Position numbers and translations under genes: made by a program. Of a DNA stretch of 64,000 nt, positions 1 to 64,000 are shown one piece after another; the first letter of the stretch is position 1; every line of letters begins with the position of its first letter. This stretch comes from Tachypleus tridentatus (taxonomy: Eukaryota; Arthropoda; Merostomata; Xiphosura; Limulidae): assembly GCF_004210375.1 (NCBI RefSeq), contig NC_134837.1, positions 155,041,310 to 155,105,309 on the forward strand, read 5' to 3'. The notes beneath the pieces were generated by a model. It searched no databases. It was not told the DNA's origin and saw nothing but the letters and a program-made list of their open reading frames with translations.

Positions 1-469
1 TAGATAGCCCGATATGGCTTTCCTATAAGAAGAATGCAGAGAGAAAACAAATTTTCAGTCCTCAATTTTTCATTTGAAAACAAGTTCACTGATCGTACTT
101 GTTTGTTATTAAGTCGAAAGCTACACAATATACTTTGCTCTGTTCACTCAGTCACTGAGAGCAGGTTTTATTTAAAGAATCACTGAAAACAGGTTTTATA
201 ACTTTCTTTGTAACATGTGCAATTATTATAACAATTAAAACTGAGTTTCAATTATTAAAATAGATTAGATTTAGTTATGTTTACAAAATTTTACGAAATA
301 CCCTTAAAAATATTAAGTGTATCACTTTAAAATGAATATCTTAAACATTAGAACTTTAAAATATACAATTTTATTCAACCTTTAAGTTAAAAAAACCTAT
401 ATCAAAAAAGATTATCAAATTACATTTTTAAGAGCAATTATTTTTCATAAAATTTCATTTCCTTGCAAC

Positions 470-597
470 GGCCCTCCTGTGGCACAGCAGTATGTCTCTT
501 GACTTACAATGCTAAAAACCGGGTTCCGAAACTCGTAGTGGGCAGAGTACAGATGATCCTTGTGTAGCTTTGTGCTTAACTTCAAACAATCAATCTT
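470..597 (+). repeat. SINE family 2 (short tRNA-headed), plus copy
   Basis: The copy begins GGCCCTCCTGTGGCACAGCA, has a B-box-like GGGTTCCGAAACTC, and ends in a tail with TGTGTAGCTTTGTGCTTAA followed by CAAACAATCAATC. Two minus-strand relatives occur at about 48.7 kb and 50.5 kb. It is shorter than the other SINE family in this window and has a different body. Confidence 0.7.
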
Positions 598-1061
598 TAA
601 AACTGATCAACTGATCCTTGTAGATTCAGTTTAACATATGTGTGATATTGGAATAAACGCCAAAATATTTTCGTTCTCATGCACAAAATATTTGTACATT
701 TTATTTCGCCTAGTCCATTGAAACAGCTTATATAGAAAAAGAGAACAATATTTAATAGTGTAGAAATTTCTAGAACTTCGGAGATAATGGCATTAAAGAC
801 TTACTTTAGTCTTAAACTACATGTTTCTCATTGTTATTAAATAATAACTTTAAAATAACGTTATAACATAAATATATTTCTTTATAATGGCGTTTAGTTT
901 AAAGGTTTTATACTCATCCAGATTATACTACAATTAGAAAAAAAGAGGCTTCAATTTTTTCTTAACATCTGATCCGCTTTTTTGTTTATTTATTTAAAAG
1001 ATAAGAAGTTCAACGCAGGAAACTGGAGAATGGGTCGTGAAAATAAATTATAATAATTTTT

Positions 1062-1267
1062 CACACAAAACGTGCCCGTACTTTTAGCAGTGGAGAGCGT
1101 TATAATGTGACTGCCAACCCCGCTATTCATAGATAAAAAACTACCCTATGAGTTGGCGGTGGATAATGATGACTAGCTACATTTCCTCTACTCTTTCACT
1201 GCTAAGTTATGGACGCCTAGTGTAGACACCCCCAGTGTAGCTTTGCGCGAAATTCAAGACAAACCAA
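1062..1267 (+). repeat. SINE family 1, 5'-truncated plus copy
   Basis: The body of the common tRNA-derived SINE is present (GCGTTATAATGTGACTGCCA, then GATGACTAGCTACATTTCC, then GTGTAGCTTTGCGCGAAATT). The tRNA head and its B box are missing. Substitutions relative to the other copies suggest an old insertion. Confidence 0.75.
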
Positions 1268-1566
1268 ATAATACTTCTATTGTTACTTTATTTCTTTACG
1301 CATATACGGTTATCTCCTTGATCGAGGACATACATGGGTAATGACAATATGGCAAAAACTGTTTTTCTACTTTTAATCTATTTTCTCACCTATGAATTCG
1401 ATACCAGTAAATATAATCTTTATGCAAGACAAACAGGGGTGTTTAATTTTAAGAATTAATATAGTTACTATATATAATTGTGTGTGTGTTTTCCAGTTCA
1501 CAAAAAAAAAGAGCATACCTTTTTTATATATATATATTTGCAAGGGCGTCTGTAAAAGTAAGGATG

Positions 1567-1829
1567 GGGCCCAGTCGAGTTAAGACACTCGACTCGCAAT
1601 CCGAGAATCGCGGGTTTGAATCCCTGTCACACTAAATATGCTCTCCCTTTCAGCCGTGGGAGCGTTGTAATGGGTCGGTCAATCTCATTATTTGTTGGTA
1701 AAGGAGTAGCTCAAGAGTTGGCAGTGGGTGGTGATGACTAGTTGCCTTCCCTCTAGTCTTACACTGCTAAATTAGAGATGGTCAGTGCCAGTAGCCCTCG
1801 AGTAGCTTTTCGTGAAACTCAAAACAAGC
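1567..1829 (+). repeat. SINE family 1, near full-length plus copy
   Basis: A tRNA-like head with A-box-like and B-box-like stretches (GCGGGTTTGAATCCCTGTCA) is followed by the family body (GCCGTGGGAGCGTTGTAATG; GATGACTAGTTGCCTTCCCT) and an A-rich tail (GAAACTCAAAACAAGCG). It is a SINE rather than a functional tRNA gene because the acceptor stem does not pair well and the same head recurs on other copies. Confidence 0.8.
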
Positions 1830-4800
1830 GAAATCCTATGTTGGTTCACAAGTGACAATTACCTTCGAGTTAAAATTTCAAATCGCTCGTTATGCATTAA
1901 TGCTGCGTGTAGATACAGGATAAGAAAGAAAAAATTCGTTAACGCTATGAAGAAAAAAGAAAGAAAATTCCCGAAGTCAATGAATTCACATAATAAATAG
2001 AACAAACAGCTGTATTATTTTGTACATGGTTTTCATTTTCAGGGCAATATTCTATTTACGGTTATATTATCATATGCGTGTGTATTTGTGTTATTAACAT
2101 AAAACTACACTATGGATTTCAGCATTATAAGCATCCAGACATGTCACTGTGCCGACAGGGGATGGGGGACATTATCTTAGTAACAACATTATTGTTTCGT
2201 TGTGGCTTATAATAAGTGAATATCACTGGTGGAACAAATTACAAATTTCAATGCAATATACAGAAGAACATTACCTTGCCCAAACCTGTTTGATATTGAC
2301 CGCTGTGTTAAAATAAATTTATTTTTCCATAAAGACTGTTTTATTACAAGCAATTGTAATGCAGGTAGTTTCTGAGGAGACACAAGCCCAAGTTGTTATA
2401 TAAAAGGAAACACTGTTTTAGTAATGAGACCAATGGTTGTACAGTTTTTCTACCTTTACATTTACACATTATTTTAAGTACTGGTAGTTATTAAAAGATA
2501 TTACAGTTAAAATGTTGAGAGAACCCACTTCAGCAGTGAAAATCGACAAAAAAAAGCACTGTTTAAGTATTGCAAATAATAGGTATTCTTTATCTATAGT
2601 TAACGTTTGGAGCGACCGTCTTTCCTCAGAACTAATAGTGGGATTTCGAAGGTTATGAATATAACAGCATGAGGGTTAAAATGTAAACTGTGTACTATAG
2701 TAAGCACATGTAATAATATTTTAGTTTCACAGTATTGCGTAACGCTTTGTTTAATTTAGAATAATGAGCAAATGTTTTTTGATTTAATGAATGAGAAACA
2801 TATTAGGCATAAAATTTCTAATAAAAATCATGTTAACTGCAGATGCTGATTTAAAATCAAAGGCCCTTACAGTTAAAACTTTAGATCCATCTATCGGCAT
2901 AAATTTGAGGCCTACATGTTTCTAATGCTTTGCCAACTTTCGGCGTTTAAACAGTAACTTGTAGGAAAAATTTAACTTAATATAAAATAAATGAGAATGA
3001 AAAGTAAATAAATGGTAACTTTAAACGTGTAAAAGAAAGTGAAGTATGTTTATATTAAAATTATAGGAATGAGAAGCGTTCATTTAAGCTGCTTGGATGA
3101 AGACCTAATTTATGAATTAGTTGATTTTCAAGGTTTTTACTTTTGATAATGTTTGAATGTACATACTCGAGCCTCATTACAGAGATACCACTGATATCAT
3201 GTTATTGAATAATGAACTTGAGTTTACAATGACGGAGTTTGTTTTGTTTAATGTCAGTCACATGTTCAGGAGTTCTGGTCCTGAATGGCCAACAGCATTA
3301 TAAGACACAATCCTAATTTTCAGTGATGAGAAGAAATAAGATTCAGGCGCTTTTAAAAAACAATTTTAAATTTGGCGTTACAGTATTGTAGGTCTGTGAA
3401 ACTCTGTTCCCACCTTGTGAAGTTAGGAGAAAAGTGTTTTAGAAGTTTTGAAGTGTGGTTTGATTTTTCATAACACAGAGCACTATTAAATATTTTTTTC
3501 CCTTTGTATATAATGAGAAGATGTGTGTTTCACTTTCTAAATTTAATGTCTCAACACACCAAGTAAGATATACTTTTGAATGATGTCGATTAATTTATTG
3601 ACAATAAAATATTTAATAAAAGAAACGTAGCAGCGATCACGAAAACTCATTTAGAGTGGTTGTAGACATTTTAGTCTGAAGTCTGGAAGAAGTATGATTC
3701 AAAGCTATCGCCCCTGTCTGGACTAAAGACACAACACTTGCATTTTCGCTGGTATTTATCATTTAAGGAGGTAAAAACCTAGTCGTTCTTGCACAAAATT
3801 GCATATTGTGTTTCTGAACTACAAATGAAGAAATTGAAGTACACACAGTTACGTGTACTATTACATGTCCACACATTTTAGCATATTTTTCCAGTAATTC
3901 AGTAAAAGTTCATGTATTATTTCATGATTATTAAATTTTATTGCATGCTTAAACTATATGTATATGTAGGAAGCTATCCCTTTCAAAATAAGAACTACTA
4001 ACAAAGGCAATCCTATATTCTGAAACAAACCATATTCACCCCACTAGAAATATATTCAGCAGTAACAATACTGATAATTAGTAGCGATATTTGAAAGAAT
4101 ACTTCCCTCTGTAGTTTAATCACTCTGGTATTTCTTTTTCATTCTATAGAGTGATTTGCGATCCCTCTTATAATTAATTATATATAAACTATCATGTTCA
4201 TTCTGTAATTATCTCATTAAATATTTATTTTCACATCTTTGTTCACACTCTTGCTCATGTCGTCTACCAGAAAATTAAGGCACAAACGTGTAAGTTAAGG
4301 ATTATGAAATCATGTGGAAAACGAAAACAAGAGAAAAAGAAGGGTAACAATGAACATACTGATAATTTCTGTATAAACATAAACAAAACAAACTGAAAGT
4401 ACACGAAATAGCATAGAAATCGATGGGATTATATGTAAATTTGGAGAATCGGGAGATAATCCTTACAATTGGGGTGATGCAATTTTGCTTCTACCTCCAG
4501 ATAAACCCCTGAAATGTTTTTATGAAAATAAAATGGAAAAAACTGCAGAAAATTGCCTTTTAAAAATGGAAATATATCACTAAGAATAAGAGAAATGTAA
4601 TTGAGTTATTAACGTCACACTAGAGGTGTTTGTGATGAAAATTATAGATTTGAAACCATAAAGTATCACATGTGATTCAGATCATCAACTGGTCATTTTT
4701 CTTGCTCATTCTTATATTTGTTATTTTTTTGTTTTACGTGCTTCACCGAGGTAATGTTGACCATGTTTAAATTGAAGATAAATGTGAAATAAATTATTTC

Positions 4801-5022
4801 CCAGTGTATTCACATAAACACACGCACACGTATCATTTTGTCAGCCAGTTGTGAAATACAGACATTTTGTTTCTAACCCAAACCAAGATACAAATCATTT
4901 CAACAAAATATGTAACAACAATAAGAGAGTAATAAATTAGTCCACGCCTATCTTTTAAGATACCTAGAACTGAGACTGCCAGAACTATAATATTTATTTT
5001 TCTTTACAAAATTACAGAGAAA

Positions 5023-6011
5023 ATGGCAGATTTTTCTAAACAGCACCTTTCAGCAAAAGAGTTTGGCGTCTTGAGAACTACATTTAGATTCACTTTGCTT
5101 GGAGCTACCAAGACAAGTAAGTATATTTAGAACGCCAAAGGAACACTGTTACTGATGTCGTTTGTGAAGGAAATATTTCCTTGTGAACTTCACCAAGTAA
5201 TTCCCTGAATGAAAAGTTACTTTTTATAGTAAACTTTATGATTGTGTTTTTTGTCGTTATTGCTTCTTACTCTTCAGTAAAGTAAACGTCTTTAAGTACA
5301 GTATATAATAAATTTTAATAAATTTCAGACTCGACATATATATATGTGTGCACCATGTGAAAACGTACCAGAATTGCGGTAATTGTACACTTCATGATAT
5401 TATCATTTACCTTCTACGTTAATTAAGAAAATGTGTCCAAAACTACAATCCTAGTTTAATTTCTTTAATCATAAATACCTTTATAAGTACGAAAGAAAAT
5501 CATACGTCGACGAATTTTTTATTAATAAATTTAATCAAAGCTTGTGAACTGACATTTTAAATACAAATAGCTTCTGATGCAAGGAAGAAAATGTCAATGG
5601 ACTTATCATACTTCTTACTAATGTATCATTCTTTTGAATCAAGTCCTCTTAAAGTTATTGTTTTCAGGTTTATGAACATTACTTTTCAGTTTCAAATAAG
5701 ATTTTATGTAAAAGAAATCAATTTTAACGATATTCTATAATTTTCAGTTGAAAATAACTGCAATAGAAACTTGTTTGAGAAATGGTAATTGCTTAAAAAT
5801 AACTTTTCATTTGCTGAATAGGTTTCTTGTGTTGTTTTTTTTCCCCTCTTCAGAATTGATGGACAGATTCATTAAAAGATCAAAGAGTCTGTCAGACCAT
5901 TGCGTCAGCAGCTGTCACAGAAAGATCTCCAGTTTAGAAACAGTTCTCCGTCTCAAAGAAATTTCACGAAGATCTCACTGCTCTAAAAGGGAAAAAGCAT
6001 TTGGAAAGTAG
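5023..6011 (+). CDS. putative two-exon gene, 83 aa, unknown function
   Basis: The predicted coding exons are 5023-5116 and 5854-6011. The ATG lies in a good context (GAAAATGG) just after a possible acceptor (TTACAG ending at 5017). Exon 1 ends at a strong donor (ACAA|GTAAGT). Exon 2 follows a pyrimidine tract and CAG ending at 5853. Codon phase is kept across the junction (one base plus two bases gives Lys), and the frame runs to TAG at 6009-6011. The product is basic, rich in Lys, Arg, Ser and Cys, and starts MADFSKQHLSAKEFG. There is no signal peptide or membrane segment. I do not recognise the family. It may be a small lineage-specific gene, the 3' end of a longer gene, or a chance ORF. 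The splice signals are its main support. Confidence 0.35.
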
Positions 6012-8094
6012 ATTTCACCGTACATCATTACTGTTAACGTTTAAATGAAGTGTTAGCAGTAGTTGTAAGTGATTCTTTTTACAGAGGATTTGCCAAGGTA
6101 TTAAGGGGAGGGTGAGCATAATCTTAGCAAAGGCAGGTTGTTAGTTTACTGAAATTTTAATTATCATCATCATCCCCTGGGCGCTCCTCTTCGTAAAAGA
6201 ACCACGTGTTGGTAGTCACTGTTCATCATTCGTACCTGTTGGAGAAGTGAAAGCTGAATCCTAAAATGAGTCGGTTTAAGTTAATCATAACAAAAAACTC
6301 TCTGAAGCTCCAGTAAGTCGCCCATATCTCGTAGCTGCGACTGTATTTTTTACAGAATTCTATATAAAAACATTATACCAGTAAATGTCGATTTTTGGAA
6401 TAAAAATACTATAATATAGTATTTATATCAAAATTGATACCTTTATAATTTGTATTAGATTATTAAAATGTCATTTGCAGCCACAACTAAAGTAGAAATT
6501 TTGATATTACAGTATCTTAAAAATAATTTGATTGCTTTTACTACCCAGGAAATATTTATTTCCTAGACCATTTCAATGTGGCATTGGCATCAGCTTCCCA
6601 ATATAATGCCTCTTTAAGGCGCGAGTACAAAAACATAAACTGTTCGTTTTATTCAGTTAACTGCACGAGGGGCCAAATCATAAGCAAACAAACATAATAA
6701 CAATGTCAACGTAATGTAGTATAGCTGTTAATAGAAATTTGGTGTGAGCCGTTTATTTTAAATGTTATTAATGTGATGGTGAATATTCGTATACATTTGA
6801 ACAAAGCACTAGATGTTATTCTTACAATACATTTTTCACAAATGTTATAGATTATAGTAATTGTTATCAAGTGGAACTGTAAGAAATTTTTGTAGTGTTT
6901 CGTTTTTATTGTCATCTTGAAAGTTAATTCCAAAATCACAGATTAAAGAAAATAAAATTTTTAAGGATAATTTGTAGAACCGACGCACTGCAGTTATAGC
7001 GTACAATTGTTTTTTACGCTGTCAAAACGTAACGTTTAAGTCGTTATACACAAATCACAATAACGTCAAATTACGTTTAAATGAGTATTGTAAAAACATT
7101 CTCACTATAGCCATAGTTTAACCAGACACTTATGTTTATTTACTAATTATAAAATAATTTATGCAGCACTAATGTCGTTTGCTTGGCTCCATAATTATCC
7201 ACTTAAAGATTCTTATTTATTAAAATTTGGTTTTGGAGACGCCAAATATTCACTTCCAAAAACGAAACATCAAAACTTTGAAAAAGCGCCGCCTTGTGTA
7301 TACGATTTCTACTAAATATTTACCTTGCCAAAGTTCATGTTACTTGTTTTATATAATTCATAATCGTTCCTGTTTAATGTTTCATAGGTTTTACAGTTAA
7401 AATAAAATTTCACACTTAAATAATTCTTAAACACAATTACAAAACTTTAATTCTTTTTCATTCAAGTGAAACAAATATATTCTCTTTATTTTACTGTATA
7501 AATTTTAGTTTCCAATTACTTTGAATTTAGGTTTTTATGCTGTTTCAACTGTACTTTTTTCCACCGTACATATATAATGGTGTTAATATTATGTCAACGA
7601 ATACAAATCGATATAAAACTACATATTAGCACTACATTATCACTCTTTTACATGGTGGTTTATCGGCAAATTAATTTACCACAAAATGTATAAAGTTGAA
7701 TGTAGTCTTAACGTAAGTGTTTAGCCTAAAAAATATATATGTTGACACGACGCCTTAATTTCCTCATGGTCTCCACCTAGAATAATCACCTCAGCAACTC
7801 GGTTGCTAAAGAATATGTAGTAAGGTTATGTAAAAAAAAAAAAGTATCTAGAAGAGAATGTAGAGTCAGTTTTTATTATCGACCAGAAAATTATTTAACA
7901 AAGGTGTCGCCTTTATTATTTAATTAAATAAATTTTACTTACTTTGCTGGGAACTTTATGTTTTTTAAAGAAACACCTTTGAGTTATTACAACATATGCA
8001 ATTACACTCAAAACGTCTTCTATTGTTTAGTAACTTATTTTGAAAACAAAATCAGTAAATAAATATAATTCAAATTAGCACACAAAAATCCAAC
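6012..8094. other. intergenic, nothing recognised
   Basis: AT-rich sequence between the putative small plus-strand gene and the predicted 3' end of POLD3. I see no coding homology, SINE copy or clear repeat. The minus-strand open frame at 6706-6939 is low-complexity (Ile/Thr-rich) and looks like chance. Confidence 0.6.
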
Positions 8095-8116
8095 TGAAAC
8101 GTATCCAAAATTACAT

Positions 8117-8122
8117 TTTATT
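8117..8122 (-). terminator. candidate poly(A) signal of POLD3
   Basis: TTTATT on the plus strand reads AATAAA in the sense of POLD3, about 440 bases after the stop codon. Other AATAAA-like hexamers occur nearer the stop (for example near 8350 and 8460), so the real 3' end cannot be fixed from sequence alone. Confidence 0.35.
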
Positions 8123-8564
8123 AAATCAATTTTATACAAAAAAGAGCACAGTTTTTTTCATACTATCTCCATGTACATATATATGTACATAAAACAGGCA
8201 ACTGAACACATTCAAATTCCATACTGAATACCATAAATTAGATGTAAAAAACAGAAAAATTATACAAATCAGTACTTCATCATTATTATTTTTAAACATC
8301 CTGTTTCTTGTCTATGATGGAATTGCAGACCTTCAACAATCATATATTTATTGTTTAACACACACACACTGTGCACACTTTCAATTAAAAAAAAAAAAAG
8401 ACAGGTAATTTTACAACAGAACTATGCTCTTACTTTCATGCAAACATTAAGTTTAAATCTATTTTATTTTCATATAAATCTCGTGATAAAAAATGTAACA
8501 GCAGTGAGGTGAGTTGGAAAAAAAAAAAAGATAGAGAAGCTTGAGTTAATATTTTTCCCTATAC

Positions 8565-8746
8565 CTATTTTGTTCCAAAGAAATTCATTAATGAAATTTG
8601 TTTCTTTGGCCCCGATGATGATAAGTTTTTTGAGATATGATCACTTGTTTTTTTGACAGGATTTTGTTCTGGATTTGTTTTTGAAGACAAAGGTTTCTCT
8701 TCTTCGTCCTCTACATCACTAACGTATTCTTTATCTTTTTTTGTCA
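8565..8746 (-). CDS. POLD3: POLD3 coding exon 13 (aa 403-462, PCNA box)
   Basis: The exon starts after TTTGTAG and encodes VTKKDKEYVSDVEDEEE, a Lys/Ser linker and the terminal KKQISLMNFFGTK before TAG. Q-x-x-L-x-x-F-F is a canonical PCNA-interacting box in the same place as QVSITGFF in human POLD3. Confidence 0.95.
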
Positions 8747-11700
8747 CTACAAAAAAGAAAATAATTATATGATTAGCTGAAATAAAATAAAAACAAAACA
8801 CTATAACAGACTATAATGTTTTCTCTCTCTCTCTCAGGTTGGGCCCTATTATTGAACTTTTTGATAGTAGATGTGGACAAAAAATGAAATCATAGACTTA
8901 TTTATTGGACATATCACCTCAGTGAATTAACTGTTGGAAAATTCTAGCTCTAAACTCTCATGGTGAAAACAAAAGACCAACATCCTTACTTCAAACAGTT
9001 TAACATCAAAGAGTAAATCGGTATTAATGTTACCTACATGAATATAGAATATTAACGTTGAATAAAGTACATTTTAAAAACATTATACTATTACAGAAAA
9101 GTCTCAAACAATGGATTTCTTTGCATTAATAAGAAAAATTTTTGCTATCACAGTACAGGATGATGGCCAATTTGATAACTTTTGTTTTATATTAAAACAA
9201 TTAAATCAATACTAAATCAATCGCATATTATGGATCACGTTAATAAAAACTAAATACACAAAAGTGTAAAATAAAACTAATAATGGTGAAATTAAAAATT
9301 TTATCAAATTGTACCACTTTCATTTCATTCATATTTTTCAGTAGAAAATGTGTTTCTACAACAGAAATCAGTTAATGTTTAAGATAAACAAAAAGAAATT
9401 TTACCCATAAAACCATCATCACCAACAAATGTTCTGGTAACAACTCTGATGTGTTTTTTCTTGTTATCTGTAGGTGTTGGAGGAATTGGCTCTTCTGAAT
9501 CACTAGATACACTGTCCTTCTCTTTGTTTCCCACATCATCTTTACTTTCAAAAGGAGTTGGTGGGATAATCTCCTCCAGTTCACTCTCTTGATTTCAGTA
9601 ATTATAGAAAAGCTTTTTGTTATATTAGTCTACACTTTTGTATTCTGAGAACTTATAGGCTGCTCTGTAAGGCAAGTATGGTCTAATAATTATAAATTTC
9701 GAGGAATGACTAGTCAACTAATAATTTTAAACCAGTAATTTCAGGAATCTATAACAAAAACATGGAAACTTCAAAACTCGAGATCAGACTTTATACATTT
9801 GAAAATTCTTCAAGCTTTTTGTCATACACCAACAAATACTTTAACACATCTAAATACTTGTTCTTACAATGTATATATGAAGAAAATAATTTAAGCAAGC
9901 TAAAGATAACATCATAAACCAAACACTGCTATTACAACATCAATGAGAATTGAACCAACCATTAAAATTATTCATTTTCACATTTAATGTTACTTCCGTC
10001 TTTTATCATCAACTCTTGATTTTGTTTTTCAAATATTTACTAAACATTTGCAATATGGTTATAACCATTCTAGTTAACAAAAAATACAATGAAACAATAT
10101 CTCCACATGTATTATGATTAGATATCAGGACCAGCAAGATGCCACTTACTAAATAACATATGGTTTTGGTTTTTAAAAAATTCATACAATATGATTAAGT
10201 ACTTCTATAAACTTTTTAGGTTATAAAATTTCTAAAACTTTATTGTGAGATACTGTTCACCAAAAAACTTTAATAACTGTATTAATTTCAATTTTTTATT
10301 AGTGTTGATCAGAGTGTTTCATTTTATATATCTAGTCAGTTTCAACTTGATTGGTACCTATTAAGAAATTTTTTTTGATAATTTATTTTGCTGGTAGGAG
10401 TCACCACTTCCAATTATAAATCACAAAAACACAGCAAAAACTGGCAAAGATCTATTGGTGACCTAAAGCCTCACCTGCAATAGGGCATCACTATTACCTT
10501 AATAAGGTTAATGAATTCTATTCTTGCTAACAATATTCTTGGCTGAGATCAATTAACACCTAATAAATCATTTTCTTTTCAATTAATAATAAGTAATTTT
10601 ATGTGTTGTTTAAACAGAATAAACTTAACGTTAATGTTCAATAAATACAAATTTGAGTCATCTAAATATGTCCAAAGAAACTATATAAAATTCCTGTCTA
10701 GTTTGTTTGTTCTAAGCTACTCAGTATATTCCTTAATTTTACCCTCACATGAGCCCTGAGTAATTAATGTTTCAATAAATCACAAATTACATCTTAAACT
10801 ACTTCTTTAACTACTTTACATTAATACAAATAATTTACAACATGCACTCTCTCCAATCATATTTAACCAGTGCCTGCTACTTTCAAAGCAGAGCTTCATT
10901 AAAACTGCCCAGACCACATGAAAGGGTAACCAAGAAGAGGGACTGTAATAAAATCAACAGAGACGGAAAATCATACGAGAAACAAGACTTGAATCACCAT
11001 ATTTTCAAAGGATGATAATTTCTTAATAAATATAAACCTATTCTATGGGATGTTTTTTAATTTTTCTTTGTAAATTGCATGAAGTAAACATTATAGCATA
11101 ACAATATATCAATTGTAAAATATTACTGAGCTTAAAACTGTTGAGGCATCAAAACTAATATTTTTTTTACTTAAATTTTGAAACTATATGCAGATAGGTA
11201 CTTCATGGCTTAAATGTGCTAGAGAATCATGATATAGTTAAACATCACAAAAGTTCACTGCAGTAAACAACATACCACTGGATTCACTGTCTGAGTTTAA
11301 CATTTGTACAATTCGTCTACGTTTCTTCACTTTTGGTTGAAGTTCTTCATCTGTGGGAAAAAAAGAAATTGTGTAATAAATGTTAAACATTTTTGTCTTT
11401 TAGAAGAAAGCACCTACCAAAAATTATCAGAATTCAAATTTATAAATAAAAATACTAAAGTTCTGAGTGACTAAAGTTTTAGTTTATTCCTTAAAATGCT
11501 TTGAGATTGCTTTTTCAAGTTTCTTTTGGTAAAAACAAACATGAAATTCAAAAGACAGAAATTCATTATGAATAAAAGAACTTTATAAACACATTCCAGA
11601 AAATACATAACTCACTAGTTTCCAATTTTAACAGCTAAGCCTGAAGAAGGGCAGCTGCCAGGAATTTGGCAAATAAAAAAGAATTTTTTCAATTACAGAT

Positions 11701-14700
11701 GTGTTTTCTAATCCACATCTTGCAATCTTTTCCTACAGTGTAGTTTCTTAACAGTTGGTTAAAACAACATATATTACAATTTCTTTACAAGCAATGAATT
11801 TAAAGTATTCCCATTACCTGATTCATCTGAAGCTTGGCTAGTCTTGTTTCTGTAAATAGAAGTTAATAAAAGCATTAACAGTGAAACTCTTAACAAGAAA
11901 TAATATTTCACTTATACTGATAATAAGCTTTCGTTGCATGTTTAACATAAAGTTCAAATAGAAAGTTTTATTAATAATAAAAGTAAATTATGAAAACAAT
12001 GATACAAGAAGATTTACTCTCAATTAAACACTAAATCTGTCTGTAAGTTAGCTGCTTACTTTAATAGAGAACAAAGTTAAAAACCACAAAATTTTAGCAA
12101 ACTGATATTTTTTTATGAAAAAAATCTATAATAGTATGAAAGCAAGAAATTACATGTACTCTACAGGCTTATGTTATTTTAAAGCGAAAGAGATCCCACT
12201 ATAACATATGTATAATGATGTAATAACTCCATAAAATACATTTACACCAAATATTTGAAAATATTTTTCACAAAATTTATATATTAAGTCTATTTTGAAC
12301 AGTTTCTTGGAATAACTTAGAATAAAAGTTAACTTCATTTATTATAAGTTTGGTTTGGTTTGTTTGGAATTTTGTGCAGAGCTACAGGAGAGCTAACTGC
12401 ATTAGCCATCACTAATTTAGAAGTGGCAGACCAGAGAGGGAAGGAAGCTAGTTACCACCACCCATTGTGAACTCTTGAACCACTCTTCTACTATCAAATA
12501 ATGAGATTGCCCAAACATTATAATGCTCCCATGGGGCATTGATGGGACAAGATTTGAATCTGCAACCCTCAGATTGCAAGTCAAAGCCCTAACCATGCCA
12601 GGCCCACTTACTAAAAGAGAAAAAGTGTTAAAAAGCATTCATAAAATTTATTAATCACAACATTTCAGAAATATTTGTAGGAATACACTTAAGCATAATG
12701 ACTGTGTAAACAGACATTACATACTTAAGAAAAAAATTCTTCTATGCAAACAAACTTGATATTACATATTGAATAAAATAATTCTTCTGAACAGTAAACT
12801 TTGACATCACATACTCAAAGAAAACGTTCTCTAGTAGTGGGCTTCAATACTTGTACAGCCACAAAATCCTTAAAATCTAAAATGTATGAAGTAAACAAGT
12901 TTCAAACCTAATGTTAGACTTTGGTGGTTCCTTCTGTTTATTTATCATACATTTGTTCTTGCTTGCTTTGTTAACAGTGGACATTTCATATTCTTTTCCT
13001 ATGTTTACCTCTTCTACAGGAACCACTGAATCAGATGAAGTTTCCAATTTGTCTTGGGAATGGAAATATCCATGACTGGAATTTTTGGCTAATTAAGAAA
13101 AACCAAAAAACATTCATATATACACTCACACATGATGCTTCTGGTGTTCATGTTGAACTTAAACATACTGAAGTAACTTATAACTTTTCTGTTCTTTTGT
13201 TGCAGGATTAATTTAATACTATCTTCTGGTTTAATGTTACACTTATTACTATTATAACATTTATTACTAAGTTTTGGAAATGTACTAATTAAATGATAAA
13301 ACTAAAACCTAAGTCTAAATTCACTTGAAAAAAAAACACTGATAGTCATAGTGACTAATTATTGATTATTTTACTGGTCACTACACAAAATGTAATAGTC
13401 ATTGTATGATGCATGTTCACTCTTAATTCTTAATAAACCAGGAAACATACAACTCATTATGAAAAATGCAATAACTCACAGAAGACCTTTCCTGTACAGC
13501 AAACATAAATACCACTTGACTGCTGAATGTAATCTTTAACAGACTACAGCTTGCGAGCTTATGAAATTTTAGTGAAATTTTGTTAGGCTAAGTTCAGAAG
13601 CTTCTAGTTTTTACATTATAGCTACTTCTGTTAATAAATATATAACATTAGATATAAAATACATATATAAAACATGGATATGTAGTACTTGCTACATAAC
13701 AGAGCTCTTCTGCACTTTAGATGTTCTTCCATATGTCTCATTTAGTCATGCAAATTTGGATGTTTAAAAAAAATTGTATAACTTTCTAAAATGCATTTTA
13801 AAACAAAAAAACATAACAGTTACCAGAATAGAATATTCTCAAACTACTATAATCTATCCAACCTTCTAAGTTAGCTATAAACAGGTTGGAAAAATTTATT
13901 TAGCAATCAGAGCACCAAGATATGATCACCACATATGAAGTTATTCTGCTAATGATTTATAGCAGGAAAAGTAAATTGTAAGGTTCATGAAGAAAATGTG
14001 ACATCTAAACAAATTAAAAAGTTAAATATTCAAATTTTATATTATCGCTCGTCATTATGTGGAGTTAGTTTTTATAATTAATCGTAAACTCAGCAACCTA
14101 TTTTTGAGGTAGAAATTTCTGAAGTATAGAAATTGGAAATTAGATGAATCACATGACACAGTAAAATGAAGACTGAGAATTTTCTTTTTTTAAATTAAAT
14201 TTAAAAGTAGTTAATATGTGTACATTAAAATAGCTGCCCCTCAAGCAGATTTTGTAATTGGTCAAAACAACCATCAGCTTTCATTCCTGCCAGTCAAAAT
14301 TCTCTGTTTGGTATTTACTGGTTATCAGTAATGCTGTATATTAAACAGGTACTCACACAAGATTGTTTATACAGTCTACATGAATCTCTTGTATGCTCTA
14401 ATATTTAGCATACCTACTTGCATCACATAGAAGGTATCACTTATAAATTATTTACTAAACCAAATGAGTGGCTTTAACTCTATCTCACTGGGTAAGTCTA
14501 ACTGCATGTCACACTCATTTAGTGTATTAATCTGAAAATGTAATTAAACTACTTTATGTTTATGTTATACTTATTAATATAGCATAAAATCATGAATAAT
14601 AATCCATATATTAATAGTATACAAGATTTACGTTCTCGGCTTTACAAGGTAATATTTTAAAAATTCCCGAATTCCCTCAGTGTGAGAAATATGACATTTT

Positions 14701-17700
14701 CTTTAGGAATCCTTCATTCTCAATTCTATTCACCACTCTTCCACCAAGTACAAAATTTAATGTAAATTACTTACAATAACATCACCATTGCTCAGACACA
14801 CTATAATTTTTATGTTGTTCAATTCTGTTTGCTTACAGAGCCATCAAATAGAAATTCAGACCATTCTTGCCACACCCACACGTCACATCCTCTCTTCCAA
14901 GATTTGTTAACAGTTTTTTCTCACATTTAATTCTACATCATGTATAATCAACATAAAGCCAAAGTTTTCATCTATTAAATGAAGTATTATATTACATTGT
15001 TTTCTGAACAGAGAATTTGCAATTCCTCAATTAGTACAAGTTCCATTCCAATAAAATTTTAGATATATATTGTTACAAATTTAAAACTACTTAGGATAAA
15101 CAAATGTAATTTCATATTACAATTTGAAGTAATTCTAGGATGAAACATATGACAATTTAAATTTCTTTTTTTCAATGGTGATGAGGTCAGTCACTGACTG
15201 ACCACATTAATAGTTAGGGTAGCTAAGATAACAAATAAAATATAGTTTTACTGAAAACAATTTAGGAAATCATAGAGATTACACAAATGATATTTGTGAG
15301 TTTGGGAGAAGAATAATAATTTTATCATGAAATGAAAATCACTTCACTCTTGAACTAACAGCAAAACAAATCTTAAGTATAAATACTTCTCTAAAAAAAA
15401 TCTGTTTTTCATGTACAAAAAACTTGTAATACTTACTAAAAGTCCAACATATTTTGTGAAAAAACACATAGTGCATTAAAAGTTATAGTATACATACTTA
15501 ATGTATGCAACTATGTATACAAGGTTGTGTACTTTTCCCATTGTGAAATGGTTAACTCAAAATTCTCCACAATATTTTACTTGCCACCAGTACTCAGCAG
15601 AGAAAAAATTAAATGTAAAGTGTTCAAATGTCACAAATAAATATATGATAAAGAAGCACTAAAATAATGTTAAAAAAAAAACAATACCCTATTACCCAAG
15701 TGCTTTCAAAAAACAGACTTTTCTTCTTCAAGGGTAAATTGATAATTAATAATATTCAGGATATTTTAAACTTCAGGTAAAAGTGGTCCAAGTTATGAAA
15801 AATATTAATCATTACACTACATAATATAAATTTTGTTCCTGGTTAGTATGTTGTTTCTTAATTGCTTATGTTGTAAAAGTACAGAAAATGGCCATTATTC
15901 CCTTCAAACTTTGCTTTTGTGACCTGGATAATGAAATTTAGAAATTAACCTATTTTCTATGTAAAAACAGGCAGATTTGCACATTTTCATTTACATAAGG
16001 TCTGAATATCTAAAATATCCTGTTTAAAAGTGAGTAGCTTTTCAAGATTTATGGTCCAATGAAGACACCAGCTTTGATCTTTGCCTCAGACAGTTTAGGG
16101 AAGAAGTCTCGAAGGTACTTGAAGGCTGCAGACTCCTTATCAAGAGCTGTGACAAATTGTTTCATAAGACCCAATTTTATGTACAATGATGGGAACAACA
16201 CCCTTTGGAGGTCCACTAGTACCTACCCACAGAGAACTCGGTCCATTGTGGCCAGTGCTTCCTGTTGTAGTGCAATGCAGTATCCCTGCTGTCTCAAAGG
16301 CAAAGATAACAGGCTTCTGGATGAGCTATCAATGAAAAGGTCACTTGTTTGGGTTACAAGCAATTCAAATTGCCTCACACAGACTGGATACACTGTGGCA
16401 GAAGCAGAGCTCATCTTGATGAGTGTAGAAGCTTCCTCTGACTTGTGACTTGCACACTTTTGTCTAACAAATCCCACTCCTTAAGCCTAGATGTCAAAAG
16501 CTTGGAATTCGACTTTGTTAGACCTAGGTAGATTTCTGATCAAGTCATTGAGGTCTCTTTGGCTGAAATAGTATGGATTTCTCTCACTAGCTGTACCTCT
16601 GAAATTGTTATATGGATCTTCAACATCTACCTCCTCTTCCATAACATTCTAGAAAGTTCTTGAAAATTCTTGTAAGTTTGAGAAAATTCTCTATCAGCTA
16701 CTCAGCACTGAATCTACATGGAATGTTCTGGAGAATGGGTAAATTTGAAAATTTCATTACCTAGGTCACAAAAGCAAAGCTTGAAGAGAAAAATAGGTCT
16801 TTTCCATTTATTTTAGTCATAAGCAACTGGGAAATTAAACATTCTGCCCAGAAACAAGAAAAAGTAAAAATTTTGTTACATAGTGTTATACTAACTATAG
16901 GACCAGTTTCAAATACTCATCAGACATTTTTATATCTTAACTCCCATTCCAACAGTGGTATTAACAATAATCTGGAAGAAAAGTCTGACAAGAATTCAAA
17001 CTGCAAGTGAATATTTTTCAAATTAATATTAAAAGGAAATTAGAGCAACGCTATTCCATTTTAATAGCTCATCATAAAAATATTTTAATGCAAAAACAGT
17101 TTTCTAAAATCTCCGAGAATCTCAGTAGTACCTCCTATCAATAACACCATATTTCTGCCGACTTACTAAGCATATTATAATTTTCTAACAATTTATATAT
17201 AAATAAACAGGAATGTAGTGCTAACAGTTACATTAATTACAATAAAAGAAATTACACTTAAAACCTGAAAGAGAAGATCATTAACTTCTATCAAGTATTT
17301 CAATTTCTCTTGAAAATCTTTCCTTAATAACTCTTTCTTGTATTTGTTTCAGTGTTTGGCTAAGTCACAGCATTAAATCAAATTACATGCAGTAAGATAT
17401 CAAGCAGTTATGAAAATAATATTTATTTTTTTGTGTGTGTTGGCTCTATTAATTTAAATTGTATAACAACAGGTTAAATTAGTATTCATACTTTCCTGAA
17501 TTAAACAGCTAAATTCAACTGTTTAATTGAAATGTGTTAATGAGAACAATTTGGAAAAAATCTTATATATGCAAGTTATTCTAACTTGGGAAAGCAGTCA
17601 CCTTCCCCCAACTGTCTGCAGGCAGTAAAGCGTGATATAAATGTAGGATGTTGCGGGCTTGAGCACCCACATCTCGCTTTACTAATTTCTAATTTTCTTA

Positions 17701-20700
17701 TGTGAGACTATCAAATTGGAGGCTAAGACTAATAGACAGTGTATCCCCACTGCAATGCGAGTCCTACTTCATCTGTCACTTCCAAAACCTAGGAAACATT
17801 TTATAATCCCATGTTATAGCTTGTACCTTATGATAGTGTTTTTGTTTTGTTTTTTGATGTGCAGTATATTTTTTTAAAATTTTGTAAAAAAATTTCATGT
17901 TAATGTGTTTTAGTTTATGGCTTGAAAATTTTATGGTTATCATATATATATATTTGTTTATTTTTTGAGTTTTGTGCAAAGCTACACAAGAGCTATTTGC
18001 ATTAGCTGTCCCTAATTTTCCTAGAGGGAAAGCAGCTAGTCATCACCACCCACTGCCAAATCTTGAGCTACTCTTTTACCAACTAACAGTGGGATTGACT
18101 GTCACATTATAATGCCCCCACACAAACAGAATAATTCACAATTGCTTATCTGAAACGAACAACAACTGAACAGTAGGAACAATAATAAAAAGAAAATTTA
18201 TAAATCTTTGATGTTTTGTTTAAGATATAAAAACTTCTATTAGTCCTTTAACTGCATTATTCCTTCAAAATAATTATGCCATGTAAGATCCCTCAAACTT
18301 TGTTAAATGTTAAGTGTTTTAATCTTGTGTAAGTGTTAAAAAATATATTTGTCCATTAATCAATTTCCATCACAATCATTAAACATCACTATATTTCTTG
18401 TTTTTCATGTATATGTTTTTACAAATTAGGAACTTAATAAGTTAGATTTTGTAGAAGAATGAAAATAACTCTTCACAAAATATTCTTGCAAGCAGCTCAT
18501 GCATTGCATCATTCAATGTGGTAATGTAAGCAATGCATTCAATGAGTGATTTAATATTTGTATGGTAGAATTATAAGACATATTTCAAACAACAAAATAA
18601 AGAAGAAACAGATATACATTTTTGGGAGCTTTATGCTTTTACAATAAATGACTGTAGTTTTCTGTTACAATCTGCAGTCATTTAAATTTATTTCATATTT
18701 ATTTTATGGCAGCTAGAAGGCTGGTCAAATTGACTGAGTTTATACAGTTAGAGTATAGAAAGTAACAGATAAAATAAAGTTTTACTAAAAATGCATTTGA
18801 TATTTATTTAGAAGGTTGAGTTTGTTTAAATGAAATTTGAGAATTTTCAAATAAATAAAAGTATTTTTAATCTTAAAATGAAAGTCACTTTGCACTCAGA
18901 GCAGTCAACACTCTGATACCTTATATTCATAGACAAATTTTTAGTAACAATATTTAATTTAAAAAATTTGATTTTCTTGATACAAAAACAAGTAATACTT
19001 ACTTACAACTTGCCAAATTTCATGAAAATAAACAAAATATATTAGAGAAACTGTGATGAGTGTTTTGTAGTTACAGGGTCAGTCATAACGACCAACACTG
19101 TATGGAAGGAGTTAATTGCTATAAAAATTAGCACGTATACATTCTTTTCAAAACATAAAATTAAAAAGATTTTTTACAATAGGAAAAGCAGCCAGTTTAT
19201 CAAACTTACATTTTTGTGTTTGTTTATTGAAGAGTGACATAACATTTGCTTGTTTCTGTTTCAGCTGAGAAGTAGACTTTGACTGGAGTTTCTGTGATAA
19301 AAATAAGGAAGAATATCTACTGATAAAAATTAATTTCACATATATATAAATCAAGACCTTTTGATAAGAAATTCAAGGTGACTTTACAATAAACCCCCAT
19401 ATTTAAACCAACTACATCTTTAAACAGTTTTCATCCATTAAGGGAATAAGATTTCAAAGATATTTCAAGGATTGCAAACTATAATCATAAAAGTAAATAT
19501 TAAATCTATCCTTAAAAAAGCTAAGCAAACATTATCTATTTTGGACAACACTCACTGTAATGTTGCTGTGAAGTACTTAATGCAATATATCGTGACATGC
19601 AGTAATGTATTTAATATTAGATTCAGAAATTGCACGTTTCTGCAATATTAATATTAAAAAAATTAAATTGTATAAGACAATGTTCATCTATCACTGAAAT
19701 ATACTAAAGTCATTAAAAGTACCAAGTAGACTTCTCAATAAAAAATCTTTTTTTTAGGTAGTTCACTATAGTTATTATACAATAAAGTCACAGAAATAAC
19801 AGTTAACCAAGTTCTTTAGAGAACTGAACACATTTCAAAAACTATTTAAATATATCTGGAAAAAAAAATAAAGCATGTTAGGGTCACTTCTCTTTATCAA
19901 AAATCATTAAGAGCACTAAAATGTAAATCAAATAAGGAAAAAATACATAAAACAATCAAGACATCATTGGAAAGTCAGAATGAAGAAAGTCAAAAGAACA
20001 GATAATGCATAAATTAAAAGCTAATTCACCATAAATTATTCACACCCTAAAAATATTTATCCTTTTAATGTCCCATTCCTATTATATTTTTAAATGGAAG
20101 AAAATTTATAACACCTCAATAAATTGATTTATCTCAACATCATGTAACAAAACAATTGCAATTAAAAAATTCTCTACTGTAGCAGCACACTAGATCATTG
20201 GTCATTGTAATCTCACTGTATGGGCATTTTTTCACATCTTCCAAATTTTGTGGATGAGTAAAAAAAAACACTCCATAGCCACAGCAAAAATGTACTATTT
20301 CCTAATCTGTAGATATTATCACTAATAAATGGACATAGTATCAATTTACTTTTTAAAAATGCCTTTTGACTAAAGTAATATTGCCAATATCTTGTAAGTA
20401 CATTCAAAGAATAGTTGCATGATTCACCACAAAGACTGGTTTTATTAAAATCACTAATCTTGAATTGTTGTGACAGAAAGAGAGAAGAAATAATGCTAGT
20501 TTGAGAGAAAACTACCTTGTAATCTTGTTTATACATTCCTTAATAAATCTTATGTTTCTTTATATTTTTTAAATTTAAAACCAACTTTTAGAGCATAATA
20601 ATTCCTGATACCAGGGGATAAACTTGTGCTTCACATATCATTTATTTATTAAAATTATCTGACTACTGATACATTGGTTAGGAAAAACATATTTTTGTTT

Positions 20701-23466
20701 AAAAAGATATAGATAGGACTGAATCTTCAATCTCCTACCTGTGAAGTGTATACTGTGCCCTACAAGCTAAAATAGTGTTTGTTTGTTTTTTGCATCTGCA
20801 TTATTAAGTGGAATACTATATATAAGACAAAAATATATTTTAACTAGATAAATCCTTTAAATAACACCATTGCAGTATTATGTAGTTGTACATGAACAAA
20901 ACAAAAAACCTATAAGCAGGAAATGGAGAAGTTTTATTCAGATTTAAAGAGTAAAAACATGCACTGACAATAAATGAAATATATCTCTGTATACAACATT
21001 TTTCATATAAATTCTTTGTACATATGGTTAACTACCATCTTTGACTAAAATCTTGAGATTTTTCTTCATTGAACTTTTCATAGTGGTTTAAAAATAGGGA
21101 ATTTTTAAAATTATGATATCAAGTGTAAAAATCAACTGTCTTTAGTTGTTGCTGTTTCATTTAATTTTCTGTTTGTTTCTCAACAGTAACAACTTTGTTA
21201 ATACTTAACAAAGCATGAAGTTCATAACCACCAATAACTAAAATAAAATAACAGTAACATTTTTATTCTCCTAGTAGGTAAACTCATTCTTTCTTAATGA
21301 AGAGTATTTGGAGTTTAGGCTTAATTGTTGATTTTAAAGAACCTTTATTGAAATAGCTCAAAGTGTATAATATTTATAAATACTGAATATTTTAAAATTA
21401 TGGTAGCAAGTTTAAAAATCAACTGTTGTCATATTTTTGTTTTTTTAAATTTCTTGTGTTTGTGTGTATATATAGATATATTTTACATATGTATATCATT
21501 TGAAACCTGTAATTATTTTATTTTGCACAGCATGTTAGCTGTAAAGCAGTGACTACTGAGATTAACTGCTGTATATTATAAAGTGGGTAAACTTGTTCTT
21601 CATGCAAAGCATATTTAAACTTTAAACTTAATTGTTGATTTTAAGTACTTGTTTGATTTTTTTTTAGAACTAATAGCATTGCATTACTTATAAGACAGAA
21701 AGGTAAAGAGCTAACTTATTGTGTTTCCTTGCATGTTCATGATACTGAATTAATTGTCTTTAATGTTCTAAATATCATGGTTCTGCACTCATTTAAATGT
21801 GAATGTGCAAGAGTAAATTAGGCAATAGGAATATTGGAGTTCCCTGTCAGCTAGCATACATACATGCAATGAATGACTGACATATGTTGTTCTTTTAATT
21901 ATATTGATAGGATTTCTTTTATAGTCACCACGCATTTTTGAAATCAAAGATCTAAACTAATACACCTTTGAGACCTATCATCAGTGCTATAAACTCAACT
22001 TGCCATCAACTAGCCACCTTCCTGGTACCTATCTTATCTCCACTATAAGAAAATACCAAACATCACATTCCAAACTCAACAGATTTCACAGAATACATCA
22101 AATCCCAAGATATTCTGGTCAGTTTTAACACCACAGGCCTATTTACTAATTTTCTAAATTCTAAAACCTTTCATATCACCAAACAACTACTGAACAACTC
22201 TCTACCACACAAAACTAGCATGAAGACAGGCACCATCATGGACCTAACAACTATTTGCCTACAATCAACTAATTTCCAGTAAAACAAGAAATTCTATGTA
22301 CAAACAGATAGTCTAGCTATGGTGTCACCACTCTTTCCAATCCTAGCAGCAATCCAAGAGCCCTTTCATCCACATGTATAAACCCAAGTATCTACAAATA
22401 TGAAGTTCACAACACATTTGTTATTTAACCCCATGGTCATGAAAACTTACCAGACTTCTTAGAATATCTTAGTTCTATAAACAAAGGAATCTACTTTGCC
22501 AAGAAAATAGAGGAACAAAACAGTTTACCATTTCTTGAAAAACTCATCAACAGACAAGAGAGAAGAATCACCACAACTGCATTCAGAAAACTAATCCATA
22601 CAAAGATATACCTACACTTGGTATAATCCACTGTCTAAATAAGAAAGCAGAAAACATTTGAGATGAGACATCCACTAAAACAGAGCACAAAAGATTGTAG
22701 TATTTTAAATATAATGGTTACTCCTACTCCATCAAAAACTCCCCGAAGAAGACAAGAGAAAGGAAAAACTAGGAAAATACCACTACGACTACCATTTACT
22801 TCCCTTGCCTGCAAAGTTTCAGTGAAAATCTCAGGCACATAGCCAAGAGATTCATACAATGTTCAGTGGAAATCCTATAAGGTTTCAATATTCATTCTTG
22901 CGAGAAACCAATAGAAATCTACCAATGAGACACAAAAATGTCATTTATGAAATTTTTTGTTCCTGCAGTGAAACATACATTGGAGAAATGAAAAGACTCA
23001 CAACAAGAATAAAAGTATAAAGACAATACAAGACTCATGAAAACACAAACTTCAGCCATTGCAGAACATACCATGTCAACTGGACACAAAATAAATTGGT
23101 AAAAAACGTCAATAATTGACACAGACAAATTCAGGAAGACAAGAAAATTAATGAATCATTTTACATTAACACAAGAAGATCTTCACAAAAACGATTTCAG
23201 ATTAAAGGTAAGTAACCTGTGGCTATCATTGGTTGAATTTACAGGAAGTCTCTCCATCAATCAGAAAGACAGATAAACCAACCAATTATAACATGCTCTC
23301 CACAAACCATAAGAATACTATAAAGATCAACTGCAATATATATACACTGACATGAAGATAAAAAGCAAAAAAAACTTTTAAAACATTATCCTCTACACTT
23401 CTCTTTCTACAATAGGTAGTTGCTATCCACTGAACTGTTTCATCACAATATATATATATATGTATA

Positions 23467-23507
<41 letters not shown>

Positions 23508-26500
23508 ATCACACCTTTTTTTCTTGCTTTTTATTCTGTTTTGTGTTGTTAATTTCATTCTTGTTCAAGCTTTCTTCTGTTTCTTTCTTTTCAAGCTTTT
23601 CATTCTCCCTTGCATCGTTTTCTGTTTCACTTTCAATACTTGGACTGTTACTTTCACCTAAAGACTATAATAAATATAAAACACTCACCACAGTCAATAA
23701 TATTTATATGCTTATTACTTGCAGATCTGCTATATGTCATTATTTATCAAAAACAAGTATACACTGACTCAATCATTCCATCTTTTGAAATATGTTTTTT
23801 GAAGTAACTGGATACCAACATGTATATTTACTCCAACATAAATAAACTGATATTATTTTCAGAAAAACCACTGGTTTACTTCACGTAACTGACAAAGACA
23901 TGTATTTGTGTGATAGTGGTTGTAACGTACATGAAACTCTTTTAAATATAACATTGTAAAATATTGCACTAATGATTGTCATTTAACTACTTAAGAATTC
24001 TTGTGTTTATACTTTTAACTATGCTCCTAAGTACTGATACTATAATTTCAGTGAACTTAAAGTAACTGAAATATTTTTATTTTATTTTTTACTTAACTAG
24101 AAAATGTTATTATAATTAACATCTGCAACATTTAAATAAACTCATTTTCAAATCATTTTAATTTTGCAATAAACTAAACAATTAAAACAACAATAAAATC
24201 CACATAAATGCTCAACATGATATAAAGATAAATTAAATGTTATAACAAATAAAAGCAAAAATTAAAAACATTGCTTTTATGACAAAATATTTTTTGATGT
24301 TTACTTTATAATCTCTAAAAATATAAGACAGCATTACAACTACCTCCACATTTCACTTTAATATTTCAATTGGATTTGAATCATTCAATTTCTCAATTAA
24401 AACAACAATAAGTTATGTATGCAAAGCTTCATTCTTTGTCCAAAAATAATGAGCATATTTTACCTTTGGTTTAGCAGTAGACACACTTCCATCATTTTTA
24501 GATGAAATTGGGCTTGACCGTATGACCTTCTCTGCTTGAGACTGTTTTTCTAATACTTTAATAGGTCTTATTCCACAAAGCCTGTAGGTTATATAACATA
24601 TTTAACATCTTCTATTCACCCATATCAAAGGGTAATAGTTTTCTATAACAATCAAATCTAGTTTTTTCTTTCTAAATACAGTCCACCACTTGTAGTATTT
24701 TACAAAACAAAGAAATAAATAATTACTCCTACAGTGCTTTTAAATAACAAAACCAACAAAAATGATTGTACTACATGTTTAATAGAATTTTTCAAATAAA
24801 CTAACAGCTTTAAAATGCCCATTTGTCTTTGATGATATTTTTCATATTGTATATTTTTCTGAATGATTTTGTAATAAGATAGATACAAATTTAAAATATA
24901 TGTAATATTGCGAAACTCCAAACTATCAGTCATAAACTAATGACAATTATATTAACCCTACAACGAAATGGCCCAGTGAATTTATATGACACCCTTATTG
25001 CCTATATACCATATTATTAATGTAGTTCACATTTTAAGAAATATGTTGAGACAATAAAAAGGGTAATCAACCTGTAACTCAACCTTTAGTACTAATGACA
25101 AATCACACCAAATAATGTTTTCTTCAAAAGCCTGCATGTGAACATGTACAAGGTATAATATGAGTTTGCAAAGCCACACGTCTTGAGAGTCTGGGATTAC
25201 GACTGTAAACACTACTTGCATGAAGCACACCCAAATTCTATGGTCAATAAATTACTTACATTTGCTAATGATACATGTTAAGATTTTGGGTGTTGCTGGC
25301 TGTAAAAAGGATAATTAGATGGGAATAACCTCAACATTGTCAGAGAAGATATGGACCTTGGTGTACTGATTGATAGTCTCTTAAGTCATCCAAGCAATGT
25401 GCTGTGCTAATGGTATGGCAAATAAGATTATGGGTTGTATCTACGGAAATATTGAATATAAGACTAAAGAGATTATAAAGTCACTGGTTACACCACATAC
25501 GGAGTAGTGTGTTCAATCTTCGGCTCCTTACCTTGGGATGGGCACTGATTGTTGAAAATGGTTCGGGAAGGGCTACTAAGATGGAAAGGTTGAAATCTCT
25601 AAAACTGTTTTCTATTAAAAAAAGAAGAGTTAGGGGGAATCTGACTGAGGTGTTTAAGATTGTAAAGAAAATTTATAGCGCTGATACATATTTTTTTCAT
25701 ACTTAACAATGATAATAGTAGGATTAGGGGATATAAATGTAAATTTTGGCAGGGTAGGAGTCATCTTCATATAAAACAGTTTTATTTATCGAACCGAGTA
25801 GTTGGCCTTTGGAATGAGTTGCCTTTGGGTGTTGTAGAGGCAGTAAGTATAAGAGAAAACCCAGCTATTGGAAATGCTAAATGTATAGTGCATCTAGGTG
25901 CATACATGATTGGCCTTCTCCAGCCCAACACTAGGTAACATCAAGAAATCCAGTTACTGGGCTACAGTAGGAGGAGGATCCTCTCCATTGTGACCTCAAC
26001 CCTAGTGAGAAAAAATGGGAATTTAACATCTGAACTGCAACTGAAAATGATTATACTGGTTGGTCCTTCACCAATTCAGCACCAGAACACCCAAGAAACT
26101 GACATTCATGTAGCAGCAGGAGGGTAAAAAGCTGGCCAGAGGGGTGAACTGTACAACACAAACAGAACAACAATGCCCTACTCTCTACCGAGCAGAATTA
26201 GTCACACTCAGAAGACAGCCTCTAACAACATTCCACTAGAAAAAAAAAAAGGGGGGTGAAAGCATACTGAGGAGCCCAAAGGAGCACATCACTATAAGAG
26301 TCATGAAGAGTTACTGAATTACATTGAAAATTCAATTAAACCACTTTATTATTAATATATTTTAATGCAATTGGCATTATCAATTATGTTATAATTCAAA
26401 TTATTTTTCTTTTATATAAAAAGAAATATCCAAAACTGTATTTATAACTTCAGTTTTAAGGTCAGGTGACACACTTGCAGCTAAAATTATCTTCCATTTC

Positions 26501-29500
26501 TTCTATTTCAATACCATTCGAACCTGAAGTGTGCATGTAATGTATACACACATAAGTACATGTAGAAGCTCATTACCTGACACCTGTTTCAAATTTTATT
26601 TGGAGATTTTGATAAGGGAAGCTACAAATCTTTCTCCCCCTCTGATGGAAAGGGGACTGTTAGGCAGTAGGTTTGTTTTCAAGTGCATAACCAATAAAAA
26701 CCAATCTCATTGCTTGTATCTTAAAACTGACACAAATTACACTACAAGGGCTGTTCAACAAATACGCGGACTGACGTCATAAAACAAAATGTACTTTATT
26801 GAGAAGTTACAGGTCTGGGACCCCTTCAAGGTACTCTCCTCCCCAACGCACACACTTATCCCAACGGTGTTTCCACTTGTTGAAACAGTCCTGGTACGCT
26901 TCTTTTGTAATGTCCTCCAGCTCCTTCATCGCATTTGCCTTAATCTTGGGAATCGTCTCAAATCTTCTTCCTTTCAAGGGTCTTTTGAGTTTGGGGAACA
27001 AGAAAAAATCGCAAGGAGCAAGGTCAGGTGAGTACGGGTGGGGGTTGGGGAAGAACAGTGATCAAGTGTTTGGCCAAAAACTCACGAGTTCTGAGGTACA
27101 AATTTCGCAGCAACGAGTTGCATCTTCAATTTTTCGGTCAAAATCTCGTAACAAGATCCCACTGATATCCCACACTCTTCAGCAAGCTCCCTGACAGTCA
27201 GACGTCGATTTGCCCGCACCAGGGTGTTGATTTTGTCGACGTGTGGGTTGTCAGTTGACGTGGAAGGACGTCCAGGACGCTCATCATCTTCAATGGACTG
27301 TCGACCATCCTTAAAACGTTCATGCCACTTGAAACATGCCGTACGCTTCATAGCAACATCACCGTAAGCCGTGTTAAGCATAGCAAAAGTTTCAGTTGCA
27401 GATTTTCCAAGTTTAACACAAAATTTCACAGCAAGTCGTTGCTCCTTCAGGTCATTTATTCTGAAATCCGCCAAACGAAAAAATCGCACTTCACTTAAAA
27501 CCGCGTAGCTAATACACAAATGATGATATCTGCAATCGGGAAATGGCGTCGTAATCAGCTGATCTGTGCGAACCTAGCGACACCAAGCGGATTCCCCTGG
27601 AACCAACTGGAGCCGCGATTCAAACAGTCCACGTATTTTTTTAACAGACCTCGTATGTAACACGAATTGTGTTCCTGGATAGTATGTGTTATTTCTTAAT
27701 TGCTTATGTTGTAAAGTACAGAAAATGGATATTATTCCCTTCAAACTTTGCTATTGTAACCTGGATAACGAACTTTAGAAATTACCCTATTTTCTATGTA
27801 AAAACAGGCAAATTTGCATATTTTCATTTACATAAGGTCTGAATAAAACAACATATGAATCAAGATTTCCAGGTATTTATACTAAAGTTATACAAAAATG
27901 AACAATAATGTTTAGAAGTGAGTAGTTTCTCGAGTTTTGCGACTGTAAGGTAAGTCACTTTCATGTATCAGCCTTCAAATATAGTCTCCAATCATAATTT
28001 CGATATACACCCTTTGGTAGTGCGTTCAAAGTCCATTATATCTTGGTGGAAGCACTCGCCTTTCTCCTCTAAGCATGCTCCCATGTTCTCCTTAAATTTA
28101 TCAAGATGAGAGTCAAGAATATGGACTTTCAGGAACATCCTGCAGCCAATTTTGATGTAGTTCTTCACTAGAGCCCCAACCAGTTCCACATAATTTTCAG
28201 TCTTGTGATTGCCTTAGAAGCCCCAAACCACTGCAACAAAGCTGCCCCAAGCTCTTTTTTCCTTCCTACTGATATTCTTGAAGAATTCTGTGCACTCCAG
28301 GATCTTCTTTATTTGTGGTCCAACGAAGACACCAGCTTTAACCTTTGCCTCAGACAGCCTAGGGAAGAAGTCTCGAAGGTACTTGAAGGCTGCAGACTCC
28401 TTATCAAGAGCTGTGACAAATTGTTTCATAAGACCCAATTTTATGTGCAATGGTGGGAACAACACCTTCTGGAGGTCCACTAGTGGCTCACACTTAACAT
28501 TGTACCTCCCCACAGAGAAGTCAGTCCACTGTGGCCAGTGCTTCCTGTTGTAGTGCACTACAGTATCCCTGCTGTCCCAAAGGCAAAGATAACAGGGAAA
28601 CTTAGTAAAGCCTCCTTGAAAACCCATCAGGAATGCCACCATTTTGAAGTCTCCAATAACCCACCAGCCATACTCATCATACTTCAAGGCTTCTAGCAAG
28701 GTCTTGACACTGTTGTATTCCTCTTTGAGGTGCACCAAATTTGAAAAGATCTAAAATTTATATAATATAAAATCTTACTATTCAAGCAAGCAAAAATTGT
28801 CCATCTTACCTTCTAGTTTTCTTCAGTGCTCGCAGGTAAAATGAGGTGCCCAGGGTTTGTCTTGATCCCCAACAGGCATGCCAAAATATGCATTGTAGGC
28901 TTCACACATTTTAGCAGATGCTGTCACAGAGTACTTTTTTGCTCTTGTCTTGATAAATTGGCCACATATATAGCAGAATGCATTTGAAGAATGCTTGCAG
29001 CTTCATGATGCCATCTCTGATAAAATCAGATAGGTCCATGTGTTCACTTAGGCAGATAGAACTATAACTAAACTGAAGTGGTGAGTCCCTGTATATATAT
29101 TGCTATGGAATGTTCTAGAAACTTCTAAAAGGTTCTTGAAAATTATCGTAAGTTTTACAACATTTTAGAAAATTCTTTATCAGCTACTCAGCACTGAATC
29201 TACCTGGAATGTTCTGGAGAATGGGTAAATTTGAAAATTTCATTACTCAGATCACAAAAGTAAAGTTTGAAGAGAAAAATATGTCTTTTCCACTTACTTT
29301 AGGCATAAGCAATTGGGAAATAACACTTTCTGTCCAGGAACAAGAAAAATTAATCATTTTCTTACATAGTGTTATTTGTTTTCAGCCTTGTTAAACCAAA
29401 AAAATGTGTTGTTAGAAGTTTTTCATCCACTAACACTTAGTTACTTTTTCCTCACCTTATACATATATGTTTGATAGTGTTAAATTTCATATTAGAAAGG

Positions 29501-32500
29501 TTTAATCATTTTTTCGTACAGCCAAATTTAATCTTGCTTTGCAAAGCCTACCAAAGGTTCGTTAAAAACATTCTTCCAGAGGCTAAAGTATCTTTTTTGA
29601 TGATACAAATATATCACCTCTACCCACCTGTTTATGTTTGTTTGTACTGAATTTCACACAAAGCTACACAAGGACTATCTGCACTAGCCATCTGTAATTT
29701 AGTAGTGTAAGACTAGAGGGAAGGCAGCTAGTCATCGCCATTGACTGCCAATAGTTGGGCTACTCTTTTACCAATAAACAGTGGGACTGACCATCTCATT
29801 ATAATGCCCCCACGGCTGAAAGGGCGAGCATGTTTGGTGTGACAGAGATTCAAATCCGTTACCCTCAGATTACAAGTCGAATGTCTTAACCACCTACCCA
29901 TGCCAGGGCTGCCAATTAATGTACATCAACATAATAATCAACATGAAGAACACAAAGGGCAAATGAAACATTGAAAACAGACTATAAGGGAAAAGATAAG
30001 GGCATGAAATTATTCATGTGGCCCAAAAAGATACTTTGAGATTATTTGATGAAGAGTTAAAAGGTAAGAACATATTTTCAGTCCTTAATTTTAAATGTGT
30101 CATTGCACTACAGATTAATGATAATAGTTACATTTAGTGATATGGTTGAGAAAATGAAAATATAATTTTACCTTAAAAAAGACTTTTGATATTCATTTAG
30201 AAGGTTTTAAGAGTTATGGCAAATGAAATTTTAAAAATCTAAGAAAAAATACTTTTAAACTTTACATGAAAATCAATTTGCATGTGAAGTATTCAGAGTC
30301 TGAGTGCAAATAACAACAATAAATAATGAATTTTAATTAGTATTATCATAAAAATTCAACATTAAATATATTGTTTTTCTGAAATTGCATACTTTTAAGA
30401 AAGTTCTTGTATAAAAATTTCAAATAATTTCAATTTCATTCATATTTTATTTTTGGAACAGAATATGATGAGAACAATATGTCCTTCCCTTGTAAGGAGC
30501 TGGTATTCACAGGCTTAAGAAAATGAGCATCTTGAGGATACCTTGAGTGGTCTTGTGGAGTTTAAATATTTACATTCTGATAGGTAATATCTGCAACCAA
30601 GCAGGATTCTTTAAAGCATGAGACAAAAAGATGATAAAAAGGAAGGAGAACTGACCAAGTCAGAGATGGAAAGAGGTGCAAAGAATAGTAACTGGATACC
30701 TTCTCATCCTATAACCTGATGAAGAAGAAAAAGCCAAATTATGGAGATAATGTGTGACAAAGGTGAGTGGGATTGTCCACATGCCAGCTTGAATAATCTT
30801 CCCCAAATGAGAAGTCAAGGAATGTGTAAGGTGCTAAATTTGGTAGGAAGATACCCAGAAGTGCTGATGTCCAACCCTACAAATAAAGAATACACTAAAT
30901 GGATGAGCTGGTGAAGCCATACACAGTAAGGGCAATGAAAGAAAGTTTAGAAATAGAAGAAAGATTCCCTGCTCATCTTGCATTCCCAACTGAGAACAAA
31001 AGATGTGAAGAATGAGAAAATGAGAAATAAAAACCAGGGAGGAAGAAATCTGACAGTAACAGGAAAAGATGAAAGCAGTAGAGAGAGCCACCCAGTAACT
31101 GGTTACCATTGGTTGGCACCTATAATTCCTAGTTGAAAAGCCATGCAACAAACTCAGAGTTGGAGAAGAGATGAATAAAAAGGAAAAAAAAAGAATGATG
31201 TAGTGGTCAACTGCAAGAATATGCCATTTTTTTGTTGACAAACTATTAGAGAAGACAAGCAAACAGAATGGGAGAGGAAGAAAGCTACATGCAGAGAGAG
31301 TTCAAAATATTTATATATGTAAAAACGGCTCATTTGGGTTAAGAAGGTCGAAACGTGTTCGCTCCTCTATGTAAAATATTTTCTCAACCCAAACGAGCCC
31401 TTTTACATATATATTTCTCTACAAGTGGGTTTTCTCGACATCACTGATTATTAGTTCAGACTATTGTGCAAAAGGTCAGACAAACCATACATGTGAACAA
31501 AGGAAACCATGACTGAGCCACCCATTATGGCACCAGCAGAAGGAGCTGATATGGAACACCTTGAATGAGGGAGAGAACACAAGAAAGAAGATGAATAGAA
31601 GAGTAAGCATAAAAGAAGAGGTTGAACCAGTTCTAACTGGATACATCCACCACTAGTGCTTACAAATGCAGAAAATGATACCAAAATATGAGAAGCCTGA
31701 AACTGTCACAACTGGCAAAGCATCAGCATGAAAGGTGCTCAGATGAGAGCAAAGCCACTGAAAAACACTAAGATTGAGAAACCATCCCATGGAAAATATC
31801 ATGTCATGTCTCATAACAAGATCTACGGCAGCTAAAACATGACAGGCTACAAAGTGGACTTGTAGAGAATGGCCCCAGAAGATTAAGGGTTTGGAAATAA
31901 AGAAAGCATGACCAAGTGTACACCTAGCAGTTGATATAGGATATCACAGTTGAGTTGTCTGAATGGATTACCAAACAGCCTCATACAACTGGAAGAAAAT
32001 TATTCAAAAACCAAATGAACCAGTGAAAATTCCAAGGAGTTGACATAAAGATTGATTCCTCTAGATTTCATTGACCAGAAATATTAAGAGTCAAGAAAGG
32101 AAGTGAAACAAGCAGACAAAAACTGTTGCACAGGAAAGATGAATAAAGGATTTTAAGACAGATTTCATAAATTGTATACAGTCCACTGAAAAAGATGTGT
32201 ATAAGCATGTCTCAAGGGAATAAGGGGTTCCATGGAAGCTCAAGTCTCCTAAAGAGAAAGTTTCATGCAGAAAGATTTGAAAAGGACAGAACTGTGAAAA
32301 CTTAATTCTCTATAGATCACAAATGAAACAGAGATGGCTATTTCTTGTTGAGATGAGAATTTAACAAGCAAATCAGATATTGAGTGGGTGTGAAAGGAGA
32401 CTTGCCCAGTTTCACTAGCCAAACTACACAAGTCATTTCCTAAAGAAGAAAAATATGGTCAGAGGAGTCTTTTTGTGATAAAGCTAAAACAAACCAAAAG

Positions 32501-35500
32501 GTAAAGTCTAAATGCTGGGTGTATGTGAACGTGAAGATGAACATCAAAGATGTCATATTTTTTCATCTAAAACCCTGGAGAAAAAGATAACAGGAAGGTG
32601 GAAAAAACTCGCTATGCAAACTGATGGAGATGTACGAGAATGATGACCAGACTCCAGTGTAAAGTGAAATAACAATACTGGAGAATGATGAGAAACACTT
32701 TTGATAAGATCCAAGGCTAAAGGGGCTGATACCATCTCCATAACATGCTTCTAAAAGATAGGATCCCTTGAAGGAATGAAAAGAACAGGAGACTAAAGAG
32801 GAGGCAATAAAAACTAAATAGTAAGACTGACAGACAGAACATAAAGATCCCAATGGATGATTGAAAAAGAAATCTACAAATCAAGCCAAAAGGATCCCCA
32901 CTCTTCCTAAGCCCACACAATAACCACCAACAAGACTGTCAGTGCCAAACCTTATGGCTAGTAGAAAACCAGAACAAAGAAACAGGGAGAAAAAAAAAAA
33001 CAGGAGGGCAGGAGAAAGCAACTGGAAGAGAAAGAACTTGGGAAATATGGCACACAAGGGTAATAAAAAAAAAAAAGATGTCAAACAGCCTCAGCCTGTA
33101 ACTACAAAGAATAAGATACCCCTTCCCCACAAAAAAACTCACTGACAGAGGAAATGAGCTAAATGAAGATCCCCTCCTTGTAATCAGAGGAAGTTAAACA
33201 TCCTTCCCCAGTAAATCCCAGTAGCATAATAGCCAAGTGAGAATGAACAAGACCAAGAAAAAAGCAAGCCAACACAGGAAAAGACTCTGCTAAAAACTCC
33301 TTAGGGGAATAGAGGACTGCTTCCGAATTATAATGGATGGGGGAGAGATATCATTAAAAAAGTAATGGAAGTCAAAAGAAAGATAACTGAGCTTGAGAAA
33401 AAGGCTAACCTAACAGAAAACAATGGATCATAATTCAACCCTGAAGAAGAGATACCTGAGTCTAACAAAAAGACAAAAGGAGGAAAATATATCCTAAAGA
33501 ATGGACTGGACAAAGGACAGAAAGTGAAAATAATGATATATAGGAGAGTAAAGAAAATAAACAAACCTGAGAAGTCAGAAGGATGCAAAATATCAAAGAA
33601 AATTCAGATCTGCACCAGAAGAATAGTTTGCAAATTAAGGAGGCAAAAAAAGGCTGCCAACAATCCACATCTCACAAGCAAGAATTATATAGGAGGAAAA
33701 GTCTTATGTTAAGGGCTGAAAAATATCCAAACCACAGATATGACTTCACTACTTGCCTCACAATGACTCACATATCCTGAAAAAGATGTCCCTGACACAG
33801 TGTGGAAATGAGTGTAATTTATGTTGTGGAAAATAAGAGCTACAACACTCTGTAGATTCTTCAATACAACACTGATTTTGAAAATAGCATACAAAAAAAG
33901 AAACAACATCTGAACACACAAATGCTATAGGTGGTGTCACACTGTTACTTGTGGAGGGTTGTTTTGTGCTCATTATCATGCAACATTGTAGCAATATCAG
34001 AAAGAAGCCTCAAAGCTAATGATGAAAAATGTTCCCATATAGAGGACAGCATTAAATCAGGAAAGTTATATGTGAAAGGAGATTGCATATCATATTGAAA
34101 AGTTGGCTTCAAACAACAGATTTCATTAGTTTGTAAGAAAATATTTACCCAGCTTATATTTGATCAAACTTATTTCTTTGGTCTATCAACTGGATTTAAA
34201 AAGACAAAGCATATGTGGCATTGAATAAGTTACTAAAAACAAAATTAATTAGTAACAAAGTATTCTGGTGAAAATTGTAAATTGAGATTTTCTGCAACAA
34301 TCTGACTCCCAAGGAGACAAAAAGTGTGAAAGACAGAAAAAGAAAAGAAAACTATTTTCTTATTTCTGTTTATATAAATTTTATTTCTATTTTTACACCA
34401 TGGTAAATAAAAAAAATCCTCCCTTTTGTTTTTTAACCTGAACAACTCTATTCATGATAAACTAGAACAAAATATCACCTACTTCTGATCAAGCTCTCCA
34501 TCTTTGGAATTATCACAAACATCAGTAGTAAACAGAGGACTGGAGTCCTGGAAGGAAAAAAAAATTTTTCAGTTGAATTTCATTATTTTGAACACCATAT
34601 CTTAGTATTCAAACAAAACCTTAGCCATTTTTAACACATGTTCATCTTCCTAAACTTGTTCATAAATGTGTTACAAACATACAAACACATCACAGTTTAA
34701 GAATTTATTTCCATGAGATAAGTATATGAAAAAATAAACTTGGTTTAACACGATAACAGGCCAGTATTATACTTTAAACCTTTACATCTCAGAGTTATTA
34801 ACTTTTTCACAGGAATGATATTAGTATTCTAAGTGAAACTGACATTTCACCATTCAAAAAATAATGTCATACATCATCTGATAGATGGAAACTTTGACTT
34901 CCTATTGGTTGTAGGTAATATATAATTAAATGTAAGAAATAACTATTAACAAAATCTGCAAAAAAACATGTGACAGGTGGGTGGTGTCAGGAAGAATGAT
35001 TCCTGTTCAACTGCTCTGTAACAAAACAAAATTGAAGATTAAAACTATAGTTTATGTCAGCAACAATGACTTTATAGAGACTAATGTGAAACTTTTTCAA
35101 GGAGTGGTGGATTAAATAGTGATGATGACATACTACATGAAAATGCATGTGCATGACATGCTGGTTCAGGATTTTTTTTTAATATTGCCTTGTAGAATTA
35201 AAAACTAATTAGTATAACATACACAAAAAGTTGTTGGGTCATGTGCAGTAAAGGATACCTGAAACAATAAGTGATTATATAGGCTAAAGATCCTGACAAT
35301 GATGCAATAGGATCACCACTCTTTTACCATAAGTACCTAAAATATGCAACCTATTAAGTACTACAGTTAGTAAATACAAACACTTGGAAAGAAGCTATTA
35401 TAATGTAACAGTTGCATATACTCTACTGATTCATGCACGAAATTTCCAAAAAGTTAGTTTGGCAAAAGATTATCTAAGGGCTATTTGCTCAAGTATCAAA

Positions 35501-38500
35501 ATAGGTTATTATAGTAATATTGCAATACTTGTGATTTACAGTCTAAAACTTACTACAGATACATTTAAAAACAAATGTATGAGGAAATTGTACTTGAAAC
35601 TGGCATTCTTTTTTTTTCACTTGAAAAATACCACTAAATGTGTTAAAACATATATACACCTTGGAATCTGCTATTACAACTGTGAGAAGATGAAAAAAGT
35701 GCTTTAGATTGGAATATAAACAGAGGTAATATCTAAAACTCTCCCAAAATTACTACATCCACTTCAGATATATAAAATCCTACAATGACATTTAACTCAA
35801 ACATGCACAATATTCTGTATAAATTAACAATAAAAAACAAAAGAAATCATTTACAAAAAAACCTCATCAAAACTTGTATACTACTAACACTAAAGATTTT
35901 CAATTATACTTACTTTTAGGTTAGCTTTTTGTACACTATATATATGAATGCTTGTCAAACAGGTAAACGTTTTCTTGGCTATTTCTAACCTGTCATCTGG
36001 TACAATGACAACTTTATGAATCTAAATACAGAATATAAATATAATTCTTAAATCAAGCAAGACTTCTGAAACATTTTTCTACACTTTTATTACTAGTATT
36101 TTATTTACACAAAAAGTTTGAAGCACTAAGTTCTTATAACATTTTTCTCTAAAACAAGTTTTACTAAAATGCACAAGTAAAGCTTAAAATTCAAAATACA
36201 AAATATCAACACCATTATATGCCTGTAATGAGTAAGTTTTTTAAATATCACTTCTCACAGCAATGTTTTTACAGCTTATCTACATTAAATTGATTAAAAA
36301 ATCAAAACATTATTTTGAAACAGTTTAAAAACATCTTTCTGTCTTTATATTTATGAATGCAATATGCAACTAGGAGTTAATAGTATTTTTTGCTTAAGAA
36401 CATATTTCCTATTACTCATAAAAACACCTGAAAAAATTCAATTATCTTATTTTTTTGCTAAAGGTATATTAGCTTTCATAGTTTACTTTGTAATAACTCA
36501 TTATAATATGTACGACAGGATCTTCTCAGCATATCTTCAAATTTACATTAAAATTTCATATCAGTTGCACATAAGTCACATTAATGGTTCATAACAGTTA
36601 AATTTTATAAACATGATTAATAAACTACAGTTTGAGTACTATAGCTAAGGAAATTAAATTCTGAATCTCCAATGAAAGTTACAAACCAGTTTGTCTAGGA
36701 TCTATTTCAAGCTGTAAGCATCACTTATATTGACTAGTGATGTAAAATAATAGATAAATCAAAATTATGATTAAATCAATTGATGTCACAAAAATAACCA
36801 ACTCATCAAAATTAGTATCTTTCAATTATCAATATTTTAGTTATTATAACTATCCAAGACTTGTGAGAATAATCAATTAATTGAATGTGATCAATTAATG
36901 AGTCTGATAATTGATCAAATTCCATTATTTGTCTATCTCTGCCTGCTTTCCAAATATTTGTCAAGAAATAATTTCTACAAGAAATACTCAGATAAATACT
37001 ATCAGAACCAATACAAATATTTTATATTTGATGTTAAGCTATTTACAAATTTTAATTTTATAATAGTCTTCTATCCCTCTATGCAACATTTGACATGAAG
37101 CTAGTAGTCAGATAAGTATATCTTTTATGTAATTATATAAACCATGCGATCAATACATAAATAGGAAATAACACTGATGTGATCAACACAGAAATATATT
37201 TTAAAAAAAGTTTTAAATTGTTAGTCCTAACTTATTGTTTTATATAACACTTGTGGGACTAGAAGTTTTATTTTCTATTTAACATTAAACAAATTTTACC
37301 AAAATTTTGATATTTTTTCCATTCCTTCTATAAAAATTCTACATTTAACTACAAGTAATTTTATAATGCACATACAATTTTGAATTACTTGCAACAGAAA
37401 CAACAACAACCATCACCAGAATATTTCACATACTTGTGAATTGTTGTGTAAACAATGAAACTGTTCAGTTATTTTATATTCATTTAGTTATTTTCTAATT
37501 TGTCTTTTTTTCCTGCCTTTATAAAAACCTATAAAACTTTTCAGCCACAAGAAGATATTTCAGTGTTACAAAATCCCATGTGGCAGTATGTATTGTCTTA
37601 TTGATAAAATGTTAAAAATACCACGATCCATATTAATTGGTCAATAGATAAAGTTTTAAGATCTCAAGAATTAGCTTCAATTTGGTAAGAGATAAAAATA
37701 ATTCATGTGGTTTTAGTCAAGAATAAAGTCATGGAAAAGAATAACACAATTATATCAAACAAAATTATTCCTACTTTAGGTTCTGTTAATTGGAGGAGGG
37801 GTGTCAAGCTTATAATAGTTAATATGTGAGAGATGTTTCAAGTTAAATTATTCAGTTTTATTTTAGTAATGGCATTAACCAATGTTACTCATTATAATAA
37901 TACCACAACAAAAAAAAACCTGCTGTAATATTCGGGTACACTACTGACAAACAGACAGAAATCAGTAATCCACAAAATGCTGACAGCAATGAAAAAACAT
38001 GCTGACGCCACTAAAAAAATATGAACAAAATCTTTATATTATTTTATTCTATGACTGAAACTGGCTGCTGGGTCGATTTTCAAAGTTTCCACACTGCAGA
38101 AGGACAAAATCGAAAAAGGAATACCTGAAGAGAGATCCATAGAGTTCCACTTTTATATCAACAATCATTTCAAATAAACATATTCAAAGGAGACAAACTC
38201 CCAACTCACATAGTGTGCATGTCTCTGTACCATTCTCTCCAATAAGTATGACCCAACCCAGAAAGGCATGACACATAAAAAGGATCAGGTAAGTATAAAC
38301 CTAAAGCATTATAATATGTAATTATTAACTAAGAGAAAAACTAGTGCAGGCTTATGACCTTCCCACATCTAGTTTACAAGGATGTAACTAGATGTAGAAT
38401 GTGTAAACAAAAATTAAAATTACTTAACTATATCCAAATTGCTAATTATGGATAGATTAAATTAGTAGTTCTTTCAACTGTGGCACAATTAATGATTTGC

Positions 38501-41500
38501 CCTTAAAGCTTGTTCACTTGTTACAAATAACATAAGAATATGTCAAGTTGACAGGGTAAAAAAAAACAAAAAAAACGGTCTTTTGGATATATTTTTAATA
38601 ATAAAATTATGAATGAAACAAAAGAAACTATTTCCAAATAAACGTTAATACTCTTCCAAAAACATTGTAGCAAACTTGGGTGCTGTAACAGACAGTTTTA
38701 TGTTATTTAAAATCTCAAAGACCTGACTTGGAGTGACATGGATGAAAAACATTTTGAGAAGAAGACTGATGGAATGAGAAAAAATTAAAGTTATAAACTG
38801 GATTTCATCCTGTTTGAATGTATCAACAGCCAGATTGTGTGGATGATTAATCAGATACCATAACCAAGAGGTAACTTGGAATTGATAAAAAAAATTAAAA
38901 ACTTCAGAACCACAAAAAAGTTGCAGACTGAGAAGTCATTTCTTGTAAAAAAAAAAATGCATTGGGACATGAAAGTCAATAAGCAATAAGGACAAAAATT
39001 CCTGAAACATAATGCTCCAGGATATGTATGATGAGTGTGTGGGTTCAAAATAAAAGATCCACCATCACAAAGGAAACAAGAATGAGTTTCCACTTGATGA
39101 ATGATATAAGCTACCACTATCTAACAGTCAGAATGAAACATGATTAGTCAAATCTAAACAAGAAGAAGAGAGTAAACTAAAACACATTGGACTGGTAGAA
39201 GTGCCAGGGAGTTGAGGTAATAAGATATTTCATCTGTGTACCATTGTCCTGAAGCCTTCTACTGATTGAACCATGACCTTCCATCTTTTGAGAATAAGCA
39301 TCAGGGAAGAGAACAATCCAGGAAAGGGGAGAGAAAGCAGTAAACCTGACATCATGGGGGATATATTCAACAAGCAAAATATATAGTCAAAAAGAAAGGA
39401 AGAAATTTATGAGGAAAATCAAAGGGATCCTAGCAAGAAAACATTTTTATGTAGCATCTCCTGAAAAAGACTCCACATGTGCTTGATCCAAAATAAGAAT
39501 TGCTCCCACATAATCCAAATCCTCCAATGCATTAGAAGCTTGATAATAGTAAAATAATGAACCATAATGGCTTGGATAAGAGAAAACTTCATCAAATGTA
39601 TTCAAGGAGGAGACTGGATGGTCCCAACAAAGAAGGGGGGAGGGGGTAAAACCACATATCCAACTGGAAAATCAAGCTACCCAAGCTTGCAAAAAATTCC
39701 TGTTGAGCTATATTATAAACACACAGCATAGAAAATCCAATTATCAGTTTTGTCAATAATAACTACAGAGACTTTACAGTAGGTGACCTAGTATGTTTAC
39801 ATGCTTAAATGAGGTGATTTAAAAATACATACATAATTGTTTTTCTTTTAACATATTTATACACATAAATATTGTTAAAATTATAATAATAATATTATAC
39901 TGAAAGTTCAATACATTGATAAATATTAATGATAAAAGAAACCACATACAAAAAAGATAGGTTATCAGCAACAAAAATTAAACCTACACATTTTTGAATA
40001 TTAAGACCTTAAAAAATTCTGTTGTAACAATCAAATTTTACACAAGTTTTAAAACAGTTTAAGAATATGACTACTCTTATATTCTATTTCTATGACTATT
40101 CTCAAAAACTCAAACCTCATCTCCTGAACTCAAGTTCTGTGAGCCAGCCAACAGATAACAAGCATAGACTTTCTCACTGTTCACTTTGTTTAGAAAAACT
40201 GCTAATGAACTAGAAAAAAAAAATTACATTAGACAATATATACAACCTGTATGGATCACACACATTTATAAAATACCCTTAACTTCCTGTACATTTTAGA
40301 TTAAATGTTTAAAAATTGATATGTCAATTATTTAGTATTATAAGTTTGGGCTGTAATTTTTTACCTAGTTTATAGTTGCATTCATTTTAACTTCTGTGGA
40401 TAATTTTTATTAATTCATATATATGCATGCATGTGAAAACAAATATGTATAAAGCTTTAAAACCCACTTCAAATCTGCTTCTTCACACTTCTTTCAAAAT
40501 ACATGTGATTATAATAACAATAATTTATAAAAGTACACTTTGCATCATAAAGTATTACTTGTACCTAAATTGTACAGATAAATATGGTGCACTTTCCTTC
40601 ATATAAAGCATTTTTTGAACCTTCTTCATTGGGTCACAGGTGTGCCCAAAAGTGACATCAACATTTTCCTTTATTTTAACTCTTTCAGCAAGTGCTTGGT
40701 TCCTGGGATTGACCTTGTAGTCATTTTGTGCATGTTATAGTTTTCATGCTATACCTTTAAATTAGTAAGTACATGTTCATAAAATTTGGATTATCAGTAA
40801 ATATTACAATGCTTTCATGCACAGAATATCAATTTTTTTTACCAACTTTTAAGGTTTGTTAAGCAATACGTTTCTTTTGCCTTTTTTTTTCTGTTTGCAT
40901 ATTGCTCATCCAACAGGCAAAGTAATTTTAAGAAACAAAAAACAAACTTAAGCATTAAAAATTTTCAAATTTCATATTCAAAGTCCTTACACTGTCGAGA
41001 TAGTTATCAAACATTTCTTAATAAAAAATTTTGTATTTTGTAATTTTCACTAACAATTTCTATACATGCTTTGACCAATCTTGTAACCACCACAAAAATT
41101 AGGAAATATAAATCATGCATTTTCATTCTTAAAACAAGAAAACATAAATGTTTAGAACAAATAGCTTAAATCTCACAACACTGTACATTTATATATATTT
41201 ATTATTTGTATTATATTGATCTTTTAGCCATGCCTGGCTAACAATGCAGAAGTTACAATGGTGAGATGCACATGCACTCATGTTAACTGTATCCAATCAT
41301 ATAAAAACCATTCTTTAGTTGTTACAAAGTGACGTGTCTTGACTATGTTTTAGTTTGGCTGAGAAAACCGCTAGTGGACATTCTCAGATTTCTATTGATT
41401 ATTCACATGTCACACATACATAAGTGTATATAAGGGACAGTTTCCAAAAATGGAAAGAGGTGAAGAGGAGCCACTGTGTTTGATTTAGTACACAAATAAT

Positions 41501-44500
41501 ATCTCAGTAAATATAAAAGATAGTTCTTATTTTATGTTCTAGCTTATCAATGTTGATAGCCTGAGTTCCTAATAAACTTAAAGTTATAGACTTAGAATTT
41601 AATGAGTTGCATGGTATGTTGAATGCGGCACTGTTTTAAATTAGATGTTTGTGATTTTAAAATATTATATTTAAAACCTACATTTAGGTGTGTTTTTTGA
41701 ATATTTACTTTTAAATTAAGAAATTATGAATAAGATGAAAATTTGAATTATAATCTATAATCTGATACCAAAGTTAATGGTGTAAGTTCATCAGATTGTA
41801 GTTCGATAAAATTTCAAATGCAAATCAACAAATGCAATGGCATGGCCTTTGTACCATGACCCATGTGGAAATAGATTAAAACAGTAAATGTAAAAAGTCT
41901 TTAAATAAACATACTTACTGCTTTGCTGTGTTTACATGGATAGACAGAATTCTACTAAGAGTTTTATATGAAACCTGAAAAAAAAAGGATATAATGTTTT
42001 TAAAACAGTTTTCTAGTATGAAATCAAGTTTCTTATTTATGACAGAAAACCCTAAAAATCTAGTTTCTTATCACTTGTATGATGATACATGCTACTGAGC
42101 TTTGATTAAAATAAAATTTGTCAATGAACTAGATGCACGTTATAAAATTTGCAACACAAAGAGCACACCACAAAATAACAGACTTCACATGTATAAAGAA
42201 AATTGTATTTTTTACATTGATTACACTCAAACAGTAGGTCTACAAACCACTTGCATATCTTTAATATTGAACTATCTCAATAAGCAGTGGGAAGCACAAT
42301 TTCAACAGGAGATAAAAATACAGGTAAGCTCACAAAATGCTACCAGTAACATGCTGGGTGTAGTAAGGAATGTTAAGCAGCTTGCCAGCAGAAATACCCT
42401 AAGATCACATACTCAAATATGAATGATATTTAACTATTCCTGAACAATTTTATTCGTTCTCAAGAGTGGTGGCATGTGTATAAATCATCATGGGGTACAA
42501 ACCATTTTTAAAGAATTTTATTAATTTTTATATCTGAAAGCAAAAATAAATAAGAACATAATGAGACAAAATAAAATTAATATCAAACATTGCAATATTA
42601 TATTTACTGTTTTGATTTCTCTTAAGAGTAAAGGGTCATCCATAAAATATTTATCATTGGGGATCAAAATATCAGTCAAAACATCCCAGCCTGGATCGAT
42701 CATCATATGAATAACCATTGGCCTGATAAGTTACAAGCTGATGTGCTGTCTCTAATGGCAAATGATTGACTATTTCATGCACAGCAGTTAGGTTTATGGC
42801 ATTCACTCCATTATACTGTTGCTATGTTGGATTCATATGTCTGTCTCTCTATCTCTCTCTTTTTTTTTAATCATTCAAATTTTAGTTCATAACCTATCAA
42901 CAACTTAGATTAGAGACACTATTCATTATTTTTGAAATTTTGAAGTCTTTAAGCTAAAAATGGAATTAATTCTGAAACATCCACATTCTTTACCCTATCA
43001 ATAATGTTATGGTTTTAGATTTCTGACAACCAAGTCCTGAGTTTATCTTATGCTAACAATATAATGAGAGAATGTCATTCCCACAATATTCACTTGACAG
43101 ATGGAGGTACAGAGTTCAAAATATGTTACAAATCAGTGTCAGCAAATCAGCATACTTTCCATTTTATAAATCACATTTTCTACAGATTGTCTTTTGTTTT
43201 TGTAAACTGAAACAAACAAAATATTATAGCTTGGCATTAATAAAACCAGGGAATGTCAGTGTAGTGTGGTTAGCTCTTAAGGACTTTTACACAACATGCT
43301 GAAATACTCTCTCACCTCATCTATTCTTAGCCCTTTGGATGTTGTAATAAGTGTCATAAACCTTTTCCCCATAGTGAGATAATTGGGATACCCACATGTC
43401 CTTGAATCTCCTGTATTAATATTGCACATGCATACATCACCAAATAAAAGTTCAACTAGTGGATTTTGATATTGAAAAAGTACTAAAAGGGTAAAATATA
43501 AATTTATCTTAGTGGATAATTCACACATTTCAAGAATGCATCTGAAATTTAATTTTGTGCTCAAAGAGTTAATCTGTCATTGATCTCTTCAGCATTTACA
43601 TGGAAATCTTTAACATTTATAAGAAATATTACAAATTGCAATAACAACACTAAAAGCTTCTGGATGATGTAGCTCCGTTATGGTATTGCCAGGCTTTACT
43701 ATAGTCTAATCAAAAATTAAAAACATACAATCAAACAAGATGAAAAAAGATTATTTTACTCATCAAAATTATCTCTAAAAACCACATAATGAAAACCAGA
43801 CAGAAAGTAATTTAAATATATTTTTCCTTATCCATAAACTTAGCAAATAAAAATTTATGTACTACAATGTATAAGCATGTTCCACGTTATAAAGTAAGCT
43901 AGTCTACCATTTAACAGTTCTAAGAGAAAATATTTCCACCTATCAATACTGTCCCAAACTTTATACTATTTAATTCTGTTATACAACCATCTTTTCTTGG
44001 AAAGTGGTGATGTATTAGTCCAGAAGTCTACCCAGAATGACATTACACTAATGAATGGTTAAAAATCCATCTTTGGACTAAATATGTGTATGCTAAACAT
44101 ATTGCCTCTGAAACAATGGCCTACTGATGTATGTCACTCTAACAGTACATAGAAATAATTTTTATAAAAGTGTGATTAACCATCTATAATTATTATCTCT
44201 CACTCTACAAATCACTATAAACAGCTTGCAAAAAAACAAAACATTCCAACTTGCAGTTTATCTGAAATCTTAATGCAGTAATAATTTTGAACACCTGATT
44301 CATCTTACTTTTATTTAGTCTTATACCCACTGAAAATTATCTCCTGTAGTCCATATTTACATCTTTTCCAGGTATCATCCTTCCTAGAAGAAACTAATAA
44401 AAAAATCTTAGATGTAAAAAAAAGATGCAACCAAAAAAAGACCGAATGTGCAAAATTAAAATTGGCAGCTGAACTGGTTACTACTCTTATAGCATTGACA

Positions 44501-47500
44501 AGAATTGTACAGCAAGTATTCATTCATTGGTTAACCAGGCTATATTTTTTGTTCATCCTGAAGTATGGTGGCAGGTAAAATGAAATACATGGCCTAACTA
44601 ACTAATGAATGAATATTATAAAATTATTACCAATGCTATAAATGTAGATAGTAGTTTTGCTACCACTTTTTATTCTTGAGTGAAACTGTAGTAAAACCTT
44701 CAGGCTGATAGCTCATGTGACATTTTATGTAAACATCCACAAAAAGTTTGGTCAAATATGACTGGATTTATTGAATAACTTTGCACATTTAGCTTATTTA
44801 AACCACATCTGGCACCTAGTTGAAGGTTGTAAAGATCTGTCAGTGCATCAAATTTGACACAAAAGCCATAAAAAATATGTTTTTCTATCAAAGTTTGAAT
44901 TACCACAGTCCAAGCTACAGAAAATGGAAGTTAACATTTTTTTACATTGAAAATGTATTTCTTATCATTTCAGATGAAAGTTATCTTGATTGTTGACTAC
45001 TCTCTAACCATTGTTAAAGAATTTTAGTAAACACTGCACCAGCCTTTATACCCCACAAGTTTCACACCATTTATGAGCATGTACATATATTATTACTATT
45101 CGCCAATAGTACTGCACCACTTATAATAACACAACTAGCCTCCTCTGCTATGCCCGCTCAGTTATATCATCACTTTCAAGTATTGGCAGGTACTATAATA
45201 ACAACACTGTTTTAGTGGGAAGAAAGAGTGAGTGAACAGGTAAGTGCCTACCAGAAATATATTTTCAGTTTAAGAAAGTGTTAACTTCTGAAACAAACCT
45301 ACTTCCTCCCACACAAAGGCTAGAATCCCACACTAAAAAGGTGAAGAACTGGTGTATGCCCACAAAGAACAAGCAAGTAGAAAGCAACCACCCAGAATGA
45401 ACAGGAGTGCTTGGAGATGAAAATGAAGCACATCTCTAGGGTACCACACAACTACTGGAACAAATATGCTCTATGCCCAGGAACAAGGAAAGTAACATAA
45501 AATAGGTAAAAAAGGTAATGCTTGCATAACTGAGTATTAAGAAGGTGCAAGCTGTATCAACATATTATGAGAAAAAAAATGTTATAACAATAAGTGGCTA
45601 AGGTATGTGGGTCATGTTATTGATACCCAACAACCCCAACCATATGAAAACACTGAAAACAAGCAACTAAAATTATGAAAAGAAAGTGAGCAAACAGTGT
45701 AACCTAACAAACTCCCACAACCACTGTAGAAGCAAAAAATATGACAAACAGTACCTAGTATTACAGGGTCATAGAACTGCCTTGACACAATTGCAAAAAC
45801 AGAAAACTGTAACCAGTATTATGGGCAAAATCATAACTATTTCAACTGCAAATGCAAGATAGAAATATCCTGTATCTAAAATTACAAGGAAGACAAGCAC
45901 CATTCACCCAACTGTATGAACAATGTAAGAAACAAGGTGATGCATCAACACTATTAAACACCTCAATCAGATCCTCCAAGTACTCTTTTATCAAAAGAAA
46001 ACAACTTGAGATATTTCAGCCCTTCCTCATATGATAACCCCTTTATTCCAGGCACCATTCTCATAATTCTTCTCCAAACCCTTTCCAATAACTTGACGCC
46101 TTATATTCGATATGTGGCCTAACCAGTGACTTTTACAATGAAATTATAACTTCTTTAGATTTGTATTCAACATTTCTTTATATAGAACATAAGTTCCTAT
46201 TTGCCCTACCACTAGTAAGAATACAATGACTGGATGGCTCAAAAAACTGATTGTCTATTACACCAAGATCCCTTTCTTTCATTAACATCATAGTTATTCC
46301 CATTCAAATTATACTCATTACACATAATTATTCAAATCATGATAATCCACATGCATTTACTATCATTAAGACCCATCTGCCATTTATTTACCCAACTCGA
46401 TAAATGATCTAAATCCTTTTGTAAAGCAGTAACATTCTCTTCACTTCTAGCATCATGCAAGACCTTCATACCACTTGCACTATCAAGTAATTTATTGACT
46501 ATTCCTTCATTTATGTCAATGATGTACATCCAAATGAGTAAAAGCCCAAACACTGAACCATGAGATACTCCACTTGTGACATTAATCTAATTTTACTGAA
46601 CTCCATTTGTAACAACCCTCTGATTTCTTCCATCCAGCTACTCTTCTATCCAGCTAACTTATCTCCCACATCTGTAAAGATAACTTTTTTTAGAAGCCTT
46701 TTATGCACCATCTTGTTAAATGCTTTCTGAAAATTCATATACACTAAATCTACTCTTTGTCTCTGACCTAAATAAGCAGTAACCTTTTCAAAGAACATCA
46801 AAAGGCTTGAAAGGCAAGATTTCCTTTTAGTAAAGCCATGTTAAATAACCAATAAAATTCTAAACTTTGTTGAATGATTTCAGAAAGCACCTTTCAACAA
46901 ACTTTCAAAAATTTTCCCCATAACTAATATAAGACTAATAGGTTTATAATTACTGGGACAATTTTTATCATCTCCCTTGAAAAGAGGAGTAATATTAGCT
47001 GGCATCCAATCATCTGGTATCTGCCCATTATTCAAAAACTGACAAACAAGTAGTAGTAAATGACTCACACATCCAATCTTTAACTTCCTTCAAAACCCTT
47101 GGGGAAATATTATCTGGCTAAGGAACCTTATCATTTTTTTTTAAATTCGCAGCTCAGGATTAATGCAGTCATTTTTTTTATCGTTTCCATTTATCAACTG
47201 TTCAAGATGTGAAATAGTTATTTAACTCTTCATTAGCTGGAACCAAAGAAAAACCAAAATATAATAACCCAGCCATCCCATAATTATCAGATACTACCCT
47301 TCCTTCATCATGCCTCAAGGATCCTACCCCATTCTAACATTTTGTCTATTTCTTAATATAAATAAATCCTAACTGTTAATATTTATACTTTCAGCCAACT
47401 TTCTCTAACACATCCTTTCTGATGTCCTAATTTCCAGTTTCACCAATTTTCTTGATATTTTATAATCTTCTAAGTCTCCCATCCTACCATTACTAATCAA

Positions 47501-48204
47501 TTTAAATTTCTTAAATTTATGATGCTTTTCTTTAATTTTTCCCTTAAACTATTTGTAAGGCAACCTGTTTTTTACTTACAGCTACCTTTTTCTTTCTATA
47601 AGGAACATGTGTACCTTGAATATTTAAAAATTTCCCACACCTGTTCACTGCCTCCAAATAAATCAGCTCACAATTCCCAACAAATAATTTTTATCGCATC
47701 CCTTCAAAACATTTTTTTAAAACTTGTAACCAAAATATTATTCCTTATCCCCACATGCAGCAAAAAAAACATCGAACCTAATACTAACAGAGCACTGGTA
47801 TTGCACCCAAATGTTCTCCAGTTTTTACCCCCCTCGATCATTGCTGTATTTTAAGTTAACAATAAATCTAAAATAACACTGTTTCTAATAGGTTCCTTGA
47901 CTAATTGGTGAAGAAAGCCATACTATTAATGTTAACAAACAAAAGTGTAGTGGCATCAATACTTCCTTACTAAATGATAAGTATAAACTTCTTTTTAACT
48001 TTATTGTCTCAAGTCGAAGTAGTTGTTCTTTGACTGGTTCAATTATATTTACCTACTTAGCTTACGTTTCATATAAGGATCACTAATACGAAAGTATTTA
48101 TTTTTTATTTACATAAAATTATAAAATAAAATAATACTTACTATACGACCTTCATCGTAAACTAATTCCTCAATTTTTAACAAAATTTCACTTTCAGTAA
48201 CCAT
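8565..48204 (-). CDS. POLD3: POLD3, DNA polymerase delta subunit 3 (13 coding exons)
   Basis: The coding exons, in transcription order, are 48204-48142, 41974-41919, 40209-40116, 36021-35914, 34547-34483, 24581-24464, 23664-23515, 19291-19210, 13088-12908, 11849-11818, 11350-11276, 9587-9405 and 8746-8565. They total 1389 nt, or 462 residues plus TAG. All introns are GT-AG and every junction is in phase. Residues 1-128 match the N-terminal region that binds POLD2: SYKTLSRIL...HVNTAKQ, HKVVIVPDDRLE, SIHIYSVQKA and SSPLFTTD. The middle is a Ser/Glu/Lys-rich linker. A basic KVKKRRR (323-329) may be a nuclear signal. Near the C terminus VTRTFVGDDGFMVTKK is followed by a perfect PCNA box, QISLMNFF (452-459). 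Family role: processivity subunit of Pol delta, shared with Pol zeta, in nuclear replication and translesion synthesis. The length is close to human POLD3 (466). I see no frame break. The introns are packed with mobile elements. Confidence 0.95.
9405..9587 (-). CDS. POLD3: POLD3 coding exon 12 (aa 342-403)
   Basis: The exon encodes a duplicated IPPTP motif (IIPPTP at 348-353, PIPPTP at 375-380) and then HIRVVTRTFVGDDGFM, the conserved C-terminal block (compare the human KSKTYLDGEGCIV). It ends ATGG|GTAAAA in phase 1. The acceptor (AAATCAAG) has a weak pyrimidine tract, but it is the only one nearby that keeps the frame. Confidence 0.9.
9588..11275 (-). other. POLD3 intron 11
   Basis: A GT-AG intron of AT-rich sequence. 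I recognise no mobile element or exon in it. Confidence 0.7.
11276..11350 (-). CDS. POLD3: POLD3 coding exon 11 (aa 317-342)
   Basis: The exon encodes EELQPKVKKRRRIVQMLNSD and then SESS. It aligns with the human KKRRRIKLPESDSSEDE block: a basic patch followed by acidic serines, a likely nuclear signal and kinase target. It is bounded by CCCACAG and GTG|GTATGT. Confidence 0.92.
11818..11849 (-). CDS. POLD3: POLD3 coding exon 10 (32-nt microexon)
   Basis: A short exon encoding RNKTSQASDES, bounded by TTTACAG and CAG|GTAATG. It enters with one base completing Arg and leaves one base that joins the next exon as Asp. The phase fits both neighbours exactly, which supports it despite its size. Confidence 0.82.
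11850..12907 (-). other. POLD3 intron 9
   Basis: A GT-AG intron that holds a minus-strand SINE at 12350-12605; the remainder is plain AT-rich sequence. Introns 10 (11351-11817) and 12 (8747-9404) are short and hold nothing recognised. Confidence 0.7.
12350..12605 (-). repeat. SINE family 1, near full-length minus copy
   Basis: The sequence reads as the reverse complement of the family: tail GTGCAGAGCTACAGGAGAGC, body with CACCCATTGTGAACTCTTGA, then the tRNA-like head (GATTTGAATCTGCAACCCTC) and a CCATGCCAGGCCC end. It lies in POLD3 intron 9, in the same orientation as the gene. Confidence 0.85.
12908..13088 (-). CDS. POLD3: POLD3 coding exon 9 (aa 246-306, linker)
   Basis: A low-conservation linker that is open throughout in the required frame. 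It starts after TTAATTAG and ends ATTAG|GTTTGA in phase 2. It contains a basic cluster (NKASKNKCMINKQK) that may help nuclear targeting. Confidence 0.82.
15815..16885. mobile_element. CACTA-type DNA transposon, copy A (defective)
   Basis: The termini are 5'-CACTAC...CATAGTG-3', flanked on both sides by TTA (15812-15814 and 16886-16888). A terminal CACTA motif with a 3-bp duplicated target is the hallmark of the CACTA/EnSpm superfamily. The ends form long imperfect inverted repeats of about 140-150 bp (15815-15955 against about 16734-16885), including TTTGCTTTTGTGACCT near 15920 and its complement AGGTCACAAAAGCAAA near 16762. The interior carries relics of a transposase-like gene on the minus strand. 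Copy B at 26.7-29.4 kb shares both ends and part of the interior. Confidence 0.82.
16055..16640 (-). pseudogene. CACTA-type transposase-like gene, fragment (copy A)
   Basis: The minus strand encodes pieces homologous to the ORF of copy B, broken by stops and deletions. The stretch at about 16055-16310 matches the part after the CYLCLWDSRD motif (for example HYNRKHWPQWTEFSVGRY). The stretch at about 16310-16600 holds a segment absent from copy B (RDLNDLIRNLPRS...RLKEWDLLDKSVQVTSQ), which in relatives I recall sits between the N-terminal zinc finger and the catalytic region. The plus-strand open frame at 16059-16448 is only its antisense. It cannot be functional. Confidence 0.7.
17953..18122 (-). 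repeat. SINE family 1, minus copy lacking the tRNA head
   Basis: Tail and body are present (GTGCAAAGCTACACAAGAGC; GCAGCTAGTCATCACCACCC; ATTATAATGCCCCCACA). The copy stops before the tRNA-like head, so it is incomplete at its 5' end. Confidence 0.82.
19210..19291 (-). CDS. POLD3: POLD3 coding exon 8 (aa 219-246)
   Basis: The exon encodes QLKQKQANVMSLFNKQTQK between ATCACAG and a GTAAGT donor. The NVMSLFNKQ stretch resembles the short Met/Phe motifs in the middle of vertebrate POLD3 (GIMGMFASK and MMSNFFGK), the second of which lies in the REV1-interacting part. Which one it corresponds to is unclear. Confidence 0.88.
21080..21650. repeat. diverged tandem direct repeat (two units, about 290 bp offset)
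   Basis: Two blocks share an order of motifs. Near 21100 and 21390 both have TTTTAAAATTATG followed by AAAAATCAACTGT. Near 21330 and 21630 both have CTTAATTGTTGATTTTAA. Similarity between these anchors is poor. It may be an old tandem duplication or repeated termini of a lost element. Confidence 0.4.
21950..23300 (+). mobile_element. Penelope-like retroelement relic (RT and GIY-YIG remnants)
   Basis: Conceptual translation in shifting plus frames shows Penelope-type reverse transcriptase motifs: a finger region like DFTEYIKSQDILVSFNTTGL, then MDLTTICLQSTNFQ, FYVQTDSLAMVSPLFPILAA (the family's Q-x-D-G-x-A-M-G-S-P-L-S) and later HFLKNSSTD. Further on, a GIY-YIG endonuclease-like part has ETYIGEMKRLTTRIK followed by SAIAEHTMSTGHKINW. 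Many stops and frameshifts make it non-functional. It lies opposite to POLD3 in intron 7. The order RT then GIY-YIG fits Penelope elements. I could not define the ends. Confidence 0.75.
23448..23506. repeat. TA/CA microsatellite
   Basis: An alternating TA tract runs into ATACATAC and a pure CA run of about 14 units. In the sense of POLD3 it is a TG repeat starting about 10 bases after the exon 7 donor. Confidence 0.95.
23515..23664 (-). CDS. POLD3: POLD3 coding exon 7 (aa 169-218, charged linker)
   Basis: The acceptor TTATTATAG|TCTTTAGG restores phase 0; the nearer TTTAG would shift the frame into a stop. The exon encodes a Glu/Lys/Asn-rich linker (SLGESNSPSIESETEND and on). The donor AAG|GTGTGA lies about 10 bases from a long GT repeat, which makes this boundary less certain than the others. 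Confidence 0.78.
24464..24581 (-). CDS. POLD3: POLD3 coding exon 6 (aa 129-168)
   Basis: The acceptor is CCTACAG. Only the frame demanded by exon 5 is open. It encodes LCGIRPIKVLEKQSQAEKV and a Ser/Lys-rich linker, and ends AAG|GTAAAA. It follows the family's largest intron here, of about 9.9 kb. Confidence 0.88.
25258..25960 (+). mobile_element. CR1-type LINE, 3' fragment
   Basis: Broken plus-strand frames match the region after the RT catalytic motif in CR1-like LINEs. They contain an FANDT remnant of FADD, then LGVLIDSLLSHPSN, a degraded YKSLVTPHTEYCVQ-like block, RLKSLKLFSIKKRRVRGNLT followed by EVFKI, and LSNRVVGLWNELPLGVVEA. Stops and frameshifts are numerous. The 5' part (endonuclease and most of the RT) is missing, as is usual for 5'-truncated LINE insertions. 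The final tail continues to about 25.96 kb. Confidence 0.78.
26745..27653 (-). mobile_element. mariner element, internally deleted
   Basis: The element is bounded by TA at 26743-26744 and 27654-27655. Its inverted ends are similar over about 30 bp: the left begins CAAGGGCTGTTCAACAAATA, and the right end in reverse begins CGAGGTCTGTTAAAAAAATA; both continue to GCGGACTG or GTGGACTG. At 909 bp it is about 400 bp shorter than a typical mariner, and the missing DNA falls within the transposase gene. The only defect I see is the internal deletion plus a small break near 27.03 kb, so it looks younger than the element it sits in. Confidence 0.88.
26807..27519 (-). pseudogene. mariner transposase, catalytic core deleted
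   Basis: On the minus strand, 27519-27082 encodes the N-terminal DNA-binding half: KLGKSATETFAMLNTAYGD, the CFKWHERFKDGRQSIEDDER-type linker, GRPSTSTD, then a second helix-turn-helix (RELAEECGISVGSCYEIL). It runs to about AAKFVPQ and then jumps to REFLAKHLITVLPQPP near 27.08-27.04 kb. After a frame break, 27001-26807 gives the C-terminal end (FPKLKRPLKGRRFETIPKIK to LEGVPDL). The stretch with the first two catalytic aspartates is gone, so it cannot transpose on its own. Protein length and order match the mariner family. Confidence 0.88.
27992..29010 (-). pseudogene. CACTA-type transposase-like gene, fragment (copy B)
   Basis: The minus strand holds three parts. About 29010-28810 has a zinc-finger-like N terminus (NAFCYICGQF, then GDQDKPWAPHFTC) with one stop. 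It ends at a possible donor (GTAAG at 28809-28805), and 28750 follows a TTTTAG acceptor. About 28750-28214 is an open stretch with VHLKEEYNSVKTLLEALKYD, VIGDFKMVAFLMGFQGGFTK, the FPCYLCLWDSRD motif and PLHIKLGLMKQFVTALDKES. About 28189-27992 gives KVHILDSHLDKFKENMGA and HQDIMDFER. The pattern (GD...L-x-G-x-Q-G...C-x-x-C-x-W-D) recalls the catalytic region of animal EnSpm/tnp2-like transposases. That name is inference; the family recurs as uncharacterised proteins in arthropods and Hydra, as I remember it. Confidence 0.72.
29631..29910 (-). repeat. SINE family 1, full-length minus copy
   Basis: The best-preserved copy in the window. Its tail is ATTTCACACAAAGCTACACA, its body has GGGAAGGCAGCTAGTCATCG and CCCCCACGGCTGAAAGGGCG, and its tRNA-like head has GATTCAAATCCGTTACCCTC and a CCATGCCAGGGC end. 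Confidence 0.9.
30480..33800. repeat. long purine-skewed region, unclassified
   Basis: For about 3.3 kb the plus strand is strongly enriched in A and G (runs of GAAGAAA, AAAAAGAT, GGAAGAG), so the complement is C/T-rich. This opens many overlapping minus-strand frames rich in Ser, Phe and Leu (for example 30834-31262, 32563-32853, 33328-33588), which look like composition artefacts. A similar texture returns at 38.0-39.7 kb. It may be one old, large repeat family; I cannot assign it. Confidence 0.5.
31313..31412. repeat. inverted repeat / hairpin with GGTCGAAACG loop
   Basis: Left arm 31313-31344 and right arm 31382-31412 pair over about 31 bases with only a few mismatches (ATATATGTAAAAACGGCTCA against ATATATGTAAAAGGGCTCGT, both then TTTGGGTT). 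The loop of about 37 bases contains AAGGTCGAAACGTGTTCGCT. The arms and the following CTCTACAAGTGGGTTTTCTC resemble terminal repeats that I associate with Penelope-like elements of chelicerates; that link is from memory. Confidence 0.75.
34483..34547 (-). CDS. POLD3: POLD3 coding exon 5 (aa 108-129)
   Basis: The exon encodes DSSPLFTTDVCD, equivalent to the human DSGPLFNTDYDI, then a hydrophilic stretch. It ends at CAGAA|GTAGGT in phase 2. Reading through to the next GT would create an immediate stop, so this donor is favoured. Confidence 0.9.
34548..35913 (-). other. POLD3 intron 4
   Basis: AT-rich GT-AG intron. The plus-strand frame at 35384-35707 has no recognisable similarity and lies wholly inside it. 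I see no repeat. Confidence 0.65.
35914..36021 (-). CDS. POLD3: POLD3 coding exon 4 (aa 72-107)
   Basis: The exon encodes HKVVIVPDDRLE and SIHIYSVQKANLK, which align without gaps to the human HKVAVVREDKLE and SIHVYSIQKAMLK. It is bounded by TTTAG and AAA|GTAAGT, phase 0 at both ends. Confidence 0.94.
36022..40115 (-). other. POLD3 intron 3
   Basis: A 4.1-kb GT-AG intron. The stretch at 36.0-38.0 kb is plain AT-rich sequence. From about 38.04 to 39.68 kb the plus strand again has the purine-skewed texture of 30.5-33.8 kb, with short minus-strand frames (38851-39117, 39177-39377) I do not believe. Confidence 0.6.
40116..40209 (-). CDS. POLD3: POLD3 coding exon 3 (aa 40-71)
   Basis: The acceptor is TTCTAG. 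The exon encodes LAVFLNKVNSEKVYACYLLA and more, matching the segment after the AKQ motif in the family (a helix followed by a strand ending in a Gly-Ser). The donor GAG|GTTTGA is weaker than the others but keeps phase 0 into the next exon. Confidence 0.88.
40210..41918 (-). other. POLD3 intron 2
   Basis: AT-rich GT-AG intron. A less AT-rich patch at about 41.23-41.50 kb may be an old repeat but matches nothing else I could find in the window. Confidence 0.55.
41919..41974 (-). CDS. POLD3: POLD3 coding exon 2 (aa 22-40)
   Basis: The exon follows a poly-T tract and CAG. It encodes VSYKTLSRILSIHVNTAKQ, the most conserved N-terminal block of POLD3, and ends at GCA|GTAAGT in phase 2. Confidence 0.93.
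41975..48141 (-). other. POLD3 intron 1
   Basis: A 6.2-kb first intron. It holds a CR1-type LINE fragment (45.83-47.25 kb). An unassigned repeat-like stretch at about 45.03-45.80 kb has ordered, non-AT-rich text such as GAAGAAAGAGTGAGTGAACA. Frames at 42102-42422 and 43277-43564 have no family resemblance and no codon support. Confidence 0.6.
45830..47250 (-). mobile_element. CR1-type LINE fragment (reverse transcriptase)
   Basis: Reading the minus strand from about 47.25 kb down, broken frames give the RT N-terminal block (QFLNNGQIPDDWMPANITPL, FKGDDKNCPSNYKPISLILV, MGKIFESLL), then a palm region with a decayed FADD position (near 46.48 kb), SEENVTALQKDLDHLSSWVN and KWQMGLNDSKC. Further on come EYKSKEVIISL and SLVRPHIEY, which also occur, less well kept, in the plus-strand fragment at 25.3-26.0 kb. 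Stops and frameshifts are frequent, and the endonuclease part is absent. It lies in POLD3 intron 1 in the same orientation as the gene. Confidence 0.8.
48142..48204 (-). CDS. POLD3: POLD3 coding exon 1 (aa 1-21)
   Basis: The exon reads from ATG at 48204 (MVTESEILLKIEELVYDEGR) and ends at ATA|GTAAGT, phase 0. It is equivalent to the human start, where a similar short acidic helix precedes VTYKWLS. No in-frame upstream ATG with family similarity is visible. Confidence 0.9.
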
Positions 48205-48208
48205 TTTC

Positions 48209-48220
48209 TTTTCCCGCGAA
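48209..48220. promoter_or_regulatory. E2F-like site upstream of POLD3 ATG
   Basis: TTTTCCCGCGAA, a good match to the E2F consensus TTTSSCGC, ends five bases before the POLD3 start codon on the transcribed side, so it lies in the 5' UTR or core promoter. E2F control is known for many replication genes; its use here is inferred. Confidence 0.6.
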
Positions 48221-48236
48221 CAATTCATCCAAAAGA

Positions 48237-48249
48237 AAGATGGCGCTGC
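48237..48249 (+). promoter_or_regulatory. YY1-like site in POLD3 promoter region
   Basis: AAGATGGCGCTGC resembles the AAGATGGCGGC motif bound by YY1 and often placed near transcription starts of housekeeping genes. It lies about 35-45 bases upstream of the POLD3 ATG, in the opposite orientation to the gene. Confidence 0.5.
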
Positions 48250-48697
48250 TGTTTACGGATATGAATATCTAGTATAAAATATTTCATCACATAACATAAT
48301 AAGGGGAAGAAATGTACAATAATAATATTAATTCATATTTAACATTACTAAAAACTAGGTTCCACTACTAAATCATATTAGTAAAAGTTTCTGTTGAAAA
48401 ATGCTATGCTACACGTATTGCAATTATAAAAATTTGGAGACAGCTTGAATGGATAATGAAGAAACCATTATAAATGTACGTTTCAACAAGAATATGCCAT
48501 CATTAGTAAAAACACAAACATGGAAACATAAAATTAATTTTAAGCATATTTAGATATTGAAGTATAGAATTTCACCTCTAATAGAAAGTAACCATAAAAA
48601 GAAACATTTAATATCAGAAGAGCTGTAAAATGTTGATATGTTCAGAAATGTTCTATACATAAACAGTAATCTTGCATAAAACGTATGGGGCTGTTGT

Positions 48698-48775
48698 AGT
48701 TTGTAGTTAAGCACAAAGCTTCACAAAGAGCTATCTGTGCTATGTCCATCATGGGTATCAAAATCCGGTTTACTG
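48698..48775 (-). repeat. SINE family 2, minus fragment
   Basis: This is the reverse complement of the family seen at 470-597: TTAAGCACAAAGCTTCACAA, CTATCTGTGCTATGTCCATC, then the B-box side (GGGTATCAAAATCCGG). The head beyond is lost. Confidence 0.65.
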
Positions 48776-49849
48776 CATTTTTTCCAATTCCGTTTTGTTA
48801 TTTTCTCAACTTGTTTATTGATACATTTACGGAAAGTTCTTTCTAGTGCATATAGCCTTATATTATGTGCAATATAATTGATACATTATCTGTTAAGCAC
48901 TGTCTTCTCATATGTGAGTGTATGTTAGACATCACGAAAAATCTAGTAAGAGTTTGTTTTTAAAGTAACGCATGGTTAACTGTGTGATTCTGATTAAGAG
49001 ATCCGACTTTTTATCAGCACATAGTTGCTTCATACATTCATTGCTAATATACGGTATCACCCATGTCTCTGGAAAATTTGTTTACCCATATTTCTGTTTT
49101 TAATTTTATGTATTTATTGTCTTCTCGCTGTATTTTTATTTGTTTTATAATCGTTGAAAATGTGCTATGTACGTATTATACAAAAAAGGAAACTACTCAG
49201 AAGAATGGAACTCCGAATTTTAACGTTATAAGTCCTCAACCTTCAAGCTAAGCTAGTAGAAGGGACACATTTAATGAATGTACATCAATGGAAATACGAT
49301 TTTTATAACACCGAATTCATTAGTTTTATTTTCTGAAACTTCGTGTTACAAAGCAATTTTATTTAGATGTAGTGTGTAAAAGGAATATTTACTGTGTCAG
49401 TTAATATATTTAAAACTTTATGATCCCAACTATCGCAAACTGTTTACAATAAACAAATCGATGCGCCATCGATCGGTTTAAAAATTTACAATGAATATGA
49501 AAACCTTTGTTTATTTATGTTTCTTACATCTGAAAAAAGTGGTTATTATTTACTTTTTATCATTTCTTTATTTTATAGAATAAAAAACAAACATGGTTTT
49601 TACGAAACTTTTCTCAAGAATGCCCATAGGTTAATATTTGGGAATGGTGGATAGGACTGAAGAACGAAACTTCTAAAATATGCTAACATGTATAAAGTAA
49701 AAATAAAAGTAAGTTGAAAAATTCAATTGATTTCTCCTAAGATGTTGCTTTTAATTTTTTCTGGAATTTGTTGTGCACACTAAGAGATTTAGACATTTTA
49801 GCAGTATGAGGGAGGTCCAAAGACTTCCTTGTCAAACCTATTAAAAAGG

Positions 49850-50830
49850 AAGAAAAGATACTAGTGTAATTATGACATTTTCAACATAAGGTCCTCCTAA
49901 GTCTATACGCATGCGCCAGCGGTGCTTTAATGCCTTTATACCCTTCTTGATCCTCAATCCATGACTATAAGGTATGTATGAGCAATCCCCTTCTGTTTCC
50001 TTTAATTTCTTAACTCAAATTGTTGATTAAGGACACAAAGTAATCTCCTGTAACAGTTTAGCCCTTTTCTAAATGATCAATTGGTAAGACATCCTTGGCA
50101 TTTTAAAAAATTGAAGTCATGACCTTCCTTTGGCTGGGTAAACTTAGGTGTTTGCGTTTCACACTGTGCATTTTTTCTCTTGATTGAAGTGTTCGACACA
50201 TGTTTCATCGACTGTTACGAATCCATTGAAACCTTTGGAGAAGGAGTTGTCTTTCAACAACTCTGATCCACTTTTGCCCCAGTGACAATATTTTCGGAAC
50301 CCATCTGGTACCAACCTTATTAATGCCTAAACTGTCACTAAAACGTTTGCTGCAGTACTTTTATCAAATCTAATTTCCTGCTTCTTAATAGTAATTCTTC
50401 TATCATATATAACCATTTTTTTCCTTAGTTGCCCACAAAGTTACACAATGGACTATCTGTGCTCTACCCACTATGGCTATCAAAACCAGGTTTCTAGTTT
50501 TGATAGTCCTCAAACAAACTACTGTGTCACTGAGGGAAATATATAACAGAATAATCAAATTTATCTATAATTTCTGTTGTGGTCGATGTCGATGGCCAAC
50601 CTGACCTCGGATCATCTTCACATGATTATCTATAGCGCTTAAACTCAGCGTGACACTTTTCTTTACTGTTTAATATACAAGTGCACCCTCTCTTAGTCTT
50701 GTTTCAATTTCCTGGTGAATTTCTTGAGATGTCATTTTCATTTTTTAACAAAATATTTTATCATGGCACGAAATTTAATCTTTTCTCTGACGTTTAATAC
50801 CGCAAACTTCTTTTTTGTTTCAAAAATCCG
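49850..50830 (-). pseudogene. old mariner-type transposase relic
   Basis: Minus-strand frames, heavily broken, follow mariner order. Near 50.66-50.58 kb there is CHAEFKRYR and DDPRSGWPSTSTT. Near 50.41-50.38 kb is RRITIKKQEIRFDKS. Near 50.20 kb, VDETCVEHFNQEKK marks the first catalytic aspartate. Near 49.93 kb, IKALKHRWRMRIDL is the C-terminal end. A SINE interrupts it at 50423-50537. I could not match terminal inverted repeats. It is more decayed than the mariner at 26.7 kb. Confidence 0.65.
50423..50537 (-). repeat. SINE family 2 inserted in the mariner relic
   Basis: The sequence has GCCCACAAAGTTACACAATG, CTATCTGTGCTCTACCCACT, ATGGCTATCAAAACCAGG and a terminal CACTGAGGG. The mariner similarity stops on one side and resumes on the other, so the SINE entered later. 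Confidence 0.65.
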
Positions 50831-51065
50831 CAACACACAAAATAAGCTAGTTAAGTTGTAGATTACGTGTACTCATTAAAAGGTTAAAACATGATATTTA
50901 TCTGAAAACACCATACATTCCAGTTTTTGCAGGTCGAGCCGCGAAAGTTTCCAACAACTTTCGTAAAGTCAGAGAAAAAACTATCTTTACTCTAACCCAC
51001 TATCATTATTATCAGAATGATCTCGTATTACGTCATGTTGTTTTTTTTCGAGTTGATCGACCAAA

Positions 51066-51185
51066 CTCTCAAATCAAGAGTGGGGCGAAGGGAAAGTTCA
51101 TCTTTCTGAGCACCCCCAGTTATCTCTATCTCCTCTGGGATGGAGGATTTTAAACCGAAATAACTGTCAGTATTTTGGTTGTTTG
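51066..51185. repeat. direct repeat, unit 1 (left of gag-like ORF)
   Basis: The pattern AGAGTGGGGCGAAGGGAAAG, TTCTGAGCACCCCC, then TTTTAAACCGAAATAACTGT recurs in the same order and orientation at 52455-52575. Identity is modest, with gaps. Confidence 0.5.
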
Positions 51186-51289
51186 TTTTTCAGTTTGTGT
51201 GAATTCCTCGCTGACATGTTGCATTTATTGTACAAGCTTCCTTCTACGCCAACATCATCAGTCCCCCGGTAATTCTTGACGGATTACCG

Positions 51290-51901
51290 TTGGATTTCTC
51301 CCCTTGCCAGATTATTGCCTTCATCGACCAACATAAACTCAACGTCTCAGTCGATCCTAGGAAAACAAGAATCCTTCGTCGAGGAGATATAGTACTGCAG
51401 CCTTCAACATTTCAGGGCCATACTTACCTATGTAAACCGTGGAATGCAAACATCAACGTCCAGTGCTGTCCCACCAAAAGTTCCAGTAGCTTATACTCGA
51501 TTTTTATTAAGAACGCTTATCTCCCCATAACCCTAGTCGAAATACAACATACTCTGGAAACAACCAAATCCTCGAATCTCCATGCAACCCACAGAATACA
51601 CTCCAAGACCACAGGATTACTAACTTATTTTGTAAAAGTCGTGACTCAGCAAAAACAGGTAGCTAATTACATACTCAACCACGGATGCACCCTACATTAT
51701 TTTCAGTTTAGTTCCGAACGTTCCTGGCGTCGACCGCCCCCACTTCAACATGTCAAGTCTGTCAATGAGAGTACCCCTCGTCCAATAAGCTTTTCAACTC
51801 CATTGATGCCTATTATCTCTGCTGCCAGCAGCATACATTCATTCAACTCTAGGAAGAAAGACAAGGATACTCTGACCAACGTTGACATTAATATCCAATA
51901 G
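51290..51901 (+). pseudogene. gag-like ORF of a retroelement, truncated
   Basis: A 203-codon open frame, less AT-rich than its surroundings. It looks like the gag-like first ORF of arthropod non-LTR elements. A basic/mixed N-terminal domain is followed by YFVKVVTQQKQVANYILNHG and then RRPPPLQ, which in the family leads straight into the first Cys-rich zinc knuckle. Here the frame passes into HVKSVNE, while the +1 frame at the same place reads Cys-Gln-x-Cys-Gln, so a one-base shift has destroyed the knuckles. No reverse transcriptase follows within the next kilobase. Start and extent of the original protein are uncertain. Confidence 0.55.
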
Positions 51902-52454
51902 CGACCAATTCCGAAGAATACAGCCATAAGTCATACTCAACCGATACAAGTTAAGGTCACAGAAGCGTCAGCCACAACAGACATCAACGTCACGTTCAGT
52001 AAGAAGACACCAATCGTCTCAGACAGAAATTGAACGACTCATCGATACAGATAGAATTGATCACTGTTTTATATCTACGAACAGTCTATCTTTATCCTTC
52101 TGGTACCTTAAATTGGCCTTTTGACCCGTCGTTGACTTAACTCATGCATTTTACCGTTGTGTATGTTGTTGTTGTTTTTTTAAAGCTCTACTAACCATGA
52201 TTTCCTTTACAGCAACTTCCGGGCACGGTCAGAGTAGATCATTCGACACCCTCATCGTGAAAGTGGGTTTTCTCGGAGTACTCCCGTTTCCCCCCACAGC
52301 AAATTCTGAGGCTTTTGGATTTACAAATCCCCATCCTCTTGTGTTTTTGGGACAATATCTAACCTCTCGCAGGCCACCAACAGATGTTTGTCAGCAGTAT
52401 AATCTGGTATACTTAGAATTCTTTCGGTTTAGCCATTAATCACTAGCCCAGCAC

Positions 52455-52575
52455 GAAATTTAACTTTGAGTAGGGCCAAAAGAAGGACTCTTCTGAGCGC
52501 CCTCGATTGCTTTGCGTTTCTTTCTGAGGTGCAAAGTGTTAAATCGAAATACCTCCCACGATTTTTATTTATTTT
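52455..52575. repeat. direct repeat, unit 2 (right of gag-like ORF)
   Basis: GAGTAGGGCCAAAAGAAGGA, TTCTGAGCGCCCTC, then TGTTAAATCGAAATACCTCC parallels unit 1. The pair may be terminal repeats, or repeated promoter units, of the element that supplied the gag-like ORF. Confidence 0.5.
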
Positions 52576-53150
52576 CAGTGTGCTTTCAAAACTTTGCCAT
52601 GCAAAAGACTTGGAAAGTTGCATTTTATAGTTTTGATATTATGGGAACTCGTATGTGTATAACTAACCCCGGCCTGGAATAACTCTCGGTGGCCATGAAT
52701 ACATGTGTTACTACAGTTGTACCAAGAACTTAAAAAAATTGTATCCTTTTTCTTGAAAGTCATATAGTAAATCAGTAAGACACTTTACATCTGACAAGAC
52801 ACTTTATTCTCCTTGTCTCTATAAAGGTGTGAAACTCATTTTAAAATATCGCTCGTCATGGTTAAAATAAGCATCATGCAGCTTAGCTTCAATTATTTTG
52901 TTGCTTATTACAGTTGTATTCAAAGCTTTAATTAACTGTCTCTTTTTATCTCAAAAGTCTGCACAGGCTAGTTCAGTTACTTTAAAACCCAATTTATAAG
53001 ACAACTAATTTTTCCTATTTCTCTTGTTACAATACAGTTGTGAAACAATACTACAGGAATCACTCACATGCTAGCTAATTTTCACAAAGTAACTATTTTC
53101 ATGATTAAGCTTTAATTCACTTGCACTCACTTGATTGCCTATATACACAG

Positions 53151-53181
53151 CTCTCTCTCTCTCTCTATATATATATATATG
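53151..53181. repeat. CT/TA microsatellite
   Basis: A CT run of about seven units passes directly into a TA run of about eight units. Confidence 0.9.
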
Positions 53182-53734
53182 TATAAACCCCAAACCCAGC
53201 TGAGACCTCGAATTTTCTTCAAACTACAGGTCGTATGATGTAACAATATTCACTTTCAGTAACGAGAAAGAATACCGAAGATTCGAGTCACATAATGCCA
53301 ACAATATTACTAAAGCCAAATACAACAATCAAACTGCATACACAACGTACAACTCGCACCAAGTTACGTAATGAAACTTGTCACAACTACTCCCTTCAAA
53401 ATAATTAACTTTTATCACTCTTGCAATAAAAAACTAAACAATAATTAAACACTATGTAACAAAATAAATTAAATAATAACACTTATACTAATGTATTGTT
53501 TATCGAACAACCAGAAATCAACAGTGAAGACCAAACAAGTCAGGGATAAAGCAGTATACGAGCACAGATCAGGAATAGGTTACAAGGAAATTTCAAAGTG
53601 GAAAGAGCTTCATACCCCTTAGTCACTATCCAGATCTTGCCGTCCTTCCAAACTATGCTGACAGACAAGCAGGAAACAGGTTAGGGATGCCACTGTGTAG
53701 ATAACAGTGACAATGAAAAATTTATAAAGTTCCA

Positions 53735-54457
53735 TGTTTGAGATACAAGTCAGTGTTTATACATTGACAATATCATTCAACAACACCCCAATTGTCAAGG
53801 ATGGTGGTGCCTGTATCCTGTTGTGGAGATGCTTTTCATCAGTATGGACTGGAAGCTTGTCAGTATTGAAGGGAAGAGAGACAGTACAAATCTTAGTGAA
53901 AAACCTGCTTGAGTCAGCCAAGAATATAAAAATGGATAAAAAATTACCATTTCAGCAGCATAATGACTCTAAGTACAAAGCCAAAGCCACCATGGAATGG
54001 TTTCAAAAGAATAAAATGAATGTGTCCTATTCAAAGTCCTGACTTGAATCCAATAGAGAATGTATAACAAGACTCGAAGATCACAATCCATCAACTATTC
54101 CCAATGAGCTTGTCAAAACTGGGACAATTTTACCAGGAAAAATGGACAAAATTACACTATCCCATTGTGAAAGGTTGGTAGAGACCTATCCAAACAAATA
54201 AACAGCAGTAAATGCTGCCAAAGGTGCTTTCACCTATTACTAATATAAGGGGCCAGATACTTATGCTATCAGCAAATTTCAATTTATATATTTTCTTTGC
54301 AGGTTTTGCTGACATTCAACCTCCTTCACACTTATCAATATTAAACTTGATCATTAGATTTTTGAATAAAAAGTTCATCAAAAAATGTGTTTATATTATT
54401 TATACTTCATCAAAATGTAACATTATTGGTAGATGTGAATATTTTTGCAAAGCACTG
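53735..54457 (+). mobile_element. Tc1-type transposon, 3' relic
   Basis: The frame at 53734-54042 holds Tc1 transposase motifs: IVKDGGACILLWRCFSSVWT (family: HGGGS-x-M-x-WG-CF), then LPFQQHNDSKYKAKATMEWF (family: QQDNDPKH, catalytic Asp region). It then breaks, with SPDLNPIE-like residues in the next frame and an AAKGAF-type C terminus near 54.23 kb. The right end ATATTTTTGCAAAGCACTG at 54439-54457 is followed by TA, as expected for a Tc1 terminus. No matching left end is present, so the 5' half is gone. Confidence 0.78.
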
Positions 54458-54479
54458 TAATAAAAAATCCTGTTGATAT

Positions 54480-57400
54480 ACAAAAACTATTAAACTTCTT
54501 GTTTTGTTCTTCAGTAGGATCTCGAATGTTTAAAATTTATTTGAATATTCTACAATCTGGCTTAAAATTAATTGACCATAAGTAACTAGGTGTTCAATAA
54601 CTGATTTGCCATAGTACACAGAATTATAGAATTTTTGAGTTATAAATTTGAACTTTATGTTATAAACTGAAATAGTCATTATAGTATTTGTGACTCCTTC
54701 CATATGGTAAGTTGACAGCTTATGAAATGAACATAATGTTAGGACTATAGCTTATTTAATAATAAAACCTTAGACACACATTTATAAAGAAATTTTATTT
54801 TGTACTGTCATTTTTACTATCTATAATGTGGATCTCCAACTCGAAAGTGTTGTGGAGAAGTTTTAAAATAAAACAAGTAAAACAACATTGACACATTTTG
54901 CTGCTTTTAGCCTACATAGACTTAAATACTGTAAACTGGATCAATCTTATTCAATTTTGAGGCAAGAATAATTTGCGACAAAAAACGAATCTTAAAAATT
55001 TTAAATCATGCATAAAAAATTTTTAAACAAAATTTTGACTATATTAGCTACTACATCAACACAAGAAAAATACGTAAAGAGTGCTGTTTCAAGCATTTAA
55101 AATTCTATAAAGTGGGTTTATAATAATAACAATCAACAAGCCATGACACACTTTACCTTGAATCATTCTAGTATTTGGTAGCTACCAATGAATATTTTTT
55201 CATACATTCAAAGTTACTGTATGGTACGTACAAATAATATGAAACTTGAAGTGTTTTTGTGCTAAGAAGATGAACAGTTACAATTAATTAAGTATATACT
55301 ATACTTAATCAGTTAACATTTAGAAGCCTTTCAATACAAAACTCTGATTGCAAATAACTCAGTTTCTGACAAAAAAGTCATTACCATCACTTGTTAAATT
55401 TGACCAATTAATTTTTTGTTAACACCAAAACAAGTAACTTCAGGCCATCTTTTAATATATCATCATATAACAAACAGATGCTAACTGCCCTCTATGTCCG
55501 TTCAGAAGTTCTTTCTAACCAAAGTATTAAAAACATATACAAGAGGTCACAACATTTCCAGAAAATGCAGTAGGGCAATAAATGTTTATGACAAAATAAT
55601 GCTTCATTATTATAATATATTAACAATAAAATTTACTCACTGAAAAGATGAAATGTATTTTGTAAACAAATAAAAAGAAACACACTCAGATATGACACTT
55701 ATAATACAAAGTGATAGTTATGTGGCATTTCCTGCACAACAAACTTATTGAAACTGTATCTTTAAAAATTCTGGTTTTAAAAGAAATGAAGTAACCATAA
55801 AAACCCTTGAAAATGTTTTTCCCCATTTTGTCATTAAATTCAACCTATGAAAATAAAGTATTTTTTATACACATTATTACTGTTGTTTTTCATCATTTTC
55901 ATTCCCAAGGATTAAAAAACTTAAAAGACTTAATTTGACCTTGTCATAGAATCAAAAGAAAAAAAGATGATGTATTTTGGTTTTTTAACTAATAAGTTTG
56001 AATAAAATGATTATTAGAAGCAAAACAAAACAAATGTTTGTTAATAATCTTCTCAAATATTAACACTAAATATTTTAGCTTTAGAATTCTTTTGCTGACA
56101 GCAATAATTTTTTTATTACCATCTACTAAACCTGTAATATAACAATGTTTCACATAAACCTGCCAGCTAACACTAACATTGAAACTATACAACAGTTACC
56201 AAAAAGTAACATCCAATGGTTCTAATCTATGTAGGATTCTTTTGTTCACCTCTAGTCAAAAAATATCAAATGACACAAGTTTTCACAAAAAATAAAATGA
56301 CTTTAACCACTTTCCTTTTTTAGCATTCTAAAATAAGAAAAATTAGGTTTAAAAATTATGAAAACATTATTTTAGTTATACTAAGATATATCTACACATT
56401 TCTCACATATTCATGATTATTTTTCAACATAAGTAAAATATTACATTTAAAAAAAATGCAAATACCTAAATGTATCACCAGGATTTCATTGAGTTTACCA
56501 TCAAATTTTTTATATTTATTTTATATTCTAATAACAGCACTTTCTTGAAGACATTCAATTTGATAACAACATGAGATTGGTTAGAACACAAAGCCAATGG
56601 CCATAATTATAGAAAAAAATGTATTATGATAATCTTACTGTTTCTTTTTTGTAGTAAAGGAAGTTACATGTATGTGTTTTTTTTATATATTCTCCATTCA
56701 ACTACCTTAAATTATTAAATGTTACAAATGTTTGATGTAAAACTTGAAAGATAAGTCTATTTAAACTTTCATATCACATCATATCAATGTGATGTTACTT
56801 AAAGAGATATGATGAACTTAACATCAGGAGAAATTTGCACTTCTACTAAAAATACATAATCTGAAAGTCTAAAACAATAAATAATTAAAAATTTATACCA
56901 TAATGGTTAAAAATGTAAGCTATGAAAATAGAAATTGGTAGTAATACCAAAAGCTGAAAAATAAAGTCATACATTCGGAAAAACAAACATGAAATTATAG
57001 CTAACTGTTTGAACAAGAACCAGCACTAGCATGTGAACAACAAGAATAATTATTTTAACAATATGCACAACAATTGAATATTTATAAACTATAGCTACCA
57101 TAACAATACATAAGATCAGCTACTGATACATTAACAGCAATGAATAATTATTTGCAACAATAATCAAATTCTGCTGCTAAAGGAAGAAAAGAAAGAAGTG
57201 TGAATACAACATTTTTCAAGCTATACAACTGTTTGAATTTCATTTTAAAAATTAAATATATCATTTTTACCTTATATTCAGTAGCTTTTAAAGTTTTAGA
57301 TAAATTTAACTTCAGGAAGTATATATAAAATATAAAATTCATGTCATTTAGAATTTACTGGGAACAAATAAAAATTTATGATTTTATTTCAGATTTCACA

Positions 57401-60166
57401 TGCAACATAATGAGTTGATTACACAGCCATTTTGGTTAGAAAAACCATAAATATGAACTTTTAATAATTCACTTCTTTATTCTACTGCTACTGAAGCATA
57501 TGCAAACCGAGAAATACAAATTACTAAAAGAATGAAAGCTGAGCAGCCAGTATTCACTAATTACTCTTTGTCTAACTCTTTCTCCCATATGCTATAGTAC
57601 TTCAACAACAATAAATAATTAAATGCTAACAATTATTTAAAAAAAAATGAAGATGATAAAAACTTATATCGCTTTTGAAAGCAAAATCTGAATACAATAT
57701 TTAAATCTCTTTACAGACATAATTAGTTAAGTAAGACAGCAGAATCAATGGATTAGATATACATATATAACAGTTTGCTGTATTACATTAGAGCTGTTAA
57801 GTTCACAAGGCAATAAATACAGATAATGGGTATAGAAGCTTTTGTGGTATGAAAAAATAATTTTTTCTAAAAGTCTTTTAGTTTTTACTCATCAATTTTA
57901 TATGATGAGTAAATATTAAATAGGACTTTTAAAAAAAAGTTGCATAATGTGTTACAATTTTACTTCATTTTTGTTTTCTTGGTAAAAATATAGAACTATA
58001 TACCATTTAAACACCATGGTTAATAATCTTTTCCTTCACTAGCCAAAAAACACTAGTACATATAATTTCTTAACTTCTCATAATTAGGACATAAAAATTA
58101 TAACAAAATAAAATACATTATTTTTTTAACAGAAAAGCCAACCAGTGTTTTGTCAGATTAAAAATTGTATTATAGTATTAATTTGGTTTAAATGTGATTT
58201 TTATATAACAATTTTAGTAAGTACTGTTAACATTTTTTTGTAACTTTGTAAATGAAAAGTTTTAGAGCCAAGTACAGTTTCATATTTTATCACTATCATA
58301 ATCTTTACCTTTCAGTCTCTCTCTATTTTTCAGAGACAGTAAAGTAAAAAAAAAATCTTCTGTCAACAGAGGAATCATAATATTATTCAAACTGTTGAAC
58401 AAAAAGTACAAAGTGTAACATTGGATCAATTCATGTTTTGGAATGTTAAATATATCTTAAAATATTAAGCAGTTGTAGTACAAAAAAACTCCTTTTTAGA
58501 GGAATGCTGTAGTTTGGCCTCTTGTTTAAGTGAAAGAAAGTTATCATTTTATGATAACAAAACAGTAATACACATGTAGGAATATCAGTTATCATGCTGT
58601 AAAAACACACTCTTCATGTCTTTAACAAAGCTCACATAAACACACCTAGGCACTATTTGTTTTTCTTCATTTGTGGAACACAACCAGTGTTTGGTCCAAT
58701 TAGTTTCCTTTTTATGCAAATTATACCTAGATTTTTTGGTTTTTTGTAACATTTTTTTTTTCTGCTCAGGAAAGTAATTGTATTTGTTTTGTTACATTCA
58801 ACCCATTTATGTCTAGTGATCAAACATAGTATTAGGTTTGGAACATACATTTTCCTCACTCATTATGGTGTCTATTTCAGTGAAGAAGATCAATAACATA
58901 TTTTTTTCTCTGTTAAATGTAGTTTCCTTCACTGTAAAAAATTCTGTTAGTAAATATAATAGATGAGAATATATTTCATTTTTATGCTAGATGCAATTAT
59001 TTCTGTTTTAAATGCAGAACATAATTAGTTACAGAGTTGGATAAAACAGCAGTGGCATGTAACCAGAAATAACATGGTACCAAAATGACGTAAGTACCAT
59101 AAATTCCCTACCATACCATACAATACCTGAGAAGTAAAGATAATGCAATGTTCTTTACGAATACAGTTCACTGCAATCCTTATTGTGTTACATACTTCCA
59201 TATCCAGGCAATGTATTGACTGAAGGTAATGTTTAAAAAAATATCATATGCTCTTTTCAATATTTCTGTTTAAATTACAAGTTAAAAATGAATTCCAAAC
59301 TTCAATTGGATGGTGCTAGAAAGAAATCAGAAACATGAAAAAACCTCACCCTAATGTTTTGTGAATTCACAAAGTGTACTCTGCTAGATATCAACTAACT
59401 TGTATGCTACAGAATACATTATTATGAAAATGTAATTTTTCATAAATTATAATGAATAAAGGCAGAAGGAATGAGAAGCTTTGCAAAAACAGTTTATGAA
59501 ATTATGTAACTAACTTTCCATGTGTTTTATTAAATGTAGATAATAAATATTCTAAAATGTTTTAAAGAAAACCATATTATTTAAAGAAAGATGAATCAGT
59601 TGTGTTAGTTACAACAGAAACCATCTTATCTGACACTTTGATATGACCTAAACAAACATGGTACCTTAACACTTAGGTTGTTACCATTCTGAAGTTACAA
59701 CTTTTCAAATGACAAAAAAAGAAGCCAGTTGTGACAACTGATTTTCTTTGACTTCTCTTAGATATATAAATATAATTTATTAAAAAAAAATGGGTATATA
59801 GCAACCTCTATAAATCACATTGACTCATTAAAACCTATTGCTGAATTTTTCTGCATGAAAATTAAAATAATTTTTGTATAACCCTTAAGTGGATGACTTT
59901 TCAAGCAGCGTTTTGTTAACTTTTATCATAATCATGTAAAAAAATCTAATGTCAATTCACCTTTTTTCTATCTTGCTCACAAACTATAAACATTTTCTCT
60001 TCATTATTATTCCTATGCTTAATACTTCACTGCCTACAAACAGACTTTTTATAAACAATATTACTATGTCTAGTTCAACACTGTATTATCTTGTATTATT
60101 TTCTTAACATTTACAAAAGACATCTATTTATGGTCTTGTACAGCTGTTTGTACATGTGGTAAGGGA
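54480..60166. other. AT-rich intergenic region, includes DNMT3 3' UTR
   Basis: About 5.7 kb with no recognisable coding homology or named repeat; the open frames at 55989-56192, 57148-57342 and 58653-58859 are low-complexity. The rightmost part should be the 3' UTR of the DNMT3 gene read on the minus strand. Confidence 0.6.
59776..59781 (-). terminator. candidate poly(A) signal of DNMT3
   Basis: The first AATAAA (TTTATT on plus) after the DNMT3 stop codon, about 390 bases downstream. The following sequence is AT-rich. Position only; no other support. Confidence 0.35.
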
Positions 60167-60371
60167 TTATGAGGAATCAGGAAGAATGTCTATTGTTGAA
60201 GCTGGAGAAGGCTGTGGCACGAAAGGTAGTGAAAAAGTTTTAAAAAAGTTTCTGAGGGGCATGAAGATGTGCTTCATAATAGGAACACTCCAGGCCTTGG
60301 CCAGCAGCTGCTGACGACGCCCCAGGGGAATGTTACCTGTGTCTGTATAATGTTTGGGAAATCCAAAGACT
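60167..60371 (-). CDS. DNMT3: DNMT3 (DNA cytosine-5-methyltransferase 3), terminal coding exon
   Basis: After the acceptor TGTCTTTAG, 205 nt encode VFGFPKHYTDTGNIPLGRRQ, then QLLAKAWSVPIMKHIFMPLR and NFFKTF, and 21 further residues to TAA. This matches the C terminus of DNMT3A/B ([31 protein letters not shown], KEYF), which completes the methyltransferase fold around motifs IX-X. The first base completes a codon from the previous exon (Arg in the family). Vertebrate proteins end a few residues after KEYF; here a Pro/Ser-rich tail (SLPFVPQPSPASTIDILPDS) follows. The enzyme family performs de novo CpG methylation in the nucleus. I found no earlier exon (for example one ending in a D-I-L-W-C-T-E-M-E-like motif) in the remaining 3.6 kb, so the gene continues to the right. 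The symbol marks the family, not a specific orthologue. Confidence 0.92.
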
Positions 60372-60733
60372 CTAAAGACAATGCACATCAAAACAAGTGA
60401 ATAATCACATATATAAATAAACAATATTGTTGAACTACCCTTTTAGAACATTGTAGATATTATAAATTTCATGGTACTTAACCTTTTTTTCTTGATAAGA
60501 TGAAAAATTTTGTGGAATGAACATTTAATAAAACACTTTTAATTTTTAAGAATAACTTATAAAGTTGAAATATTTCATATCATAATTTTAATATCAAAAG
60601 TTTCTATTAATAAGAATGAATGAACTTACAGCAAATTGTAATCCTTTAAATGACAACCACTTACTGTCTGCTATTGTACCAAGATATCACACAGTATAAC
60701 AACACAATTAACCTTATAGTAAACTAGATGCAC

Positions 60734-60892
60734 TTAACCCTTCAGGAGTATTCTTTTTTCAGTCATATCATGCACAAAATCATCATCAGGTAATTGAAGT
60801 TTAGAGCCTGAATCATTGTCAGCTTGCACAAACTCAATTATCTCTTCAAGTATGAAAATACTAGAGTGATTTGGTGTCATTTTAGGTTCATT
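60734..60892 (-). other. short acidic ORF, unrecognised
   Basis: An open frame in the same direction as DNMT3, after a TTTTGTTAG acceptor-like sequence, reads NEPKMTPNHSSIFILEEIIE and then FVQADNDSGSKLQLPDDDFV before a TAA at 60734-60736. It is not DNMT3-like. Acidic stretches like EFVQAD...DDDFV occur at the start of some piggyBac-type transposases, so it may be a transposon relic. It lies in what should be a DNMT3 intron. Confidence 0.3.
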
Positions 60893-62433
60893 TTCTAACA
60901 AAAATTAAAAAATTTTCAACTACAAATATTACTGATGTTTTGAATAGCAACATATGTTGGATATGAAATGGTAGCTGAGATCATCATCTATGCAGATTAG
61001 GCTTCATCTATTGATTCTGTGCACTCATTTCATATTTCTAGCAGGAAATCCAAACTGCATTATATGATCAACATACAGCAACTGCATGCTAAAATGGTTA
61101 AATATAACTTAGCACAATTACTATTTTTTAATTCCTTTCACCTATGATGCTTAACTAAGTAGTTTATAAATTAAATTTGTATAAGTGGTATTAAGCTACC
61201 AAGGACAGAAATAATGAAATAAAATTACATTCACTTGAGAGGCATTATATTATCTTAGGTAAAGTTGCATTTCCTAATGAATTTTTTAATGCAAGTCTAT
61301 GCAGTATGTTCACTTTCATCGGTGACAACTAAAGGAATACGGATGGACCATGCATTCCCGATCTGGAAAGCTAACTAAAAAGATGAAATTCCTCAGGCAT
61401 ACAAAAACAAATTTCAGTGTAGGGCAGTACAATTTTTGCCCAAATGAATTTATATGGAATCACTTTTTATTCTGCTTCTAATTTTGTCCTAACTGAATGA
61501 GAATTAACTGTAACTGTTTACAGTTCACCTACAGTTTAAGGCATTAATTTCATTTGTGTAGTGATAGGATGCAGGTTGTGTAACTTTTGAATACACAGCT
61601 CTGCACTGTAACTATTAGGCCTATTACACAGATAAGTGCTCTTTTCCCAATCATTATATTTTTTTTGCTGAAGTATGCCCAAAGCTCTGAGAGTTCCCTA
61701 TTTTTTTTTATGTAGTCTTTTTTAAAATTCTTACAGTCATTTTTATGTACTTTTATTATTTCTATTTGATTCTATATAGATTTGTCTTTTATACTGAATT
61801 CTAAATAGTATTTTGATTATTTTTCTATCCTTGAATCTCTCACTCTCTCTCTGTATATATACGTGTGTGTGTGTGTACAGGTTTCTTCAATTTGTTCTCT
61901 TTGATTCTATGTTTTGTTTTATAAATATTTTAACTTTGGTTCTGGTACAGTACTTATAAAAGAAACTTCTGCAGTTTATCAATCACATCTCACAAACATT
62001 ATGGCATAGGAAAGGGAAATTCATGGGTATACTAACTCTTTCACATTAGGAAGTGACTATAGTTGATAGAAGATTAACTGTCACGAACAGCAGAGAATGA
62101 CTTTTCTCCATGTCCATCAAAAAAATTTTCCCTCTACACTGGAAAGTGACACCCCTCCACAAGCTTGAACTGACTGCCAGGTACTGGAAGCACATGTGAG
62201 AAACATAAGTATAAATAATCCCTCAACTAGTACTCCAGCCAACAGACAACAGGAGACACTCATGCACAGAAATATTAGCTGACTGTCATATTTTCTCTAT
62301 GTTTTTATCAAATGTAAGTTTTGATGTCTTAACATCAAATACAAAATGTGTTTCTTATATATCACAATGTATAATATAGGGCAATATACTGCTAATTTAC
62401 AATGTTTTTTGATGGAAAAATGACATTAATTGC
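60893..62433. other. AT-rich stretch, probable DNMT3 intron
   Basis: No coding homology seen. It contains a CT/TG microsatellite near 61.85 kb and a less AT-rich patch at about 62.03-62.28 kb that may be an old repeat. Confidence 0.5.
61840..61879. repeat. CT/TG microsatellite
   Basis: A CT run, then TATATA, then a GT run of about six units. Confidence 0.85.
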
Positions 62434-64000
62434 ATTGGTTGGTTGATTGTTTGGAGATTTATGGCATAAAGCAACTAGGCTATTCTGTACCAAACATCCA
62501 GTAAGAAAATTAAAAGTAAAGTTATTAGAATTTATAAAAAGGAATCAAGGTAAAGCAAAACAAAGTTCAATTTTTGAATTAAAAACTTAAATAGCATTAA
62601 ATTCAATTTTTCTATCTAGTTTGCAGCAGTAAGAGAGAAAGTAATACAAGTTTTAAAAGACTTTCTGAAGCGTAATTTTAATTATTATAACTCACCAGGA
62701 TGACTAAAAGATAAGTTCAAACATCAGCATTAGTTCCAGTCCTGGTTTCAAGTTATTTGGTATCACGGCTGTTTTCTAATTTTACTAGTTTTCAGCAGTA
62801 AGATAGAAAGTAAAGTAATATTAAGTCTTAAAAGTTTCTGTAACATAATTTTAATTATTATAACTTGCCAGGATGACTAACGAGTAAGTTAAAAGATCAC
62901 GTTAGTCACCTGATATTGGCCTTTCAAGTCCTGATTTCAAGTTATTTGAAGTCATAGCCATTCTCTAATTTCAGATCAAACTAAATTTTCTTTAATTCGT
63001 GAAAAGGAATCGTAAAAAAAAAGTCAAATTTATAAATTAAAAACTGAAATAGCTTTAAAAAGGCCAATGACCTTTAAAAAAACTAAAAATATTTGTAAGT
63101 AAGGTGGACAGTGTCACCATCGCCAATCCCTTTATCTAATGTTATGGATAAACCTTGGGACAAAACATGTCTAAAATTGTGCAGTCATTGAGAGTCATAA
63201 CAGTGCCATGACAGTAAAATGTGGCCTATTGTGACCTGAGAGTCACACGTACAACACACTGGTGCATCAGTCCCAGATAAAATAAAATGATGAGTTGAAA
63301 AACTGTGACCAATGCAATATGTCAAAGAATATTGATACAAGATGTTATTGTTTGAGAAAGGCTTCTCTGATTGATGTTTCAAGTCGAATCAGATAGTTTA
63401 TGGTGGAGTGCTGTCATCGAAACTCACACTGGGTGGGCGAGAGGAGGTTGTTTGATTTGAGGAACTAAACAAGACAAGCATTAATCATCCTCTCTAAGGT
63501 CTTACAGGAATAACTAGTCAAAGCAATTGAACAGTATTTTGATGGAAGCTTGGGATCCTTCACAGAAAGGTAGGACAACAGCGTGGTGCTATGCATCAGG
63601 AAAAACATTCTCCTGCCAGATCCAGTTAAAAACAATCAGAAAAATAGCAAGAGAAGCAGGAGATAGATGGTGCAGCATCTCGTAGTGTATATCATCAAGT
63701 CCAACAGACATACTGCCAGACCAATAAAGGACCAGTTTGAGATCCACCAGTGTATCACAGTGTAAAGGGACAATTATAGTCATAGAGAAGATCAGCCCGA
63801 GAGTATAGGCGATGTTCCAGGCATCAGCTACTTCGTCACAATAAGAGAGCAAGCTTGAAAGGGAGAATAGAATTATACTGTCTACTGACCTCTCGAATCT
63901 TGTCCCATATGACTTTGGAACTAGTGGTAGAAGATATGCTGGTTGTGAACTTAATCCAGGATTCTTTCTGGCTTTGATGTCTTACCTGCTGAGCAAGTGC
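62434..64000 (-). mobile_element. Jockey-type LINE, internally deleted, runs off the window
   Basis: Read on the minus strand. Near 63.85-63.53 kb is the start of the reverse transcriptase (SVGLDDIHYEMLHHLSPASL, IFLIVFNWIWQENVFPDAW; the family has GPDxIHYEML and FPxxWR). Near 63.38-63.18 kb is the C-terminal region that follows the RNase H part (IGHSFSTHHFILSGTDAPVC, CDSQVTIGHILLS). The RT palm and RNase H that should separate them are missing, so there is a large internal deletion. The 3' UTR continues to about 62.43 kb and contains a tandem repeat of about 170 bp. The 5' part lies beyond the window. It is probably within a DNMT3 intron, in the same orientation. Confidence 0.75.
62618..62960. 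repeat. two tandem units of about 170 bp in LINE 3' UTR
   Basis: Unit 1 starts near 62621 (TTGCAGCAGTAAGAGAGAAA) and unit 2 near 62791 (TTCAGCAGTAAGATAGAAAG). Both continue with TAATTTTAATTATTATAACT, CCAGGATGACTAA and TCAAGTTATTTG. Confidence 0.8.

Follow-up and report, generated by a model that had tools for sequence, protein, structure and literature searches.

The window, i.e. the whole stretch of 64,000 nucleotides of horseshoe crab DNA analysed here, contains two copies, A and B, of one transposon family, each carrying only some parts of the transposon gene (Table 1). Copy B spans 26740-29371 and is interrupted close to its left end by a second transposon, a mariner relic, which is a feature absent from the earlier note on this DNA. 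Once the mariner is subtracted, copy B measures 1721 bp and its left end reads CACTATGTAA. It carries the motifs C(2)C (CYLC), LH and H(4)H (HILDSH), in this order. The catalytic Asp and Glu residues (FIDSS, GDFK, GE.FHQ) were assigned by eye from the order of the motifs and are candidates. In the alignment, the presumed intron remnant of copy B is fused to the core by a deletion common to a subfamily, and it is through this deletion that linker and first-Asp stretch were lost. A zinc finger within the mariner part was considered and rejected, as the finger belongs to the Chapaev3-like part of the copy.

Table 1. Features of copies A and B and of the mariner relic nested in copy B
Feature	Positions	Strand	Basis or remark
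Copy B with target-site duplications	26737-29374	gene on -	Chapaev3-like element interrupted by nested mariner
Left target-site duplication TTA, A before	26737-26739		sequence
Left terminal CACTA of copy B (gene's 3' side)	26740-26744		severed from remainder by mariner
Mariner TA duplications	26743-26744 and 27654-27655		sequence
Nested mariner relic, 909 bp	26745-27653	-	inverted repeats, TA duplications, HTH_48
Mariner C-terminal part	26807-27061	-	ORF
Mariner HTH part	27082-27573	-	Pfam HTH_48 PF17906 (Mos1-type), E 9.5e-10
Remainder of copy B, Chapaev3-like	27656-29371	-	gene on minus strand
Left terminal inverted repeat, inner part	27670-27794		pairs with 29217-29342, 76%, E 5e-18
C-terminal piece	27995-28213	-	motif positions
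Candidate catalytic Glu, in GECFHQ	28055-28057	-	motif order
H(4)H motif HILDSH	28106-28123	-	motif positions
Catalytic core piece, first few codons from intron remnant	28217-28750	-	motif positions
LH motif	28445-28450	-	motif positions
C(2)C motif CYLC	28583-28594	-	motif positions
Presumed second Asp, in GDFK	28649-28651	-	motif order
Approximate intron remnant, splice-like start AAG/GTAAGA	28743-28809	-	alignment; limits by eye
N-terminal zinc-finger piece (FCYICGQF...GDQDKPWAPHFTCEH), stop-bounded	28826-29002	-	ORF/translation
Right terminal inverted repeat, inner part	29217-29342		pairs with 27670-27794
Right terminal TAGTG of copy B	29367-29371		sequence
Right target-site duplication TTA, T after	29372-29374		sequence
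Copy A, same family, 1071 bp	15815-16885	-	ends, inverted repeats, matches to B
Copy A TTA duplications, A before and T after	15812-15814 and 16886-16888		sequence
Copy A presumed first Asp, in FIDSS	about 16328-16330	-	motif order
Copy A middle segment	about 16340-16648	-	ORF/translation
Copy A linker	16487-16648	-	ORF/translation

The nested element resembles mariners with a Mos1-type helix-turn-helix domain in its TA duplications, its short inverted repeats (84% identity over 37 columns, a few flanking bases among them; E 5e-6) and its HTH_48 match. The TA used as its target is that of copy B's own terminal CACTA. Unlike such mariners, it apparently lacks the catalytic middle in both of its reading frames, as judged by eye, and it is therefore also a relic. 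Its YSPDLAP motif is also of mariner type.

Copy A keeps the linker, the FIDSS stretch and part of the core, while the second Asp, the C-terminus and the finger are absent. It matches copy B in three blocks, with identities of 92%, 87% and 86% (E 4e-71, 1e-104 and 4e-84). Each copy has a pair of inverted repeats of about 128 bp at 76% identity (E about 3e-19 each) and a TTA target-site duplication with A before and T after it; the ends of both resemble CACTATGTAA, and gene orientation and ends are identical in kind. The earlier note had described these shared CACTA-type ends and TTA flanks, and had also stated that copy B retains the zinc-finger and C-terminal parts which copy A lost, and copy A a middle segment which is missing from copy B. 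This observation is confirmed.

The same ends and the same orientation, about 12 kb apart, might also be found if A and B were accidental duplicates of one locus which had lost complementary parts at random. The probability of such an origin is practically negligible, as the sequence beyond the TTA looks unrelated in the two copies (by eye), which points to two independent insertions, and the junction of the main deletion in copy B is found again in 12 of the 28 other loci compared (see below). Among 87 codons compared between A and B, single differences are synonymous in 4 and amino-acid-changing in 9, numbers too small to show past selection. A CACTATGTAA word at 53450 was rejected as a further copy, since no similarity to the element lies behind it; the DNA directly after the word (53450-53600), inspected by eye, resembles a Tc1-type helix-turn-helix.

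The family is abundant in the host assembly (2.17 Gb, 205 contigs). Comparison of the core with this assembly gave 9,969 first-look candidates, only the best of which were scored, and the scored matches listed number at least 150, with E at most 5e-89. Thirty loci found with the core of copy B, among them copy B itself (L024), were read with flanks of 1.5 kb, and an end was recognised by a match to CACTATGTAA in at least 9 of 10 letters. By this rule a 5' end was present in 22 loci, a 3' end in 19, both in 15 and at least one in 26, the remaining four having none. ATWA stands before 18 of the 22 recognised 5' ends and TWAT after 16 of the 19 3' ends, copy B included; ATWA precedes 20 of the 420 CACT words in the same DNA, element ends counted in. 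The 3-bp duplications are identical in 8 of the 15 two-ended copies and non-identical in 7 (7 of 15 were identical when ends were recognised by a different rule).

In tblastn searches of the same 30 loci, the core and the C-terminus were found in all (for the core a consequence of the choice of query), the finger in 16, B's own included, the first-Asp stretch in 13, and the linker and the finger-side linker in 2 each. It is highly improbable that the protein represents a host gene family, or a captured gene on unrelated CACTA ends, and not the element's own transposase. Although no convincing Pfam or PDB relative was found for it, this reading has against it the at least 150 matches in one genome, the 26 of 30 loci with at least one such end, the order of the motifs, which is that of the CMC group, and the same gene orientation between the same ends in copies A and B. 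These results support the view that the proteins of the zinc-finger/FPCYLCLWD family are the transposase of a CAC-ended element which is abundant in the host genome.

According to the earlier note, the parts of A and B together outline one transposon gene. Locus L039 agrees with this in content: it carries all six parts, from the finger through the linker, the first-Asp stretch and the core to the C-terminus, in this order and within 2515 bp, between the ends CACTGTGTAA...TTACATAGTG, with a TAA duplication. It is broken by frameshifts and stops, and a single open frame spanning all the parts was not found. Its finger is of the CxxC...CxxC type; that of copy B is only partial, and Pfam gave nothing for it even with E values of up to 1 allowed. 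The finger of L039 is followed by a stretch of about 200 bp which begins with GTAAG and ends, by eye, in a pyrimidine-rich CAG, and which looks like an intron.

Four further loci (L054-L057), picked for long open frames, all have the first-Asp stretch, the core and the C-terminus; the linker is present in three of them, the finger-side linker in one and the finger in none. Every part is thus present in one of the 34 loci (L039), and an intact gene in none of the 34. Intact copies outside such ends, the observation that would speak against the link between protein and termini, were not seen in this sample, in which no intact copy of any kind was seen.

The probable assignment of the element to Chapaev3 is based on published traits, i.e. 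termini, target and three motifs. According to the parts of PMC4079192 available to us, Chapaev3 elements (Merrow, Garfield, Conan) begin with CAC and end in GTG, duplicate a TWA target which stands between A and T, and have transposases with C(2)C, LH and H(4)H. The element studied here has CAC...GTG termini with inverted repeats, TWA duplications between A and T (in A and B, and at 18 of 22 5' ends and 16 of 19 3' ends among the 30 loci) and the same three motifs. The size is also similar (2,289 bp in Garfield_BM, 2,515 bp in L039). Merrow and Garfield have two exons and most other Chapaev3 elements apparently one (PMC4079192, same parts), so that the two-exon gene which we infer here would be like the former and unlike the latter. 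An N-terminal ‘Chapa’ zinc finger is said to be common to Chapaev3 and RAG1 in the consulted part of PMC4411706. In PMC12730594, Chapaev3 is treated as a sublineage of Chapaev. Unlike the published elements, the copies read here are mostly internally deleted forms. As the comparison was made by description, kinship with Chapaev3 at the level of sequence is presumed.

To our knowledge, EnSpm elements are defined by the lack of a fixed target, their 3-bp duplications having no fixed sequence. A CACTA/EnSpm element in this strict sense is an unlikely reading of the present one. It would account for the CACTA termini and the 3-bp duplications, and in EnSpm the C(2)C and H(3-4)H motifs lie between the second Asp and Glu, as they also do in Mirage, Chapaev, Transib and RAG1 (PMC12730594, in part); however, the target here is nearly fixed, being mostly ATWA/TWAT (18/22 and 16/19 ends), the H(4)H and LH motifs fit Chapaev3 as far as its published description goes, and the N-terminal finger may do so too. 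Chapaev3 (CMC) is a better name for the element than CACTA/EnSpm, in view of its fixed TWA target and the presence of an H(4)H motif. The tie between the protein family and CACTA-type ends proposed in the earlier note is supported, with a change of superfamily. Transib target duplications are of 5 bp, in contrast to the 3 bp observed here, and the core has no detectable sequence match in the PDB. On the other hand, the C(2)C and H(3-4)H motifs between the second Asp and Glu are common to our element and Transib/RAG1 (PMC12730594, in part), and Chapaev3, as a CMC lineage, has Transib/RAG1 among its relatives.

Comparison of the core with general collections gave nothing convincing. Of 17 members compared with Pfam, at best one matched SNaCT14 (E 0.0092) and 6 matched GRAS (E 0.014); these and EXO70, as relatives of the core, were rejected as chance because of their weak scores. 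The best E values were 0.082 against PHROGs, and 0.086 and 0.13 against the PDB. With the core as tblastn query, a phage collection gave nothing with E of 1 or below, and a related-locus search of viral contigs was likewise negative. Degenerate motif scans of viral and prokaryotic genome contigs returned either 23 loci (L001-L023) or none, and the 23 are taken as chance, since tblastn of the core against L001-L022 was no better than E 0.11; core and C-terminus gave nothing against L023. None of these collections, whether viral, phage or prokaryotic, yielded a relative with the queries used.

For the mapping of deletions, L039 served as the reference and copy B (L024) and 28 other loci were compared with it. 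Copy B lacks about 684-1448 of L039, with the junction at 682-685/1447-1455. The same junction, within about six bases, is present in 12 of the 28 other loci (L028, L030, L031, L035, L038, L046 to L051 and L053; L045 is near), a share inflated by the choice of loci with B's core, which would under-sample A-type copies. A right-hand break at 1388 is common to five loci (L033, L037, L040, L042, L044), and one at or near 1282 to L025, L029 and L036, with L026 at 1302 and L052 at 1283. The breaks of copy A (242/1062, 1395/1593 and 1878/2321 of L039) were found in none of the 28 other loci in this B-selected set.

Copy B and the 12 sharers of its junction have a median pairwise identity of 88% (78 pairs, range 78-98%). 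In our reading, the B-type copies represent a non-autonomous subfamily with an internal deletion, which spread some time ago. The contents of A and B are complementary, as the earlier note had stated, but the large deletion of B is not private to it, and in view of the common junction the two copies are no longer to be seen as mirror images, each damaged on its own. As a separate observation, two B-type loci on different contigs, L046 (C11) and L053 (C10), are 98% identical, well over the median, a hint at recent duplication or transposition.

Based on these observations, we suggest that copy B is very probably a dead copy, non-autonomous in origin, of an abundant animal DNA transposon of the cut-and-paste type which belongs to Chapaev3 (CMC group), and the deleted form of which spread in trans before this copy was hit by a mariner. 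The parent gene, on the minus strand, would consist of a zinc-finger exon, a short intron, a linker and a DDE core with the presumed order first Asp (FIDSS), second Asp (GDFK), C(2)C, LH, H(4)H and Glu. By analogy with the named family, the finger and adjoining domains may bind the inverted repeats of roughly 150 bp, while the core would cut at the CAC ends, and joining to ATWAT targets with a 3-bp stagger would leave the TWA duplications. Lacking the presumed first Asp and containing stops, copy B could be moved only by a transposase from elsewhere; the deleted form, without the linker and first Asp, would have spread through transposase supplied in trans, with copy B as one such insertion. 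It would later have been damaged by stops and by the mariner insertion into its CACTA end, and further movement now seems unlikely, since this end is split.

KP-type repressors of P elements regulate the full-length element. By analogy, the B-type form, which retains the zinc finger and the intron donor site and has lost the linker and the first-Asp stretch, might once have coded for a catalytically dead, end-binding transposase regulating its full-length parent, but we consider this very unlikely.

The interpretation given in the earlier note is partly supported, as its central idea was right and three corrections are needed. The outcome is an ordinary one: copy B is a degenerate member of an abundant and apparently Chapaev3-type family, new within a known kind, and the amplified deletion form is its sole mildly unusual point. 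What is gained beyond annotation is small, as the lineage and its ends have been described already, and transposases with the motifs named above have been tied to CAC...GTG ends in print (PMC4079192 and PMC12730594, in the parts consulted). We found no mention of Chapaev or CMC in the available part of the main text of the horseshoe crab genome paper (PMC7210998), and our literature search for CMC DNA transposons in the horseshoe crab found none. If the protein is a transposase, similar gene predictions in related genomes are probably transposon-derived. The common deletion junction might also be helpful as a handle on the spread of internally deleted DNA transposons within a family.

Other repeats were noted in the window. 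A SINE-like dispersed repeat occurs in both orientations in four copies (1579-1832, 12351-12533, 17951-18121 and 29633-29890), with shorter matches at 546-600 and 48699-48729; no tRNA was detected in it by ARAGORN and no known RNA family by Rfam. At 62657-62971 there are two adjacent pairs of direct repeats with spacings of 173 and 189 bp.
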